Origin: Nitrospira sp.
GTDB lineage: Bacteria > Nitrospirota > Nitrospiria > Nitrospirales > Nitrospiraceae
NCBI GenBank assembly: GCA_024998685.1
Contig: JACOEH010000024.1
Span: 1-64,000 of the forward strand
DNA length: 64,000 bases
Direction of reading: 5' to 3'
Positions 1 to 64,000 of this stretch are shown piece after piece. Each line of letters begins with the position of its first letter. The stretch's first letter is position 1. The position numbers were made by a program, and so were the translations under genes. Below the pieces are notes generated by a model. It worked only from the letters and a program-made list of their open reading frames with translations, was not told the origin of the DNA and ran no database searches.

Positions 1-274
1 CCTGCCTCATCTGCCATCGGAACCTATGAGGTCATTTTGTTACGCGCTCTTAGTCAGGAGCGGAGGATTTAAACACGACGATGAATCAGTGAGTTGTGAA
101 ATAAACTGGAGAACGTTGTCCTACATGAACAGAGATAGGACCGTACAGAAGCGTACGAATTAGGACGGACAGAGACGCGTGAGTTCTTCAGGACTGAACT
201 TCACTCACTGATCGACTGATTGCCCGATCAGGCACGGTTTGACTGATTGTGCTCTACATAGGACCAACTGCTAT
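1..274. other. Non-coding or degenerate stretch
   Basis: I see no convincing gene, tRNA or strong terminator here. Both strands are broken by stops and carry no protein-like reading. The stretch borders a decayed region that holds a wecB remnant and broken toxin-antitoxin-like genes, so it may itself be worn-out coding DNA. Confidence 0.5.
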
Positions 275-366
275 CTACCTATCGCCAAACACACACTCCA
301 AACACTCGACAATCCGTTCCCCCGCCTTGCCATCCCCTTTTGGTGGAATGGTTCCTTTCTTCGATC
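275..366 (-). pseudogene. Remnant of the 3' end of a wecB-like gene
   Basis: Read on the minus strand, this short frame gives a peptide with IPP, DGKAGERIVECLE and then a stop. It closely matches the C-terminus of the intact UDP-GlcNAc 2-epimerase at 2552-3694, which reads AIPP..DGKAAERIVECLE. Upstream the frame is closed by a stop, and nothing of the catalytic part of the enzyme remains. This is seen directly by comparing the two reading frames. A duplication or recombination that left only the last ~30 codons is the simplest explanation. Confidence 0.7.
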
Positions 367-379
367 AAGGTCGTTCTAG

Positions 380-440
380 CGTCATGGTGACGCCAACCGT
401 TTCAGTGCATTGGAGGCGTTCACCACCCAGGTTTCATCAG
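380..440. repeat. Copy A of a ~60-bp repeat with a GCGTCA-TGG-TGACGC inverted repeat
   Basis: About 61 bases match 1826-1886 with 8 mismatches by direct comparison. Both copies begin with a small hairpin (arms GCGTCA/TGACGC around TGG). Both, on the minus strand, encode the end of a peptide with the pattern TWVVN.S.AL.RLASP then stop. In copy A a 31-codon ATG frame (minus strand, 382-477) could be read. It is probably a tail fragment of a lost gene rather than a working one. Confidence 0.6.
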
Positions 441-753
441 AGAGTCGGTAGATTGCCTTCGTGCGGCACACGATCATTTTCCGTTTCACTCGTCCTGATT
501 CGGCGGCCTCCAGAGCCCTTCAATCCATCAGCATCCGCAGGCCTCGGATGCTCCGTCCACTTGCTGGCCGCGATGGGAGGTGTGAGAGGCAGGATTTGGA
601 GGTAGAGGATTGAGGTAGGAAGGAGGCGGATCTCGTGCGCAGAGCTCGGAAGCACCTGGCTTGACGCATCTCACGGAGTATGGGAATGTTGCGTGACGGC
701 ATTGCGCAAAGGCCAGAGGCGGCATCTTGTTTTTGGATGATCGCGGAACGGGT

Positions 754-1014
754 ATGCCGACAATTCTCCAGATTTTCGGTTGGCGATTCTTTTTCTACGC
801 GAACGAAGCAAATGAGCCTCCGCATGTGCATGCGCGCAAAGCCGAGAAGGAGTGCAAGTATTGGCTGGATCGAGAGGGCTACGATCTCGAAGAAGCCTTT
901 TCTTATCAGATGAATGCGCGAGACACGCGAGAGGTGCGAAAGATTGTGTTTGAACATTTCGACTACATTCTCCGACAGTGGGATGAGTTTGAACGGAGGA
1001 AGAAGAATGGGTAA
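754..1014 (+). CDS. DUF4160 family protein
   Basis: An 86-residue protein starting MPTILQIFGWRFFFY, with the family hallmark NEPPHVHARK and a following KYWL segment, so it is a full-length DUF4160 protein. A TTG start at 727 is possible but would add nine residues that do not fit the family. Its end overlaps the start of the DUF2442 gene by 8 bases, so the two are a translationally coupled pair. Such pairs are common in bacteria and have a toxin-antitoxin-like arrangement, but their biochemical role is not established. A second, broken pair lies at 2001-2500. Confidence 0.85.
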   Translation: MPTILQIFGWRFFFYANEANEPPHVHARKAEKECKYWLDREGYDLEEAFSYQMNARDTREVRKIVFEHFDYILRQWDEFERRKKNG

Positions 1015-1261
1015 TTATCACAATGTGAAAGAGGTTGTCGTCGAAGAGGGACGGTTGTGTCTTGAAGTGGACGGGAGAAAGCTTTCCTTTCCACTCGCAG
1101 AGTTGTCTGATCGGCTCGCCACATCGACACGGGAACAGCAACAAGTATTCGAGGTGAGTCCATCGGGATATGGCATTCATTGGCCGCTCCTCGACGAAGA
1201 TCTATCGATCGACGGATTGCTGGGTCTTCGACATGAACGGAACAAGAAAGCATGCGCATAG
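1007..1261 (+). CDS. DUF2442 family protein
   Basis: An 84-residue protein with the DUF2442 pattern: an N-terminal strand region, LEVDGRKLSFPL, then STREQQQ and the C-terminal signature GIHWPLLDEDLSIDGLL. The ATG at 1007 follows a GAGGAAGAAG ribosome site inside the end of the DUF4160 gene. DUF2442 proteins usually sit beside DUF4160 or HigB-like genes. An antitoxin or partner role is inferred from that context only. Confidence 0.85.
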   Translation: MGNYHNVKEVVVEEGRLCLEVDGRKLSFPLAELSDRLATSTREQQQVFEVSPSGYGIHWPLLDEDLSIDGLLGLRHERNKKACA

Positions 1262-1364
1262 CCGAAAGCGGTGTAAAGCGCCCGCGCAATCTTCTTTGCG
1301 ATGTCGAGAGGAAGAGCCAGAAACTCGGTGCGAGCGCGCGGTTGGAGCAGAAGCTCCTAGGCCA

Positions 1365-1596
1365 TTAGCGCGGGAGATGAGCGCGGTGTAGGAGTTCGTA
1401 CTCCCTCAGCACTTCAGCAAAGTGGACGCCTTTTTCCCCTTTGACTTTTTCGCGCCGCAGACCTTCGAAGTCCTCGAGTTCATCCATCAGGTTTTCATAC
1501 CTCGGGTTGGCTTTGGCCCACCTCCCACACGTCCCCAGGGATCCCAATTACCGCCTTCTTTCCCCGTGACTGTCGCTTGGCTTTTGTCTTCGCCAT
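1365..1596 (-). pseudogene. Small hypothetical gene broken by a +1 frameshift
   Basis: The frame starting with ATG at 1596 reads MAKTKAKRQSRGKKAVIGIP then GDVWE and soon hits a stop. One base further on, the next frame continues with WAKANPRYENLMDELEDFEG and runs to a stop at 1365. Joining the two at the GGGAGGTGGG tract gives a smooth ~76-residue basic-then-acidic protein. The total length (232 bases) is three times an integer plus one, as expected for a single inserted base. I do not recognise the family. It could be an antitoxin-like small protein. A sequencing error in the G-rich tract is an alternative to true decay. Confidence 0.55.
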
Positions 1597-1737
1597 GTGA
1601 TCGGCCTTTCCTCATGAGGATTATGGCCATATACGAGTCCCACTCAGCCCGGTCAAGAAAGCCGTCGATAAATCAGGAACCCACCGGACGGAGGTCTGGC
1701 CATCGCATAGCGGTTCTCTTTCATAAGACCAGCCGGC

Positions 1738-1795
1738 TGGTTGTTCTGCTTGGCCTGATCTGTCTGGTTCGTTTGGTTGGCCTGGTTTCTTTGGC
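1738..1795. repeat. TGGTT/CTGGTT-type degenerate simple repeat
   Basis: The plus strand repeats CTGGTT, TTGGCC and GTCTGGTTCG-like units, and the minus strand reads as a low-complexity Asn/Gln-rich string. It behaves like non-coding microsatellite DNA, not a gene. Confidence 0.6.
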
Positions 1796-1825
1796 CGGAC
1801 AAGACTCACGCGTGGGCCGCACCGG

Positions 1826-1886
1826 CGTCATGGTGACGCCAACCGGTTCAGTGCATCAGAGGTATTCACGACCCACGTTCCATCAG
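1826..1886. repeat. Copy B of the ~60-bp repeat
   Basis: This is the partner of 380-440 (53 of 61 positions agree). Here the inverted repeat is one base pair longer (GGCGTCA-TGG-TGACGCC). The minus-strand peptide reads LPDGTWVVNTSDALNRLASP then stop, but no start codon precedes it before an in-frame stop. Confidence 0.6.
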
Positions 1887-2000
1887 GCAGCCGGATCGTG
1901 CAAACATGCAGATCTCTTTGTGCTTGTCATTCGTGAGGCCGAGCCTGTGAGGACAGTTCCACAGGGATTCATGTCAGAGAAAAGAGCAGAACGCTTCGTC

Positions 2001-2279
2001 TCAGGCTGCCTGTCCGGCGGATCCTCTGGGACGATGGGCCGGTATCCCGTGCAGCATGCCTTCCACGCTGATATCCTCGTCAATGTCAGGCCAGCGCACG
2101 CCCTCTCCGTCACCAAGGATCTCCCAATGTTGTCGCTGCTCCCTGGTGGCGTCTGCTAAGCGCCATGACCAGACCAAGGGCACACTGATCGTCCGTCCAT
2201 CCACCAAATGCCCAATGATCTCATCCTCGGTGACTTCAATGGTGATGATGCGAGGGTCTATCTTCGCCGCAGTGCTCAT
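2001..2279 (-). CDS. DUF2442 family protein
   Basis: A 92-residue DUF2442 protein with ITIEVTEDEIIGHLVDGR, the TREQRQ segment and the signature GVRWPDIDEDISVEGML. ATG at 2279 is chosen because a GGAGG site lies six bases upstream. It overlaps the end of the frameshifted DUF4160 gene (stop at 2236), so this is the second copy of the same two-gene module. The C-terminal tail after GML is longer than in the first copy and reads like loose sequence. Confidence 0.8.
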   Translation of the reverse strand: MSTAAKIDPRIITIEVTEDEIIGHLVDGRTISVPLVWSWRLADATREQRQHWEILGDGEGVRWPDIDEDISVEGMLHGIPAHRPRGSAGQAA

Positions 2280-2500
2280 GCCATGCCTCCATGATCGGCA
2301 AAATATTCGCTTCAATAAGTCGTCGAATGACAGTGAGTTCTCTTGGAGAAAACCCGCTGTTCTTGCTCAAGGCAATCGGTTCCAACCAAAACTTGCACGT
2401 TAACTTTTCTCTTTAGGATATGAACGTGCTTTGGCTCATGACAATCAAAGCTATAGAAGAATACACGGTAGGGGCCTTCAATATTCTTTACCGTGGGCAT
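2236..2500 (-). pseudogene. DUF4160 family gene with a one-base frameshift
   Basis: The frame from ATG 2500 reads MPTVKNIEGPYRVFFYSFDC then HEPKHVHILKRK, a good DUF4160 start, and then turns to nonsense. Skipping one base in the AAAGTTAACG segment (about 2395-2402) restores TCKFWLEPIALSKNSGFSPR and a family-like C-terminus to a stop at 2236. The length of 265 bases fits one inserted base. Its partner DUF2442 gene is intact and overlaps its 3' end. Either the gene is recently dead, or this is a sequencing error. Confidence 0.8.
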
Positions 2501-2551
2501 TGGTCTTCCTTGCGGGATCCGAAAGATCTTGCTCTATGGCAACGCTCGGTG

Positions 2552-3694
2552 TCAGGCCACGTGAGGCCGGTGAATATCCCGTTCGTGACCACTTCCGTTC
2601 ACATTCAACAATCGCTCCAGACACTCCACAATTCGTTCCGCCGCTTTGCCGTCCCACAACGGCGGAATCGCCCCCTTTTTCCACTTCCCCGCCATCAATC
2701 GTGCGAGCGCAGGAGCGAGCTTATGGGGATCGGTCCCGATCAGTTCGTTCGTCCCGATTGTAATCGTCTCCGGGCGCTCCGTGTTATCTCTCAACGTGAG
2801 GCACGGGACACCAAGAACGGTTGTCTCCTCAGTGATGCCTCCCGAATCGGTAATGACGCCTTTGGCATGTTGGACGAGATAGTTGAATTCCAAATAGCCA
2901 AGTGGATCGACGTAGTGAAGCTGCGGTGTCGCACGGTCGAGTTCTCTAAGATTCTTCGCGGTCCGCGGATGCACGGGAAAGACCACAGGCAATCCTTTGG
3001 TGCCGTCGGCAATGGCGCGGAGCAGCGACAAGAGCTGCTGCTCTCCATCGACGTTTGCCGGCCGATGGAGCGTGACGACAAAAAACTGTCCCGCTTTGAG
3101 TTTGAGAGACTGCCAACAAGCCGGAGGTCGCAAGCGCGGCACGTTCTTGAGCAACGTATCGATCATGGTGTTGCCGACAAAAAAGATCCGGTCGTCGGTG
3201 ACACCGGCGCGGCGTAAATTCTCGTTGGCCGTTTCGCTCGTCGTAAAAAACCAATTGGTGATGGAGTCGGTCGCCACCCGGTTGATTTCCTCCGGCATCG
3301 TCCAATCGCCGGACCGAATCCCGCCCTCGACATGGGCCACCCGCACACCCAGTTTTCGCGCTGCGATGGAACAGGCCATCGTAGACGTCACGTCACCGAC
3401 GACAAGACAGAGATCGCTCTTATCCTTCAACAAAACTCGTTCATACCCGACCATGATCCCGGCGGTTTGTTCGGCTTGAGTGCCTGACCCCACTTCGAGA
3501 TTGATGTCCGGATCGGGAATTCCCAGTTCTTCGAAGAAGCTGCCGGACATCGCACGATCATAATGCTGGCCGGTATGAATCAACCGGTACCGTAGCTGCC
3601 CACCACGCAGCTCAGCTGCTCTCAGCGCTTCAATAATCGGCGCGATTTTCATGAAATTGGGCCGTGCCCCGGCGATAAGATCGATGCGCTTCAC
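2552..3694 (-). CDS. wecB: UDP-N-acetylglucosamine 2-epimerase (non-hydrolysing)
   Basis: 380 residues, the normal length of the family. It interconverts UDP-GlcNAc and UDP-ManNAc in the cytoplasm, supplying ManNAc-type sugars for surface polysaccharides. Visible landmarks are the N-terminal GARPNFMKIAP, HTGQHYD, GDVTSTMA, HVEGG, FPVHPR and the C-terminal SGGITEET motif that contacts UDP. The last ~25 residues are an added tail beyond the usual ERIVECLERLL end. It is followed on the same strand by the broken DUF4160/DUF2442 pair and preceded, 292 bases away, by GDP-sugar genes. A decayed copy of its 3' end lies at 275-366. Confidence 0.95.
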   Translation of the reverse strand: MKRIDLIAGARPNFMKIAPIIEALRAAELRGGQLRYRLIHTGQHYDRAMSGSFFEELGIPDPDINLEVGSGTQAEQTAGIMVGYERVLLKDKSDLCLVVGDVTSTMACSIAARKLGVRVAHVEGGIRSGDWTMPEEINRVATDSITNWFFTTSETANENLRRAGVTDDRIFFVGNTMIDTLLKNVPRLRPPACWQSLKLKAGQFFVVTLHRPANVDGEQQLLSLLRAIADGTKGLPVVFPVHPRTAKNLRELDRATPQLHYVDPLGYLEFNYLVQHAKGVITDSGGITEETTVLGVPCLTLRDNTERPETITIGTNELIGTDPHKLAPALARLMAGKWKKGAIPPLWDGKAAERIVECLERLLNVNGSGHERDIHRPHVA

Positions 3695-3986
3695 TCAGTA
3701 CCTCATGACAGGTCAATACAACTTTTCAGTCCGCCTATTGTCGCTGACTCGGAGTCTCATTCAACGATTCAAGCTGACAACCACCATGGGAGCAAGGCAA
3801 ACATGCGAACCATCCGAACGGTCGTGAAGACCAGCCTCATGGTATTGGCTATCAGTTCCCATAGCAAACCAAAACGAGTTTTTATGAAACGGGTGACGCC
3901 GAGTGGATGAACAAGTCGTGACCAGATATTGTTTCGCGCAAGCGAAGTGACTTTCCACTGGAAGAAGTAGGCCTGACCAGAGGCAT
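3695..3986. other. Gap between wecB and the GDP-fucose synthase gene
   Basis: An open minus-strand frame runs from 4032 into this gap, but it starts inside the fucose synthase gene and has no recognised motif. I see no gene, hairpin or clear promoter here. It may hold the worn 3' end of a lost glycosyltransferase gene. Confidence 0.4.
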
Positions 3987-4952
<966 letters not shown>

Positions 4953-4970
4953 TCATCTACCCTTCGCTCT

Positions 4971-5978
4971 TTAGCTTCGCTTTTTGGTCCCTTCCAACTT
5001 TTCTCGTTCCGCGGCAAGATCGGCATCCACCATCATGGCCACCAATTCTTCGAAGCGCACTTTCGGCTGCCAGCCGAGGTGTGTCTTGGCCTTGCCGGCA
5101 TCTCCGATGAGCAGATCGACTTCGGTCGGCCGGTAGTACGTGGCATCGATCTTCACGTGTTTCTTCCAGTCCAATTGCAGCCGATCAAATGCCAACTCCA
5201 GCATGTCCTTCACGGTGTGGGTTTCGCCCGTTGCGATGACATAATCATCCGGCGTCGGAGCTTGTAACATCATCCACATGGCTTTGACATAGTCGCCGGC
5301 ATACCCCCAGTCGCGCTTGGCGTCCAGATTGCCCAGAAACACATCGTGTTGGACGCCCAATTTGATCCGGGCGGCGGCCTTGGTGATTTTCCGCGTCACG
5401 AAGGTTTCCCCCCGTCGCGGCGATTCATGATTGAACAAGATGCCGTTACAGGCAAAGAGGCCGTAGGCCTCGCGATAGTTGACCGTCACCCAATAGGCGT
5501 AGACCTTTGCCGCCCCATACGGGCTCCTCGGATAGAAGGGGGTGGTTTCCTTCTGTGGAACCTCCAACACCTTCCCGAACATTTCGCTGGACGACGCCTG
5601 GTAAAACTTGGGCTTGAGTCCCGATTCTCGAATGGCCTCCAGCAGCCGAATGGTGCCTAACCCGGTGATCTCTCCGGTATATTCAGGAATATCGAAACTG
5701 ACTCGAACATGACTCTGGGCGCCAAGATTATAGATTTCATCGGGCTGGACCGTGCGCAAAATCCGGTTCAGGGAACTGGCGTCGTTCAGATCGCCGTAGA
5801 TCAGGTGGAGTCGCCGATGGGGCACATGCGGATCTTCATAGATGGCATCGATGCGACCGGTATTGAACGAACTGGAACGACGCACAATGCCGTAGACTTC
5901 GTAGCCTCTGCCGAGCAGAAACTCGGACAGATAGGACCCATCTTGACCGGTAATCCCGGTAATCAGTGCTTTCTTCAC
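4971..5978 (-). CDS. gmd: GDP-mannose 4,6-dehydratase
   Basis: 335 residues, slightly short of the ~345-370 typical of the family but with all landmarks. These are the NAD-binding [10 protein letters not shown] at residues 8-17, [16 protein letters not shown], the ASSSEMFGK segment, YGAAKVYA (catalytic Y...K) and [15 protein letters not shown]. It converts GDP-mannose to GDP-4-keto-6-deoxymannose, the first committed step to GDP-fucose, GDP-rhamnose or GDP-perosamine. The adjacent fcl points to fucose. It is divergent from the type II secretion operon, with ~165 bases between for both promoters. Confidence 0.95.
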
Positions 5979-6144
5979 ACGAAAACCCTCTTCGAAGAGG
6001 AACGAATTATGGCGTCTTCAGTCCGTTCGTCTATTCATCCATATAAAGATCGTTGATGAAAGATTCTTGCGCTCAACGATACCGACCGGGTACTATGCAG
6101 GACTCGTTCGAGACAATACCGTGGCAGCCATCCCTCGTCAACAC

Positions 6145-7026
6145 ATGCGCCGTATCGGTCTACTCTTCTGCATGATTGTGTGCGGGCTCCTGATCGCCCA
6201 TTCCATCAATGCCTTTGTCGCCGAGGCATTATATGTGATCCCTACGTATCCGGTCGGTTCCGGCGACGATCGATCCACGGCTTCCTCGTCGCTCATCTCC
6301 TATTCGCCGACCCGGGCAGCGGAGGATGTGCGTTCCAGCGGCCTCTTTCTCCTGCCGGCCGCTCCTCAGGGAGGACTCACGAATTCTGAGAGGCGGGGAC
6401 CATCCGGCGCCCCGGTTCGGGCTTCGCTCGGCCTGTCGGCGAGAATTCGCTTGATCGGTGTCGTGTTCGGCGATCAGCGCTTTGCGATCGCCGAGGATCT
6501 GTCCTCTAAACAACAGACGTTGTATCGCGTCCATGACCAGGTTCTCGATCTGGGAGAAGTGAGTGAGATTCGGCGGAACGGCATCCTGGTCCGCCAAGGC
6601 GACTTGGAGGAATTATTGGAGTTGGCGCAGTCGGATAATCCAGCGGTCCCCGGCGGTTCCGCTGGTGCCGCGGCGTCTGCCACCCAGACACAGACAGCCG
6701 GTGTTCCTCTACGGAAAGTCATCGACCGTCGCGAGGTGGAGCAGGCCATGAACGATCTGCCGAAACTCTTATCGCAGGCCAGGGCCGCGCCTCATATGGT
6801 GAGCGGAACCATCAACGGGTTTCGCTTGGACTACATCGCCCCGACCAGTTTCTACGAAAAAATCGGAGTCCAGACGGGAGATGTGTTGCAGCGCGTCAAC
6901 GGCGTGGATATCCGCGACCCCAGCACCATGTTGAATTTGCTGCAACAATTGAAGAATGAGCAGATCGTCAAGCTCGATGTGCTGCGGAATAATCAACGCT
7001 CAACGATCACATACGAGCTCCGCTGA
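6145..7026 (+). CDS. gspC: Type II secretion inner-membrane protein GspC
   Basis: From ATG 6145 the protein has 293 residues. One N-terminal membrane helix (GLLFCMIVCGLLIAHSI) is followed by the homology region IRLIGVVFGDQRFAIAED and a C-terminal PDZ-like domain (GFRLDYIAP, GVQTGDVLQRVNGVDI). GspC links the inner-membrane platform to the outer-membrane secretin. TTG 6067 and GTG 6121 are alternative starts; none has a convincing ribosome site. It opens the operon, but the expected next gene, gspD, is absent. Confidence 0.85.
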   Translation: MRRIGLLFCMIVCGLLIAHSINAFVAEALYVIPTYPVGSGDDRSTASSSLISYSPTRAAEDVRSSGLFLLPAAPQGGLTNSERRGPSGAPVRASLGLSARIRLIGVVFGDQRFAIAEDLSSKQQTLYRVHDQVLDLGEVSEIRRNGILVRQGDLEELLELAQSDNPAVPGGSAGAAASATQTQTAGVPLRKVIDRREVEQAMNDLPKLLSQARAAPHMVSGTINGFRLDYIAPTSFYEKIGVQTGDVLQRVNGVDIRDPSTMLNLLQQLKNEQIVKLDVLRNNQRSTITYELR

Positions 7027-7269
7027 AAGCCTGTTCGGCGCCCCACAATTTATCGTTTGAGCCGCTACCATTCGACGACCGACGAATCGACTCCTGCGAT
7101 CGCAGGTTGATGGCGAGGAACACTTACGGTCTAGGACACAGACAAGGATTCACCTTTGCGTTAAGAATGGGAACTGTCCTTGCCAGGCCGCCGAAAGGGA
7201 GAGTATCTTTACGACCGAGATGAAAGCGTATTTAAGGAGAGGCGACCTATTATTTGGTGCTCGTCATCC
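7027..7269. other. Intergenic spacer where gspD would be expected; holds a 14-bp palindrome
   Basis: About 240 bases separate gspC and gspE. No secretin fragment can be read in any frame. A perfect palindrome CCTGCGATCGCAGG lies at 7093-7106; its role is unknown. Confidence 0.5.
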
Positions 7270-9039
7270 ATGAGAGACCAGGGTACATTGTCCGAACAAC
7301 TCGATAACGATCAGTCCAATCCTCCCGTTCGTCGCCCTCTGTTGGGACGCATTCTTGGGGAAAAGTTCAACCTTTTGGACTCAAAACTCGAGGAGGCCTT
7401 AGCCTACCAGCAGGAAAAAGGCGGTTTGCTGGGAGAGATCCTGCTGCATTTGCGCGTACTGCGGGAAGAGCAAGTACTGGAGGCTCTCGCCCAACAATTT
7501 GAAATGTCTTGGATGCCCCATCTCGACAGCACCCCTGTGGACCACGAGCTGATCAAGAAAGTGCCCATCGCATTTTGCCGACGATACCGTGTCTTGCCGC
7601 TTCGATATGAAGAGGGAGCCATTCTTACCGCATCGACCGATCCTCTGGAAACCGTCGCGCTTGACGATCTTCGACTCTTGTTGGGCAACCCGATCAAACC
7701 GGTCTTGACCACCAGTGTCGCGCTGCTGGCCTGTTTAAACCGGGCCTACGACGAAATCGCCGACCCGGCCGGCGCGGAACAGGTGATGGAAGACATCGCG
7801 GCGAACCAGAGCCTCGACCAGCTCGCGCATGAACTCGATGAGCCGCAAGACTTGCTGGATGCCACCGACGAGGCTCCGATCATTCGATTAGTCAATTCGG
7901 TGCTGTTTCAGGCGGTTCGGCAGCGGGCGAGCGACATCCATTTCGAATCGTTCGAGCGGGGGCTGGTGGTCCGGTATCGTATCGACGGCGTGCTCTACCC
8001 GGTCCTTACCCCGCCCAAGCGTTTGCAAGCGAGTATTATCGCGCGCTTGAAGATCATGTCCGGTCTCAATATTGCCGAAAAGCGCTTGCCGCAAGACGGA
8101 CGGTTCGGCATCAGGACCTCCGGAAAAGACGTTGATCTCCGAGTTTCGGTTCTGCCCACCTCCCATGGCGAGCGGGTCGTGTTGCGATTGCTGGAGAAAG
8201 AAAATCGCCTCCTGAATCTTTCGGAAATGGGGTTTTCGAAAGAACGGCTCGCCGTGATTCATCAATTGATCCAACTCGCTCACGGGATTATCCTCGTCAC
8301 CGGTCCGACGGGCAGCGGCAAAACCACGACCCTCTATGCCGCCTTGAGCCACATCAATGCGCCGGACAAGAACATCATCACGGTTGAAGATCCGGTGGAA
8401 TACCAGCTGCTCGGCATCGGGCAAATGCAAGTGAACCCGAAGATCAATCTATCGTTTGCCGCCGGACTGCGCTCGATTCTCCGGCAAGACCCCGACGTCA
8501 TCATGATCGGCGAGATCCGCGACCGGGAAACAGCGGAAATCGCCATTCACGCCTCTCTTACCGGACATCTGGTATTTTCCACCCTGCATACGAACGACGC
8601 CGCCAGCGCACCCACCCGCCTGATCGATATGGGAATCGAGCCTTTTCTGGTGGCCTCATCGGTCGTCGCCGTCCTGGCCCAACGATTGCTGAGACGGATC
8701 TGTCCCGACTGCAAACGTCCCTATCGTCCGAGCGAAGAAGAACTCAGTCGCTTGGACCTCGCGGTCGGCTCCGACGTGACTCTCTATCGGGGAGCCGGCT
8801 GTACGGCCTGTTCCCAAACCGGTTATCGGGGCCGTACCGGTATTTTTGAACTCATGGTGCTGGACGACGAGATCAGGCGGCTCATCGGAGGCAAAGCCGA
8901 CTCCACCACCATCAAACAAGCAGCCATCGCCAAAGGCATGGTGACGTTAAAACAGGAAGGAGCTGAGCGAGTCATTCAGGGCCGTACCACGCTGGAAGAA
9001 GTGATGCGGATCACGCAACAGGAAATCGAAGTCGAATAA
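7270..9039 (+). CDS. gspE: Type II secretion ATPase GspE
   Basis: 589 residues from ATG 7270 (a TTG at 7180 would add 30 unlikely residues). It powers pseudopilus assembly. Residues ~21-76 form a MshEN/GspE-N type domain with two LG.IL....L...L...Q repeats. The ATPase core has Walker A GPTGSGKT at 345-352, the Asp box around EDPVEYQ, Walker B IMIGEIRDRE and the His box HLVFSTLHTND. Two CxxC pairs at 478-481 and 511-514 form the metal-binding element of GspE-type rather than PilT-type ATPases. The overlapping functions of PilB make the name rest partly on the gsp context. Confidence 0.92.
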   Translation: MRDQGTLSEQLDNDQSNPPVRRPLLGRILGEKFNLLDSKLEEALAYQQEKGGLLGEILLHLRVLREEQVLEALAQQFEMSWMPHLDSTPVDHELIKKVPIAFCRRYRVLPLRYEEGAILTASTDPLETVALDDLRLLLGNPIKPVLTTSVALLACLNRAYDEIADPAGAEQVMEDIAANQSLDQLAHELDEPQDLLDATDEAPIIRLVNSVLFQAVRQRASDIHFESFERGLVVRYRIDGVLYPVLTPPKRLQASIIARLKIMSGLNIAEKRLPQDGRFGIRTSGKDVDLRVSVLPTSHGERVVLRLLEKENRLLNLSEMGFSKERLAVIHQLIQLAHGIILVTGPTGSGKTTTLYAALSHINAPDKNIITVEDPVEYQLLGIGQMQVNPKINLSFAAGLRSILRQDPDVIMIGEIRDRETAEIAIHASLTGHLVFSTLHTNDAASAPTRLIDMGIEPFLVASSVVAVLAQRLLRRICPDCKRPYRPSEEELSRLDLAVGSDVTLYRGAGCTACSQTGYRGRTGIFELMVLDDEIRRLIGGKADSTTIKQAAIAKGMVTLKQEGAERVIQGRTTLEEVMRITQQEIEVE

Positions 9040-9136
9040 TGCGGCACCGACGCCCTGATCGCCTGTTCCAGCCGATTTCCTCCTGGACGGTCCGGCACCG
9101 GTCCGCCAAGCCCGATGCCTCCGGAGTCCGCTGATC

Positions 9137-10375
9137 ATGCCGGTCTATCAATACCAGGGATACCGAAATGACGGCGGAGCCGCGACCGGGATCATCGACG
9201 CGGAGAACGTCAAAGTCGCCCGACTCAAACTGAGGAAGGAAGGCGTCTATCCGACCGATGTCGTCGAGCAGGGCCAAGCGCCTGGCCGATCGCGAGAAAA
9301 AATTCACAGCCGCGCCGAGCGATCCATCGGTCGATCGGTCACCCTCAGCGCAACCGACCTGGCGCTCATGACCAGGCAGTTTGCGACACTGCTCGTGGCC
9401 GGGCTCCCATTGGTCGAAGCCCTCGGCGTCTTGGTGGACCAAGCCGAGAAGAAACCCATCAAGGCTCTCCTTGCCGATATCCGGGAACAAATCCGTGGAG
9501 GCAAAGCATTGAGCGCCGTCTTGGAGACATACGAAAAGGACTTTTCTCCCATCTATGTCCATATGGTACGAGCCGGTGAGGCCAGTGGCGCGCTGGATCA
9601 GATCTTGTTTCGGCTTGCAGAATTCTTGGAAAAACAACTCGCCTTGAGGAACAAGGTCACCAATGCGATGCTCTACCCGATCATCATGCTCGCGATCGGG
9701 TCGGTGATCCTTTTTTTCCTCATTACCTTTGTCGTTCCAAAGATCACGCTCGTGTTCGCGCAACAGAAACAAGCACTGCCCTGGCCGACCGTCGCCTTGA
9801 TGTCGGTCAGTCAGTTCTTTGCCGACTACTGGATGGTGTTGGCAGGACTTATTCTTGGAGGTCTCTATGCGACGCGGCGCTTCATCCGGACCGGAGCCGG
9901 GCGTATGATGGCGGACCGGTTGATCCTAAAGTCTCCCTTGATCGGAGACGTCGCGCGGATGGTATCGATTTCCCGGCTCACGAGCACCCTGGCCACGATG
10001 TTGGCCAGCGGAGTGCAATTGCTCGATGCGATGGATGTCTCGAAGCGTGTCATGAACAATAGGGTCCTGGAAGAAACGGTCGAGACGGCACGACAGAATA
10101 TCCGCGAGGGTGAGACGATCGCTGATCCATTGAAGCGAAGCGGTGAATTTCCGGCCCTGGTCACCCATATGATCGCCGTCGGTGAAAAAAGCGGTGAGAT
10201 GGAGGAGATGTTGCGCCGAGTCAGTCAAATCTACGACGGTGAAGTGGAACGGGTCATCGCCCGCTTGACCTCGCTCATGGAGCCCATCATGATCCTCGTC
10301 ATGGGCGCCATCGTTCTCTTCATCGTCGTCGCGATTCTCTTGCCGATTTTTGAAATGGGTCAGATGGTTCGGTAA
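9137..10375 (+). CDS. gspF: Type II secretion inner-membrane platform protein GspF
   Basis: 412 residues, normal for the family. It starts MPVYQYQGYRNDGG and has the FATLLVAGLPLVEAL and GEASGALDQIL signatures. There are three membrane helices, around IIMLAIGSVILFFLITFVV, a middle WMVLAGLILGGLYA, and a C-terminal MGAIVLFIVVAILLPIF. The GE.SG motif is repeated in each half (GEASG, GEKSG), as in all GspF/PilC proteins. It lies ~100 bases after gspE in the same direction. It forms the membrane platform against which GspE pushes pseudopilins. Confidence 0.95.
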   Translation: MPVYQYQGYRNDGGAATGIIDAENVKVARLKLRKEGVYPTDVVEQGQAPGRSREKIHSRAERSIGRSVTLSATDLALMTRQFATLLVAGLPLVEALGVLVDQAEKKPIKALLADIREQIRGGKALSAVLETYEKDFSPIYVHMVRAGEASGALDQILFRLAEFLEKQLALRNKVTNAMLYPIIMLAIGSVILFFLITFVVPKITLVFAQQKQALPWPTVALMSVSQFFADYWMVLAGLILGGLYATRRFIRTGAGRMMADRLILKSPLIGDVARMVSISRLTSTLATMLASGVQLLDAMDVSKRVMNNRVLEETVETARQNIREGETIADPLKRSGEFPALVTHMIAVGEKSGEMEEMLRRVSQIYDGEVERVIARLTSLMEPIMILVMGAIVLFIVVAILLPIFEMGQMVR

Positions 10376-10407
10376 AAACAGTGCTGAGGTCCGCGAGGTG
10401 ACGAATA

Positions 10408-10535
10408 CGGCGCACGGCGCGATGAAGAAAGAGCGCCACGTCCGTGCGCGCCGGCGAGTTGGTGAGCCGGCAGTATCCGAATCTTTTCACGTTTGCGGAC
10501 GGGCGCGAGATGGTGAGCGCCCAGTGTCTTCGTGA
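10408..10535. repeat. Dispersed intergenic repeat, copy 1
   Basis: This stretch, from GGCGCACGGCGCGATGA through GGTGAGCCGGCAGT to GCGCCCAGTG, matches 35251-35415 in the same orientation. The match is broken by small insertions in the second copy. Both copies sit between genes. No ends, target duplication or transposase are evident. Confidence 0.75.
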
Positions 10536-10595
10536 GAGATGAGTGATCTGTGATCAATGATGAGTGACGAGCGGAAAGGAACAGGGAGGCACTCG

Positions 10596-11150
10596 ATGAG
10601 CGAACAAGAGCAGACCACCAATCGGCAAACCATACCGTGGAGACAGAAGCAGAGGACTTTCTGTCCCCATCCATCACCCATCACCCATCACCCATCACGC
10701 CGTCATCTCTACGATGATCGCGGCTTTACATTCATCGAGATCATGGTCGTTGTGGCCATCTTGGCCATTCTCGCGGCGCTGGTCGTCCCGCGCATCATGG
10801 GCAGGACGGATGATGCCAAACGCACGGCGGCCAAAGTTCAGATTCGAAATATCGAAGGCGCGCTGCAACTGTACAAATTGGATAACGGTGTCTATCCCAC
10901 CACAGAACAGGGCCTCAAGGCGCTCATTGAAAAGCCCTCCGTCGGCGTGGTCCCGAAGAAATGGAAAATCGGCGGGTACCTACCGAAGCTTCCGGAAGAT
11001 CCCTGGGGCAATCCCTATAAGTATCTCAGTCCGGTCCAAAAGGGAGATTACAAAGTGGAGTATGAAATTACCTCTCTCGGGACGGACGGCGAGGTCGGCG
11101 GTGAAGGCGTCAACGCCGATATCACCAATTGGAATCTCGACAAAGAATAG
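10596..11150 (+). CDS. gspG: Type II secretion major pseudopilin GspG
   Basis: 184 residues with the prepilin cleavage motif DDRG/FTFIE, Glu at position 5, a hydrophobic helix (IMVVVAILAILAALVVPRI) and the GspG signature region YKLDNGVYPTTEQGL and DPWGNPYKY. GspG polymerises into the piston-like pseudopilus. ATG 10596 is chosen because GGGAGG lies seven bases upstream. The resulting leader is 43 residues, far longer than the usual 6-15, and its middle is encoded by a CCCATCA heptamer repeat. Processing by the prepilin peptidase is expected but unverified with such a leader. Confidence 0.9.
   Translation: MSEQEQTTNRQTIPWRQKQRTFCPHPSPITHHPSRRHLYDDRGFTFIEIMVVVAILAILAALVVPRIMGRTDDAKRTAAKVQIRNIEGALQLYKLDNGVYPTTEQGLKALIEKPSVGVVPKKWKIGGYLPKLPEDPWGNPYKYLSPVQKGDYKVEYEITSLGTDGEVGGEGVNADITNWNLDKE
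10671..10698. repeat. CCCATCA heptamer tandem repeat inside the gspG leader
   Basis: Roughly four consecutive CATCACC/CCCATCA units encode the PSPITHHPS part of the GspG leader. Similar TCACCC-like simple DNA appears elsewhere in the window, for example in the cheB linker. Confidence 0.7.
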
Positions 11151-11157
11151 GAACTCT

Positions 11158-11790
11158 GTGGTCACCGGTCATTGGTCATTGGAGAGAACAGTCGGGCATA
11201 AAACCTCTTCAGCAGGCTTCACCATGCTGGAAATGCTGATCGTCCTGTTTCTCCTGACCGTGGTCGTAGTGGTCGTCCTGCCTCGGATCAGTCTCGACGA
11301 GGACCTGAGCTCTACCGGACGGAAACTCGTCGGTGTCCTTCGAACTTTTCAAGGACTGGCGACCACGAGACAACAGCCCTTGAAGCTCTATCTCGATTTG
11401 GATCAGGGAACCTACTGGATGATGACGGTGGAGGGCAAGGAAGAACGGCTTCCGCTCGATCCCGCATGGAAGCTGCCTCGTTCGCTGCCTGAATCGGTCC
11501 GATTGACGGAAGTCTCCGTCGGACAAGACAAACATTTTTCCGGACGAGTCGACATCTCGTTTTTTGCCAACGGACGGATTGAGCCGGTCACGATGTACCT
11601 GATGGATACGAACAATAATCTCTTGGGGCTGGCGGTCGACTCATTGACGGGAGGGATCAGGGTCAGCGACGAGCGGCTCGACCCGCCCTTAAACCGGATC
11701 ATCCCCGACCGAGTCCGACTCCTCTTGAAACCGAACCAGCAAGCAGGAGCAGGAGCGCTGCCGAGCGGGTTGTTTCCGACTCAACAGTAG
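11158..11790 (+). CDS. gspH: Type II secretion pseudopilin GspH
   Basis: 210 residues from GTG 11158, preceded by AGGA five bases upstream and starting 7 bases after gspG stops. A prepilin motif SSAG/FTMLE with Glu5 and a long Val-rich helix (LIVLFLLTVVVVVVLP) mark it as a minor pseudopilin. Position between gspG and gspI supports GspH. The leader includes a GGTCATT simple repeat (VTGHWSLE). The same frame is open further upstream through gspG, but that part is only a shadow. Confidence 0.85.
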   Translation: MVTGHWSLERTVGHKTSSAGFTMLEMLIVLFLLTVVVVVVLPRISLDEDLSSTGRKLVGVLRTFQGLATTRQQPLKLYLDLDQGTYWMMTVEGKEERLPLDPAWKLPRSLPESVRLTEVSVGQDKHFSGRVDISFFANGRIEPVTMYLMDTNNNLLGLAVDSLTGGIRVSDERLDPPLNRIIPDRVRLLLKPNQQAGAGALPSGLFPTQQ

Positions 11791-11796
11791 GTCGCG

Positions 11797-12234
11797 ATGG
11801 CCCGAGATAGAAATCGAATCAAACACGGCGAAGGGGGATTCACGCTGCTCGAAGTGCTGTTGGCCATCGCCTTGCTGGCGATGGCGCTCCCGATTCTCCT
11901 CGGCCTCAGAAATTTCGACCTGGAGCTTCAGGAGAGAGCGTCCGAACTGACCGTCGCCACGCTCTTGGCCCAAGAGAAATTGCTGGAAACCGAGATTTCA
12001 GGACAATATGCCATCGGGGAAAGCACGGGAGAGTTTACGAGCATCCCGCTTGGAGCACAAATGACCATGCAGATCGCCCCGAGAGCAGTCGGATACACAT
12101 GGAAACGGACGATCGCGCCTACCCCGCTGGAGCTGATTCGTGAGATTCGGATCAAGGTCTCCTGGCTGCGCGGGGGACTGGAGGAAGCAGTAGAGGTCAG
12201 CACGTATGTCTTCGCCGGACGTCTCACGTTTTAA
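11797..12234 (+). CDS. gspI: Type II secretion minor pseudopilin GspI
   Basis: 145 residues with the prepilin motif GEGG/FTLLEVLLAIALLAMALP and a short globular domain containing TVATLLAQEKL, the GspI-type segment. It starts six bases after gspH and overlaps gspJ by 29 bases. GspI, J and K form the pseudopilus tip complex. Confidence 0.88.
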   Translation: MARDRNRIKHGEGGFTLLEVLLAIALLAMALPILLGLRNFDLELQERASELTVATLLAQEKLLETEISGQYAIGESTGEFTSIPLGAQMTMQIAPRAVGYTWKRTIAPTPLELIREIRIKVSWLRGGLEEAVEVSTYVFAGRLTF

Positions 12235-12829
12235 ATCCGAAGCGGGCTTTACGCTCGTTGAAGTCTTGGTAGCCATGGCTTTGCTGGGCATGATCGGGGC
12301 CATGGTCTTTGGGTCACTCGTCATGACTACGAACGCCGTGGAAGCCGGACGAGAGCATGCGGCGAAAGAACAGGCGATCAGAAGGATTTTGCGTCTCATG
12401 GCCGAGGAGATCTCCCTCAGTAAAGGCACTACCATATACCCTTGGGTTGGAACGAACGCGACACAAGACGGGCAACCGGCCGACATCCTGGCCTTCCTCG
12501 CGATGAGTCAAGAATTGAGCACGTCGACCGTCAAGGAAAGCGAGACCGTACGCGTGGTCTATACGCGCGAGCGTGATCGGCTGATTCGGTTCGTTCGTAG
12601 GAATCTCTATACGCTGACCGATACCAACGAAACGTTGGATCAGATGGAACTGGCCGATCGTGTCCAAGCCTTCAATATTCGATATTACGACGATCAGAAT
12701 CGCATCTGGATCGACGAATGGCCGGCTGTTTCCAAAATCCCCAAGGCCTTGTTGATTGAAGTGACGTTTCAATACCCCGATGCCGCCCCCTGGACGGTGC
12801 GGGAATGGGTGGCGATCGGCACATCATGA
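12206..12829 (+). CDS. gspJ: Type II secretion minor pseudopilin GspJ
   Basis: 207 residues with SEAG/FTLVEVLVAMALLGM and a GspJ-like body (REHAAKEQAIRRILRLMAEEI, VQAFNIRYYDD). Its last ~70 bases lie in an imperfect tandem duplication (12763-12985) that repeats the gspJ end and gspN start. The TGA stop overlaps an ATG of the small duplicated frame. Confidence 0.88.
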   Translation: MSSPDVSRFKSEAGFTLVEVLVAMALLGMIGAMVFGSLVMTTNAVEAGREHAAKEQAIRRILRLMAEEISLSKGTTIYPWVGTNATQDGQPADILAFLAMSQELSTSTVKESETVRVVYTRERDRLIRFVRRNLYTLTDTNETLDQMELADRVQAFNIRYYDDQNRIWIDEWPAVSKIPKALLIEVTFQYPDAAPWTVREWVAIGTS

Positions 12830-12985
12830 CCATCGCATGGCCTGAAGCATGGCGAGAAATCCCGGCGTGGATTGACGTGACGTTTCAAGACCCCGATGCC
12901 GTTCCAAGGAAGATGCGAGAATGGGGAGCGATCGGCACATCATGACCATCGCATGGCCCGAGGCATGGCGAGAAATCTTGGCGTG
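12763..12985 (+). repeat. Imperfect tandem duplication across the gspJ/gspN junction
   Basis: Two ~116-base units, each running from GTGACGTTTCAA.ACCCCGATGCCG through GCGATCGGCACATCATGACC to GGCGAGAAATC..GGCGTGG. The CATCATGACC marks are at 12823 and 12939. The first unit keeps the true end of gspJ, and the second keeps the true start of gspN. Confidence 0.9.
12826..12945 (+). pseudogene. Chimeric 39-codon frame created by the gspJ/gspN duplication
   Basis: It starts MTIAWPEAWREIPAW like GspN and ends MREWGAIGTS like GspJ. It overlaps gspJ by ATGA and ends within the start of gspN. It is most likely a by-product that may still pass ribosomes from gspJ to gspN. Confidence 0.6.
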
Positions 12986-13826
12986 GACGGTAGCCGGAGT
13001 CACCATCTTGGTGTTGGGCCTCATGGCCACTTTTCCGTACGGCATGCTGCAGACGCGGATCGTTGCGGAACTCAAGCGAGCCACCGGCATGGAGATCCGA
13101 GTTGCCGATTGGACCGTGGCGCTCCCCTTAGGGCTTGAATGGCGAAACGTCACCTTGTCTCAATCGAACGAGACCCAGCTTCAAGTGGCTGCGCTACAGG
13201 CCAAGCTCGAAGTCATGAAAGCGTTGGGCGGCACGCTTGGTCTCGATGTCGTCGCAAAGCTGAACGATACCGCTTCTCCGACCGGTCTCGCCAAAGGCAC
13301 CCTCACCGCTTCATCTTTTTCCTTGGCGAGTCCCGTCACGATCAAGGGACAGATTCAGCAAGTGGACCTTTCCAAAATCATCCGCCGTTACGTCACGCAC
13401 GGCACACTCAATGGAGATTTCTCCCATCGCGTCGATTCCGGGGAGGCGACGGTCACCACGATGAGGGGGGAAGGTCTGTGGACCGCCGAGGCGACTGATC
13501 TGGTGATCGATCAGATTCCTCTTGGAAACGGACGAACCCTGTCGCTCACATTCAGCAAAGTCTCGGCAGGACTCGCATGCCGCGACCTCCGCTGCGACGT
13601 GACACAACTGAAAGGCGACGGAATCGACGGCTCCTTTACGGGCGAAGGACACATCGCTATCCAGCAACCGATGCAACAGAGCCAATTGAATCTCACGGTG
13701 ACGGTCATTCCCGGCCCTGGATTTGCTTCGAAAGCCGGAACCCTAGGCCTCCCCTCGCCGCCTTCAGGAACGCCTATGACCGTCAAGATCGTCGGGACCT
13801 TGGCGCAGGCGAGGATTGCATTGTAA
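12942..13826 (+). CDS. gspN: Type II secretion protein GspN
   Basis: 294 residues. One N-terminal membrane helix (VAGVTILVLGLMATFPYGML) precedes a periplasmic beta-rich domain with repeating KGTLTASSF, GQIQQVDLSKI and GDGIDGSFTGEGHI segments, resembling the GspN family (AsmA-like fold). The ATG at 12942 is used because it marks the second duplicate unit. GspN is an optional part of the system with no firm function. Here it sits inside the operon between gspJ and gspL rather than at the end. Confidence 0.8.
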   Translation: MTIAWPEAWREILAWTVAGVTILVLGLMATFPYGMLQTRIVAELKRATGMEIRVADWTVALPLGLEWRNVTLSQSNETQLQVAALQAKLEVMKALGGTLGLDVVAKLNDTASPTGLAKGTLTASSFSLASPVTIKGQIQQVDLSKIIRRYVTHGTLNGDFSHRVDSGEATVTTMRGEGLWTAEATDLVIDQIPLGNGRTLSLTFSKVSAGLACRDLRCDVTQLKGDGIDGSFTGEGHIAIQQPMQQSQLNLTVTVIPGPGFASKAGTLGLPSPPSGTPMTVKIVGTLAQARIAL

Positions 13827-13944
13827 AGTACGGGCTGACGTTTTAGATTGCGGGTTGTTATGTTGCGGCTTCAGTGGACCTGACTATTCACTCGCACGTG
13901 AAATCCGAGACCAGAAATATGAAACGAATGTGGAAGCTTGATTC

Positions 13945-15528
13945 ATGGCCATTGTAAACGAATGCGTCGGGCTGGATATCGGACAAACAGGCTTGAAAGC
14001 CGTGCGTTTCCGCCGCCGCCTGAGTGGGCGCGAAACGATCGATTACTTCCAACATCCCATGCCGTTTTCCCGCCCCGAGGATCTCGAGCCGGCTCGACGT
14101 GTGAAGTCCCTGCGAGGATTCCTCTGGCAAAACGGGCTCTATGGCGCAGACCGGGTGGTGACCGCGATTCCTTGTCAGGATCTTTTCGTCAGAACCTTGT
14201 CCTTTCCCTTCAAGGATTCGACCAAGCTGGCTCAAGTCGTCCCCTTTGAGGTCGAGAATCTCGTCCCCATGCCGCTCGAAGATCTTGCGGTCGGAAGCCT
14301 GGTGTTGCCGCCGGGACAGACGGCGGAAGGCACACTCCGCGAGAGCAAGGGTTCGGATGTCCTGATCACCGCCGCACCGAGAGACAAGGTCGCGGAGCAT
14401 CTCCGGTTTCTGGCCCAAGCCGATGTTGAGCCCTCGGCGATCAATGTCGATGCAATGGCTCTCTTCTCCGTGACTCAATACCTCCAAGAAGAAGGAGCGT
14501 CCGTCCCGCAAGATCTGGCCATCATCGACGTCGGGGCGTCAAAGACGACGCTCTGCCTCGTGCAGGGAGGACGTCCCATGGTCCTCCGAACGATTCTGTG
14601 GGGCGGCAACCAACTGACGCATGCGTTGGCCGTCCGACACGCCTGTAGTTTCGCCGACGCAGAACGTCGGAAACGAACGATGGCCGTGGATCAAGTGGAC
14701 GGTCTACTCGAGCCGATCCTGAAAGAGCTCCGCATCACCTTGCAGGCCCATCTGGGAAACGAGCGCAGCCGAATGACGCACTGTTGGGTATGCGGAGGGG
14801 GAGCCAAGCTGCAAGAAGTCGGCGGCTATATCGCCCGCCGATTGGGACTCTATCCGGTCGGACCGCGACAGGGGTTCGGAGCTGAAGCTCCACGGGCATT
14901 TTCCATCGCGTTCGGCTTGGCGATTCACCCGAAGATCATCCGGCCGCGATGGCGATTCAAATCGACTCCCATGGAGCTCGCGCTCGATCTCAAAGACGTT
15001 GCCGACGCCGCTTCGCCGGACCGGGCCACGACCAAACAGGACCGCCGCCTGGCGATCGCCGCCGGGCTGGTCATTGCCGTCCTGTCGATCGTGGATTTCT
15101 CGATTCATTTCATGCTACGCGACCAACGTGTCGCTCGGCTCAAAACCTCGCTGCACAGCCAGTATGAACAATTCTTCGGAGCGGGTGCCGCGCCCGGAGA
15201 AGAGCTCGATCAAGCCCAGTACCGTCTCGGAGCCTTGGACAAAGCCCTCGCGGTCGTCGATACGGCTGACGGCAACGTGTTGCGCACACTCTCGACGTTC
15301 GTGAAGCAACTCCCGCCCGGAACGATGGTCAAGGTGCGCGAGTTGACCGTAGATGGAGCGGCCATCCTCATGGAGGGTGAGACCACCTCTTTCGACGCCG
15401 TGGAACGGCTCAAGCAAACCTTCGCGTCGAGCCCCCAATTGAAGGACGTCGCGGTGACGGAAACCCGGGTGGGCGCCGGTCCCAATCAAGTCGTGTTTCG
15501 AATCACCGTGACCGTGGAGAAATCATGA
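13945..15528 (+). CDS. gspL: Type II secretion protein GspL (PilM-PilN-like fusion)
   Basis: 527 residues. Residues 1-340 are an actin-like ATPase-fold domain resembling PilM (CVGLDIGQTGLKAV, QVVPFEVENLVPMP, LAIIDVGASKTTL). A single membrane helix (AIAAGLVIAVLSIVDFSIHF, about 365-385) and a PilN-like periplasmic domain follow. This layout is that of GspL, which recruits GspE to the membrane. It overlaps gspM by four bases (ATGA). Confidence 0.85.
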   Translation: MAIVNECVGLDIGQTGLKAVRFRRRLSGRETIDYFQHPMPFSRPEDLEPARRVKSLRGFLWQNGLYGADRVVTAIPCQDLFVRTLSFPFKDSTKLAQVVPFEVENLVPMPLEDLAVGSLVLPPGQTAEGTLRESKGSDVLITAAPRDKVAEHLRFLAQADVEPSAINVDAMALFSVTQYLQEEGASVPQDLAIIDVGASKTTLCLVQGGRPMVLRTILWGGNQLTHALAVRHACSFADAERRKRTMAVDQVDGLLEPILKELRITLQAHLGNERSRMTHCWVCGGGAKLQEVGGYIARRLGLYPVGPRQGFGAEAPRAFSIAFGLAIHPKIIRPRWRFKSTPMELALDLKDVADAASPDRATTKQDRRLAIAAGLVIAVLSIVDFSIHFMLRDQRVARLKTSLHSQYEQFFGAGAAPGEELDQAQYRLGALDKALAVVDTADGNVLRTLSTFVKQLPPGTMVKVRELTVDGAAILMEGETTSFDAVERLKQTFASSPQLKDVAVTETRVGAGPNQVVFRITVTVEKS

Positions 15529-16073
15529 CGCAGAGTTTTCGAGAACGCTGGCGCCAGATGTCGCAGCGTGAACGCACCCTCGTGCTGGCCGGCGGAATCG
15601 TGCTCGGACTCAGCCTCCTCTTCGTGCTGATCGTCGATCCTCTGTTGGACAGCCTGGATCGGCTCGAGCGCCAGGAGGTGCGGAAGCAGAAAGACCTGGC
15701 CGAATTGGCGGTGCTCGGTCAAACGTATCTCGCCAAACGGGATCGCTTGGCCAAATCCGAAAGCCGGATGCCGGGAGCCGACAGTCGTTTCTCCCTGGTG
15801 ACGTTCATGGAGGAAGCGGCCACTACCGCTCATGTGCGAGAGCGCATCACCGGCATGCAACCCCAACAACAATTGCCGGCGCAAGGCTACGAAGAAACGT
15901 CCGTCGATCTCCGGTTGGAAGGCATCCAATTGCCCGACTTATTGGCATTACTCATAGCCATTGATCAAGCCCCTTACGCTCTTCACGTTCGCCATCTGCA
16001 GATCCGTCCGAAATTTGATAATCCCGTCAATATCGACGCAACCGTTCGGGTCTTGAGTTATGCCAAAAGCTGA
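15525..16073 (+). CDS. gspM: Type II secretion protein GspM
   Basis: 182 residues: a short cytoplasmic start rich in Arg, one membrane helix (LVLAGGIVLGLSLLFVLIV), a coiled-coil and a small periplasmic ferredoxin-like domain. It overlaps gspL and gspK by 4 and 14 bases. GspM pairs with GspL in the platform. The call rests on topology and position as much as on sequence. Confidence 0.82.
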   Translation: MTQSFRERWRQMSQRERTLVLAGGIVLGLSLLFVLIVDPLLDSLDRLERQEVRKQKDLAELAVLGQTYLAKRDRLAKSESRMPGADSRFSLVTFMEEAATTAHVRERITGMQPQQQLPAQGYEETSVDLRLEGIQLPDLLALLIAIDQAPYALHVRHLQIRPKFDNPVNIDATVRVLSYAKS

Positions 16074-17004
16074 TGAACGCGGCATCGCGCTGCTCTTGGC
16101 GCTCCTGGTGCTGACGATTCTCACCGCCCTTATCCTTGAGTTCGATGCGGAAGCACGCCGGGAATATCGAGCCGCCGCCGCCTTTCGGGACGACTATAAG
16201 GCGGGCATGCTGACCCGCGCCGCCGTGCAGGCCGCGCGAGCCGTGCTGCAGCAGGATCTGTTGCGTGAAAAGATGACGGGGCAGAAATACGATGGGCCGA
16301 CCGATATCTGGGCCATGCCGATCAAAAATTATGCGATCGGAGATGGGTTCCTGACCGCACAGATCCAAGATGAGACGGGGAAATTCAACCTGAACGACCT
16401 CGCATCGACTTCGGGAGGCGACATTGAACAGAAGAAGAGGATTCTCCGAGCCAAGCGATTGTTCGAACTGCTCAGGATCAGCCCCAACCTGGTCGATGCC
16501 CTCATCGATTGGATGGATCAGGATGAAGTGCCTCAGCCGGCCGGTGCAGAGAGTCTTTACTATCAATCGCTGCGACCGCCCTATCGGTCCGCGAATAGTC
16601 CGTTACCCGGACTAGGAGATCTCCGGCTCATCAAGGGATTCACGCCGGAGATCATCGAGCGGATCACTCCCTACATCACGGTCTTCCCGCAGGAAGGAGG
16701 GGCGCCGATGAACGTCAACACCGCCGATCCCATCGTCCTTCAAACGCTGGACCCGAGCGTCACTCAATCCGTCGCACTGGAGATCGTCCAAGGCCGCCCC
16801 TACAAGACGAAAGTGGAACTCGATCGAGTTTCGAGCTTTCAAGAAATCGGGCGAACACTGAGAAATGACTACGATATCAGATCGGACTATTTCTCCGCAC
16901 GCCTTGCCGTCACCGTGAATGAAACGACCAAGTCCGCATGGGCCTTACTGAAGCGAGATGCCAGCAAGGGGGAGAGCACCGTCGAATACCTGCGGCTGCT
17001 CTAA
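16060..17004 (+). CDS. gspK: Type II secretion minor pseudopilin GspK
   Basis: 314 residues. The prepilin motif DERG/IALLLALLVL lacks Glu5, as is normal for GspK. The large domain has the GspK segments DETGKFNLNDL, LIDWMDQDE and NVNTADPIVLQTL. GspK caps the pseudopilus tip. It ends the operon; the next 126 bases before the convergent gene hold no clear terminator. Confidence 0.9.
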   Translation: MPKADERGIALLLALLVLTILTALILEFDAEARREYRAAAAFRDDYKAGMLTRAAVQAARAVLQQDLLREKMTGQKYDGPTDIWAMPIKNYAIGDGFLTAQIQDETGKFNLNDLASTSGGDIEQKKRILRAKRLFELLRISPNLVDALIDWMDQDEVPQPAGAESLYYQSLRPPYRSANSPLPGLGDLRLIKGFTPEIIERITPYITVFPQEGGAPMNVNTADPIVLQTLDPSVTQSVALEIVQGRPYKTKVELDRVSSFQEIGRTLRNDYDIRSDYFSARLAVTVNETTKSAWALLKRDASKGESTVEYLRLL

Positions 17005-17130
17005 TGACACGATATGAGGTTTCGAGGTTTCAAGATCCTCGTTGCTGGCTTCGCAGTGTGAATGTTGCGTTTTTGGATTTCCAGTTCCGTGCTGTTGGAA
17101 CACCAGAAACTCGCAACATGAAACTTGGCA

Positions 17131-18030
17131 CTAATCGAGCGGCACCGTGATCGTCACTTCATTGCCCAGCTCGTTGTACGCCAAGCAGGGAAAGAACGAT
17201 CGGGCCAAAAGAATCCCCCGCCCGTTCGTATCTTCCGATTTGCAGACCTCATGAGATCGCGCGAGTAGACTCCTCCACTTGAAACCTTTGCCCTCATCGA
17301 TGATCCGGTACACCAGACAGTTTGCATCCTTATCATGGAGCAGATGCATGGTCACTCGACGATCCCTCAGCCGAGCTTGAGCAAGTCGGTCAGCGAGCAG
17401 CTGCTCATAGCGACCTTCCAGCAAGGCCTTGTGCTTCTCCTGGTATTGGATCTCGAGATTCCCATGTTCAACGGCGTTGAAGAGTAATTCTTGTAACGCT
17501 CCGCGAAGATGCAATCGCCGGATCGGAGGGAGTATCAAAGCCGTCGTTTTGATGAGCCAGGAGAGCACCCCCGGGATATGGGCCGGATCGGAATCGACGG
17601 TCACTCGATATTCCGATCGGCAAAGTCCCGGGATGTCCGCCAAGTTTCCTGGCAGAAGATTCCGAGCGCGCTGCAACGCATGCGCCAGCTCTTCTTCCGT
17701 CACAGGCTTGTGCAGATAGTCGGCGGCCCCGATCCGAAGCGCCTGGACGATCATCGGTTCCGGCGCATCCTTTGCCATGACGATCACCGGACAACGTTCA
17801 TGTCTGGCCTTCAATTCTCGTAGTAAAGTCAGGCCCGTTGCCTCGGGAAGAAATAGATCGGTGATCACGATGTCCGGAGCCGCCATGTCGATCGTGGTTA
17901 ATGCGGTAGCCGGGTCGGATGCCGCAACGACAGAAAACCCTTTGCCCTGCACGTGTTCGGCAATATGCGCCTGGGTGTCCAGACAGGGATCGATCACCAA
18001 GAGATGATCAGAGGTCGTGAGCCTACTCAC
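17131..18030 (-). CDS. Receiver-HATPase protein (RsbW/anti-sigma-like kinase)
   Basis: 299 residues from GTG 18030, which overlaps the upstream HPt stop (GTGA). An N-terminal receiver domain (LLVIDP, phospho-Asp in IVITDLFLP, Lys in YLHKPV) is joined to a C-terminal GHKL ATPase of the serine-kinase/anti-sigma type (LQELLFNAVEHGN, RIIDEGKGF, NGRGILLARSF). Such kinases phosphorylate STAS antagonists or hold sigma factors. It is the last gene of the STAS/SpoIIE/HPt module, so phosphorelay control of a partner switch is inferred. Confidence 0.85.
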   Translation of the reverse strand: MSRLTTSDHLLVIDPCLDTQAHIAEHVQGKGFSVVAASDPATALTTIDMAAPDIVITDLFLPEATGLTLLRELKARHERCPVIVMAKDAPEPMIVQALRIGAADYLHKPVTEEELAHALQRARNLLPGNLADIPGLCRSEYRVTVDSDPAHIPGVLSWLIKTTALILPPIRRLHLRGALQELLFNAVEHGNLEIQYQEKHKALLEGRYEQLLADRLAQARLRDRRVTMHLLHDKDANCLVYRIIDEGKGFKWRSLLARSHEVCKSEDTNGRGILLARSFFPCLAYNELGNEVTITVPLD

Positions 18031-18398
18031 GCGGCCATTCCTTTGTCGCGCACCCGACGGAGTGCGGCTAGAAGACGTTGGAATTCCTGTTCCAGCGTGG
18101 CATAGAGCCGCCCTCCCTGCGCCAAATTTCCTGCTTTCGCCGACTCTTCCAATTGTTTGCAGGCTTGAAGCGCGGCCGGGGCGCAAAACTGTAAGAGAGC
18201 GCCCTTCAACCGGTGGCTTGATCGCGCCACACCTGCCGCATTCCCGGCATCCAAGGCAGCCTGAGCGTTCGCCAAGTCCTTTGGACCATGTTCCATAAAT
18301 AATTCGATCATCATCCGGAACGTTTCTCGATCATCATCGACACGAGCGAGAGCCTCATCGAGACGGAAGACGGGCTCATGGTTCAGACGATCGCTCAT
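18027..18398 (-). CDS. Histidine phosphotransfer (HPt) protein
   Basis: 123 residues, a single four-helix HPt domain with the phospho-accepting His62 in SSHRLKGALLQF. It passes phosphoryl groups between receiver domains. It overlaps both neighbours by four bases, between two receiver-containing output proteins, which it could serve. No kinase is in the same operon. Confidence 0.9.
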   Translation of the reverse strand: MSDRLNHEPVFRLDEALARVDDDRETFRMMIELFMEHGPKDLANAQAALDAGNAAGVARSSHRLKGALLQFCAPAALQACKQLEESAKAGNLAQGGRLYATLEQEFQRLLAALRRVRDKGMAA

Positions 18399-19612
18399 GA
18401 AAAGACGTTCTCGGCCAATTCAACCCCCATCAACGCCACATCATCGGGGAAGTGATCGTGTCCCTGCCATCGCACCGCTTCCTCAATCGTCCCGGATACG
18501 ACGTCCGACAGAGAACGATGGCCGAACGCACGAACCGTCTGTTCCAGGCGATCTTGTCCCCACAGTTCACCGTTCGAGGTCGGCACTTCGTAGAGACCGT
18601 CGCTCAACACGTACAACCGATCCCCGGGCCCGACTGGAAGCTCCTCCGTGAGATAGGTCGTCGATGGATCGAAGCCCAAGGGGAAATTTGGTCTGGCCAG
18701 CCAACGGACTTCGCCGGACCGACGATGAAGAAGCGCTCCATTGTGTCCGGCCGTCGCGTAGGACAGCGTACGAGCACGAACGTCCAGTTCGGCAAAAATG
18801 ATCGTAAAGTAATTCCCATCCTCCGTCAGCGGAAACTGTCTGTTCGCTTCCGTCAAAATCGCGCCCGGATCACTGGACCCGACATGATGCAGCAGATTTT
18901 CTCTCCGCAAAAAAGTTGAAAATGAGGCCGACCGCAGCGCCGACGATACCCCGTGACCTGACGCATCCAACAAATACAGGGTCAGTACGTCCTCACTCCA
19001 CGGCACGATATTGAAGAGGTCACCCCCCAAACCGAGCGACGGCCGATAGGCATGGACCATCTGCACGCCCCGCAACGGTGTCCCAGGCGCAGGAAGCAAC
19101 GACTCCACATAGCGCGCAGCCGATTGGAGTTCCCGTTCAAGGACCTCTTGTTTCCTCCGGATTTCCTCCGTCACATCCTCGAGCCTTCGGATCAAGGTCG
19201 CCGTGCGCATACCGGCCTGGACGCGGGCCGTGATTTCATACTTGCTGGCGGCCTTGCTGAGAAAGTCGTCGGCTCCCCGGGCCAGGCCTTCGGCGATCTG
19301 CTGAGGCTGATCATGACTCGTCATCATGAGAATTTGGCTCGACAGCAGCACAGGATCCTGACGAACCTGCTCGCAGAAGGACGGTCCGTCCATTTCCGGC
19401 ATCATCCAATCCAAGATGGTCAAATCGGGCCGCTCACGTCGGAGCGACTCCAACCCGGCCTTTCCATCGCCGGCTTCGATTACCCGATAGCCGAGCCGTT
19501 TGAGTCGAGCCGCTAAGGCCGTCCTCGCGGTAGGCTCATCATCCACGACCAGGACAGTGCGAGCCCCTTTCCCGGCAGCAAGAGGCGGCGCTGTTGATGA
19601 GGTTGACGGCAT
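18395..19612 (-). CDS. Receiver-SpoIIE/PP2C-type phosphatase
   Basis: 405 residues from ATG 19612. A receiver domain with phospho-Asp68 (LTILDWMMPEMDG) is followed by a coiled linker (EEIRRKQEVLERELQSA) and a PP2C-like SpoIIE domain with metal sites in GGDLFN, LDASGHGVSSA and DDVAL. The usual Lys-Pro of the receiver is Lys-Ala here. Such RsbU-type proteins dephosphorylate STAS antagonists. The STAS gene lies just upstream on the same strand. Confidence 0.9.
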   Translation of the reverse strand: MPSTSSTAPPLAAGKGARTVLVVDDEPTARTALAARLKRLGYRVIEAGDGKAGLESLRRERPDLTILDWMMPEMDGPSFCEQVRQDPVLLSSQILMMTSHDQPQQIAEGLARGADDFLSKAASKYEITARVQAGMRTATLIRRLEDVTEEIRRKQEVLERELQSAARYVESLLPAPGTPLRGVQMVHAYRPSLGLGGDLFNIVPWSEDVLTLYLLDASGHGVSSALRSASFSTFLRRENLLHHVGSSDPGAILTEANRQFPLTEDGNYFTIIFAELDVRARTLSYATAGHNGALLHRRSGEVRWLARPNFPLGFDPSTTYLTEELPVGPGDRLYVLSDGLYEVPTSNGELWGQDRLEQTVRAFGHRSLSDVVSGTIEEAVRWQGHDHFPDDVALMGVELAENVFS

Positions 19613-19765
19613 CAGCGATCTTTCATGCGTCGCATACGTTGTCGAGAAATCGCATGGACATGTTCCGCGTGAAGTGCATCTCGTAAAGCGTGAAGCGCAG
19701 GACGGAATCGAAGTGTATCTCATCCGTGTTTGCGAAATACGAGATACGCTTCACACGCAAGCGGG
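19613..19765. other. Spacer with a shared 13-mer ATACGAGATACGC
   Basis: The 13-mer at 19737-19749 recurs at 33820-33832 in another gap. Related GAGAT.C.CTTC words surround it and form imperfect inverted repeats. No gene is visible. Confidence 0.45.
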
Positions 19766-20116
19766 CTAAGCCGCGCGCCGATGCCCGGCCAAAGCATCCT
19801 GCTCATTGTCATAAACGGGGATCAGTTTCTGAATGTTGGCCAAACTCATGATTTCCCGCACGTAACTTTGCGGCTTCAACATGCTCACTTTTCCTTGGCT
19901 CAATTTAAAGTTCTGGGAGACGAGCGCCAGCAAGCCAAGCCCTGAACTATCCACAAATCGGACTTCGGCCATGTTTAAGATCAGATGCCGACAGCCCTTC
20001 TGCCGAATCGTCTCCACGGCCGTTTTGAATTGTTCTCGATTCGCGTACGTGAGATCTCCCGCCATCTCAAGAACCACACCGTTCGGAACGGGGCGCTCTT
20101 TGGTTTGCATCGACAT
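19766..20116 (-). CDS. STAS-domain anti-sigma factor antagonist
   Basis: 116 residues, one STAS domain with the conserved phospho-site region EVRFVDSSGLGLL. In this family the Ser is phosphorylated by an RsbW-type kinase and dephosphorylated by a SpoIIE-type phosphatase, and both are encoded just downstream. The ATG follows AAGGAGA by six bases. It sits between cheB and the phosphatase gene, tying the switch to the chemotaxis genes by location. Confidence 0.9.
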   Translation of the reverse strand: MSMQTKERPVPNGVVLEMAGDLTYANREQFKTAVETIRQKGCRHLILNMAEVRFVDSSGLGLLALVSQNFKLSQGKVSMLKPQSYVREIMSLANIQKLIPVYDNEQDALAGHRRAA

Positions 20117-20205
20117 GGGCGTCTCCTTCTTTTAGATAAGGGCACAATGGGGTCGCTTCTTCTGCGCATGCTGATTGCACAATCGGCATAGCCGACTCCT
20201 GAGCC

Positions 20206-21270
20206 TCAGCGGCTCACATGGGTGAGTATGGCACCGGCGATATCGTTCAGCGGCAGAACTTTATCCACCGCGCCGGCCTTGATCGCCTCTTTCGGCATGC
20301 CGAACACGACACAGCTCGTTTCATCTTGAGCGATCGTGAAGGCGCCGGCTTGTTTCATTGCCAACATTTCTTTGGCGCCGTCGTTCCCCATCCCGGTGAG
20401 GATCACCCCGACAGCGTTGGCGCCGGCGTAGCGGGCTACTGAGGCAAACATGACATCCACAGACGGCCGATGGCGGTTGACCGGCGGATCCTGGTTGATC
20501 CGCACCGTGTATCGAGCGCCGCTCCTGACCAGTGTCATATGGAAATTACCTGGAGCGATCAGGGCATGTCCCGGCAACACACTGTCTCCGTCTTGCGCTT
20601 CCTTGACGGCAATCCGACAGAGCCGGTTCAGTCGGTCAGCCCATGTTTTCGTAAACCGCTCCGGCATATGTTGCGTAATCAGAATGGGGGGGGTATGCGG
20701 CGGGAGCCTTTCCAGTACCTCCTTCACAGCCTCCGTTCCACCGGTCGAAGAACCAATGGCGATGATGGTATCAGTCGTCTTGATCATGGCGCTTCCGGAG
20801 GGGAGAGATGAAGGGTGAGAGCTGAGGTGTTTCTGATCGTCTCTTCCCCCTGCCTGCTGACCCCTTACCCGAGCCACTGCGGCGGCTTTGACCTTGGCGA
20901 TGAGATCCTGGGCGAGCTCCTCCATCCCTTCTCGAAGATCGATCTTCGGCTTGGCAATAAAATCCACCGCTCCAAGTTCCAACGCACGCAATGTCGTCTG
21001 ACAGCCGACCTCCGTCAGTGAGCTCACCATCACCACCGGCATTGGGTGCCCGTGCATCAGCTTCTCCAAAAACGTGAGTCCGTCCATCTTGGGCATTTCC
21101 ACATCGAGAGTCAGCACGTCGGGGTTCAACGCCTTAATCTTCTCTCGCGCGATATAGGGATCAGGCGCGGAGCCGACGACTTCGATATCCGGATCCTTTG
21201 TGAGCAAGGTGGCGAGCACCTGCCGCATGAGAGCCGAATCATCGACGGTCAACACGCGAATCTTGCTCAT
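20206..21270 (-). CDS. cheB: Chemotaxis methylesterase/deamidase CheB
   Basis: 354 residues. A receiver domain ([23 protein letters not shown], Lys in DFIAKP) precedes the catalytic domain with Ser in GSSTGGTEA, His in [10 protein letters not shown] and Asp in [10 protein letters not shown]. It removes methyl groups from receptors and provides adaptation. The interdomain linker ([20 protein letters not shown]) is low complexity and looks derived from simple-sequence DNA. It is co-directional with cheD and cheR. Confidence 0.95.
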
Positions 21271-21346
21271 ACAGCTCTCACGTTACACATGACACAAGGG
21301 GTTGCCACCTGAGCGTTGAGACGCCTCACACCGTACCGGCGCCATT

Positions 21347-21967
21347 CTAAAACAACGTGACCTCTTCCTCCGCCGCCTGTTCACGTGTCTGAATCCTGGC
21401 GGCGTACTCTTGCTCACGCATCTCGATCGTTCGGTTCTTAAGCCGCTCAAGTTTTTTCAACAGCACCCTCCCCGACTCGGTGAAGTAATACACTTTGCGT
21501 GGATACATATCGCCCAAATCAGTCTTACAGGCCGATAGTCCTTCGGCCCTGAGATACTCCAAAACCCATTCGGCATTTCTGGCGCCGACATCGATGGTGC
21601 CGTCATAAATCTTTCCGGCACCGAACAGTTTGACCTCTAAGCGACTCTTGACTCCTCCTCGCTTGAGAATACCGTTGATCAACGACTCCATGGCATAGGA
21701 ACCATATCGAGTGGATTCTCCCCATGAGTCGCAGCCTCCTTCATTCGGTTTCGGCAGCATAAAATGATTCATCCCGCCCACGCCGACAATCGGATCACGG
21801 ACACAGGCGGAGATGCATGAACCCAGCACGGTGTACACGATCATAGGATCGCCGCTCACAAAAACTTCTCCGGGCAGGATGGATGCGATCTCGTGGGGAA
21901 ATCGACTGTCACGCATCCGTCGAATATGGGCGAATTGATCGATTTCAGCGCGCGACATACGGATCAT
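21347..21967 (-). CDS. cheD: Chemoreceptor glutamine deamidase CheD
   Basis: 206 residues from ATG 21967, which overlaps the cheR stop (ATGA); an ATG at 22021 is an alternative. The catalytic Cys lies in TVLGSCISACV, the His in GGMNHFMLP, and the Thr/Lys part is present in EVKLFGAGKI. It deamidates receptor glutamines. The protein carries a ~50-residue basic, coiled tail (LKKLERLKNR...) ending EEEVTLF, beyond the usual CheD length. That ending resembles the C-terminus of the CheZ-like protein at 34278-34823. Confidence 0.92.
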   Translation of the reverse strand: MIRMSRAEIDQFAHIRRMRDSRFPHEIASILPGEVFVSGDPMIVYTVLGSCISACVRDPIVGVGGMNHFMLPKPNEGGCDSWGESTRYGSYAMESLINGILKRGGVKSRLEVKLFGAGKIYDGTIDVGARNAEWVLEYLRAEGLSACKTDLGDMYPRKVYYFTESGRVLLKKLERLKNRTIEMREQEYAARIQTREQAAEEEVTLF

Positions 21968-22782
21968 CGCTCCCGTTGATAGATCGTCGGAGCCAAGCAC
22001 TTGAAAGAATGGCTTATCCATTGAAGGCTTTCGGAGTGTCCGATGAATAAATACCCGCCCGGCTTCAGATAGCGGTGAAATTTATTGACGAGCGTTTCTT
22101 GAGTGGGACGATCAAAATAGATCATGACATTCCGGCAGAAGATCACATCAAGCGGATTTTTAATGAGAAAATCGTCGTCCATCAAGTTGAGTCTCCGAAA
22201 ACGGATCATGGAGGCCAAGTGTGGTTTGACCTTAAAGCAACCCGTACTGTCGCCGCGCCCACGAAGGAAATGCCGCCTCAGCACACCGGGAGGAATATCT
22301 CGAACTCGGTCCTCGTCGTAGATACCCGATGCCGCCCTTGCCAAAACACGTGTCGACAGGTCGGATGCCAGAATCTTGAAATCCCATTCCTGTGGGCTCT
22401 GAACGCTCTCGAAGAGCGTGATCGCGATCGTATAGGGTTCTTCTCCGGTCGAACAGGCGGACGACCAAATCCGAATCCGTTTTTGCGGAATCAATTCGGG
22501 CAATATCACGTCGCGGAGAAAATCAAAATGTTTGGGCTCGCGTAAAAAATCTGTTTTGTTGGTCGAAATCAAATCCAGCATCCGCGTGAACTCTTCCCGC
22601 GCCGGATCTCCGGTCACTTCGTCGTAATACTGCAAAAAGGTCTCGAGTTTGAGTTCCCGCAGACGTTTGGACAGCCTGGATTCCAGCAAACTTTGCTTTT
22701 GCGGACCGAGCGAGATTCCGCTCTCGTTATAAATAAGCGTGCGAAAAAGTCCGAATTCCTTCGATGTGATTTTGCAATCCAC
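21964..22782 (-). CDS. cheR: Chemotaxis receptor methyltransferase CheR
   Basis: 272 residues from GTG 22782, which has AAGGGG eight bases upstream (a TTG at 22803 is less likely). An N-terminal helical domain with TNKTDFLREPKHF is followed by the SAM-binding SSACSTGEEPYTIA and the NVMIYFDRPTQ and GHSESL motifs. It methylates receptor glutamates. It heads the cheR-cheD-cheB-STAS run. Confidence 0.95.
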   Translation of the reverse strand: MDCKITSKEFGLFRTLIYNESGISLGPQKQSLLESRLSKRLRELKLETFLQYYDEVTGDPAREEFTRMLDLISTNKTDFLREPKHFDFLRDVILPELIPQKRIRIWSSACSTGEEPYTIAITLFESVQSPQEWDFKILASDLSTRVLARAASGIYDEDRVRDIPPGVLRRHFLRGRGDSTGCFKVKPHLASMIRFRRLNLMDDDFLIKNPLDVIFCRNVMIYFDRPTQETLVNKFHRYLKPGGYLFIGHSESLQWISHSFKCLAPTIYQRER

Positions 22783-23012
22783 CCGGCACGCCCCTTGTAC
22801 CAAAAATCAGCCAGCAACACACACAGAGACCTGTCCGATGGCGGCAAATGCCTTTTCGGTTGTTTGATGGGAATTCTTGATGATCTGCGTTTCGCCAGCC
22901 TGGCATACCGGCAAAAGCGCCCATACCGGAAAGAGCTGATCGTGGTTACAAAAGTGCCTGCCTTTGCGCGCACGTGGCTGATGATGGTCGATCCGATCTC
23001 CTGGAGAAATGC

Positions 23013-23747
23013 TTAGGCGGCCGCTTGTCCTTCGGATGCATCGGCCTCAGATGACAGGTGAGTCATAAGCGCCGTCTCCAATTGTTGAAGTGATTGGAGG
23101 AGCGATCGGCAATGGGTCTTCGTCACACCGCCGTTCCCATTGTATGTCGAATAGAGTTGTACGAATCGATTTGCCCCGAGCATGGACGCGCTGTCGCAAA
23201 GTTCTGGAAGCAGTTGTTGGAGGCTCTCTGAAATAGGCTCATGCACATCGCTCTGTTCCAGCGCCACTACCTTCAGAGCAGCGCGTACTTGGTCGGACAA
23301 CATTTTGATAAGTTCATCATATTCCCCCGGCGACACATCCAATTTTCCTATCATGATCCATTTATCGAGTAGAACACGCGGTTTTGATTGCAAGAGTTCC
23401 CCGACTCGATTGAGCAACTGTTGCCTCTCGATGGGCTTTACGAGGAAGCCGTCACATCGAACGCGCTTCGCACGTTTCACCGTTTCCAGATCCGCATGAG
23501 CCGATGCGATGAGAATGGGTATATGATTGAATTGTGGTATGGCACGAACCTTCTCGATCAGCTCTAACCCGTCCATTTCCGGCATCATATAATCGGTAAC
23601 GATGAGTTGCATCTCCGGTATATCCGGCAACATCGCGAGCGCCTCTTTCCCATTTCCGGCTATCTCGGATTGAAAACCTGCGCCTCGGAGCATCAGGACC
23701 AAGAGTTTCGCATTCACTGGATTATCTTCAACAATCAAAATAGACAC
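23013..23747 (-). CDS. Response regulator with a C-terminal HPt-like domain lacking the His
   Basis: 244 residues from GTG 23747 with AAAGGAGAG upstream. Residues 1-125 form a receiver (ILIVEDN, phospho-Asp in IVTDYMMPEMDG, Lys in GFLVKP). The rest is helical and resembles an HPt bundle (ESLQQLLPELCDSASMLGANRF), but no His stands at the expected place. It lies alone between cheR and the MCP gene, so a role in chemotaxis is only inferred. Confidence 0.75.
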   Translation of the reverse strand: MSILIVEDNPVNAKLLVLMLRGAGFQSEIAGNGKEALAMLPDIPEMQLIVTDYMMPEMDGLELIEKVRAIPQFNHIPILIASAHADLETVKRAKRVRCDGFLVKPIERQQLLNRVGELLQSKPRVLLDKWIMIGKLDVSPGEYDELIKMLSDQVRAALKVVALEQSDVHEPISESLQQLLPELCDSASMLGANRFVQLYSTYNGNGGVTKTHCRSLLQSLQQLETALMTHLSSEADASEGQAAA

Positions 23748-23927
23748 GGCAGTCTCTCCTTTTTACCCGTTTGTCGGGATGCCGCCGATGCCGCTTTCTT
23801 TTCAGTCAGTACTATTCACTGGGGTCTCATGGACTGCCGGTTCACCTTAGACAGGTTATTTAAATCAAGACCATAACTCATTATAATTATTTACTTTTCT
23901 TGTTGACAGATCGAGCGGCGAGCATTC

Positions 23928-26339
23928 CTAGAATTCCTCGAACTCGTCTCCCTTGTTGCGATAGTCCTTGCCGTTTCCTGCCGCGAGACCGACTGGTTGA
24001 TGCTCCTCGACCGATCTGCCGGAGATCGACGGCTGCTTCGGGCTCTTCGGATTGTACGAACTCACTGCAGGCCTAGCCGGCTGTTTGCTCTGTGCGACAC
24101 TCTCCCGCTTCGCCGCTTCTGCTGCCCGCCGACTTTCAGACTGCTGAATCTTGAATACCTCCACTTGTCGCATCAGCTCTTTAGCCTGTTCCTTCATCGA
24201 CTGGCTGGCGGAGGCTGTTTCCTCGACCAGGGCGGCATTCTGCTGAGTGCCTTCATCCATCTGCATAATGGCTTTGTTCACCTGATCGATCCCGCTTGCC
24301 TGCTCCTGGGACGCGGCGCTGATTTCGGCGATGATGTCGGTGACTCGTTTGACGGATCCGACGATCTCCTCGAGCGTCTTTCCGGACTGATTGACCAACT
24401 CAGTGCCGTCCGTGACACGTTGGATCGATTCGTTGATCAAACCCTTGATCTCCTTCGCCGCGGTTGCGGAACGCTGGGCTAAATTCCGCACTTCGGCAGC
24501 CACCACGGCAAATCCCCTGCCATGTTCCCCGGCCCGCGCCGCTTCTACAGCGGCATTCAATGCCAACAGGTTGGTCTGGAAGGCGATTTCATCGATCACG
24601 GTGATGATATCGGCGATTTTCTTGCTGCTCTTGTTGATCTCGCCCATCGCGTCGACCGCCCTGGTGGTGACCGCTCCTCCCTTGTTGGCGATATCGCGGG
24701 CGGCGATGGCCAACTGATTCGCTTGTTTGGAGTTGTCGGCGTTCTGTTTGACGGTGGACGTCATTTCTTCCATTGATGCGGACGTTTCTTCCAAGGCGCC
24801 GGCCTGCTCGCTCGTCCGTTTCGCGAGGTCGTCGCTGCCTTTGCTGATTTCCTCCGATCCGGCGGTGACGGCCTCGACCGCCTCGCGCACGAGCGACACC
24901 GTTTGAGTCAATTGCGTGATGGCCGTATTGAGGCTCGTCTTCATCTGCTCGAACTCGCCTTGGTACGCGCCTGTCATCTGCTTGGTCAAATCACCGGAGG
25001 CCAATGCCGTCAAGACGCTCTGCGCTTCGTGCAGCGGCGTGACGACTGCATCGAGCAACTGATTGAAGCTCGACGTGAGATCCTTCGCTGAACCTTGAAA
25101 TCGTCCGACATCGATCCGATCCGAGAGATTACCCATCGCGGCAGTCTGGATAAGTTTTTCTACCTCGTTCTGCGCTTGCTTTTGTCCGGTGATGTCGGTG
25201 GCGAATGCGACGATCTTGGACACTTTTCCAGCGCCGTCAAGAATCGGGTTGTAGGAGGCCTGAATCCAAATTTCCTTGCCTCCTTTCCCAACCCGGCGAT
25301 AGACCCCAGCATCAAACTCTCCCCGGTTGAGTTTGTCCCAGAAGGCCTGATATTCGGTCGATGCGGCATAAGCTGCTTCGGCGAGCATCTGCTGGTGATG
25401 GCCTTTGACCTCGTCCAGCGTGTAGCCCACAAAATTCAAGAAGTTCTGGTTGGCAGCAATGATGGTGCCGTCCGTATTGAACTCGATCACACCCTCCGCT
25501 CTGTCCAATGCCGCCATCTTATATTTGGACTCGAGTGCTTCTCTGACGTTGGCTTCGATCTGCGTCGCCATCTGATTAAAGGCCGTCGCGAGCTTTCCGA
25601 TTTCGTCCTGTACTGTGACTGTCGAGCGGTGGGTCAGATTGCCGTTTTGGAGTTGATTCGCTGCACTCAGCACATTCATCAGGTTCTCAACGATCGACCT
25701 GGAGACAAACCACACGGTGAACGCACCGATGAGAAGCGCGCAGATGTTCAGTATGCCCATGCCCCAATTCAGGCTCGTGCTGAGATCGCGACCGGATTGG
25801 TAACTTTCCTCCGCCTGCCTATTATTTTCTTTAACCAACCAGTCGACCGCGTCATAGAGTACGCCGATTTTCTCGGCGAGCTCGGTCTTCTGAACCTCTG
25901 CCGCAGCGTCCTTGCTGTAATTCTTACTGAGTTGCAACACTTTCTTGCGGACTTCCATATACTCGGGTATCCCGGCTTGTAATTTTGCAAAGACCTTTTT
26001 TTCCTCTTCCACGACGATGAGGGGGACGTACTTTGCCAACAGGTCCTCTATTTCCTTGTCGAGTTCGGTGATGCTCTTTTCCCGCGCATCCATTGTGGCC
26101 GAATCATTCGCCAGAATGTGCCATACGACGAAGTTGTTCCTGCGCAGCATCTGCGCACGAAGATCACTCATGACCGTCACCCCAAGCAAGTTCGTCTTAT
26201 AGATAAACTCCGCGTTCCCGTTCAGCCGATTCATGCCCACGATGGACAAACCGCCGATGATGACAAGCAGGAATCCGGTGACCCCGAACCCGCACAGCAG
26301 TTTCAGCCTGATGCTGAGGTTCTTGAACGCGTTCAGCAT
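23928..26339 (-). CDS. Methyl-accepting chemotaxis protein with 4HB, HAMP and PAS domains
   Basis: 803 residues. Membrane helices at ~13-35 and ~192-213 flank a four-helix periplasmic sensor. A HAMP domain (214-266), a PAS domain (275-388: [31 protein letters not shown]), a second HAMP-like stretch (~395-480) and the signalling hairpin (tip [21 protein letters not shown] at 584-604) follow. A flexible Pro-rich linker leads to the last five residues EFEEF, which fit the aromatic-x-x-aromatic tether bound by pentapeptide-dependent CheR/CheB. PAS may bind a cofactor and sense redox or energy state; this cannot be decided from sequence. Confidence 0.95.
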
Positions 26340-26678
26340 GTGCCCTCCATAAATCGAACTTCATCCGTGCTTTCGTGGAATCCCACACGAACTCTGCTTC
26401 GAGCGCTACCAGAGTGGTCGTAAAATGGCAGGTCTTTCTCCTGCCTGTCCAAATGGCTAAGCCATCCGTTCAACCGGAGATCCTATGCCTTGACTGACAC
26501 TCTATCGGTTCGGGATGAGAAACCTTAAGCAGCGGTGGAAGACAACCTGCAGTCAGAAAAATGGAGAACCTTGGGAAGGATTGTTTGGGAAATCCATCGA
26601 TTCTGCAAGAACTCCACGCGACGCCGGACCGGCAAGGATATCGATCCGGCGACCATGGGATGGACGACGGTTATGGCT
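26340..26678. other. Gap upstream of the MCP gene
   Basis: Apart from a sigma-28-like promoter (listed separately) and small hairpins (GGCAGG/CCTGCC at ~26428-26446 and ATGGCTAAGCCAT at 26453-26465), I see no gene in this stretch. Confidence 0.5.
26502..26528 (-). promoter_or_regulatory. Possible sigma-28 (FliA) promoter of the MCP gene
   Basis: The minus strand reads TAAGGTTT, ten bases, then ACCGATAG, close to the TAAAGTTT-N11-GCCGATAA pattern of flagellar class-3 promoters. It is about 160 bases before the MCP start. The spacing is one base short. Confidence 0.4.
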
Positions 26679-27437
26679 TCATGCATCCTCGCGGAGCAAC
26701 CGTTCGATTTTATTCCGTAACAGTGCCACGTCCTGGGATCGACATGAGTCCTTAGTTTTCAGCAGGACCTCAACCGTACTCTCAAGCGCTTCCCGATACG
26801 CATCGAGTCTCGGACATTGCATCGTGCGACAAACATCCATGGGCGCCTCCGCACCGCCTTGCAGTTGGCTGGTCAGAACGGACCGAATTCTGGAAGATAA
26901 GACGGCCATCTGCGCGAAACTCTGGGAAAGGAATGCGTCGAGCGACCATGCCAGTTCCCGTTCATTGGCCCCGCTTCCCAATCGGGGAAGGTTCTCTTGC
27001 ACGTGCTCCAAGGAAGCAACCAGTCGACTCGCTTCTTCCCGAACCGCTGTGGTCACACGCAAAAGGCTGGTTCTCTTCAACGCTTCGCCCACCGCACGAA
27101 GCAAATCCGGCCAGTCCACCGGCTTGAGTAGGTAGTCCGTGAACGACAAGCGGAGTGCTTCCACGGCGGTTTGAACAGAAGGATAACCGGTCACGAGCAC
27201 GATCGGAAGCGAAGGGAACCGGATGCGGACATCCCGGAGAAATTCGAATTGCATATTGCCCGGCATACGAATGTCGGTGATGAGGGCAGCATGCTGACTC
27301 GTCAGGAGCGTACCGGCTTCTTGCGAATCTTGTGCGCAATCGCAACGATACCCTTCTTGTTCCAAAAGCCTTGCCGTCGAGCGACGGAAGGTTTCTTCAT
27401 CGTCGGCGAGCAATACTCGTGGTACCTCAGTGATCAT
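26679..27437 (-). CDS. Response regulator paired with the PAS kinase
   Basis: 252 residues. A receiver domain (VLLADDEETFRRS, phospho-Asp in AALITDIRMPG, Lys in DYLLKPV) is followed by a ~130-residue helical region without a recognised DNA-binding or enzymatic motif. Its ATG overlaps the stop of the kinase gene upstream (ATGA), so the two are almost certainly a two-component pair. Output may be by protein contact. Confidence 0.85.
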   Translation of the reverse strand: MITEVPRVLLADDEETFRRSTARLLEQEGYRCDCAQDSQEAGTLLTSQHAALITDIRMPGNMQFEFLRDVRIRFPSLPIVLVTGYPSVQTAVEALRLSFTDYLLKPVDWPDLLRAVGEALKRTSLLRVTTAVREEASRLVASLEHVQENLPRLGSGANERELAWSLDAFLSQSFAQMAVLSSRIRSVLTSQLQGGAEAPMDVCRTMQCPRLDAYREALESTVEVLLKTKDSCRSQDVALLRNKIERLLREDA

Positions 27438-30400
27438 GGGGTCACGACCTCCTTTATGATATTCGATCGCTCTTGCACATGCGCTACGGCTGTGTGCCTC
27501 GGTAAGATGACCGAAAACGTCGATCCGTCATTCGGCCGAGTCTGAACCTCGATCTTGCCGCCCATCGCCATCACCAGGCTCTGAGAGATGGAAAGCCCAA
27601 GTCCCATGCCCTTCTGGTCTCCTCCCGTCTTTGTCGTAAAGAATGGGTCGAAGATGTGCGGGAAGTGCTCCGGAGGAATGCCCGGCCCTTGGTCGGACAC
27701 GGCAATCCGTATCGCATCCGCATTCGCACGAAGGGTCAGCGTGATCGTACCTCCCTCACTGGAACAATCGATGGCGTTATTCAGCAAATTCAGGAGGACT
27801 TGCAGTAAATCCCCTCGAGGCACGGAGACTCGGTCGATACAGGAATCCACATCGATCACCAGCACGAGCCGACGCTGTTGCAGCCGTTTGGCAAAAAGCG
27901 CCTCGATATCATGCAGCATCGTCTGGAGCTTAACTGCCTCCCCCTTGCCGGACTCCGGCCGATAGAGTTGATACATATTCTGGACGATGGATGCGACGCG
28001 GGCGATTTCACGATCGATCATACCGACGAATTCGGCGTGGGGATGGGCGGGGTCGACCGCCTGTTTCACGAGCGTGAAGGCGTTCTTGATCCCGGCGATC
28101 GGGTTATTGATTTCGTGCGCGACGCCGGCCGCCAAGCGTCCCATCGCCGCCAGTTTTTCCGTCTGCGCCCGCTGCGATTCCAGTTTGGTGATCTCGGCGG
28201 TGCGCTCAGCCACCTGGCGCTCGAGCTCTTCCGTATGGCGGACACGCTCCGCTTCCAAGTGCTTGCGTTCGGTAATGTCGCGGCCCGCCACCAGACGGAC
28301 TTCTTTCCCCCGATAACAATAGGGCCGGACCACGACTTCACCGGGAAAGGTGGTGCCGTCCTTGCGGCGTCCCATGGCTTCGTAGGGTCCGCTCACACCC
28401 TCCCTCATATTGACGACAACCATGTCTCGTGATTCATCGGCGACGAGATCCAAGATGGATCGGCCGATGAGTTCACCCGCTTCGTATCTGAACATCCGCT
28501 CTAACCCTGCATTCACTTCGATCAAGATGCCCTGATCGTGGATGGCGATACCGTCGAACGTCGCCTCCGTCAGCAGCTTGTACCGCAATTCGCTGTCACG
28601 GACCGCCGCCTCCACGTGTTTCCGCTCGGCGACTTCGTCCTGAAGAGATCGATTGGCCAATGCCAGTTGCGCGGTCCGTTCAAGGACGCGCTGTTCGAGT
28701 TCAGCATGCGCAGTTCGGAGCGCATCCTCGGCCTGTTTGCGGGCTGTGATGTCTTCCGAAAAGATGACGATGCCGCCGACATCTCCTTCCCCAGTCAGCC
28801 AAGGACGGATCTCCCACCGGCTCCAATCCGTGCGACCGTCGGCCTGGACGAAAGAATCTTCATCGCAGCCCTCGACAGCGCCCGTCAAACATCGGCGGTA
28901 AATGGCTTTCCCACGTTCAGAAATCTCCGGGAAAACTTCATAGTGACTCCTGCCGATGAGCGGTTCATCGCCGACACGACAATCCGTTCTCCAGCGCCGA
29001 CTGACCGCCAGATATCGCATCTCCCGGTCGAGCATGGCCAGCGCGACCGGGCTGTGCTCAATGAAAAGCCGCAACTGCTCCTCCCGTTCGGCCAACGCCG
29101 CCTCCATCTGTTTACGGACGGAGATGTCTTCGCAGACGATGAGCGCCACCGGTCCGGCTTCTCCCATCCGCAAGATCCTCAACTGCTCCCGCACCCAGAT
29201 GACCGTCCCTCCTTTTGTCTTTTTCCTGAACTCCAACGACGTGATGCCGTCCATCCCATCGGTGAAAGCCTGGGCCATCTTCTGACGGACAAATGCCTGG
29301 TCTTCTTCATACACGACGTCGGAGACCGGACGTCCCATCAATTCTTCCGACCGGTAACCCAGCTGTTGGGCTCCGAAGCGGTTCACAGACAGAACACGGC
29401 CGTCCAACGCCACGGTAAAGTACATGGATGGATTATCCTCGTACAAAACGCGCAGACGTTCCTCGCTCTCGCGCAGCGCCTCCTCCACCTGTCGGCACCT
29501 GCTGATGTCGGTGTTCGTCCCGATCCACTTGACGATCAGTCTTGCTTCGTCTCTGATCGGCAGAGCGCGGGCCAAGTACCAGCGATACACACCCTCATCC
29601 CCCTGTCTGAGGCGAAACTCAACCTCATAGGGTTCCCCGGTTTGCAATGCGGCGGTCCACGCCGTCATACAGGCAGGCAGGTCGTCAGGATGGAGCACCG
29701 ACTGCCATTCCCAATCGAGCAGCCGCTCTGCCGGAGCATCGAAATATTCCAGTACCCGTCGGTTGACGTAGTCTAATGTGCCGTCGGGACGGGCGGTCCA
29801 GACCTGCTGAGGAATCGCTTCGATCAACCGTGCTTCGCCTTGCCTCAGAACCAGTTCCGCCTGTTTGCGTTCGGTGATATTTTCGACGACGGCCATGACG
29901 AGGGGCGCCGTACCATCCGATGGTGTAAAGAGGTTGGCCGTCGCTCGAACCCAGATGACACGTCCGTCTTTACGGATGTACCGCTTGTCTTGAGCGTTTG
30001 AGAACTTGTTGTGGCGAAACAGCTCATCCCACAATACAAACTGCTCGGGTATATCTTCGGGATGCGCCACCATGGTGACGGGTCTTCCGAGAAGCTCGGG
30101 CGCGTCGTACCCAAGCAGTTCTGAGTAGGCATGATTCACATGAACGAACCGTTGGTCGGAATCCACAATCAACATGGGGGAAGCTGCATATTCGAAGAAC
30201 CGGCGGAATCGCTCTTCAGTGTGGGCAGCTTCTGATGAACATCTGCAGATCCATCGGCAAAGTCCCGCCAGCATGAGACAAAAGGCTGCAAGGGTCGATA
30301 CCTGGAGAATCGTCATGGTAGCGGGCCCTGAGACGGCAATGCAGAAGCCATTGAAACCAAGAAACGCGACAAGGCCTATGGTGGAAGGACCAAGAATGCG

Positions 30401-30505
30401 TGGAGATGGAAGGCTATAACCTTGATGGGGACCGACGTTCCCTTCGGTAGTCGTCTGATAACCGTGATTGGTCACGAGGCTGCAAGATAACGCGCCATAC
30501 ATCAT
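27434..30505 (-). CDS. Sensor histidine kinase with five PAS domains
   Basis: 1,023 residues. Two N-terminal membrane helices (~40-60 and 66-86) precede five PAS/PAC units (about 95-215, 220-345, 350-470, 475-600 and 645-760), each ending in a DI/NITERKQ-like PAC motif. A coiled coil, the dimerisation helix with phospho-His797 (GVAHEINNPIAGI) and a HATPase domain (LLNLLNNAIDCS, DQGPGIPP, GMGLGLSIS) complete it. The signal is unknown. It is cotranscribed with the response regulator whose gene it overlaps. Confidence 0.93.
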   Translation of the reverse strand: MMYGALSCSLVTNHGYQTTTEGNVGPHQGYSLPSPRILGPSTIGLVAFLGFNGFCIAVSGPATMTILQVSTLAAFCLMLAGLCRWICRCSSEAAHTEERFRRFFEYAASPMLIVDSDQRFVHVNHAYSELLGYDAPELLGRPVTMVAHPEDIPEQFVLWDELFRHNKFSNAQDKRYIRKDGRVIWVRATANLFTPSDGTAPLVMAVVENITERKQAELVLRQGEARLIEAIPQQVWTARPDGTLDYVNRRVLEYFDAPAERLLDWEWQSVLHPDDLPACMTAWTAALQTGEPYEVEFRLRQGDEGVYRWYLARALPIRDEARLIVKWIGTNTDISRCRQVEEALRESEERLRVLYEDNPSMYFTVALDGRVLSVNRFGAQQLGYRSEELMGRPVSDVVYEEDQAFVRQKMAQAFTDGMDGITSLEFRKKTKGGTVIWVREQLRILRMGEAGPVALIVCEDISVRKQMEAALAEREEQLRLFIEHSPVALAMLDREMRYLAVSRRWRTDCRVGDEPLIGRSHYEVFPEISERGKAIYRRCLTGAVEGCDEDSFVQADGRTDWSRWEIRPWLTGEGDVGGIVIFSEDITARKQAEDALRTAHAELEQRVLERTAQLALANRSLQDEVAERKHVEAAVRDSELRYKLLTEATFDGIAIHDQGILIEVNAGLERMFRYEAGELIGRSILDLVADESRDMVVVNMREGVSGPYEAMGRRKDGTTFPGEVVVRPYCYRGKEVRLVAGRDITERKHLEAERVRHTEELERQVAERTAEITKLESQRAQTEKLAAMGRLAAGVAHEINNPIAGIKNAFTLVKQAVDPAHPHAEFVGMIDREIARVASIVQNMYQLYRPESGKGEAVKLQTMLHDIEALFAKRLQQRRLVLVIDVDSCIDRVSVPRGDLLQVLLNLLNNAIDCSSEGGTITLTLRANADAIRIAVSDQGPGIPPEHFPHIFDPFFTTKTGGDQKGMGLGLSISQSLVMAMGGKIEVQTRPNDGSTFSVILPRHTAVAHVQERSNIIKEVVTP

Positions 30506-30588
30506 CCGTCAAATCCATATGGCCCTACGCAATCCCCTGCTCAAATCAACTAATGGGTAACCTGTATAGACGAAAAGGAGGAAGGAGG

Positions 30589-30771
30589 CTACGCCGCGCG
30601 ATCGATTGCTCGTTCGGCCTCGAGCCAATCATCGAGATCATGACCCTGTCGATAACCATGGGCTGCATACAATGCGTACGCTCTCATCGCGATTTCCTGC
30701 TGACGCTCCGATGATGATCGAATCTGTTTCGAGCCCGACGGTTGGCTGGATGTTCGTTCGCGTTTCGCCAT
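30589..30771 (-). CDS. DUF2934 family protein
   Basis: 60 residues: a basic Ser-rich start, then IAMRAYALYAAHGYRQGHDL and DDWLEAE, which is the DUF2934 signature. The ATG follows GGAAAGGGA. Function unknown. It trails the cheA-cheW genes on the same strand. Confidence 0.85.
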   Translation of the reverse strand: MAKRERTSSQPSGSKQIRSSSERQQEIAMRAYALYAAHGYRQGHDLDDWLEAERAIDRAA

Positions 30772-30839
30772 AAAATATCCCTTTCCGCAATGGCATGGCC
30801 GCCGGCTTTGTGTCCGGACGTGGCGCTCGGTTCGACTCC

Positions 30840-31370
30840 TTACGCTGCAGCCGCCATCGATAAATCCTTTGATGAGTCTTTCCCGGTTGAATCCAGTAAC
30901 AAGCGGTCGATGTCCAACAGCGAGACCAGCTTGTCGCCGGACTTTCCAATGCCGTGTAAGAACGTCACGTCGACCTTATTTCCAAAATCCGGCGCCGACT
31001 GAATATCCTTTTTCTCGATGTCGAGCACATCCGATACTGCATCTACCACCAACCCCATCACTTTGTCCTGCACCACCACCACGATGATGACGGTAAACGC
31101 CGTGTAGTCGATTGTCGGCATACCGAACTTGGTCCGTAGCTCGACGATGGGCACGATGGTTCCGCGCAGATTCAAAACTCCTTTGATATGAGGCGGCGTA
31201 TTGGGGATCTTGGTCACGGCGGTATACCCCTTGATCTCCTGTACACGGAGGATATCGACACCGTACAGCTCTTCTCCTAGACTGAATGTCAAAAACTGAC
31301 CGCCGTCCAGTGATGACGCCGCATGCCGGCTAAAATTCTTGAATTCCTTGTCCGTAGTCGCTGCTGACAT
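30840..31370 (-). CDS. cheW: Chemotaxis coupling protein CheW
   Basis: 176 residues with the CheW core: FLTFSLGEELYGVDILRVQEI, PNTPPHIKGVLNLRGTIVPI and VDAVSDVLDI. It links receptors to CheA. Start ATG 31370 follows AAAGGAGTG. It is the last chemotaxis gene of the operon, with a ~220-base gap after cheA that contains no recognisable gene. Confidence 0.95.
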   Translation of the reverse strand: MSAATTDKEFKNFSRHAASSLDGGQFLTFSLGEELYGVDILRVQEIKGYTAVTKIPNTPPHIKGVLNLRGTIVPIVELRTKFGMPTIDYTAFTVIIVVVVQDKVMGLVVDAVSDVLDIEKKDIQSAPDFGNKVDVTFLHGIGKSGDKLVSLLDIDRLLLDSTGKDSSKDLSMAAAA

Positions 31371-31593
31371 GGAACACTCCTTTCCCGATCGTCTCTCCGT
31401 CTCGTCGGCATCGCTGCTTGGTCCGACAGGCGGCGCCCCGTCCGTACTTCTGCAAGATACTGACGCTCAAGGATATATCGGTCGCTCTTTGGAAAGCTTG
31501 ATCCCGTACTCTCAGAGGGGACAGATCCTTAAAGGGCCGCAGATTGAAATCATCTACGGATTTCGATGAAACGCCGGGATGATATCGGAAGAA

Positions 31594-33759
31594 TTACGCG
31601 GTAACCGGGCTACCATGGCGAGCAATTTCCAGCACGCCGCGTACATCGACAATAAACCCGACTCTGCCGTCTCCAAGGATCGTGGCGCCGGCGATGCCTT
31701 CGACCTTGTGAAAATTCTGCTCCATGCTCTTGATGACGACCTGCTGTTGCCCAAGAATTTCATCCACCATAACCGCCACTCGCTCCCCTTCCGTCTCCAG
31801 GATGAGAAGGATGGCTTCCTTGGGATCGGTATATTGAGGTTCGCTCGCAAACACTTCGTATAGACGCACTATCGGAATGTACGTGTTTCGAACATTAATG
31901 AGTTCGCCCTTTCCGACTACGGTTTTGATCGACTCTGCTTTGGGCTGAATCGACTCGAGTATGGACAGCAACGGCACGATATAGGTCTCCTTGCCGACTC
32001 GCACCGTCATGCCGTCGATGATCGCCAGCGTGAGCGGCAACTTGAGCGTAAAGGTGGTACCTTTCCCAAACACCGTCTTGATGCCGATGGTGCCACCCAA
32101 TGCTTCGATATTGCGCTTGACTACATCCATGCCTACGCCGCGACCGGACAGATCGGATACTTTCTCCGCCGTTGAGAATCCCGGCTTAAAAATCAACGAG
32201 TAGATCTGCTCATCCGTCAAATTGTCGCTTTCAGAAATCAATCCTTGTTTGATCCCCTTGACGAGGATCTTGTCCCGGTTCAATCCGCGCCCATCGTCTT
32301 CTACGGTGATGCAGATATTCCCGCCCTCATGGAACGCATTGAGCCGGATCGTCCCGACCTCTTGTTTATTGTTGTCCAATCGCTCTTCCGGAGGCTCCAA
32401 TCCATGATCGGCCGAGTTCCTTACCAAGTGGGTGAGCGGATCGCCGATGGACTCAATGACCGTCTTGTCCAATTCCGTCTCTTCTCCGGACAGGATAAGT
32501 TGGATTTTCTTGCCCGTTTTGGCCGCGAGGTCGCGCACGAGCCGAGGAAACCTGGCAAATGCGGTGCCGATGGGTAACATGCGGATACTCATGACGCGTT
32601 CTTGAATTTCTCGCGTGTTCCGTTCCAGTTCCACCATGCGCTCCAACAACACCGGCAACTGCCGCATCTCGAACCGAGACCCCAAATCGCTCAACATCGA
32701 CTGGGTGATCACCAACTCACCCACCAAGTTGATCAGCTTGTCGATCTTGGCTGTATCGACGCGGATGGAGGTGGCATCGGTTTTTTTGGCCTGCGCGACA
32801 GATTCCTGCTGACGCTGTTTCTGCAGCGCCTGCTCGACCTGTTGCTGGGTGACCACCTTTTGCTCGACAAGAATTTCGCCTACCCGCTTTTGTTGTCCCA
32901 GAGCGCGATCAAGCTCGCCGGGAGAGACCAGGCCGCCCTCCACGAGAATTTGCCCCAACTGCTTGGGAGTCTCATTTCCGCCTGAGATGGCCGCCGTTTC
33001 CTGCGCGTATTCCTCCTGACCCATAGCCTTCACCGGCTCAATCGATAACATGCTGTCTTCACGTATGAATTCGAAGATGGACTCGATCACCTTCAAATCC
33101 TTGCCCGTCGTCAGTTGCATGGTCCATGACAAGTAGCATTTCTCCGGATCGATGCAGTCAAGACCGGGGAGTCGAGACATATCGAGCGTGATCCCGGTCA
33201 GGACACCAATGCTTTTCAACTCCTTGAACGTTTGAAGCGGGTCGAGCCCTCGTTGAAACAGCCATTCCGGCGGAGTCCAAGTAATAATGTACGTCCGATC
33301 TCCGTCACCGTTCTCAGCTGAAACAGATTGCGCAACTTTTCTATTCACATCAATTACCGATGCTTGCGAGTCCGATGCGCTCGCTGAGGCCAACTCTCCA
33401 GCGAGCCGATGGACTGTTTCATCGTCGATCGTCGCGCCTGTCTTCGTTGCTTGGATCAACGTCTTCAAGCAATCGGTTGCTTTCAAGAGAAGATCCGCGA
33501 TCGATGGAGAAACCGACTTCTGCCTATTCCGCAGTAAATCGAGCAACGTCTCCATCTTGTGGGTAAATTGCGCCACGGCGTTGAAGCCGAACATGCCGGC
33601 CGTGCCTTTGATCGAATGGGCCGAGCGGAAAATCTTATTGAGAAGATCCACATCTTCCGGATGTTGTTCCAGTTCCAACAAGCCTTCCTCCACCACCGCC
33701 AGGTGTTCAGCGGCTTCTTCAAAGAAGGCCTCCTGAAATTGCGCGAAATCGTTGCTCAT
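31594..33759 (-). CDS. cheA: Chemotaxis histidine kinase CheA with a MshEN-like insert
   Basis: 721 residues. P1 carries the phospho-His48 (RSAHSIKGTAGMFGF), and a P2-like region spans ~155-245. Dimerisation P3 starts ~335 (KLINLVGELVITQ), the P4 ATPase has LVRNSADHGLEPP, VEDDGRGL and GRGVGMDVVK, and P5 spans ~575-715. Between P2 and P3, residues 266-315 contain two back-to-back units (QLGQILVEGGLVSPGELDRAL and RVGEILVEQKVVTQQQVEQAL). They resemble the paired motifs of MshEN domains, some of which bind cyclic di-GMP. The insert also resembles the N-domain of GspE in this window. Confidence 0.95.
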   Translation of the reverse strand: MSNDFAQFQEAFFEEAAEHLAVVEEGLLELEQHPEDVDLLNKIFRSAHSIKGTAGMFGFNAVAQFTHKMETLLDLLRNRQKSVSPSIADLLLKATDCLKTLIQATKTGATIDDETVHRLAGELASASASDSQASVIDVNRKVAQSVSAENGDGDRTYIITWTPPEWLFQRGLDPLQTFKELKSIGVLTGITLDMSRLPGLDCIDPEKCYLSWTMQLTTGKDLKVIESIFEFIREDSMLSIEPVKAMGQEEYAQETAAISGGNETPKQLGQILVEGGLVSPGELDRALGQQKRVGEILVEQKVVTQQQVEQALQKQRQQESVAQAKKTDATSIRVDTAKIDKLINLVGELVITQSMLSDLGSRFEMRQLPVLLERMVELERNTREIQERVMSIRMLPIGTAFARFPRLVRDLAAKTGKKIQLILSGEETELDKTVIESIGDPLTHLVRNSADHGLEPPEERLDNNKQEVGTIRLNAFHEGGNICITVEDDGRGLNRDKILVKGIKQGLISESDNLTDEQIYSLIFKPGFSTAEKVSDLSGRGVGMDVVKRNIEALGGTIGIKTVFGKGTTFTLKLPLTLAIIDGMTVRVGKETYIVPLLSILESIQPKAESIKTVVGKGELINVRNTYIPIVRLYEVFASEPQYTDPKEAILLILETEGERVAVMVDEILGQQQVVIKSMEQNFHKVEGIAGATILGDGRVGFIVDVRGVLEIARHGSPVTA

Positions 33760-33849
33760 TGTCTTAGCTCCAAGAGCAAATGGCGGATAGCTGACGCCAG
33801 AAATGAAGAGGTCTCGGCCATACGAGATACGCGATACATATGCGCTTCG

Positions 33850-34221
33850 TCATGCCGGAAGTACCTTCGCGATCGTTTTCAATAGGATTTCAGGGTTGAA
33901 CGGTTTGACGATCCAGCCCGTTGCGCCGGCTTCTTTTCCTGCCTGTTTCTTTTCAGCTGCCGACTCGGTCGTGAGCATGAGGATCGGGGTGAACCTGAAC
34001 GCGTTCAATTTCCGCAATTCTTTGATGAGTGCGATACCGTCCATCTCCGGCATATTCAGATCGGTCACGACGATATCCATCTTGGGTCCTGCTGCAACCT
34101 TATTCACGGCATCTTTCCCGTGCTCTGCCTCGACGACGGTAAAACCGGCATTCGTCAAGGTGAACGCCACCATCTGCCGCATGGTGGGTGAATCATCGAC
34201 GATCAGCGCAGTCTTGCCCAT
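33850..34221 (-). CDS. CheY-like response regulator
   Basis: 123 residues, a lone receiver with the acid pair DDS, phospho-Asp in IVVTDLNMPEMDG, Thr/Ser in LMLTTES and Lys in WIVKPF. It sits between the CheZ-like gene and cheA. A second, more classical CheY is at 37813-38193. This one could act on motor or adaptation, or as a phosphate sink. Confidence 0.92.
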   Translation of the reverse strand: MGKTALIVDDSPTMRQMVAFTLTNAGFTVVEAEHGKDAVNKVAAGPKMDIVVTDLNMPEMDGIALIKELRKLNAFRFTPILMLTTESAAEKKQAGKEAGATGWIVKPFNPEILLKTIAKVLPA

Positions 34222-34277
34222 GGCGACCCTCCGGCATCGGTGACAGAACCGTATTGAGATTGCATCGGATTTTCTCC

Positions 34278-34823
34278 CTAAAAGAGCGTGACGGAATCGG
34301 GTTCATCGCTCGACATATCCATCGGTACCGGCTCTCCGTAATCCGGCCCCAACGCCTCCGCATGCAGGCGACGTTCCTCCTCCATGGTATAGTGCTGCTC
34401 AACCAGTTCCAGCGCGGCAATTTCTTTCTTGGCCTCTTCGTCACCCGGACCTTTCAATAGGGCCTGCAGGTGCGCCTTTAACCGATCCAGCGCCAAACCG
34501 ACATGCTCCAACTTTTGACGCGTGATGTCTTGGAACTGCATGGCCATTACGACCTTGGACAGACTGACCGAATCGTCTTTTGACGACGTCGCCTCGTCGG
34601 AGGACGTCAGCATTCGGAGTTGCAGCAATAATTCCATGGCCGCTCTCTCCGTCTCCTGTGTCACGGCGGCCATCTGAGCCTTCAACACCGGGATCATATG
34701 TATGGATTCGGTCGCAAAAGTCTTCCACGCCCGTTGATGTTCGAGAAGCGCGCCGAGCGTCGTTTCATCGCCGGCGAAAGGATGCTCAGGCCTTCCATTG
34801 TTGTGGTTCCCGGAAGAATTCAT
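34278..34823 (-). CDS. CheZ-like chemotaxis phosphatase
   Basis: 181 residues, all-helical. The segment MQFQDITRQKLEHV places Asp99 and Gln103 as in the CheZ catalytic D-x-x-x-Q motif. The C-terminus EPDSVTLF differs from the CheY-binding tail of CheZ but matches the end of CheD here. It lies directly upstream of a cheY gene. A true CheZ is at 37179-37766, so this may be a second phosphatase or a diverged partner. Confidence 0.7.
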   Translation of the reverse strand: MNSSGNHNNGRPEHPFAGDETTLGALLEHQRAWKTFATESIHMIPVLKAQMAAVTQETERAAMELLLQLRMLTSSDEATSSKDDSVSLSKVVMAMQFQDITRQKLEHVGLALDRLKAHLQALLKGPGDEEAKKEIAALELVEQHYTMEEERRLHAEALGPDYGEPVPMDMSSDEPDSVTLF

Positions 34824-34881
34824 AGCCCCGTGGCGCGTCGCGCTTGCAGCTCGGCACCGCCTCGGCCTCCTCGATATGGTC

Positions 34882-35184
34882 TCACTCGCTCAGTGATCCG
34901 GTAAATCCCAGCTGATTCAATTTCGCCACAAGATCGTCGGAAATACCAGTTACGAACATGCGCCCTTGCTTGCGCGCGGCCAGCATCAGCTGAATCGCCG
35001 CCGTGTCCACTCGGGCAACGCCGCTGAGATCCAGCGATACCAATCCGTCGTTGGCAAACAGTTTCACTAATAAGGCCTTAAATTCCGCCGCCTCGAAAAT
35101 GGTGAGTTCGCCCGTCGGCGCCAAATGTCTGTCGTTCTGCCCTTCTACCTGGTGTGTTTGAGACATAGATCGCCCGTCCGTCAT
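34882..35184 (-). CDS. STAS-domain protein of the chemotaxis/motor cluster
   Basis: 100 residues, one STAS domain: GELTIFEAAEFKALL, LDLSGVARVDTAAIQLML. The usual phospho-Ser position (DSSG) is occupied by Thr/Ala (DTAA), so regulation by Ser phosphorylation is uncertain. It lies between motB and the CheZ-like gene. Confidence 0.85.
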   Translation of the reverse strand: MTDGRSMSQTHQVEGQNDRHLAPTGELTIFEAAEFKALLVKLFANDGLVSLDLSGVARVDTAAIQLMLAARKQGRMFVTGISDDLVAKLNQLGFTGSLSE

Positions 35185-35250
35185 TAGTTGTAAGCTCCGC
35201 TTGCTGAAATCACTGGATCATATTGTCGGCTGCTTTTGATCGAGACTTGA

Positions 35251-35415
35251 GGCGCACGGCGCGATGAGAAAGCGGTGCGCGACGCGACGAAGAAGGAGCG
35301 CCAAGTTTGCGCACGGGCGCGAGTCGGTGAGCCGGCAGTGTCCGAAGCTTTTCACGGCTGTGGACGCCCGCGAGATGGTGAACGAACCGTGTCCCATGAG
35401 CGCCCAGTGCCTTGG
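35251..35415. repeat. Dispersed intergenic repeat, copy 2
   Basis: It shares GGCGCACGGCGCGATGA, GGTGAGCCGGCAGTGTCCGA, CTTTTCACG and CGCGAGATGGTGA with 10408-10535, same orientation. Extra bases are a partial doubling near the start and ~18 bases before GAGCGCCCAGTG. It fills the gap between motB and the STAS gene. Confidence 0.75.
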
Positions 35416-35472
35416 CGAGGCGGCAGTATTCTCGCAAGAACGCCGTTGGAAGATTTTTGCAACCTCCTCAAC

Positions 35473-36321
35473 CTACGGCAATCGGAATCGTTTTTCACCA
35501 GACAATTCCTGACCCGGCGGCGATGGGTCTTGCGGCGTATCTTCCGTCGATTGCTCGGACTGCGATGATTCATCACCCGACCGGAGGATCGGAGCGACCG
35601 GAGCCTGTTCGAGAATGACGACTTCGACTCGCCGATTCTTGGCCCTCTGTTCCGCATCCGAATTGTCCGTCAGGGGCCTGGTATCCGCATGCCCCACGGC
35701 CGCCAGATGATCCGCCGGTACTCCGTAGAGCTCAGACAGTACCCGCACAACCATCACCGCACGAGCGGCCGACAATTCCCAATTGGAAGGAAATTGCGCC
35801 GTCCGGATTGGAACATTATCCGTATGCCCTTCGACGCGGGCATGCCGGTTCATTTCCAGGATCGCTCCGCCCAATCCTTCGAGAAAAGGAAGAGCTTCCG
35901 TTCTCACAGTCGCTTCTCCACTGTTAAACAGTAGGCGATCGGGAATCGTAATGACGATGTCTCCATTGATCGTCTGCACGACGGTGACGAACGCCACCAG
36001 GTCTTTCAGTTGCTTATCTTTAATGACTTGGGTCAGTTGGCGGATACGGCGAATCGTGATTTCCTTGGCGTCGGTTGGATTCCGCCCCTGCAGCGCCATT
36101 TTTGCTTCGCCGACGCTGATCATCTGGTTGGCACCCGAGTGGTTGGCGAGCGGATTCAACGCCGCCTTGATCGATTCGCTGACGGTTCGGTACTTTCCAA
36201 TGTTGACCGATGAGATCGAATACATCACGACGAAGAACGCAAACAGCAAGGTAATGAAATCGGCATACGAGACCATCCAACGTTCGTGATTTTCGTGTTC
36301 TTCGTGTTTACGCTTGGCCAT
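35473..36321 (-). CDS. motB: Flagellar motor stator protein MotB
   Basis: 282 residues. A short cytoplasmic start and one membrane helix with the proton-path Asp (WMVSYADFITLLFAFFVVMY) are followed by a periplasmic OmpA-like peptidoglycan-binding domain (VEGHTDNVPI, NWELSAARA, NRRVEVVIL). An extra acidic, Gln-rich tail of ~40 residues ends the protein. It follows motA on the same strand; together they form the stator that drives rotation. Confidence 0.93.
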   Translation of the reverse strand: MAKRKHEEHENHERWMVSYADFITLLFAFFVVMYSISSVNIGKYRTVSESIKAALNPLANHSGANQMISVGEAKMALQGRNPTDAKEITIRRIRQLTQVIKDKQLKDLVAFVTVVQTINGDIVITIPDRLLFNSGEATVRTEALPFLEGLGGAILEMNRHARVEGHTDNVPIRTAQFPSNWELSAARAVMVVRVLSELYGVPADHLAAVGHADTRPLTDNSDAEQRAKNRRVEVVILEQAPVAPILRSGDESSQSEQSTEDTPQDPSPPGQELSGEKRFRLP

Positions 36322-36395
36322 GATATGGAATCACTGGTCATTCGTCACTTGCCGTTCTTTCCGATAACCATTGGCGGACAACTGATGACCTCTCT

Positions 36396-37166
36396 TTACT
36401 TCTTCGCTTCCTTCGCACGTTCGCTGTGTGGAAGAACAGCCTCCAACTTTTCTTGCAGCAACCGAGGATTTTCACCATGAGCGAGCCCGACAAGCCCCAT
36501 GATAACCAGATTGCGGCCCCCCGCTTCCTCTTTCAGCTTCAGCTTGATCTTGTTGGCAATGGGGAGAAAAAAGAGGTTCGCCGCGCCCACGCCATAGATC
36601 GTGGCGACGAACGCAACTGCGATCCCGCTGCCCAGCTTCGAGGGATCGGCGAGACTTTCCATTACATGAATCAACCCCAGCACTGCGCCGAGGATGCCGA
36701 TGGTCGGGGCGTACCCTCCGGCCGCTTCCCAGACCTTGGCCGCCATCATGCCTTGCTCCTCATGATGCTCCACTTCAATCTCAAGAATTTCATGCACGAC
36801 TTTTGGCTCGGTGCCGTCGACAATCAGCTGAATCCCTTTCTTCATGAAGGGATCTTTGATGTCTTTCAGCTTGCCCTCGAGCGCCAATAACCCTTGTTTC
36901 CGCGAGAGATTTGCGAGATCCAAGATCAGTTTGATCGTTCCCTTATTATCGATGCGGGATCCGGAAAGCGCCAGAGATAAGGCCCCGCCCGCCTTGATGA
37001 CGACCGGCAGTGGATTCTGGATGCAGATCGCCCCGACCGTTCCACCGATCACGATGATAAAAGCGGTCAGTTGCAGAATCGAACTCACGTGGCCGCCTTC
37101 CAACACCTGCCCTCCCAGGATGGAACCCAATGCGATCACCATCCCGAGTATTGTTGCAATATCCAT
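36396..37166 (-). CDS. motA: Flagellar motor stator protein MotA
   Basis: 256 residues with four membrane helices and the MotA landmarks FIIVIGGTVGAI, the cytoplasmic loop with EVEHHEEQGMMAAKV and the third/fourth helices GYAPTIGILGAVLGLIHVM and SGIAVAFVATIYGVGAANLFFLP. Length and order (motA before motB) are usual. It starts 12 bases after the CheZ gene ends. Confidence 0.95.
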   Translation of the reverse strand: MDIATILGMVIALGSILGGQVLEGGHVSSILQLTAFIIVIGGTVGAICIQNPLPVVIKAGGALSLALSGSRIDNKGTIKLILDLANLSRKQGLLALEGKLKDIKDPFMKKGIQLIVDGTEPKVVHEILEIEVEHHEEQGMMAAKVWEAAGGYAPTIGILGAVLGLIHVMESLADPSKLGSGIAVAFVATIYGVGAANLFFLPIANKIKLKLKEEAGGRNLVIMGLVGLAHGENPRLLQEKLEAVLPHSERAKEAKK

Positions 37167-37178
37167 TGTGCGGACACC

Positions 37179-37766
37179 TCATTTGAATCCGAATTGGGCT
37201 AGGATGTCGTCGGCGACCTGTTGCTTCATAGCCGCCGTTTTCGATTCCTCGAGTTGTTTCAGTAGGTGTTCGACCGTGCCGACGTCACGTGCCGCTTCAC
37301 AGCTCCCCTGAAGACCAAACACGACAATGAGTTCCATCAGCTTTCCTTGCACTTCGTCGAGGATTGCGACGAGTTTCTTCACACGTTGGGCCACCAGATC
37401 TTGAAAGGATAGAGCCGTCATGATCTCCGTCAGACATTTGCCGTCCTGCGCGAGAACGGAGGTCACATTCCCAAGACGTCCCGCAAGACTCGCACAATCC
37501 ATCGCCCGCAGAACTTCGACGACTCCCGAAAGATCCTTGGCGATTCTCTCGTGATTATCCTGAATCATCTCCGTCAAACGCATGACTTCCAGTGTGCCGT
37601 CCTCCGTCATCTTGCTCAGATCACTCAAATGGGAGGCGGCGGTCGGAAGCTGAGTACTGCTGGACATGATCTGAGGGCCGACCGCCGAGATGGCTTTCAT
37701 CGCGTGGTCGACAAAACGAGCCAAGGCGCCGAGTTCTCCGTATAATTTATGTTCTTGGTTGTGCAC
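37179..37766 (-). CDS. cheZ: Chemotaxis phosphatase CheZ
   Basis: 195 residues, helical. ALSFQDLVAQRVKKL places Asp123 and Gln127 of the catalytic motif. The C-terminus VADDILAQFGFK resembles the CheY-binding tail of enterobacterial CheZ (VDDLL.SLGF). It dephosphorylates CheY-P and so resets the motor. cheY is 46 bases upstream, and motA follows. Confidence 0.88.
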   Translation of the reverse strand: MHNQEHKLYGELGALARFVDHAMKAISAVGPQIMSSSTQLPTAASHLSDLSKMTEDGTLEVMRLTEMIQDNHERIAKDLSGVVEVLRAMDCASLAGRLGNVTSVLAQDGKCLTEIMTALSFQDLVAQRVKKLVAILDEVQGKLMELIVVFGLQGSCEAARDVGTVEHLLKQLEESKTAAMKQQVADDILAQFGFK

Positions 37767-37812
37767 AGCCCCTCTCTATTCAGGTGTAAGCACCGATCTG
37801 CTTGAGCACGGG

Positions 37813-38193
37813 TTACTTGAAAATCTTCGCGATCTTTTCTTGCAGGGTCTCCGCCGTAAACGGTTTGACGATATAGTTGCTGACACCTGCTTGCACCGCC
37901 TCGACCAAATTGCTTTGTTGCGCCTCGGCCGTCACCATCAAAACCGGTATTGTTTTGAGTTTCTCGTCCGCGCGGATCGCACGGAGCATGTCGATGCCCG
38001 TCATGACCGGCATGTTCCAGTCGGACACGACGAAGCCATAGCTATCCGCCTGCAGCTTCTGCAGCGCTTCCTGTCCATTTTCGGCTTCTTCTACATTCGC
38101 AAATCCCAATTGCTTTAGGATATTCTTGACGATTCTTCTCATCGTCACCATGTCATCGACCACAAGGATTTTCATGTTCGGATCGGCTGGCAT
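37813..38193 (-). CDS. cheY: Chemotaxis response regulator CheY
   Basis: 126 residues with the classical CheY sequence: [34 protein letters not shown] (phospho-Asp in SDWNMP), VTAEAQ and [11 protein letters not shown]. The ATG at 38193 has GGAGG four bases before GTT-ATG. It heads the cheY-cheZ-motA-motB run. Phosphorylated CheY binds the flagellar switch. Confidence 0.96.
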
Positions 38194-38513
38194 AACGCCT
38201 CCTTCTCTCTTACCCTACTGTCACAGCGACGATGAACGACGGTTCTATCCATGATGGGTTGATCGGATCTTTCCACCGCCTTTCGGCGCTTCATCGGATA
38301 TCGGCATATTCGCCGAGCGACCTGAGCCCGGAAGGTTCGATGCATTGCCGATTTCGCCGGATGGGTAGGAAATGATCGATGGATGGGGAAACTTGTCCGT
38401 TGGAAGCCATCGCCGCCAGAATCATGCCGCCGCTCATGACCTGGGCGACCTGCCGGTTGAGAGAGGGACGGTCGAGTCATTCTGCCGATGGACAAACAGC
38501 GACTCGCAGATCT
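38194..38513. other. Upstream region of the cheY-cheZ-mot operon
   Basis: No gene is visible. A weak sigma-28-like -10 word GCCGATAT stands on the minus strand at 38298-38305, without a good -35 partner. The promoter of the operon should lie here. Confidence 0.4.
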
Positions 38514-38744
38514 CTAACCTGGCCGAGACCGACCACGCATCCATTCATGGATCTCACGGCGAAGGAAACGCCAGTGCTTTCCAATTTTTGACGCAGGCAG
38601 TTCACCGACTCGGGCGAGCTTATAGACGGTGGATTTCGGCACACGGAGAAACCGAGCCACCTCCACCACGGTTAGAATTTCCCCCTCCCGTACGGTAGCT
38701 TCTTCGGCCTGAATCGCTGTTGCTATAGATACTTCATTATTCAT
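38514..38744 (-). CDS. Excisionase-family helix-turn-helix protein
   Basis: 76 residues from ATG 38744 (the open frame extends to 38834). A MerR/Xis-like winged helix is clear: LTVVEVARFLRVPKSTVYKLA followed by ASKIGKHWRFLRREIHEWM. It would bind DNA. It stands alone between the chemotaxis and flagellar operons, with no integrase nearby, so it may be a local regulator rather than a phage excisionase. Confidence 0.8.
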   Translation of the reverse strand: MNNEVSIATAIQAEEATVREGEILTVVEVARFLRVPKSTVYKLARVGELPASKIGKHWRFLRREIHEWMRGRSRPG

Positions 38745-39306
38745 GACGCCTGAGGTATCGGCCTGGCGGTTCAAAAACTTGAGCGTCCCCAAAGAGCGGA
38801 TCTGGAACAGCGACTTATTTCTTATCCATTCCACTCGGATGGATGATATCTATGCATGGTTCTCCTCGACTCGCCGACAAAGGATGTGCCTACTGGACCA
38901 AACCAATAGAGGCTGAACTCCATGGAGCGGTGTGATCTCAGTCGCGTCGTGAAAAACGGAGTCGGTAAAAGCGCGTTTGAGATCAATCCGGCTTTTGTCT
39001 TGGCACGGATGGGAAAGTAGAAATGGTGCTCGCGGACCTCAAGTCGGCGGCGCCGAGGCCATGTGAAGATCGGTCTCCTCAACCCGCCGGCTCCCCTGCG
39101 ACAGCGATTCGTCGTGCCTTGTCGATGTTCGTGATGCTGGATGATCTGGCGGACGGCCTTGTGAATCATGACCACAGCAGTGTGGACGAAGTGTTGAACG
39201 TTGCAGGCAAGACCGACGAAGCCGGAAGGTCGATTGCGGAGTCTGCTCGCTACACTTCAAGCCAACTGCTCTTGGAACCCGCGTCAACTGAGCGCCGACT
39301 CACTGA
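38745..39306. other. Gene-poor stretch of ~560 bases
   Basis: Several open frames exist on both strands, but none shows a motif or a plausible start with a ribosome site. A 32-codon plus-strand frame at 38922-39020 reads protein-like but is too short to call. Confidence 0.45.
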
Positions 39307-40317
39307 TCATCGAAGCCCTTGCACGATCACTGCATACCATCCGAGGCCGTCGTACTCCTGGTAGCCGAGACTTTTCGCATATGCGATCACTTCGTGTTTA
39401 TCGTTCACGTAATGACCTCGTTGGCGTCCTTGATGTTGAAGTGTGAACGGAGCAAGTACTCCTTGATGATCGGATGCCGCGATCGTGCGCAGTCTGTTAT
39501 CCAGCAGCATCACACGGGTGTGTTTCCATGACGCTTCGGATAGTGCCGGTTCTTTTTGAACGATAATCCTGGATTGCTCTTCCCAATCAAATACCACGCC
39601 TAAAACGCCGATGATCTTTCCGTTTGTCTTTCCTGCCTTCCGAACGGCAGCGGCGTACACGGCGACCAACTTGTCGCCATGGAGAGGATCATGACAAATG
39701 TCATCGACCACATATTGGTCGCCGTTCGTCGTTGCCATGGCTTTCTGAAACCAAGAGACTCTCGTGGCATCGGCTCCCATTATCTTTGGAAACCTTTCTG
39801 GGTGTGAACAGGCCATGATTTTGCCGTCGCTCCCGACCAATACAAGGTCGAGATACACGGAGTAATATCGATTGATCAGAGCGAGTCGTTCCCCCGCATG
39901 CCGGAGAGCAACTCCATCCAATGACTCCAAACCGTCGACCAACGCTTCATCCATCGCCCACCAACGAACGTCAGCAGTACGTTCGTACAAATTGCGCACG
40001 ATCAACTGCACGAGGGTCTGTGCCATCTCCGAGAGACGATCGTGCTCTTTGTCCATGAACCGTCGATTCAATTCGCTTGTTTCTTCCCGTATTGAACTCA
40101 GCGCTTTGGAGGCGTCGGCGGCCTGGGCAGCCAGGTTTTTTACCTCCGTCGCGACCACGGCAAACCCTTTTCCAGCATCACCGGCTCTCGCCGCTTCTAT
40201 GGTCGCGTTTAACGAAAGAATGTTGATCTCGCTCGTTATTCTTGCGTTCACAAACCGATGATCGTCGATCCGCTTCTCGATGTTACCGATGATCTCTTTG
40301 ATATTGAGCTGGTTCAT
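39307..40317 (-). CDS. Minimal soluble MCP-like protein with C-terminal Cache-like sensor
   Basis: 336 residues from ATG 40317 (ATG 40374 possible), without membrane helices. Residues ~20-80 are only the tip of an MCP signalling hairpin ([32 protein letters not shown]), and residues ~105-330 look like a Cache/PDC sensor ([44 protein letters not shown]). The order, output first and sensor last, is the reverse of ordinary receptors. It follows the PilZ gene at the end of the flagellin operon. Confidence 0.8.
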
Positions 40318-40400
40318 CCATGCCCCCGAATTTCCCCACAACTTTCGCGACGATGTATGATTCTTCGGTAGCATCCCTATGTTTATGAACTCTCCCTTCC

Positions 40401-41006
40401 CTAACCGGGATGGTTGCGGCGTGCACGCAAGCGGTCGGCCTGTGTGTGAAGAATGTGGCGGATGAGGTGTTCCTGATCGTTTGCACTGATCTCAAGAAAC
40501 TCCGTGGCAAGAACCCAGCCCTGTCTCTGGGAGTCCGGCGTCGACCGAATAACCTGCGCGACGGTGTGGATGGGAGTAAACGGAGGCAGGATCATCTTGA
40601 CCGATAATCGGTCGCCGACGGCACATTCATGTGAGGACACGAAACCCACTCCTCCACCGCTCAAATTGACATCCGTCAGCCTCGCCATGGCAACGCTTGA
40701 CGGGGCGATCGTCACAAGGGAATTGAGAATGACTTCGAGTAGGTAGTCGACCTTCATGATCCATGGCAGCACCGGTGAGCCGATCAACGACTCTCCTGTG
40801 CGTGCCAACAGATCCGCAGTCGGCTTGGCGACTGCTGCGGAAATCATCTCCGGAGTGGTATTGCCCGACTCGACAGGATCGGCGGTTCCGGTTTCGGCCA
40901 GCAAACGATATTCCATCAGCACTCGGTCATCGATTCTAATCCATTCTCGCCGTTCATCTGCGGAATTCTTGGATGGTACGGAAGGTGTCGTGACTGGAGT
41001 CGCCAT
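40401..41006 (-). CDS. PilZ-domain protein
   Basis: 201 residues from ATG 41006 (GTG 41036 is an alternative). The cyclic di-GMP signature is split, with [10 protein letters not shown] at the N-terminus and [11 protein letters not shown] (the D/NxSxxG motif) after an ~85-residue insertion. The insertion lacks other motifs. The neighbour upstream is a degenerate GGDEF protein, so the pair may sense rather than make the nucleotide. Confidence 0.85.
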
Positions 41007-41025
41007 GGTCAGGTTACTTTCAACG

Positions 41026-42096
41026 TCATGCGGCACAACTCAGGGCCACAGCGCAGGCTAATGCAGGCGGTTTGGGGACATGAGAGACCACGCGGTTCCG
41101 CCCTTGGGCCTTCGCATCATTCAGGGCGGCATCGCCGACCATCATCCACTCCGCCATGGAAGCCACGGCGGCATCTGGAACCGCGGCCAAGCCGATACTT
41201 GCCGTGGTACGGACCTGCCCGGCCTCGATCGCAAAGGGATGTCGTTCGATGCGATCCCGCAACCGCTCCGCAAGAGATTCAGCCTGCTGCCGATCTGTAT
41301 GGGGCAGCACGACTGCAAAGGTGTTGCCTCTGTATCTACCGACGATATCGATCTCGCGCACCGTCGCCCGTACCAGATCTGCTGCCGCTCTGAGCACGTG
41401 ATCCCCTGCCGTATGCCCGAGACGATCGTTTACGGTCTGGAAAAAGTCCAAATCAAGAAGTATCAGGCAAGCTGGTACGCCATACCGCAATCCAGCTTTC
41501 AATTCTCGGGCAAGCGGCGTGCTGAGACCACGGCGGTTTAGGACGCCTGTCAATGAGTCCCGTAAGGCCACATCTTGCAGACGTTGGTACGAATCGGCAT
41601 TGCGCAAAGTCAAGGCAAGTAATGCCCCGACGACGGCAAGGAGCTGTCTTTCCTGTTCCGTAAAGGGATGCTCGGCGTCTCGTTCGAGATATAAAATGCC
41701 GGTCCCATACGGTCCGATTGTGAGTGGAACTTTATGTGTGCTGACGGACCCATGTTTCGAACCGTTCGGCATCTGAGGTGATACACGATCGGGGATTTCA
41801 TGTACCGAACGAACAAGCCGCAGCACGGTGTGAGACGACGTCATCCGTTGCGGTGTATGCCCCAGTGTGGCCAGCAGTTGCGTTCGAACCGATTCTTCCC
41901 GTTTCAGATCGTGATCGCATGACCAAGTCCATCCCTGCTCGGGATTAGTCCTGGCGAGTCCGATCACATCTACAGCAATCAGTTGGGGCAATCCGGACAA
42001 GAGCTCTTTGACGACGGCGTCGGTTTCGGTGAAACTCGCTATGGACTGTGTCAATTGATGAAGTCCTGACAAATTGCAGTTGCTTTGTGTAAGCAT
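41026..42096 (-). CDS. GAF-GGDEF protein with a degenerate active site
   Basis: 356 residues from ATG 42096, chosen because GGAGGG lies seven bases upstream (GTG 42216 is possible). A GAF-like domain (~15-165) precedes a diguanylate-cyclase fold (DSLTGVLNRRGL, LDLDFFQTVNDRLGHTAGD). The GG[DE]EF signature is replaced by RGNTF (256-260), so cyclase activity is unlikely. It may act as a sensor or partner. It stands within the flagellar operon beside a PilZ gene. Confidence 0.88.
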   Translation of the reverse strand: MLTQSNCNLSGLHQLTQSIASFTETDAVVKELLSGLPQLIAVDVIGLARTNPEQGWTWSCDHDLKREESVRTQLLATLGHTPQRMTSSHTVLRLVRSVHEIPDRVSPQMPNGSKHGSVSTHKVPLTIGPYGTGILYLERDAEHPFTEQERQLLAVVGALLALTLRNADSYQRLQDVALRDSLTGVLNRRGLSTPLARELKAGLRYGVPACLILLDLDFFQTVNDRLGHTAGDHVLRAAADLVRATVREIDIVGRYRGNTFAVVLPHTDRQQAESLAERLRDRIERHPFAIEAGQVRTTASIGLAAVPDAAVASMAEWMMVGDAALNDAKAQGRNRVVSHVPKPPALACAVALSCAA

Positions 42097-42372
42097 GCGG
42101 CGACCCTCCGGCAGAGTTTGATTGGTACGCGCCCATTCGCCAGACAGGTTCCGAACTTCTAGAAAGGCGCGCCGATTGGCGAGTCCCTTCGTGAGCGATT
42201 CCTTCAGCCGTGCCACGCTTCAGCCGACAGAGAAACAGGGTCCACGGTTGATTGAGAGCTCGCCTGGTCTGTATTCCATTCCGTATCGTCGTGATATTGC
42301 AATCTCCGGTGGTAGGTTCGCACAAGGTTGTGAAACTGACTGATATCGATCAGCATGAAGGCTCTTCATAGA

Positions 42373-42714
42373 TCACGCTTTTAAGAGGATGGTCCCTGAA
42401 TCCAAGGGCAGCGCGCCGATTCCTCGACGCAACCCTTCAAGTCGTCTATAGGTCCTGACTGTTTCTTGAATCGCAGAGCTCAACGCCGATTGGGCGAACC
42501 TGATCCGTTGCACAATCTCCCCATCCAGTCTCACGAGGCGGCCCAGTTCAGACGTGGATAACACGACCCATTCAAGCTGTTCGCCTCGCTGAGCATAGTA
42601 AGCTTCGACAAGATCCCATCGACCCTGGTCAGCCGCATCTTTTGCCGCAAGAGTGAGCCGAAAGAGTTCTCTGGCGATGGTCGATCCTTGACAGGCCGGC
42701 CGGACGGTCATCAT
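42373..42714 (-). CDS. fliT: FliT-like flagellar protein
   Basis: 113 residues from ATG 42714, overlapping the fliS stop (ATGA). All-helical with DLVEAYYAQRGEQLEWV in the middle. FliT is the FliD export chaperone in other bacteria. The call rests mainly on position after fliS, size and helical character. Confidence 0.6.
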   Translation of the reverse strand: MMTVRPACQGSTIARELFRLTLAAKDAADQGRWDLVEAYYAQRGEQLEWVVLSTSELGRLVRLDGEIVQRIRFAQSALSSAIQETVRTYRRLEGLRRGIGALPLDSGTILLKA

Positions 42715-43106
42715 CTCAACTCCGCATTCATCTGGCGAGCCGCAACCTCCCGCCACGCTTCACGAAGCGTGTTCAGGCATCGCAATGGTCCGGTCAGGCG
42801 ATGAGGATTATTGCGAAGGTTGGCTTGAAGGATCTCCGCCAACATATAGTCGTAGAGACGAAAAAGAGATTTAGCGATGTCGCCGCCTCTTTCAAAGTCG
42901 AGGACGTTTGACAACTCGGTTACGATGGCGACCGCCCGTCCAAGAAAGCGCGCTTGATCCTGATAATTATTCTGACTCATGCCTTCGCGGGCGAGTTCCA
43001 GTGATTGGATGGCAGAATCGTACAGCAGCACGATCAATTGGACTCCCGACGTCGTCAAGACTTGAGTTTGACGGTATTGATGCGCCCCTTGGCTAAGTGT
43101 CAACAT
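42711..43106 (-). CDS. fliS: Flagellin export chaperone FliS
   Basis: 131 residues with the FliS features YRQTQVLTTSGVQLIVLLYD and a C-terminal helix LRCLNTLREAW. FliS caps flagellin to prevent early polymerisation. Its start overlaps the fliD stop (TAATG), and its stop overlaps fliT. Confidence 0.93.
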   Translation of the reverse strand: MLTLSQGAHQYRQTQVLTTSGVQLIVLLYDSAIQSLELAREGMSQNNYQDQARFLGRAVAIVTELSNVLDFERGGDIAKSLFRLYDYMLAEILQANLRNNPHRLTGPLRCLNTLREAWREVAARQMNAELR

Positions 43107-44548
43107 TATGCAGTCCTTGTTGTGGATTGGCTCGATTGCAGCGTTGCGCCGCTCTGAGCGTTGGAATTGGCCGTCAAGAAACCGATCTGACCTTGGATGC
43201 CGGCAAGCAAGCTATCCAGTTGAGCGAATTGCAACTGAAGCCGCTGCTGATACTGGGCGATATACTCCTGTTGAGTTGCGATTCGGTCTGTCAGACTGTT
43301 GATCTTGTCCGTCAACGAGTTTTGCTTGAGTGTGAGAACTCCACCGGCCACATCGTTGAGATCGTCTATGGCGCTGCTCAGCTGCGTTGCAATACCAGGA
43401 TTCCCGATCTGTCCACCCACAAGCGCTTTCACTGCGCCGTAGTTGGAGTTTAATGCCGAGCTCAGCGCCGCATCATCGAGGGTAATGGTTCCATCTTTAT
43501 TAGTTTGAAAACCGATCTGGCCTAGGTTGGTATAGGTCGTGGCGCCCGACACCGCGCTGCTGAGGGAAAATCGTAACTTGCTGAGCACCGTATCGGGCGT
43601 TCCTTCTGCGAAGAACGTTCCACCCGTATTTGTTTTGGAATCGTATGTGTTCTTGCCGGCAATGAAATTCACGACATCGTTATAGGCCGTCACAAGAGCT
43701 TTGATATTCGTTTTGACGGCGCTGGAATCCTGGGTGACGCTGACATTGACGGATCCGGTGCCTGTCATCTTGGTGAGATTCAGCGTCACGCCGGGAATTG
43801 CATCCGAAATGGCGTTGGTACTACGGATGATTGTCACCGGATTCAGATTGGGATCACCCACTTTGATCTGTGCGTCCAGCGCCGCTTGAAGCGTATCGAT
43901 GCCGCCAGTCCCGCTGGAGTTCAGAAAATCCATGGACGTTCCATCCGTCGTGATGGTGATGGCACTGCTGGATCCGGTACTGTTGGCCGTCAAAATGAGC
44001 CGATAGGAGGGAGAGGTATCCGTGCCCGTGTTGAGAATCGATGCGCTCACCCCAGCTCCTAGGTCATTGATACCGTTGGCCAGATCCTGAATGTTTGCAC
44101 CAGCATCCAATGTAACTGTCTGAACGGAACCCGAGCCGATGTGGAATGAAAAAGTTGCCGATGGGCCGCTGACGATAGGAGCGGTCATGCTGGTGACGGC
44201 TGTCGCCGCTTTGTTTGCAATCTGGTGGGCTTGTGCCAATTGACTCACTTGAATGCTATAGGTACCGGTGGTGGCGGTCGATGACGCCGTCGCCGTCAAG
44301 GTTGTGGAGTCGGTGACTGAGGCGGACGGTTGATTATAATTGATCACATTTAAGGCGCTCGTTGCGCTCTGAAGAGACTGTAGTTTCGTCGATAGAGTGG
44401 TGTAGTCCGCCGACTTCGCTGAAAGGGTATTTTGTGTCTGCGTAAACCGGTTGAGCGGGCCCGACGCCGCCTGGACCAAAGCATTGACGACTTGTGAGTA
44501 ATCGAATCCGTTGCCGAGTCCCCCGAAACTGACCGTTGGCGTCGTCAT
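43106..44548 (-). CDS. fliD: Flagellar filament cap protein FliD
   Basis: 480 residues: N-terminal FGGLGNGFDYSQVVNALVQA, a Thr/Ser-rich middle (FliD_N and FliD_C domains), and a C-terminal coiled coil (LTDKINSLTDRIATQQEYIAQ, RLQLQFAQLDSLLAGIQ). It caps the filament so that flagellin can add. It starts nine bases after flaG. Confidence 0.95.
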   Translation of the reverse strand: MTTPTVSFGGLGNGFDYSQVVNALVQAASGPLNRFTQTQNTLSAKSADYTTLSTKLQSLQSATSALNVINYNQPSASVTDSTTLTATASSTATTGTYSIQVSQLAQAHQIANKAATAVTSMTAPIVSGPSATFSFHIGSGSVQTVTLDAGANIQDLANGINDLGAGVSASILNTGTDTSPSYRLILTANSTGSSSAITITTDGTSMDFLNSSGTGGIDTLQAALDAQIKVGDPNLNPVTIIRSTNAISDAIPGVTLNLTKMTGTGSVNVSVTQDSSAVKTNIKALVTAYNDVVNFIAGKNTYDSKTNTGGTFFAEGTPDTVLSKLRFSLSSAVSGATTYTNLGQIGFQTNKDGTITLDDAALSSALNSNYGAVKALVGGQIGNPGIATQLSSAIDDLNDVAGGVLTLKQNSLTDKINSLTDRIATQQEYIAQYQQRLQLQFAQLDSLLAGIQGQIGFLTANSNAQSGATLQSSQSTTRTA

Positions 44549-44557
44549 GCTTGTTCC

Positions 44558-44917
44558 TTATACATGTTTTTCTACGAGCAGCCCGTTGAGGGTCTTGAGC
44601 TGTTTTGCCAAGTTGATGAGTTCCTCTGCTGGAATCTGCCGAATTACTTGCCCCGATTCACTATTCACGATTTTCACGATCACGCGGTCGAGATCGGAAT
44701 CGACAGATATTTGCAATTGTTCTCCGGCCTGGCGCAACTCCTTTGAAATGGACTGAATCGCGTGAACGACTTCATCATGGGTTGCCGGTGTCGACTGTGC
44801 GTTGCCTTGTGTCGATACTGGCGGACGAGGAAGTTCAACAGCCGCACGATGAGGCTGTTGAATTGAGCGTTCGACTGGATAGGGAAGGTCCGGCTTTTGT
44901 GTGACATCCTGGACCAT
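44558..44917 (-). CDS. flaG: FlaG family protein
   Basis: 119 residues. The C-terminal half has the FlaG signature VDSDLDRVIVKIVNSESGQV followed by IRQIPAEELINLA. FlaG influences filament length in other species. It lies between fliC and fliD, downstream of a strong hairpin. Confidence 0.92.
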   Translation of the reverse strand: MVQDVTQKPDLPYPVERSIQQPHRAAVELPRPPVSTQGNAQSTPATHDEVVHAIQSISKELRQAGEQLQISVDSDLDRVIVKIVNSESGQVIRQIPAEELINLAKQLKTLNGLLVEKHV

Positions 44918-44942
44918 GGCTGAACTCCATCAAAAGGAACTT

Positions 44943-44987
44943 CTTCACCGCGACCCTCCCACGGACCGGGGGAGGGTCGCGGTGAAG
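44943..44987. terminator. 18-bp perfect stem-loop between fliC and flaG
   Basis: CTTCACCGCGACCCTCCC at 44943-44960 pairs perfectly with GGGAGGGTCGCGGTGAAG at 44970-44987, with a 9-base loop. On the minus strand it follows the fliC stop by about ten bases, and a short T tract (CCTTTTG) follows. It probably ends or protects most fliC transcripts and attenuates read-through into flaG-fliD. Confidence 0.85.
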
Positions 44988-44997
44988 AGAGTCAGTT

Positions 44998-45825
44998 TTA
45001 GCCTCGCAACAGCGCGAGCGCTTGCTGCGGCAACGCGTTGGCTTGTGCCAATACTGCGATACCAGACTGTACGAGCACCTGATTCTTGGTGAACTGCGAT
45101 GTCTCATACGCGATATCCGCGTCCTGGATACGAGAGACGGCTGCGGTGAAATTCTGGCTCGTCACCTGCAAGCTGTCGATCGTCGCATTAAACCGGTTCT
45201 GGGTGGCGCCGTAGGTCGCTCGTGCTGAGGCTACTGAGCTGATGGCACTGTCAAGATTGCCCAAGGCGCTTTGTGCATTGGCCGAAGAGGACACATTTAC
45301 GCTGGAAATACCCAGAGAGCTGGTAGTTAGCGACGCCAACGACAGCGATAACGTATCGTTGCTGCTGCTCTGATACCCGATTTGAACGCTGAATGTCAGA
45401 GACGAACCGCTCAACAATGCCTGACCGTTGAATTGGGTGACACTTGCGATACGGTCGATTTCTGAGCGCAGGGCCGTGAACTCCTGATCGACGAAAGACC
45501 GCTCTGTATTGCCCAAAACACCGCTGGCCGATTGGGAAGCCAGTTCGCGCATGCGGGTCAACAGATTATTGATTGTCCCGGCGACACCATCGGCGATCTG
45601 CGTCAAGCTGATGCCGTCGTTCGCGTTTCTAGTCGCCTGGTTGATACTGACGATCTGCGCATTCAACTTTGACGAGATCCCCAATCCGGCGGCATCGTCG
45701 GCAGCCCTGGTAATGCGAAGGCCGGACGATAAATGCTCGACGGACCGCTGAAGTTGGTCCGTGTTTCGCGATAAATTGAGTTGTGCCGCAAGCGACGCTG
45801 CGTTGTTGTTTACGATAATTGCCAT
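44998..45825 (-). CDS. fliC: Flagellin FliC
   Basis: 275 residues, a short flagellin with both conserved ends (N: MAIIVNNNAASLAAQLNLSR, SGLRITRAADDAAGLGIS; C: ARATYGATQNRF, DIAYETSQFTKNQVLVQSGIAVLAQAN) and almost no variable outer domain (central Ser/Thr-rich ~150-200). The Ser/Thr-rich core offers O-glycosylation sites. AGGAGG lies eight bases before the ATG, and a sigma-28 promoter is ~130 bases upstream. Adjacent glycosyltransferase genes suggest it is glycosylated (inference). Confidence 0.97.
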   Translation of the reverse strand: MAIIVNNNAASLAAQLNLSRNTDQLQRSVEHLSSGLRITRAADDAAGLGISSKLNAQIVSINQATRNANDGISLTQIADGVAGTINNLLTRMRELASQSASGVLGNTERSFVDQEFTALRSEIDRIASVTQFNGQALLSGSSLTFSVQIGYQSSSNDTLSLSLASLTTSSLGISSVNVSSSANAQSALGNLDSAISSVASARATYGATQNRFNATIDSLQVTSQNFTAAVSRIQDADIAYETSQFTKNQVLVQSGIAVLAQANALPQQALALLRG

Positions 45826-45956
45826 GGACCAATCCTCCTAGGAAAAGACACCTTGCCGTTAAAGCTCCTCGCGCATCCATGCCGAGGAATGTTCAAGACT
45901 GAGTCAGCGCCATTCAGCCGCATTCCCGGCCACGCTGACCACATCTTCTGATTGCC

Positions 45957-45985
45957 TTATCGGTCAAGGGAGGCCTTGACTTGAG
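45957..45985 (-). promoter_or_regulatory. Sigma-28 (FliA) promoter of fliC
   Basis: On the minus strand CTCAAGTC, twelve bases, then GACCGATAA fits the FliA pattern TAAAGTTT-N11-GCCGATAA, with a near-perfect -10 and a weaker -35. It faces fliC with a ~130-base leader. Flagellin genes are normally read by this sigma factor. Confidence 0.7.
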
Positions 45986-46020
45986 ATCCACTGGTAGAGT
46001 TTTTCTCGCTACTACAGTGC

Positions 46021-46581
46021 TCAATGAACACCCATGGATTGCGGGTTCGTTCCCCATGACCTGATCCTCGGCAGCAGCTCATATTCGAGCAGATCCGCCA
46101 TGCGAACGATGTCGGGAATGCCTCGGGCTTCGATAAATTGCTCAGTCCATGGTACGAGCGAATCGTGGGGTATTCCGGGAATCCGCATCTCGATCGAACG
46201 CTCTACGATTTCAATGTACTCAGCCAGCTTCCCTAACCAGCAATCCAGTGAGGACAATCTGATCGTACCGCTCCGCATAAGAAGAACCATAGTCTCTCCC
46301 TCATGTTTGAGCAACTTGCCAAACTGTTCGATGGTGTCCTGCGCCTTGAGGAGAATGTCGGCCGCCGAAGTCGAACTCGCTTCAACTGAACCAGTCTCCT
46401 CCCCGGAGCATGCCAGAAATTCAGGAACCAAATCACGATCCGTGCAGAGACGACCTCCAACCCTTAATGAGGTGACGATTCGTCCCTTGCCGCGTGATTT
46501 TTCGCTCAGTTGAGCCAATGCCTCGATAAGGGAAATATCGTCCCGAACCGTCCATTGCTCGTCATCTAGTGAAATCTCCAT
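46021..46581 (-). CDS. Hypothetical protein next to flagellin
   Basis: 186 residues from ATG 46581 (GGAG five bases upstream). The first ~60 residues, starting MEISLDDEQWTV, look like a small beta/ubiquitin-like domain. The rest is helical (SAADILLKAQDTIEQFGKLL, LEYELLPRIRSW). I do not recognise the family. It is the last gene of the glycosyltransferase operon and directly precedes the flagellin promoter. Confidence 0.75.
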   Translation of the reverse strand: MEISLDDEQWTVRDDISLIEALAQLSEKSRGKGRIVTSLRVGGRLCTDRDLVPEFLACSGEETGSVEASSTSAADILLKAQDTIEQFGKLLKHEGETMVLLMRSGTIRLSSLDCWLGKLAEYIEIVERSIEMRIPGIPHDSLVPWTEQFIEARGIPDIVRMADLLEYELLPRIRSWGTNPQSMGVH

Positions 46582-46606
46582 GGCTTCTCCTTCTTCAAAT
46601 TGGTCC

Positions 46607-48292
46607 TCAACCGCGAAGGTGACTGGCACCCGCAACATGTCTGACCGGCGTGATCAGTTGAGTGGAAGCCGGCATGCGTGGGCTCATTCCAATGTATTGC
46701 TCGACGTCTGCTACCCGCTTTTGCCACACATGATGCGCGCGCAGTTGGCGCGCCGACATTTTCGTAAGGTCTTGAGCATCGTTATTGTGAATCTCACGCA
46801 GAAAGGCGACCGTAATGGGAATTAAGGGCGAGCTCATCATCGCCGACTCCACAAGCTCTTGTTGCTCTTTCAGTAATACTGTTTGGACGGCTTTTAATTC
46901 TGCCACTGGCAGCGGTTGCCGCTGACAGAGACGGTCGAGCTGTTCAGATCGAGACACGAGTTTGGCCAATGCTGGCCTCAACGCCCGAAGCATCAGACTG
47001 ACATCCTCGCGATCCGGAGGATCCCCTGCTGGCCACTCGACCGCCGAAGACCGGCCCGTAAACGACTCATACCAAAAACGCCTCCAGAAACGGGCGTACC
47101 ATTCGGTCTGAGGATCAGTGGCTCCCGATCTGATCGTGAATGTGCCTAATCCATCCGCATCGATCCCGGATTCGTAAATTCTGATGCCGCCAATACGGGC
47201 CGGTAACGGCCCTGCTCGTACCACATGCCGACACACGGCAGCGACATCCTCGCAGACCACTTGATCCTTACAGGCATGGTGCATACAGACTCGGTCGAAT
47301 CCACACGGAGCACAGAGCAGTTCCGGCTGGATCACCCAATGCCCGGGTCCATATGGACCGGTCTCCCAAAAATTCACGTGTCCGACGGACAGATCGACCA
47401 CAGGAGTTCGGACACCGACGGCGAGATGCATCGGCCCTGTATCATTCGTCAGGAGAAGCCGAGCATGAGTTAACAAAGCCGCAAGTTGCACCACATCAGT
47501 GCGTCCGACCGCGTTACACCAGACGGCCTTGCCGCCTGCCTCACGATATGCGATTCGCGCCTGCTCCACGGCGCCGGCTTCTTCCGTCGTACCGATCAGA
47601 AGAAAGCCCATGTCTGTCTCCCGACTGAGCAAAGCCATTGTCCTCCCGAAGTATTCGGGACGCCACGCCTTCATGGCGTCGCTGGCGCCGACTTGTACGG
47701 CAATCGTGTTCGACACACCAGGAAGATTGGAGTGCAGGAACGATTCGGCCCATTCCATGGCATCTCGTGGAACCGAAAGCAGCAAGAGATCCGCCGGCCC
47801 CGGGCCGCTTCCGCCGAGGGCATAGATATCCACCAGGTTAAATCGGTTGAACCGCCGATAGGCATGGCAATCGGTAAAGTAGGACATCCATTGGTTCTTG
47901 ACGATCGGGGTGCCGTCCATCGCGCAGACGACGCCGCGCAGATCAGGTGCACCGATATAGCTGGCAAGAAGCGCGCTCCGCCTATCGAACGTCAGATTAA
48001 CGATGCGATCATAGCCGACTTCCAGCAGCGGCTTGATCCAATCCGCCATCGTCCGGTATACCTCGATGAGGTCTTTGACCATGGCCCGCGTGTCGTCGAT
48101 CAGACCATGGAAATCGTACGTGACGATGTGCCGAAGGCCGGGCAACATCGAGACGACTGGGGCAAACTTGATATCTACGATGAGATCGACCGATGCGTCA
48201 GGGAATTCCGTCCGCAATCTGGCAAGTAGCCCGCTCATCTGCACGAGGTCGCCCATCCGCGTTATGTTAATGATGAGTATCTGTTTGCTCAT
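46607..48292 (-). CDS. Glycosyltransferase family 9 protein with long C-terminal extension
   Basis: 561 residues from ATG 48292, which overlaps the upstream stop (ATGA). Residues 1-350 are a heptosyltransferase-type GT-B fold (IINITRMGDLVQMSGLL, VGASDAMKAWRPEYFGRTM, LLTNDTGPMHLAVGV). A Cys-rich patch follows (CAPCGFDRVCMHHACKDQVVC), typical of some GT9 enzymes, then a ~200-residue helical extension of unknown role. Substrate unknown. The position beside flagellin rather than among LPS core genes argues against a standard heptosyltransferase role. Confidence 0.88.
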   Translation of the reverse strand: MSKQILIINITRMGDLVQMSGLLARLRTEFPDASVDLIVDIKFAPVVSMLPGLRHIVTYDFHGLIDDTRAMVKDLIEVYRTMADWIKPLLEVGYDRIVNLTFDRRSALLASYIGAPDLRGVVCAMDGTPIVKNQWMSYFTDCHAYRRFNRFNLVDIYALGGSGPGPADLLLLSVPRDAMEWAESFLHSNLPGVSNTIAVQVGASDAMKAWRPEYFGRTMALLSRETDMGFLLIGTTEEAGAVEQARIAYREAGGKAVWCNAVGRTDVVQLAALLTHARLLLTNDTGPMHLAVGVRTPVVDLSVGHVNFWETGPYGPGHWVIQPELLCAPCGFDRVCMHHACKDQVVCEDVAAVCRHVVRAGPLPARIGGIRIYESGIDADGLGTFTIRSGATDPQTEWYARFWRRFWYESFTGRSSAVEWPAGDPPDREDVSLMLRALRPALAKLVSRSEQLDRLCQRQPLPVAELKAVQTVLLKEQQELVESAMMSSPLIPITVAFLREIHNNDAQDLTKMSARQLRAHHVWQKRVADVEQYIGMSPRMPASTQLITPVRHVAGASHLRG

Positions 48293-50106
48293 ATAAGATC
48301 TCGGGTCTGCGCTCGATATTCGTCCAGCATCAGAACCAACAACTCTTCTCGGGATAACGTCGCCGTCGGTCCACGATGCCGTATGCGCTCGGCCACCTGT
48401 TCGAGCTCCACACGTTGGGTGACGGAAAAATTCTTGAGCAACGGGACGAGTTCTTGATGATCGACGCATCGCCGACTGAGTTGCGCCGCTTCACGCTCCC
48501 CCTTTAGGATGGTTCCGACGCGGTCGGGCTGAGCCATGCCGACCTGGGTCAGAAGTTCCTTCATTCGATGTTGATACGTGTGCTCACGTACCACACGATC
48601 GAACGCTGCCCGTGCCATCGCTCTTCGAATATCGGCCTCATGGAGCGCTGCGCGGATGCGCTGCGGCAGCTCCTCGAACGTTTGGAATGTCGCCATCTCT
48701 TCTTGAGTGAACAGTTCACCGAGGAGTGAGCGGTGATCGACGAGTTGAAAGGCTCCGCACGCCGCCAACTCGAACGTTCGGGGATTGACGAAATCGGCTT
48801 CAGGATCGAGTCCTTTGCCGGTATGCGAGTGCAAGTTAAGGTTGACGGTTGTGGCGTTGAAGACTTTGATGCAGGTCTCGGTGTCTATCCGCACCCCCCC
48901 TCGTTGCAAGACGGGTTCGATGGCGGTGGCCCCATCCCATTCGTTTCCCCACACTTTTAATCGCCATTCAGGTGTGATCAACTGAGGAAGAATCTCCCTT
49001 CGATTCGCATAACCTGCGCCGACAAATGACACGTCGGCTCCGAATTCCTCCATCTCATCCGAAGTGAGCGACACTGTCTTGTGTGCCGCGAGGTCCGCCG
49101 CCACGGGGAGGTAATGGATCTCCTTGGCCCCGGCATGACGGAACGCATCCAAGCATGCCCCTTTTTGAATCACGAACCAGAAGTCGAATCCCGCCGCCAT
49201 TTGTTGCCAGTACGTCAGGTGGCGGTAGTTTTCGACGAACCACATGGCGGTCAGAAAATGCTTCTTCCGAACATGTTCGAGAACCGACAGGGTCATCGGC
49301 GCCTGGGCCATGGCCAGGACCAGATCCGGCGGACGTTCCGCGATCCGCACGAGAGTCAACTGGCTGAGAAATTCGGCGAACTTGTTTTGCATCACCTGTC
49401 GGTGGCGGGCATCCTCCAAACGGGCCAGCGCGTGGTAACTGGTGGCATGCGCGCTATGGTCGATCCAATCGACGTGATGGCCGAGTGATTCCAGAGCCGT
49501 CACAACAGATCTGGTGACCGGAAGAGAGCCCCCATAAATCGGACCCACAACGGCAATTCGAAGCTGACCGCCGGCAGCATGGGCGATAGAGCGTCGCACA
49601 CTCTCCTCGATCGCGGCATGCGCATCGGGATGTAATCGGGCAGCCGGCACATAGGTCATGAACCTCACGGAAGATCCGAGTTCCATCGTACGCCTGGCCA
49701 TGGAATGAGGCACTCCCCACACCCAGGTCACACGCCTGGCCCAATCTCCCCACGCCCTCACGGCACAGGCGTCATGCAATTCGACCAAGTCTGGAACAGC
49801 TACCACGATGCGAATGGATGGAGGAAGCACTTTGCAGAGGGCCTCCACGTGATAGAGCAGACCGATCCCGAACACGAGGACGACGTCTCCCTCGCGGCAA
49901 GACACGATCTGAGCTGTTGCCCAAGAAATCGATTCTTTGACTGGATCGTAGGTGCTGTGGATGGCGCGGCCCTGCGCGAAACCTGTAGGGTATCCGGATT
50001 TCGCCGGTCGAATTTCGAGTCGCCCACCCTGCGCAGCACGCAGCGCCGCCGCGAGTTCCGGTGATTGTTTGGCGATTTCACGGAGATTCGCTTCAAACAC
50101 ACTCAT
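48289..50106 (-). CDS. CgeB-like glycosyltransferase with Maf-like N-terminal domain
   Basis: 605 residues from ATG 50106, overlapping the previous stop. The first ~190 residues (VVLVFGIGLLYHVEALCKVL) resemble the N-terminal part of Maf/DUF115-type motility-associated glycosyltransferases. From ~195 a CgeB/DUF3880-type GT-B domain follows (LRIAVVGPIYGGSLPVTRSV, MWFVENYRHLTYWQ, VSFVGAGYANRREIL, NPRTFELAACGAFQLVDHR). A helical tail ends it. A flagellin sugar transfer role is inferred from domain type and locus. Confidence 0.82.
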   Translation of the reverse strand: MSVFEANLREIAKQSPELAAALRAAQGGRLEIRPAKSGYPTGFAQGRAIHSTYDPVKESISWATAQIVSCREGDVVLVFGIGLLYHVEALCKVLPPSIRIVVAVPDLVELHDACAVRAWGDWARRVTWVWGVPHSMARRTMELGSSVRFMTYVPAARLHPDAHAAIEESVRRSIAHAAGGQLRIAVVGPIYGGSLPVTRSVVTALESLGHHVDWIDHSAHATSYHALARLEDARHRQVMQNKFAEFLSQLTLVRIAERPPDLVLAMAQAPMTLSVLEHVRKKHFLTAMWFVENYRHLTYWQQMAAGFDFWFVIQKGACLDAFRHAGAKEIHYLPVAADLAAHKTVSLTSDEMEEFGADVSFVGAGYANRREILPQLITPEWRLKVWGNEWDGATAIEPVLQRGGVRIDTETCIKVFNATTVNLNLHSHTGKGLDPEADFVNPRTFELAACGAFQLVDHRSLLGELFTQEEMATFQTFEELPQRIRAALHEADIRRAMARAAFDRVVREHTYQHRMKELLTQVGMAQPDRVGTILKGEREAAQLSRRCVDHQELVPLLKNFSVTQRVELEQVAERIRHRGPTATLSREELLVLMLDEYRAQTRDLI

Positions 50107-51284
50107 AGCAGGACGTTCTCCCGATCGTCCATCGACATGCAGTGTTTCCAGACGGCCATTCGATCGTCGACGGAGACATTCGATTGGCCGGGGCGCGAGT
50201 AGCTCATTCCCCACTCATCGACATGCCCCTCCCATAACTGCCACCCGGTACACTCCGTCAATTGTGGGACACTCGTCTGGGCGACGATGAAATCGAGACT
50301 TTCGTCGATCGGCCAGGTATCCGGAGCGAATGTCGACGACTGCCAGACCCGATGTTGGTCTCCGTACGGACCGGTTTCGTGAACACGTGCACGCGCAAAA
50401 TATAGACCGAGCGTTCGGCACCCGACAGCGGCCGCAAGATGCAGAGAGCCCGTATCGCTGCCGATCGTCCAATGGCAGCGAGAGAGCAGTAGGGCCAGTT
50501 GCAGTAGATTCGTATGACCCGTTGCATCCCAAACGCGCCCCCACAGTAACGGCGAAAGAGTCTCTTGAATGGCGCGGCTGCGTCCGATCTCCCCACTGCT
50601 TCCGATGAGAACCACACGAATGGCGGTATGGGCGTTCAGAAGCGCAGTGATCCATCGTGCCCAAATCGCAGGGGGCAGGCAGCGGGCAAGATCTCCGGCC
50701 CCTATGATCACAGCCACCCAGTGATACCGAGGATCGCCGACTTTCTCTAGACTTCCTGGAAGATCGGAAGCATGAGGAGTAATTCGAGGCACTCTACCAG
50801 GGGGCATGACGCCACATAGACCGCAGAAGGCATCGGCGAGGTGAACATGATTCGCACTCCGGTCTCTGGCCACCTTCCTGAGATAAGTACCCCAAGGCGG
50901 AAGATTCTCATATAACGGTCCGGCAGAGCCCGGTCCGACAACCCGCCTGCCGAGCAAATGCGCCGCTAAAATGGCACGGGGATGCTGATTGAGGTTGTAC
51001 ACGGTATCGTAGGTCTGCGCGGCCAGTTGATGTATGTGGTCTTGCGCTGCCGTCATCGTTGAATCGGGAGAATTGGTCCAACCTAACGCCCACTGTTGCC
51101 ACTGATCCGCCTCCCATGGAACGGCTCTTGCCGTTCCATGGAACAACGACACGATATCGGTCAACGTTGAGGCGCAGAGCAGGTCAAATCGCTCGCCGGC
51201 ATATCGGGCCGTCAACGAAGTGATGGCCGGAAGTGTCTGGAGCAGGTCCCCAAGCCTCGCCAGTTGCACGATCAGTGATGCCAT
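50103..51284 (-). CDS. Glycosyltransferase family 9 (heptosyltransferase-like)
   Basis: 393 residues, GT-B fold. N-terminal SLIVQLARLGDLLQTLPAI and C-terminal TIGSDTGSLHLAAAVGCRTLGLYF with HETGPYGDQH are the donor-site signatures of the family. It lies 12 bases after the giant glycosyltransferase gene and overlaps the CgeB-like gene. Its sugar is not predictable. It is shorter than its cousin at 46607-48292 and lacks the Cys patch and extension. Confidence 0.9.
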   Translation of the reverse strand: MASLIVQLARLGDLLQTLPAITSLTARYAGERFDLLCASTLTDIVSLFHGTARAVPWEADQWQQWALGWTNSPDSTMTAAQDHIHQLAAQTYDTVYNLNQHPRAILAAHLLGRRVVGPGSAGPLYENLPPWGTYLRKVARDRSANHVHLADAFCGLCGVMPPGRVPRITPHASDLPGSLEKVGDPRYHWVAVIIGAGDLARCLPPAIWARWITALLNAHTAIRVVLIGSSGEIGRSRAIQETLSPLLWGRVWDATGHTNLLQLALLLSRCHWTIGSDTGSLHLAAAVGCRTLGLYFARARVHETGPYGDQHRVWQSSTFAPDTWPIDESLDFIVAQTSVPQLTECTGWQLWEGHVDEWGMSYSRPGQSNVSVDDRMAVWKHCMSMDDRENVLL

Positions 51285-51296
51285 GGATGCACCCTA

Positions 51297-54200
51297 CTAA
51301 TTTGATGCTTCGTATGCCAGGACCGCTTCTTTGTTCGCCAACGCCTGGCCGAGTTCGAAAAGGCCGTCATAATTCGGCTCGAGCATACGCAGTTGCCCGT
51401 ATTCCCGCTGAGCGTCGTCCAGTTGCTGGGCACGTAGCAGGACACTAGCCAACGCAAAACGCACTGCCAGATCACCTGGATTTCTCATGACATAGGCGCT
51501 CAGTTGCCCACACAACTCTTGCCAACGGTTTTGCGCCGTGCCGGCCCGGAGCAACCAATGGATCGCCTCGGCATCGTCGGGGTTTTCAGCCAACACCTCA
51601 AGAAACCGTTCCCAGGCTCCTTGTGTGTAGGCCCTTCCCATTGCCGCCATCCCCATTCCCATTAGACATTTTTTGCGATCGGCGCCCTCCTGCCGCGCCG
51701 AAGCGAACGCACCCTCCGCTTGCTCGTATTGTTCCCGTTGCATACAGAGAATGCCTTTGAGCAAGAGTCCTTCCGCATGATTCGGTGAAGATGCGAGCAA
51801 CGATTGCAAATGGCTGTCCGCCCCGCGCAGATCTTTTTGCTCCAGTAAGGAGCGGATGAGCGACAATCGTTCCTTCGGAGCTTCTTGCAAAGCAAGATAC
51901 CGGGAGAGGAATGCTTGTCGCAGTATCGGTTCCTGTAGATGTTCGCAGACAAATGACGCCCAGGCCAATATCGCAAGATCGTTCGGCCAGTCCGCAGCCA
52001 GACTCAATTCTCGCTTCACTGCCGGCCAGTCTTGCTTCAAGGCGGCGGCTTGAGCGGCTGCGACGTGGGCCCAGGCTGCGCGATCCTTGATATCGTTGAA
52101 CATGTGGATGTCACCCCCATCACGCCCGTTGCGAACCACTCGTTTGAATTTGAAACCGTCCACATGGAAATGCAGGTCTTCGTCGGCCGCCCACCATTGC
52201 GCCTTCCACCGATCCAAGAAACGAGTCACATTCGCATCGTCGTGGAGCTTCCTACCGGGAGTTTGGCTTTCGAGATGAACGACGACGCTTCGTGGTTGAT
52301 AGACGACGACGGAACCGTGCTCTTGCACTTTCAGGCAAAGATCCGCATCTTCGAATCCGTTCACGTACCCTTCGTCGAATCCCCCTACTTCGTCAAACAA
52401 GGCTCGCCTGATCAACAAGCAGGCGGCCGTGACGATTTGAAATTCTCGTCGCTGATTCACGGCCGGATGGTCGCCGGCAAAGGCTTTGTAGATATGGTAG
52501 GGCAAGCGGTGCGCACAGTTTCGAACGACGCCGGCATGTTGAACCGTGCCATCAGGGTACAAGAGCTTGCTGCCGACAATACCCACCTCCGCGTGGTGGT
52601 CTACTTCCGCCACCAGCGCCGCCAGCCATCCCGGCTGAGGAATCGTGTCGTTGTTCAGGAAAATGAGGTATTTCCCTCGGGCGACTGCGGCTCCCTGATT
52701 GCAAGCCTTGGCGAATCCGAGATTCTCCTCGTTGGCGATGATCCGAACATCTCCACTCAGTCGGCGGAGAAAATCCGCCGTGCCGTCGGTGGACCCATTG
52801 TCCACGATGATCAGTTCGTACTCCGGCTGGTCTTTCAATCGGGCTAGTGCCGTCAAACAATCCTTCGTCAGTTCCACTCGGTTACAAACCGGCATGACGA
52901 TGGAACAGATATAATTCTTGGCGCCTCCGATCGCTCGCATCTCGGTGAGCCGTTTGTCCTGCGCTTCGCGCACACCGGCGATACGGTCGGCATAGGGCAT
53001 GTATTTCCGGTAGATGATCTCCGTCGTACGCCAATAGGTCTCACGCATCCCGCTGGTCATGGAACTTCCGTCGGTTCGCCAGGTGAACTCGGCCGTCCTG
53101 ATCGGCAAGTGCTTGAACGGAAACCGAGTCGCTATACGGATCCAGAGATCCCAATCTTCATGGGCAAAGAGAGATTCGTCGAATAGGCCCACCTCATCGA
53201 GACAGGCTCGGTCGTGCATCACACAAAGAACCGGAAAGTAGTTGGACACCAGTAGATCCGCCGGTTTGAAGTCATAGGAGTACGGCACATCGCGCCCCGT
53301 CTCGACATAACCGCCGTCGCTCCGTCGTTCCTTCACTCGCCAGGCATCAGTGTACGCGACTCGGCATTCACGGCGATCCAAATAGCCGGCAAGCGTTTCT
53401 AAATGATTCGGGAGATACCGATCATCGTCATCGAGATAGGCGATATAGGTGCCCTTCGCCGCACGGACGCCACTGTTGCGGGCTGCAGCCAATCCACGGT
53501 TTCGATCGTGGGTGATGGTCGTGATGCGGTATCGATCGGCACAGGCAGCCACGACGGTCTCCACGTCACAACCGGCATCGTTGACGACGATGACCTCGAA
53601 GTCTTGATACGTCTGCGCGGCCAGGCTTGCGAGCGCTGTCCGGAGACGATCGGGACGATTGTATGTCGGGACGATGACGGACACTTTCGGTGTGCGTGTA
53701 AAAGGAACGGAGACGTCGGCGGTCCGTTGGCAGACCCATGCTTGATAGATGGGAAGCAGATTCATGGAGCGGAGATCGGCCGGGGTGGGCGCCGGCACGT
53801 AGCGCAAGCCCGGAACCTCGACATGAATACGGTCCAGTCCCATTTCGACGAAGCCTTGTGAGTTGAAGAGAGCACGCAGTTGTTCTTCGGTCACCCAGTC
53901 TTCCACCGGTTGGTTGGGCGGCGCGATGGTCTTCCACTGTTCCCACATTTCACCGCGCGGAGTCGTGAGCACGACGTACCCGTCCGGCTTCAACAGTTTG
54001 AACAGTTGCGCGAGGAAGTATTCTTTTTGGCCATGAGGCACGTGCTCGATGACTTCCGACGTCAGAATCACCTCGTAGGGTTCGAAATCGTCGCGACCCG
54101 ATATGATCTCCGCCGTCCCCGCTTCAAACCGAAGATGAGGAAACAGCTTGCGCGCATGCTCGACGACACCGGCGACCGGCTCGACCCCTTCGCAGGTCCC

Positions 54201-57200
54201 GTATATGGTCGCCAGATTCGTCAGCCACCCTCGCCCACATCCGACATCCAGCATACGCAGCCGCCGGCCGGGCTCCTTCTGTTGAACCCGGCGAAGAATG
54301 TATTCCAGAAACGCCGCGATCTTGCTCCACCGTGCCGCCTCGTCGGCGTTCGGATGCGGCCCAGACCAAGCCGGAGCATTGACGAACAAGTTTACATAAA
54401 ACGCGTCCGAGTTCATGGTCCCTCCGTTAACTTGTTTCGCCACATTGTCTGTCGACGGCCCGTTTCCGGCGATTGTCGTCCCGCCGAATTCCGGCTCGGC
54501 TTGTTCCAATTGTGTCCAGAAGGTTCGCCGTTGCGCGGTTGTACGTTCAATCAAGTCCGGCGGCATCGCATAGGATCTGGTCAAGTGTCCTGTTTGAATC
54601 AATTCGATCCATCCCTCCAACACACAAGACCATTGGCGACAAGCTTCCCAGTGCGCATAGCCCGTCTCGCCAAATGCTCGGCGCAATGTCGGCTTCTTCA
54701 TCAGCAGGGTAACGGCCCGTCGGAAGTCGGCTAAGGAAATCACCACGCCGCCGGCTTGTTCCTGCGCGGCGTCGCATTCGGGCGTCGCCATCCACGGCAG
54801 TCGATGGCTCATCGCTTCAAGAATGCACAATGGAGAGGCTTCTGCATGCGAGGGTAATATCAGGACATCCGCCGCCTGCATGGCAGCGGCGACGCCCTCG
54901 GGCGAAAGCCCGGGAATATAGAGTACCTCCGGCCGCCCTGCCAGCGCCCGCCGTACTTGCTCGACATATGCGTCGTTATCGGTCGGGTGACCGACCAAGA
55001 CGAGCTTTGCGCCTTGCGGCACAGGAGCAAACACTTCAAGCAGCCCTAGATGATTTTTAACCGGGTAGAGGTTCGCGACATGGAGAATGAGGAACGCGTC
55101 GGACGGAATTCCGTGTTCCTTGCGAAACTCTCCGTTGGACTGCTGCGCCTGAATACCGTTGGGCAGATAGGTCGTCTTGAGACCATGTCGGCTGAAGAAA
55201 GAGGCATCGGAGCCTCGTTCCGACAACACGACCACGTGATGGGCATGAGCCGTAAGCCGAACCACCAGGTCTTTGACATGACTCATGCCGGACGACAACA
55301 ATTCGCAGATTTCTTTGTTCAACGTCGGCTGAAAGATCAGCCGGGTCCTGTCCGGCAACAAACCGGTCATGGCTCCATAGAACAGACTATTGACCGGTGC
55401 GCCTAACATCACACAGGCGTCGTACCGACCGGAGCTGATCAGCCGCTCCACTTCCAGCGCACAGACATGGACAGTTCCTTCTTGTCGATCATGGGGAGAC
55501 AACGTAATGATCGTAAGCCCACGGTACATCGTGAGATGTCGCTCGGCATGCGGATAGGCGGCAATATCGACGCGGTATCCATGGTTCAACAATCCGACTC
55601 CAAGCTCTTCCACAACACGCTCCACTCCCCCGACCGATGGCCAAAAATGCGGCGTCACAATCAGTATTGATTTGGTTCCCGCTTCGTTCTTCCGCTTGGT
55701 GGCACGGTCCGCAACTGAGGGGGGTGGATTTCGATCGCTTTCGCCCTTCCATTGCACCTGTTCGAAGGGAATCGGCTCGTGAGCGAGCGGCACCTGCCGT
55801 GCGGCGACATAGGGTTGTGTCAGCGGCGGATCCATCAGAAAGAGCCGCTTGAACACATCGAGTTCGGGAAGATCATAGACACGGGCATCCTTCTCGCGAT
55901 CGGCCGCCAGCGGGGCGCTGATGATACCGTGCGATGCGCCCATCAATGCAAAGAGCTGCAGCGGATCGCCGGATTGCCGGAATGCATCGGCCTTCCGGCG
56001 GATGTCGGACGTCAGGACGTTCCATTGCCGGATGTCCTTTTCATACATGGTCTTGTAACGGCGGTAGATCGTGTCGGGTGTATAAACAGTCCCGTGCTGC
56101 CCTTTGACGTCCGGATGGAGAATCCACTGGATGCCGCGGCGGCCCATCTGCGCCAAGAGTTCCATCTCGCTGGCCTTGACGTCTTGGAACATCAACGACT
56201 TCATGAGCGCCGTTCGATAGATCTTGACTCCCTGGATCGGCAAACCGCGATCTTCGTCGAACAAATGGAAGCAAATCATCCCGACATCGTCTGGCGCAGC
56301 CGTCATCACATTCTCCATCGAGGCCACGGCATCCGGCGTCAAGACCATATCTTCGTCGACTTGCACGAAGTAGGGTGTGTCACATCGATCTATCATCGCT
56401 TGCGCCGCGGCGCTGAACGGACATACATTGCGGATAATGTCCAGCTTGAACGGCGGTCCTTCTTGTTTGTGCAGTGCTCCTAGGCATACCTCGAAGGCAG
56501 GATCACCGACCGTCAGCACGAAGACCGTAGTGGCGACGTGTCTCTCTTCGCCGGATCGGTCGGCAGTAAGCCGGGTCAACGAGTGAGGCGAGCGTGCATC
56601 CGGGACAGCTGTCTTTCCCGTATCATTGTGAACCATGAGAGACTGCCCGGTCTCAATCCAGTCCAGCCACTGCCGTGCACGAGCTTCTGCCGTATGCGAT
56701 CGAAGTAATTCCAGGCGGGCAGCTGTAGCGATGTTTCCGGCGTAGTCAGCGTCACGTCCTACGCGCTCCGCATGTTCCTTCAAGATTGATGGACGATCCT
56801 TGGGATATAAGAGAATTTCGCGCCCCTCTTCAAAGAGGTCCTGTGTGCGGGGTCGATCGGGAATCTTCCATGAGATGACAGGACGACCCGCCGCCATGGC
56901 TTCCACAACACGTCCTGCATAGGATTGAAATAGGCTGGGGAGATTGACGATTCCGCTCCAAGGCTTGAGGCTCGACAGCCAATTGGCGAAAATGGCTTCG
57001 CGCAACCGGCGCCACAAGCCCACATACTCCGTGAGGGCGGCGGGATCAGGGCGCCATCCCGACTGCAACCGCTCAGACATCTGCTGATGCAATGCATTAA
57101 AGCACTGGGGAAATGTTGTCTCCGCTTCTGCGGACGGCGGATGGATCAGCACATCCCTCAAGCCAGGCATGGTCAACCATGCCTTCCGCTCTCCGTACAG

Positions 57201-57752
57201 TTCCCCGTAAAATGCGGCTTCACGGCGGGGCGATCGCTCGATCGTTGCAGTAATGAAACGGGACGGCACCGCTGACGGCCAAAATACGGCTTGAACCGAA
57301 CCGGCTTGATTGAACACGTCGGCATCGCGCTCGTCCGCAGTCAGCACATGTGTCATATACTTCACTTGCCGTTCGACAAACCCGGCCCGTTCTCGCAAGT
57401 GCGGCCAACGTCGATACTCTTCTTCGCTATACCGCAACGACTCCATGATGAGCCCGACCCTCACCGGCGCCAGTTCGGCAAGCCAGCCAAGAAACGCATC
57501 CGAATAGCGATTGTGCACCAACCATACCCAGACCTGATCGAAGCGTCTGCCGGTCAAGAGGTCTTTCGCATGGTGCAGCCAGGACAACGGCGAGGTGTCC
57601 GGAATGTCGCAGAGTGCCGGAATCGTCACGCACTCACACTCGTTGGCACGAAGGCCGTCCTCAACCGCAAAGTTTCCCAAGTAGGACCACGCTCTTGCCC
57701 GATCCCACGTCCCGAATTCCAATTGCACCAAGAGAATTTTCGGTTTCTCCAT
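51297..57752 (-). CDS. Giant multi-domain glycosyltransferase/methyltransferase with TPR repeats
   Basis: A single uninterrupted frame of 2,151 residues. Residues 1-370: CgeB-like GT-B domain (PKILLVQLEFGTWDRAR, FQSYAGRVVEAMAAGRPVI). 405-640: GT-A-like domain (VFVLTVGDP, YFVQVDEDMVL). 695-1055: GT4 domain (HFWPSVGGVERVVEEL, VANLYPVKNHLGLLEVF, PSHAEASPLCILEAM). 1113-1320: SAM methyltransferase (MLDVGCGRGWLTNL, SEVIEHVPHGQKEYF). 1355-1600: GT2 (SVIVPTYNRPDRL, IAYLDDDDRY). 1615-1870: second GT2 (SIVMPVCNRVEL, IFLNNDTIPQPGWL, GFEDADLCLKVQEHG). 1890-2140: TPR-like helices. No membrane helix or signal. An assembly line for a methylated glycan on flagellin is inferred. Confidence 0.93.
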   Translation of the reverse strand: MEKPKILLVQLEFGTWDRARAWSYLGNFAVEDGLRANECECVTIPALCDIPDTSPLSWLHHAKDLLTGRRFDQVWVWLVHNRYSDAFLGWLAELAPVRVGLIMESLRYSEEEYRRWPHLRERAGFVERQVKYMTHVLTADERDADVFNQAGSVQAVFWPSAVPSRFITATIERSPRREAAFYGELYGERKAWLTMPGLRDVLIHPPSAEAETTFPQCFNALHQQMSERLQSGWRPDPAALTEYVGLWRRLREAIFANWLSSLKPWSGIVNLPSLFQSYAGRVVEAMAAGRPVISWKIPDRPRTQDLFEEGREILLYPKDRPSILKEHAERVGRDADYAGNIATAARLELLRSHTAEARARQWLDWIETGQSLMVHNDTGKTAVPDARSPHSLTRLTADRSGEERHVATTVFVLTVGDPAFEVCLGALHKQEGPPFKLDIIRNVCPFSAAAQAMIDRCDTPYFVQVDEDMVLTPDAVASMENVMTAAPDDVGMICFHLFDEDRGLPIQGVKIYRTALMKSLMFQDVKASEMELLAQMGRRGIQWILHPDVKGQHGTVYTPDTIYRRYKTMYEKDIRQWNVLTSDIRRKADAFRQSGDPLQLFALMGASHGIISAPLAADREKDARVYDLPELDVFKRLFLMDPPLTQPYVAARQVPLAHEPIPFEQVQWKGESDRNPPPSVADRATKRKNEAGTKSILIVTPHFWPSVGGVERVVEELGVGLLNHGYRVDIAAYPHAERHLTMYRGLTIITLSPHDRQEGTVHVCALEVERLISSGRYDACVMLGAPVNSLFYGAMTGLLPDRTRLIFQPTLNKEICELLSSGMSHVKDLVVRLTAHAHHVVVLSERGSDASFFSRHGLKTTYLPNGIQAQQSNGEFRKEHGIPSDAFLILHVANLYPVKNHLGLLEVFAPVPQGAKLVLVGHPTDNDAYVEQVRRALAGRPEVLYIPGLSPEGVAAAMQAADVLILPSHAEASPLCILEAMSHRLPWMATPECDAAQEQAGGVVISLADFRRAVTLLMKKPTLRRAFGETGYAHWEACRQWSCVLEGWIELIQTGHLTRSYAMPPDLIERTTAQRRTFWTQLEQAEPEFGGTTIAGNGPSTDNVAKQVNGGTMNSDAFYVNLFVNAPAWSGPHPNADEAARWSKIAAFLEYILRRVQQKEPGRRLRMLDVGCGRGWLTNLATIYGTCEGVEPVAGVVEHARKLFPHLRFEAGTAEIISGRDDFEPYEVILTSEVIEHVPHGQKEYFLAQLFKLLKPDGYVVLTTPRGEMWEQWKTIAPPNQPVEDWVTEEQLRALFNSQGFVEMGLDRIHVEVPGLRYVPAPTPADLRSMNLLPIYQAWVCQRTADVSVPFTRTPKVSVIVPTYNRPDRLRTALASLAAQTYQDFEVIVVNDAGCDVETVVAACADRYRITTITHDRNRGLAAARNSGVRAAKGTYIAYLDDDDRYLPNHLETLAGYLDRRECRVAYTDAWRVKERRSDGGYVETGRDVPYSYDFKPADLLVSNYFPVLCVMHDRACLDEVGLFDESLFAHEDWDLWIRIATRFPFKHLPIRTAEFTWRTDGSSMTSGMRETYWRTTEIIYRKYMPYADRIAGVREAQDKRLTEMRAIGGAKNYICSIVMPVCNRVELTKDCLTALARLKDQPEYELIIVDNGSTDGTADFLRRLSGDVRIIANEENLGFAKACNQGAAVARGKYLIFLNNDTIPQPGWLAALVAEVDHHAEVGIVGSKLLYPDGTVQHAGVVRNCAHRLPYHIYKAFAGDHPAVNQRREFQIVTAACLLIRRALFDEVGGFDEGYVNGFEDADLCLKVQEHGSVVVYQPRSVVVHLESQTPGRKLHDDANVTRFLDRWKAQWWAADEDLHFHVDGFKFKRVVRNGRDGGDIHMFNDIKDRAAWAHVAAAQAAALKQDWPAVKRELSLAADWPNDLAILAWASFVCEHLQEPILRQAFLSRYLALQEAPKERLSLIRSLLEQKDLRGADSHLQSLLASSPNHAEGLLLKGILCMQREQYEQAEGAFASARQEGADRKKCLMGMGMAAMGRAYTQGAWERFLEVLAENPDDAEAIHWLLRAGTAQNRWQELCGQLSAYVMRNPGDLAVRFALASVLLRAQQLDDAQREYGQLRMLEPNYDGLFELGQALANKEAVLAYEASN

Positions 57753-57770
57753 GAAGGCCTCGTGCCGCGT

Positions 57771-58268
57771 CTACGCCGCCAGCTTCTGACGAAGTTTTTC
57801 CACCAACCGGTCGAACTCGGCTAATGCAGGATCCGGCATGAAATCGACGCGATTGCGTTCGTAGTACTGTAACGCTTCACGATGCGCTCCCTGTTCACAC
57901 ATCGTAACCATTCGGTCCACAAATTCTTGAAGCGACATCGATGATCGCTTGCTCGGATCACCCATCTCGGTGATGTCACTCTGGTCTCCCCAACTCGGCG
58001 CGCTCCATTGCGTCCCTTCGCTCAACGCCTCCGGCTCGATGGGCAATAAGAGTCCTCGATCTTTGGTCACCGGCACGTTGAGGCGAACACGCTTGAAGCA
58101 TCGCGGACAGCCGGTAATCATTTGCAAACCGTTCTTCGGAACGTTCGCCGGATCGGTCAATTCCACAAAGGAGAAGGCTCTTGCGCAATGAGGGCACTCG
58201 GTGAACAACTCCCAAAATTGTCTGGTTCCTCCCGCAGTCATACGATTGCGAAATAGGCGAATCCGCAT
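57771..58268 (-). CDS. Hypothetical zinc-ribbon-like protein
   Basis: 165 residues (ATG 58241 is an alternative start). Two Cys pairs, CPHC near residue 25 and CPRC near residue 54, suggest a zinc ribbon. The C-terminal half is helical (MSLQEFVDRMVTMCEQGAHR, LAEFDRLVEKLRQKL). It starts the glycosyltransferase operon, 18 bases before the giant gene. The family is not recognised; a scaffold or regulatory role for the enzymes is possible. Confidence 0.8.
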   Translation of the reverse strand: MRIRLFRNRMTAGGTRQFWELFTECPHCARAFSFVELTDPANVPKNGLQMITGCPRCFKRVRLNVPVTKDRGLLLPIEPEALSEGTQWSAPSWGDQSDITEMGDPSKRSSMSLQEFVDRMVTMCEQGAHREALQYYERNRVDFMPDPALAEFDRLVEKLRQKLAA

Positions 58269-58626
58269 GAAAAGTCCAACGGCGCCAAAAAAGAGGAATA
58301 CTGGGTCGTATAGTCGTATAGCGGTATGTCGGCGGTATCAACAACACCTTCATCTCGTACCTCGTGTCATCGAATGAATGTCACATGGTGTCGCTTCAGC
58401 ACTTTGAACAATGATCTTTCGTGGACGCTGCCGACATGTTTCGTTCAGCTGTTGATGGGTTATCAAAATCTGTGCCATCACGGTGGTCCGTTCGACGAGT
58501 ACGTTTACAAGCGAATGATTGCCGACGACACGGTGTGAGTGCTGACCGGGCAAATTCTGCCGATCACGATCGGCTAGGCACAAGGAAATCCTTGACCAGC
58601 TGCCTGAGGATGAGTGTGCTGTAAGG
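58269..58626. other. Upstream region of the glycosyltransferase operon
   Basis: About 360 bases without a convincing gene. The operon promoter for 58268-46021 should lie here, but I see no clear sigma-28, sigma-54 or sigma-70 match. Confidence 0.4.
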
Positions 58627-59358
58627 CTACCTCTCTTTGATGAGATCGCTCCCCTGATATCGCTGGTTAATACATTGTTCGACTGCCTGGCGGACGGATC
58701 CACCCCACCCTCGATATTCGATGTACTCGAGTTTGTTGAATCGAAACTCGATGCCGATCATCTCGTTGCCGTCCCGCATGTCGATATTCTTTACGATCCC
58801 CGTCAAGTTCGTGATATGCCCCAGTCCAGGAAGTTCGAACTCCAGGCGGACCGTTGCTCTCGATCGCAACCAGGCAGGCCTCCGGACTAGGGCAACGCTG
58901 CATCCTCCTTCGCTGATGTCCTTCAACAGACCACCGAAATAGTCGTTGGGAGGAAGCACGGATTCGGAAACGCTCTCGTGGTCGGCTCTCATCAGTACGA
59001 TCGGTTCGTTGGTCGGTACACGAAGATGTTTCCGCAGATGCATCGCCTCCACGGTCTTCGGATAGGCGATGAACAGTAACGGCACCGGCGAAGTAATCAG
59101 GTCGCGTATTTCACTGCGATAGCCGACCAGCTTGCCCTCATGAAGGCAACTCACGGTGCAAAGAGTGCCTCCGGCAATACGCTGATCATGACCGAGCTGA
59201 ATCGGCCATTCACAGACAAGCCATGCGTGATCCTTCCAGCCGAGAAGCGTCGTGCCGTACATGACCTTCTGCTGACCAAGAGTCAGTGATATTTTGAGAG
59301 AGAGGCCGACCGACAGAAATGATGCCTCGGGCGGAACAGACACGACGATCTCGTCCAT
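58627..59358 (-). CDS. YcgR-like PilZ protein
   Basis: 243 residues from ATG 59358 (GGAG seven bases upstream; ATG 59385 is less likely). An N-terminal YcgR-type domain (GLSLKISLTL, YRSEIRDLITSPVPLLFIAY) is followed by a PilZ domain with HLRKHLRVPTNEP (RxxxR) and DISEGGC (DxSxxG), the cyclic di-GMP contacts. YcgR brakes the flagellar motor in other bacteria. Here it neighbours the flagellar glycosylation operon. Confidence 0.9.
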   Translation of the reverse strand: MDEIVVSVPPEASFLSVGLSLKISLTLGQQKVMYGTTLLGWKDHAWLVCEWPIQLGHDQRIAGGTLCTVSCLHEGKLVGYRSEIRDLITSPVPLLFIAYPKTVEAMHLRKHLRVPTNEPIVLMRADHESVSESVLPPNDYFGGLLKDISEGGCSVALVRRPAWLRSRATVRLEFELPGLGHITNLTGIVKNIDMRDGNEMIGIEFRFNKLEYIEYRGWGGSVRQAVEQCINQRYQGSDLIKER

Positions 59359-59594
59359 ACTCTCGCTCCAGGATAGAGTGGGCATGAACCGACTCTGATG
59401 AACTCTATCGGAATGTCACGGATAGATCTTGAGGTAAACAGACACGACGGAGAGCATCGGCTCAGAACTGATTCCAACGCATCCCGATTACTGACAATGA
59501 TCAAGTTCGGCGCATGCTCCGCCGATAACACCGTGCATCGTTCTTCTGTCGGCAAACCTGATCGGAACCCTTCTGACCCGGAGTCTAAAGGCGT

Positions 59595-60851
59595 ATGGCG
59601 ACAAGACGTATTACGATTGAGCAGCTCATTCCCGGCATGTTCATCATCGAAATGGATGTCCCGTGGTATCGCACTCCATTCCTCTCTCATAAGCGTCTGA
59701 TCAAAGATCAACAGACCATCCAACTCATGAAGCAGCATGGAATCAAGATGGTGACCATCGATACCGGCAAAGGGCTCGACCTCCCGTCGGAACCCTCAAC
59801 GAATACGCAGCACCCTGCAAGTCAACAGGCGACCACCCCGGACGTCCCTCTTCTTGAGCAAGAGGCGAAACGAGCGTCGGAGGCGAAATCCGAGGATCAT
59901 GCCGCCACGGTGATCTATGCACAGGCACGTGAAGCGGTTGAGCGTATCTTCGATGATCTTGAACAGGGACTTCCTCCGTCTCCTGAAGCGACCAAGGCCA
60001 TCGTGTCGAACGTGCTGGGGCAAATTCTCAGCGATCGCGCCGCAATGTCCATGCAGGTCGCCATTCACAAAATCAGGCAGTTCGACCGTTCTCTGACGGC
60101 TCATGCGTTGGACACCTGCATCTTGTCGCTCGTGGTGGCGATCGAGAGTGGGTTGGATCAACCGACGCAAGAACAGGTCGGCATGGGCGCATTGCTCCAT
60201 GACGCGGGATATGTCCGCCTTCCACGCAATCTCGTTCGCAGGCGTGAGGAGTGCGGCGGACAAGAGAAGATCCTTCTCCAGCAGCATTGCACGCTTGGCG
60301 TCGCACTTCTCTCGGAGCATCCCGGCATGCCTGAGGCTGTCCTACGCATCGTCAAGGAGCATCATGAGCGCGCCGATAGAAGCGGGTTTCCAGCCGGTCT
60401 AGGCAACGATCAAATTTTACGTCTCGCGCAGATCGTCGGCATCGTCAATTATTATGACGGCATGGTCAGTCGGTGCGGTGCACGCCCGGCTATGATTCCC
60501 CACGATGCCGTTCGCCAACTCTTCTTGTCCGGAGAACGAGGCCAATTCGAAAAATCTCTCGTGGAGCTCATGATTCGCAGCATCGGAGTGTATCCGGTCG
60601 GAAGCTTCGTCAGGCTCAATACCGGCGAACAAGCCGTCGTCGTCGGAGTCAATCCGCAGCAACGACTCAAACCTCTTGTTAAAATCATGACCGATTCACA
60701 AGGAGGCTCTTACGCGACGCCGATCAAGGTGGATCTGGCTGTGCCATCTCCGGATCACACAGTCCGAACCGTGCTGCATGTCCTCGACCCGGCTCAAGAA
60801 CGTGTCAACATCGGCATATACCTGGACCAATCCCTTTCACGAGCCGCCTGA
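59595..60851 (+). CDS. HD-GYP-type protein with DUF3391, degenerate motifs
   Basis: 418 residues. DUF3391 (RRITIEQLIPGMFIIEMD) leads, then the HD-GYP fold with LLHDAGYVRLP in place of HDIGK..LP and HHERADRSGFPAGL in place of HHER.DGSGYP. HD and HHE metal ligands remain, but the Lys and the GYP are changed, so cyclic di-GMP hydrolysis is uncertain. A PilZ-like C-terminal part follows (~325-410). Its TGA overlaps the next ATG by one base. Confidence 0.88.
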   Translation: MATRRITIEQLIPGMFIIEMDVPWYRTPFLSHKRLIKDQQTIQLMKQHGIKMVTIDTGKGLDLPSEPSTNTQHPASQQATTPDVPLLEQEAKRASEAKSEDHAATVIYAQAREAVERIFDDLEQGLPPSPEATKAIVSNVLGQILSDRAAMSMQVAIHKIRQFDRSLTAHALDTCILSLVVAIESGLDQPTQEQVGMGALLHDAGYVRLPRNLVRRREECGGQEKILLQQHCTLGVALLSEHPGMPEAVLRIVKEHHERADRSGFPAGLGNDQILRLAQIVGIVNYYDGMVSRCGARPAMIPHDAVRQLFLSGERGQFEKSLVELMIRSIGVYPVGSFVRLNTGEQAVVVGVNPQQRLKPLVKIMTDSQGGSYATPIKVDLAVPSPDHTVRTVLHVLDPAQERVNIGIYLDQSLSRAA

Positions 60852-63736
60852 TGAAGCCGTCTGAACGGAAACGTAACCGCCGCCGCCGACTTGCAGACCT
60901 GCTTCCTACAGCTTCCGCGGCCCTCGACCTTCTCGAAGGATTTCCGCTGGCCGCCGTCGTCCTCGACTCTGATTTTGCCGTATTGGCCGTGAACCGGGAG
61001 GGCCGACGGCTGCTTGGGCCACGGTTCTCCTCCTCCGCTCGTCGATCTTTTCCATCCCTATGGTCGATGCTCACTCAGTCCGACACAACCACCATCACCG
61101 CGCAACTGAACGGAGTGCTGAAAAACCGACGTCCGACTTCTGTGACGCAACAGCTTCTCTTGCGGAAGACCACCCACCGCGTTCCAATGGAATGGACTTG
61201 CGCGCCCGGTACGTTCAATGGGAAGACCGTACTGATTATCGGTATTCGAGACTTGTCTCATGAACTGGAATTGAAGCACGATCGCGATCGATTGACCGCG
61301 ATCGCCGAGGAAAGTCCCTTGCCGATGATCGAACTGGACCGGCAGATGGGCCTGCTGTATGCCAATCCTGCGATGATCTCTCTGCTCACTCGATTCGGAT
61401 ACAGCTCCGAAGGATTTCCCAATGTCGCCCCGCGCAACTTTCCCGACATCGTGCGGCGCTGTCTCGCCACAGGTCATGTGCTTCATGATGAGACAGTCGT
61501 ACTCCCAGAAGCGAGCTTTTCATGGACCTTCTGCCCGGTTCTCACTCATGGCATCGTGCGAGGCTACGCCACCGACATGACGAGCGTCCATAAGACGCAA
61601 CAGGCGCTCCAACTCTCCGCAGATCAACTTCGCTTGAGCAACCGTTGCTTGGACCAAGCTCTGGACGAAGCCAAGGAATCCGCACGCGCCAAGACGGCAT
61701 TTCTCGCGACCGTCAGTCATGAACTACGCACCCCCATGAACGGGGTGATCGGCATGACGAGTTTGTTGATGGAGACCTCCTTGACATCTGAACAACAGTC
61801 CTACACCGAAACCATTCGGCAATGCGGCGAAGCGCTGCTACAGCTGATCAACGACGTGCTCGAATCCAGCAAGATCGAGGCAGGTAAGCTGGAACTGGAA
61901 TGCCTCGACTTCAATCTCAGGATCACAGTAGAGCAGGTGTTGGCACAGTTCGCTGAGCGGGCTGAGGCGAAAGGGCTGGAACTGACCGGACTGGTCCATG
62001 CGTCGGTTCCGACGGGACTTACGGGTGACCCCGGCCGCCTGCGTCAGATCCTCACCAATCTGGTCGGCAACGCGGTGAAGTTTACCGACAAGGGCGAAGT
62101 AACCCTGCAGGCCTATCTCGAAGAGGACCTACCCGAAACCGCCGTCATCCGATTTGAAGTCACCGACAGCGGCATCGGAATCAATCCGAACACCCAAGCC
62201 AAACTGTTCCGTCCGTTTGTGCAGGCCGACAGTTCCACGACGAGAAAATATGGGGGGACCGGCCTCGGCCTTTCAATTTCCAAGCAACTCGTGGAATTGA
62301 TGGGCGGACGGATCGGCGTGCACAGCACCGAGGGACAGGGAAGTACCTTCTGGTGCACCGCTCGCTTCCAAAAACAGGCGGATTCTCTCCGCGCGATTCT
62401 TCCGACCGGAGATCTCACCGGAAAACGTGTCTTGATCGTCGATGATAACGAATCGAACCGTTTGATCCTTCATCATTTGGTATCAGGTTGGGGAATGGTT
62501 GACGATCTCGCAGAGAATGCCGAATCCGCGTTACACCGCATCACAAAGGCAAAGCGACGGGGAAGACCGTACGATCTGGCGATTTTGGATGTCATCATGC
62601 CGGGCAAGGACGGGTTGCAGCTTGCACGAGAGCTGCAAAGCCACCCGGCGGGATCCAGGGTTCGCCTCATCGTGATGACCTCGATGCTGCAACGGGGCCA
62701 TGCAGAACAAGCGCGCCAAGCCGGCGCAATGGGCTACCTCCCAAAACCCGTCCGTCACGACGAATTACGCGATTGCCTTCGAACCGTGCTCGGCTTGCCC
62801 GAGGGGCAAGCGCCGAAGGACCCCCAGACACACTCCGTCGTGCCTCAACTCGTCACCAGGCATATGGTGGCGGAGCATGTGCAACATCGACGCATTTTGG
62901 TCGTGGAAGACAACATCGTGAACCAAAAGCTCGTCGTGCGGATGGTCGAAAAACTGGGCTACAAACCGGACGTCGTCGAAAACGGCCAAGAGGCGCTGAC
63001 TGCGCTTGCCACGGGAGCCTATGCCGCCATCCTGATGGATTGTCAGATGCCCGTCATGGATGGATTTGAGACCACTCGGTGCATTCGAGAACGCGAAGCG
63101 TCGGTGGCCTCGCACGACTCGCCTGATGGAAACACAAACCGTTCAGACACAGTTCCACAATCGGCTCCGCACATACCGATTATTGCGGTCACCGCCAATG
63201 CGATGCAGGGCGATCGCGAGCGTTGCTTGGCAACGGGGATGGACGATTATCTCGCCAAACCGATTAAACTGGACGAACTACGGAGCGCCCTGGCACGGTG
63301 GGTATCCACACCACCCGATGTGATGGCACCCGGGAAGCAGAACCACATTCCCACAACGGTTGACCCGACCCGCGGGATCTTTGACTCTGCAAAAATGTAC
63401 CGGAACATCGGCGGCGACAAGGAATTATTCACCCAACTCGTCCGCCTGTTTCTCGATCGGCACCAGACTATGCTGGCCGGCATCAGAACGGCGCTCGCCG
63501 ATGCCGACCCGATCGCCGTCGAACGGATGGCACACACCTTCAAAGGCACCGCCGGAAATCTTTGCGCCTCCGAGGTCGCACTTACCGCCGGTCGACTCGA
63601 AGCGGTCGGCCGTCTCAACGCACTCCGCGACGCGCCTCCCGTCTACGCGCAGCTCGAACTCGAAGTCGCTCGGCTCGTCCGTGTGCTTGAATCCTACCGG
63701 AAGGGATATCAACCCATCACGCAGGCAGCCGCGTGA
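60851..63736 (+). CDS. Hybrid sensor histidine kinase (PAS-PAS-HisKA-HATPase-REC-REC-HPt)
   Basis: 961 residues, no membrane helix. Two PAS-like domains (~25-135 and ~150-250) precede HisKA with His290 (ATVSHELRTPMNGVIGM), HATPase (LVGNAVKFT, GGTGLGLSIS), receiver 1 with Asp580 (LAILDVIMPGKDG), receiver 2 with Asp730 (ILMDCQMPVMDGFE) and HPt with His895 (ERMAHTFKGTAGNL). All phosphorelay residues are present. It is translationally linked to the HD-GYP gene, which is its probable partner. Confidence 0.93.
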   Translation: MKPSERKRNRRRRLADLLPTASAALDLLEGFPLAAVVLDSDFAVLAVNREGRRLLGPRFSSSARRSFPSLWSMLTQSDTTTITAQLNGVLKNRRPTSVTQQLLLRKTTHRVPMEWTCAPGTFNGKTVLIIGIRDLSHELELKHDRDRLTAIAEESPLPMIELDRQMGLLYANPAMISLLTRFGYSSEGFPNVAPRNFPDIVRRCLATGHVLHDETVVLPEASFSWTFCPVLTHGIVRGYATDMTSVHKTQQALQLSADQLRLSNRCLDQALDEAKESARAKTAFLATVSHELRTPMNGVIGMTSLLMETSLTSEQQSYTETIRQCGEALLQLINDVLESSKIEAGKLELECLDFNLRITVEQVLAQFAERAEAKGLELTGLVHASVPTGLTGDPGRLRQILTNLVGNAVKFTDKGEVTLQAYLEEDLPETAVIRFEVTDSGIGINPNTQAKLFRPFVQADSSTTRKYGGTGLGLSISKQLVELMGGRIGVHSTEGQGSTFWCTARFQKQADSLRAILPTGDLTGKRVLIVDDNESNRLILHHLVSGWGMVDDLAENAESALHRITKAKRRGRPYDLAILDVIMPGKDGLQLARELQSHPAGSRVRLIVMTSMLQRGHAEQARQAGAMGYLPKPVRHDELRDCLRTVLGLPEGQAPKDPQTHSVVPQLVTRHMVAEHVQHRRILVVEDNIVNQKLVVRMVEKLGYKPDVVENGQEALTALATGAYAAILMDCQMPVMDGFETTRCIREREASVASHDSPDGNTNRSDTVPQSAPHIPIIAVTANAMQGDRERCLATGMDDYLAKPIKLDELRSALARWVSTPPDVMAPGKQNHIPTTVDPTRGIFDSAKMYRNIGGDKELFTQLVRLFLDRHQTMLAGIRTALADADPIAVERMAHTFKGTAGNLCASEVALTAGRLEAVGRLNALRDAPPVYAQLELEVARLVRVLESYRKGYQPITQAAA

Positions 63737-63833
63737 CTACTACAATTTGCCGTCGCTGCTCAGCGAGTGGATAGCGGTGGTTCCACTTCGGTCGATTTTC
63801 CTTTCCCAATCCAGGTGAGCCCCTCCATATTCA

Positions 63834-64000
63834 CTATGCGGCTGCGTACTGGCGAACATCCACCTGCACTCCGGTTCGGACAGCTTCCTCAGCCGTGTGA
63901 AGGAGACGAGCAGTGGTATCCTCATCCATATATTCCTCTCCGCAATTCGTGCAAACTTGCGCCGGGACTCCCTTGATCACCAACGTGGTGCCTTCACGTT
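63834..64000 (-). CDS. YgiT-type zinc-finger antitoxin (partial, cut by the window edge)
   Basis: The last 54 codons are visible: REGTTLVIKGVPAQVCTNCG, then EEYMDEDTTARLL and the end VDVRQYAAA. The CTNCGE zinc-binding pair and following helix are typical of the YgiT/MqsA-type domain often paired with a DUF4258 toxin. The first half, with another Cys pair, would lie beyond 64000, as would any toxin partner. Confidence 0.8.
   Translation of the reverse strand, partial: REGTTLVIKGVPAQVCTNCGEEYMDEDTTARLLHTAEEAVRTGVQVDVRQYAAA

Follow-up and report, generated by a model that had tools for sequence, protein, structure and literature searches.

What does a reading frame of 2151 codons do in the flagellin locus of Nitrospira, when most of what is known of flagellin glycosylation comes from pathogens, where it is encoded by islands of separate genes? 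The window analysed here is a stretch of 64,000 nucleotides of Nitrospira DNA, and the initial annotation of this frame, made from the letters alone, had read it as one continuous chain of glycosyltransferase (GT), methyltransferase (MT) and TPR domains beside flagellin. The continuous frame holds up and its strand is corrected, since the plus strand across 51297-57752 is full of stops and the real frame lies on the minus strand. A 2,153-aa ortholog, 89% identical, sits in a 4.69-Mb genome assembled as one contig, and the chromosomes of N. moscoviensis, N. defluvii and isolate UBC2 also encode long orthologs (1613, 1800 and 2185 aa, respectively); the giant is therefore not an assembly artefact. 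No 19-residue window of the protein reaches a hydropathy of 1.6. The genes are co-oriented in the order giant-GT9b-CgeB/DUF3880-GT9a-u205-flagellin-FliD, with the giant first. Thus, the giant is "next to flagellin" in a wide sense only, as four co-oriented genes intervene and flagellin starts 5.5 kb downstream.

Table 1. Features of the giant gene, its modules (D1-D7) and its neighbours in the window
Feature	Position	Strand	Basis or remark
FliD filament cap	43106..44548	minus	PF07195, PF02465
Flagellin, 275 aa	44998..45825	minus	PF00669, PF00700
Sigma28-like -10 element of flagellin	45957..45964	minus	sequence motif
u205, conserved protein	46021..46638	minus	conserved neighbour in relatives
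GT9a, heptosyltransferase-like	46607..48289	minus	PF01075; 560 aa in most relatives
CgeB2, CgeB/DUF3880 glycosyltransferase	48289..50106	minus	PF13524, PF12996; 605 aa in most relatives
GT9b, heptosyltransferase-like	50103..51284	minus	PF01075; conserved neighbour
Giant modular glycosyltransferase, 2151 aa	51297..57752	minus	ATG start, intact frame
D7, TPR tail, constant end, residues 1876-2151	51300..52127	minus	Pfam TPR_19 (1969-2025)
D6, GT2b	52173..52928	minus	Pfam GT2 stretch (1617-1789); GT-A model
D5, GT2a, residues 1349-1605	52938..53708	minus	PF00535
D4, SAM methyltransferase, residues 1109-1345	53718..54428	minus	PF13489 Methyltransf_23 (1159-1301)
D3, GT4, residues 696-1055	54588..55667	minus	Pfam GT4 (875-1032)
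D2, GT-A domain without Pfam family, residues 396-690	55683..56567	minus	model and Foldseek, QVDEDM
D1, CgeB-like GT-B, residues 1-385	56598..57752	minus	Pfam PF13524 Glyco_trans_1_2 (273-364)
Remnant, last 162 aa of B12-binding radical SAM gene	57771..58268	minus	intact gene in relatives

The domain set first proposed (CgeB-like GT-B, GT-A, GT4, methyltransferase, two GT2 domains and TPR) was confirmed by Pfam and, for the GT-A domain, by a structural model and fold comparison. D2 residues 396-690 match no Pfam family and a sequence search against solved structures gave nothing useful, so that fold comparison settled its identity: a model built from 12 orthologs (mean pLDDT 67, with much of model residues 10-160 at 80-95) matches GT-A glycosyltransferases in Foldseek (best E about 1e-6). 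We do not rely on the outer parts of this model because, among the five that were made, one was clearly better than the others. Polypeptide GalNAc-transferases are the best match of the GT2b model (Z 22.9); this fold is common to many GT-A enzymes acting on sugars. Catalytic motifs are conserved across nearly every relative. The G-R-V and E of the D1 motif SYAGRVVEAMAAGRP are invariant (36/36 relatives), as are QVDEDM of D2 (19/19), both glutamates of ExSPLxxLEAM in D3 (19/19) and YLDDDD plus HEDW in D5 (50/50); the glycines of the D4 SAM motif are retained in 41-42 of 42 relatives. GT2b is present in all 84 relatives of our set.

Those 84 relatives range from 446 to 3,496 aa and fall into about 25-30 architectures, all of which have GT2b-TPR as their C-terminal end while the modules ahead of it vary; FkbM methyltransferases, extra GT4s and a B12 radical SAM domain are among the front modules of other species. 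A tree built from the neighbouring genes of 67 loci requires at least 39 changes of architecture. Through this turnover the module order D1 to D7 is never permuted, MT is directly followed by GT2a in 42 of 42 cases, and GT2a by GT2b in 50 of 50. Locus L074 combines a flagellin 98% identical to the window's with a giant that has no D2-D3. In L132 the giant is split into separate genes for D1-D3 and D4-D7, and in L148 D2 and D3 are stand-alone genes; as far as the contigs reach, both sets still head the GT9b-(CgeB-GT9a) genes, so these split forms do not refute the reading first proposed. In four giants (L126, L128, L137 and L148) two or three GT2b-TPR units are joined in series. Units within one such protein are 43-50% alike, whereas their likeness to units of other species reaches 80%; we therefore reject recent internal duplication as their source, and the end-to-end joining of older units is a better fit. 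Stops in a match had hinted at a GT4-module remnant upstream of the 1,040-aa giants of G012 and G017, but tblastn did not confirm it.

Is the giant, then, an assembly line? The initial annotation likened its ordered domains to a template for a defined methylated oligosaccharide, which goes further than the sequence can show. Several catalytic modules in one chain and their exchange between species are both present here, as in PKS and NRPS systems. By analogy with PKS, the modules might act in a fixed sequence, each adding or tailoring one sugar on flagellin held by the TPR, module exchange would rewrite the glycan, and the multi-unit giants would make longer or several glycans; we think this unlikely. 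We stand evenly divided on a plainer account, in which ordinary soluble transferases were fused by chance and work through freely diffusing intermediates, the fixed order reflecting shared ancestry and blockwise recombination. That almost all relatives retain the fusion through heavy turnover, and that adjacent pairs never vary, tells against chance fusion; the modules that occur as separate genes at the same locus in L132 and L148, the domains lost from L074 without loss of the rest, and Pfam scans of 14 such giant proteins, which found no carrier domain, all favor it.

The constant end behaves differently from the modules ahead of it. Between the window and loci L069-L072 the giant is 83-91% identical in nucleotide sequence and the neighbours 64-77%, and the giant was therefore exchanged as a cassette; the high-identity tract starts some 50 bp ahead of the start codon and fades 35-50 codons short of the stop. 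When pairwise identities were correlated with those of neighbour genes from the same loci, the TPR gave 0.74-0.83, close to FlaA and FliD (0.77-0.89), and the catalytic modules gave far lower values (GT2b 0.33-0.44, GT2a 0.41-0.43, MT 0.28-0.43 and CgeB 0.09). TPR sequence thus tracks flagellin and the neighbour genes and the catalytic modules do not; judged by its sequence, the TPR end evolves as if it were part of the flagellin locus. The fading of the tracts towards the 3' end of the giant gene would alone be enough to make the TPR track the locus; even so, it is doubtful that this end is constant as a landing site where incoming cassettes undergo homologous recombination, instead of as a dock for flagellin. 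The 5' edge of the tracts lies just ahead of the start codon, where there is no comparable constant domain; L067/L068 have GT4 in place of GT2b and retain the TPR; and the multi-unit giants repeat the GT2b-TPR pair.

The tie of this multi-enzyme glycosyltransferase to flagellin, claimed at the outset, is borne out across genomes. Giant, GT9b, CgeB2, GT9a and FlaA occur together, in unchanged gene order, in 67/67 loci in which all four genes could be scored; the other 17 of the 84, most of them cut by contig ends, were left out of this score. Among 35 genomes of the genus, 31 have both giant and flagellin and four have neither (Fisher 1.9e-5, uncorrected for kinship). At the order level, G046 and G053 have flagellin and no giant, and their flagellin is a different form of 610-630 aa; no clear flagellin was found within the stretch examined at L131 or at three loci outside Nitrospirales (L136, L146 and L147). 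The middle of the window's flagellin (126-200) is 28-33% Ser/Thr, and u205 has no match in Pfam or NCBIfam. In 70 of 83 loci a sigma28 motif was located no more than 260 nt from flagellin, whereas only one of 84 giants has it within 300 nt, so the two proteins are probably not co-expressed. Being linked to flagellin and lost with it is no proof that the giant has flagellin as its acceptor; that the same enzymes act on FliD, on a different part of the flagellum or on a polysaccharide of the cell surface, the flagellin link being genomic only, seems to us quite improbable, given the joint presence and absence in the genus, the constant gene order and a TPR that tracks the locus, even though GT9 enzymes are often LPS heptosyltransferases (the matches here are all below cut-off), HldE is present in the genome and the giant has its own expression signal.

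We consider it likely that the giant is a cytoplasmic, modular polyglycosyltransferase that makes the O-glycan of flagellin before export, and that species swap its modules and keep its TPR end. We propose the following roles and chemistry. The TPR tail would dock flagellin, partner enzymes of the locus, or both, and the constant GT2b beside it may act at or near Ser/Thr of flagellin. The front modules (GT2a with its methyltransferase, GT4, GT-A and the CgeB-like GT-B) would lengthen and methylate the chain, a task shared in other species by FkbM methyltransferases, extra GT4s or the B12 radical SAM domain, and the separate conserved enzymes GT9b, CgeB2 and GT9a could add more sugars. Swap, gain or loss of modules would then alter the flagellar glycan between species while the TPR end is kept.

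If so, an order of nitrifiers and their relatives seems to encode a variable flagellar glycan within one gene among constant neighbours, and a constant tail with reshuffled modules suggests a natural means of changing the sugars that coat the flagellum. The turnover suggests strong diversifying pressure on Nitrospira flagella, for which phages or grazers are our guess. Such a natural series of module combinations on a fixed type of flagellin would let glycan structure be read against module content across species, and would show how glycosyltransferase domains recombine into working chains, which would be useful in glycoengineering.

How does this locus compare with known systems? Maf/nonulosonic acid glycosylation of flagellin is rejected, as this genome lacks a Maf protein (PF01973) and has no PseI over cut-off, the two markers of that pathway searched for; RmlD is present. 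OGT/SPINDLY (GT41) is rejected as well, with no GT41 among the giant's 25 best Pfam families (to E 0.06) and a GT2 as the TPR-adjacent transferase. Multi-domain polysaccharide synthases such as chondroitin polymerase and WsaE, a methyltransferase-rhamnosyltransferase of S-layer glycans, likewise combine more than one GT or MT activity in a single protein, but are not flagellar, are lipid-linked or polymerising, and have no TPR tail. The combination had been thought undescribed for flagellin; GT-methyltransferase fusions, TPR-flagellin binding and GT-TPR chains are in fact published (PMC5207246, PMC4875605, PMC7591256, PMC9638930), and it is the size and the modular turnover that we did not find described. 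Our searches of open full text found nothing relevant on flagellin glycosylation in Nitrospira, and our queries for multidomain flagellin glycosyltransferases found no description of them.

In Listeria GmaR a GT is followed by a TPR in one soluble chain of 637 aa that glycosylates flagellin, and the TPR is proposed to recognise it (PMC9638930). In the giant, too, a TPR comes after a GT2 domain of the same chain, and we call this end GmaR-like in layout only; in sequence the GmaR GT domain is matched at E 1.5e-7, the general GT2 level at which chondroitin synthase and others score better, and no GmaR TPR chain is among the 60 best matches listed. GmaR has one GT and an antirepressor domain, whereas in the giant as many as five more catalytic domains precede the GT2b-TPR tail and we saw no antirepressor. 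Caulobacter FlmG also joins a TPR, shown to bind flagellin (PMC7591256), to a GT in one cytoplasmic protein; however, its TPR is N-terminal, its GT is a GT-B domain and its donor is pseudaminic acid. In C. difficile type B, sequential GT2-family enzymes (GT1-GT2-GT3) lie beside flagellin, of which GT2 includes a methyltransferase domain and attaches two rhamnoses together with methylation; these are separate genes of one or two functions, and the portions of that source drawn on here describe no TPR tail or module exchange (PMC5207246). Finally, enterobacterial flagellin islands contain GT41-methyltransferase fusions and variable glycosylation gene content (PMC4875605). The Nitrospira locus resembles such islands in that glycosyltransferase genes lie in the flagellin locus and vary between relatives, but the enterobacterial islands vary between genes, whereas Nitrospira varies inside one gene and keeps its neighbours constant.

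The frame that the initial annotation had proposed for a modular glycosyltransferase (GT), hereafter the giant, is confirmed (see table), and the plus strand over the same interval carries many stops. Its seven modules, D1 to D7, were named there as a CgeB-like GT-B, a GT-A-like domain, a GT4, a SAM methyltransferase (MT), two GT2 domains (GT2a and GT2b) and a TPR tail; Pfam matches support all of these except D2, which belongs to no Pfam family, but a model of it derived from 12 orthologs shows a GT-A core predicted with confidence and resembles GT-A enzymes in structure comparison. Among relatives, the QVDEDM of D2 and both glutamates of GT4 are each kept in 19/19, the DDDD and HED motifs of GT2a in 50/50, the ED of GT2b in 83–84/84 and the MT glycines in 41–42/42, so that every module is probably catalytically competent. 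The giant has no hydrophobic stretch of the membrane-helix type and so is predicted to be cytoplasmic.

We compared 84 full-length giants from Nitrospirales, with a few from outside this order; in public data the nearest relatives all belong to Nitrospira. GT2b ends the module series in 84/84 and is followed by TPR in 83 to 84, and ahead of this unit there are some 25–30 distinct arrangements, an approximate number since module assignment by our own profiles is coarse. These include CgeB-GTA-GT4-MT-GT2, CgeB-MT-GT2, MT-GT2, FkbM-GT2, three consecutive GT4s, a DUF3880-like GT with two GT2s, a CDP-glycerol transferase-like domain with MT, and an N-terminal radical SAM fusion. A tree of four neighbour genes requires at least 39 arrangement changes over 67 loci, and even near sisters differ (for example L080/L085 and L073/L139). 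No permutation of the D1–D7 order was seen, the four flagged cases being proteins with repeated units; GT2a directly follows MT in 42/42, and GT2b directly follows GT2a in 50/50. Giants of 2,496–3,496 aa at four loci (L126, L128, L137, L148) have two or three GT2b-TPR units, and these are 43–50% alike inside one protein and up to 80% like units of other proteins, which points to fusion of separate older giants rather than recent duplication. Modules also occur as separate genes of the locus: L132 has D1–D3 and D4–D7 in two frames, and L148 has D2 and D3 upstream of its giant (1997–4105). In L048/L074 (a 1420-aa giant) the TPR frame breaks near its end and resumes in another frame (176 aa), which could reflect phase switching, an error in sequencing or a frameshift that arose recently.

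Pairwise TPR identity tracks that of the neighbour genes (rho 0.74–0.83), as does that of flagellin and FliD at slightly higher values (0.77–0.89), and rho is low for GT2b (0.33–0.44), GT2a (0.41–0.43), MT (0.28–0.43) and CgeB (0.09); each comparison used the same loci throughout, with bootstrap intervals. In four relatives (L069–L072) the giant is 83–91% identical to the window's in DNA and the downstream genes only 64–77%, the high-identity tract beginning some 50 bp ahead of the start codon, where the fetched sequence reaches that far, and ending 35–50 codons short of the stop. At L074 the flagellin is 98% and the neighbours >92% identical, but D2–D3 are missing, with the joins in linkers. 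The giant is accordingly transferred as a cassette and edited module by module. The constancy of the TPR could stem from recombination edges near the giant's 3' end, a rival to the role at flagellin proposed below.

The giant heads a co-oriented series in which it is followed by the heptosyltransferase-like GT9b, a CgeB/DUF3880 glycosyltransferase (CgeB2), the heptosyltransferase-like GT9a, a 205-aa protein (u205, a possible partner or regulator), flagellin and FliD, with flagellin starting 5.5 kb downstream of the giant. GT9b, CgeB2, GT9a and flagellin could all be scored within the fetched stretch for 67 of the 84 giants; 15 of the other 17 have truncated contigs, edges, too-short stretches or one broken gene (L106, L109), and L131 and L136 show none of the four there. 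L131 and L137 are two giants on one contig, and L131 lies away from flagellin within its fetched stretch. At L109 (15393–17000) GT9a is shortened and flagellin and FliD were not found, the giant and genes further downstream being still present, possibly a recent filament loss. The window's genome is 98.8% complete and falls in a genus with many such genomes; giant and flagellin are both present in 31 genomes of this genus and both absent in 4 (G002, G014, G015, G020). Two genomes of the wider order (G046, G053) have a long, different flagellin and no giant, and none of the 59 related genomes was seen to carry a giant without flagellin.

Features of the giant and its surroundings
Feature	Location	Strand	Remarks
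Giant	window 51297-57752	minus	2,151 codons, ATG start, uninterrupted
u205, conserved 205-aa protein	window 46021-46638		before flagellin in nearly all loci; no known family
Sigma28-like promoter of flagellin, CTCAAGTC-N12-GCCGATAAG	window 45957-45980	minus	conserved
B12-binding radical SAM remnant	window 57771-58400	minus	C-terminal 162 residues only, in frame; intact copies in relatives
B12-binding radical SAM domain, N-terminal module fused in giant	L099 7349-11623		Pfam
B12-binding radical SAM domain, N-terminal module fused in giant	L100 7001-11620		BLAST

A sigma28-like promoter lies in the flagellin leader of 70/83 loci and before the giant in 1/84, and the window has one before flagellin and none before the giant; given this distribution, expression of the enzymes probably precedes that of flagellin or is separate from it. 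Immediately upstream of the giant, close relatives with the full-length arrangement encode a 629-aa B12-binding radical SAM protein, and about 1.3 kb that L033, a near relative, has at this place is missing from the window, where the remnant lies. More distant radical SAM genes occur upstream of 18/19 D2-containing giants (the window's remnant included) and about 17/65 without D2, by a hand count that ignores kinship. The upstream enzyme may tailor a glycan sugar.

GmaR adds GlcNAc to Listeria flagellin, which its TPR is proposed to hold (PMC9638930), and the TPR of Caulobacter FlmG was shown to bind flagellins (PMC7591256). Because GmaR has the same GT2-then-TPR layout as the giant, and given FlmG binding, we propose that the constant GT2b-TPR end would work at flagellin, that the variable modules would lengthen and methylate the glycan, and that GT9b, CgeB2 and GT9a would be constant separate partner enzymes; we infer flagellin as the acceptor, along with the sugars and the order in which the steps occur. 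In the window's genome RmlD scores over its cut-off, so that dTDP-rhamnose can probably be made. This genome also has HldE for ADP-heptose and lacks Maf, and PseI falls below its cut-off. The initial annotation held that such a combination is not known to be described for flagellin. Parts of it are published: fusions of MT and flagellin GT, in enterobacterial GT41-MT (PMC4875605) and in the type B GT2 of C. difficile (PMC5207246), and flagellin GTs that contain TPR; the open full text searched yielded no paper on Nitrospira flagellin glycosylation or on giants of this kind. Relative to these systems, what distinguishes this presumed flagellin glycosylation locus is that its variation sits within one modular gene.
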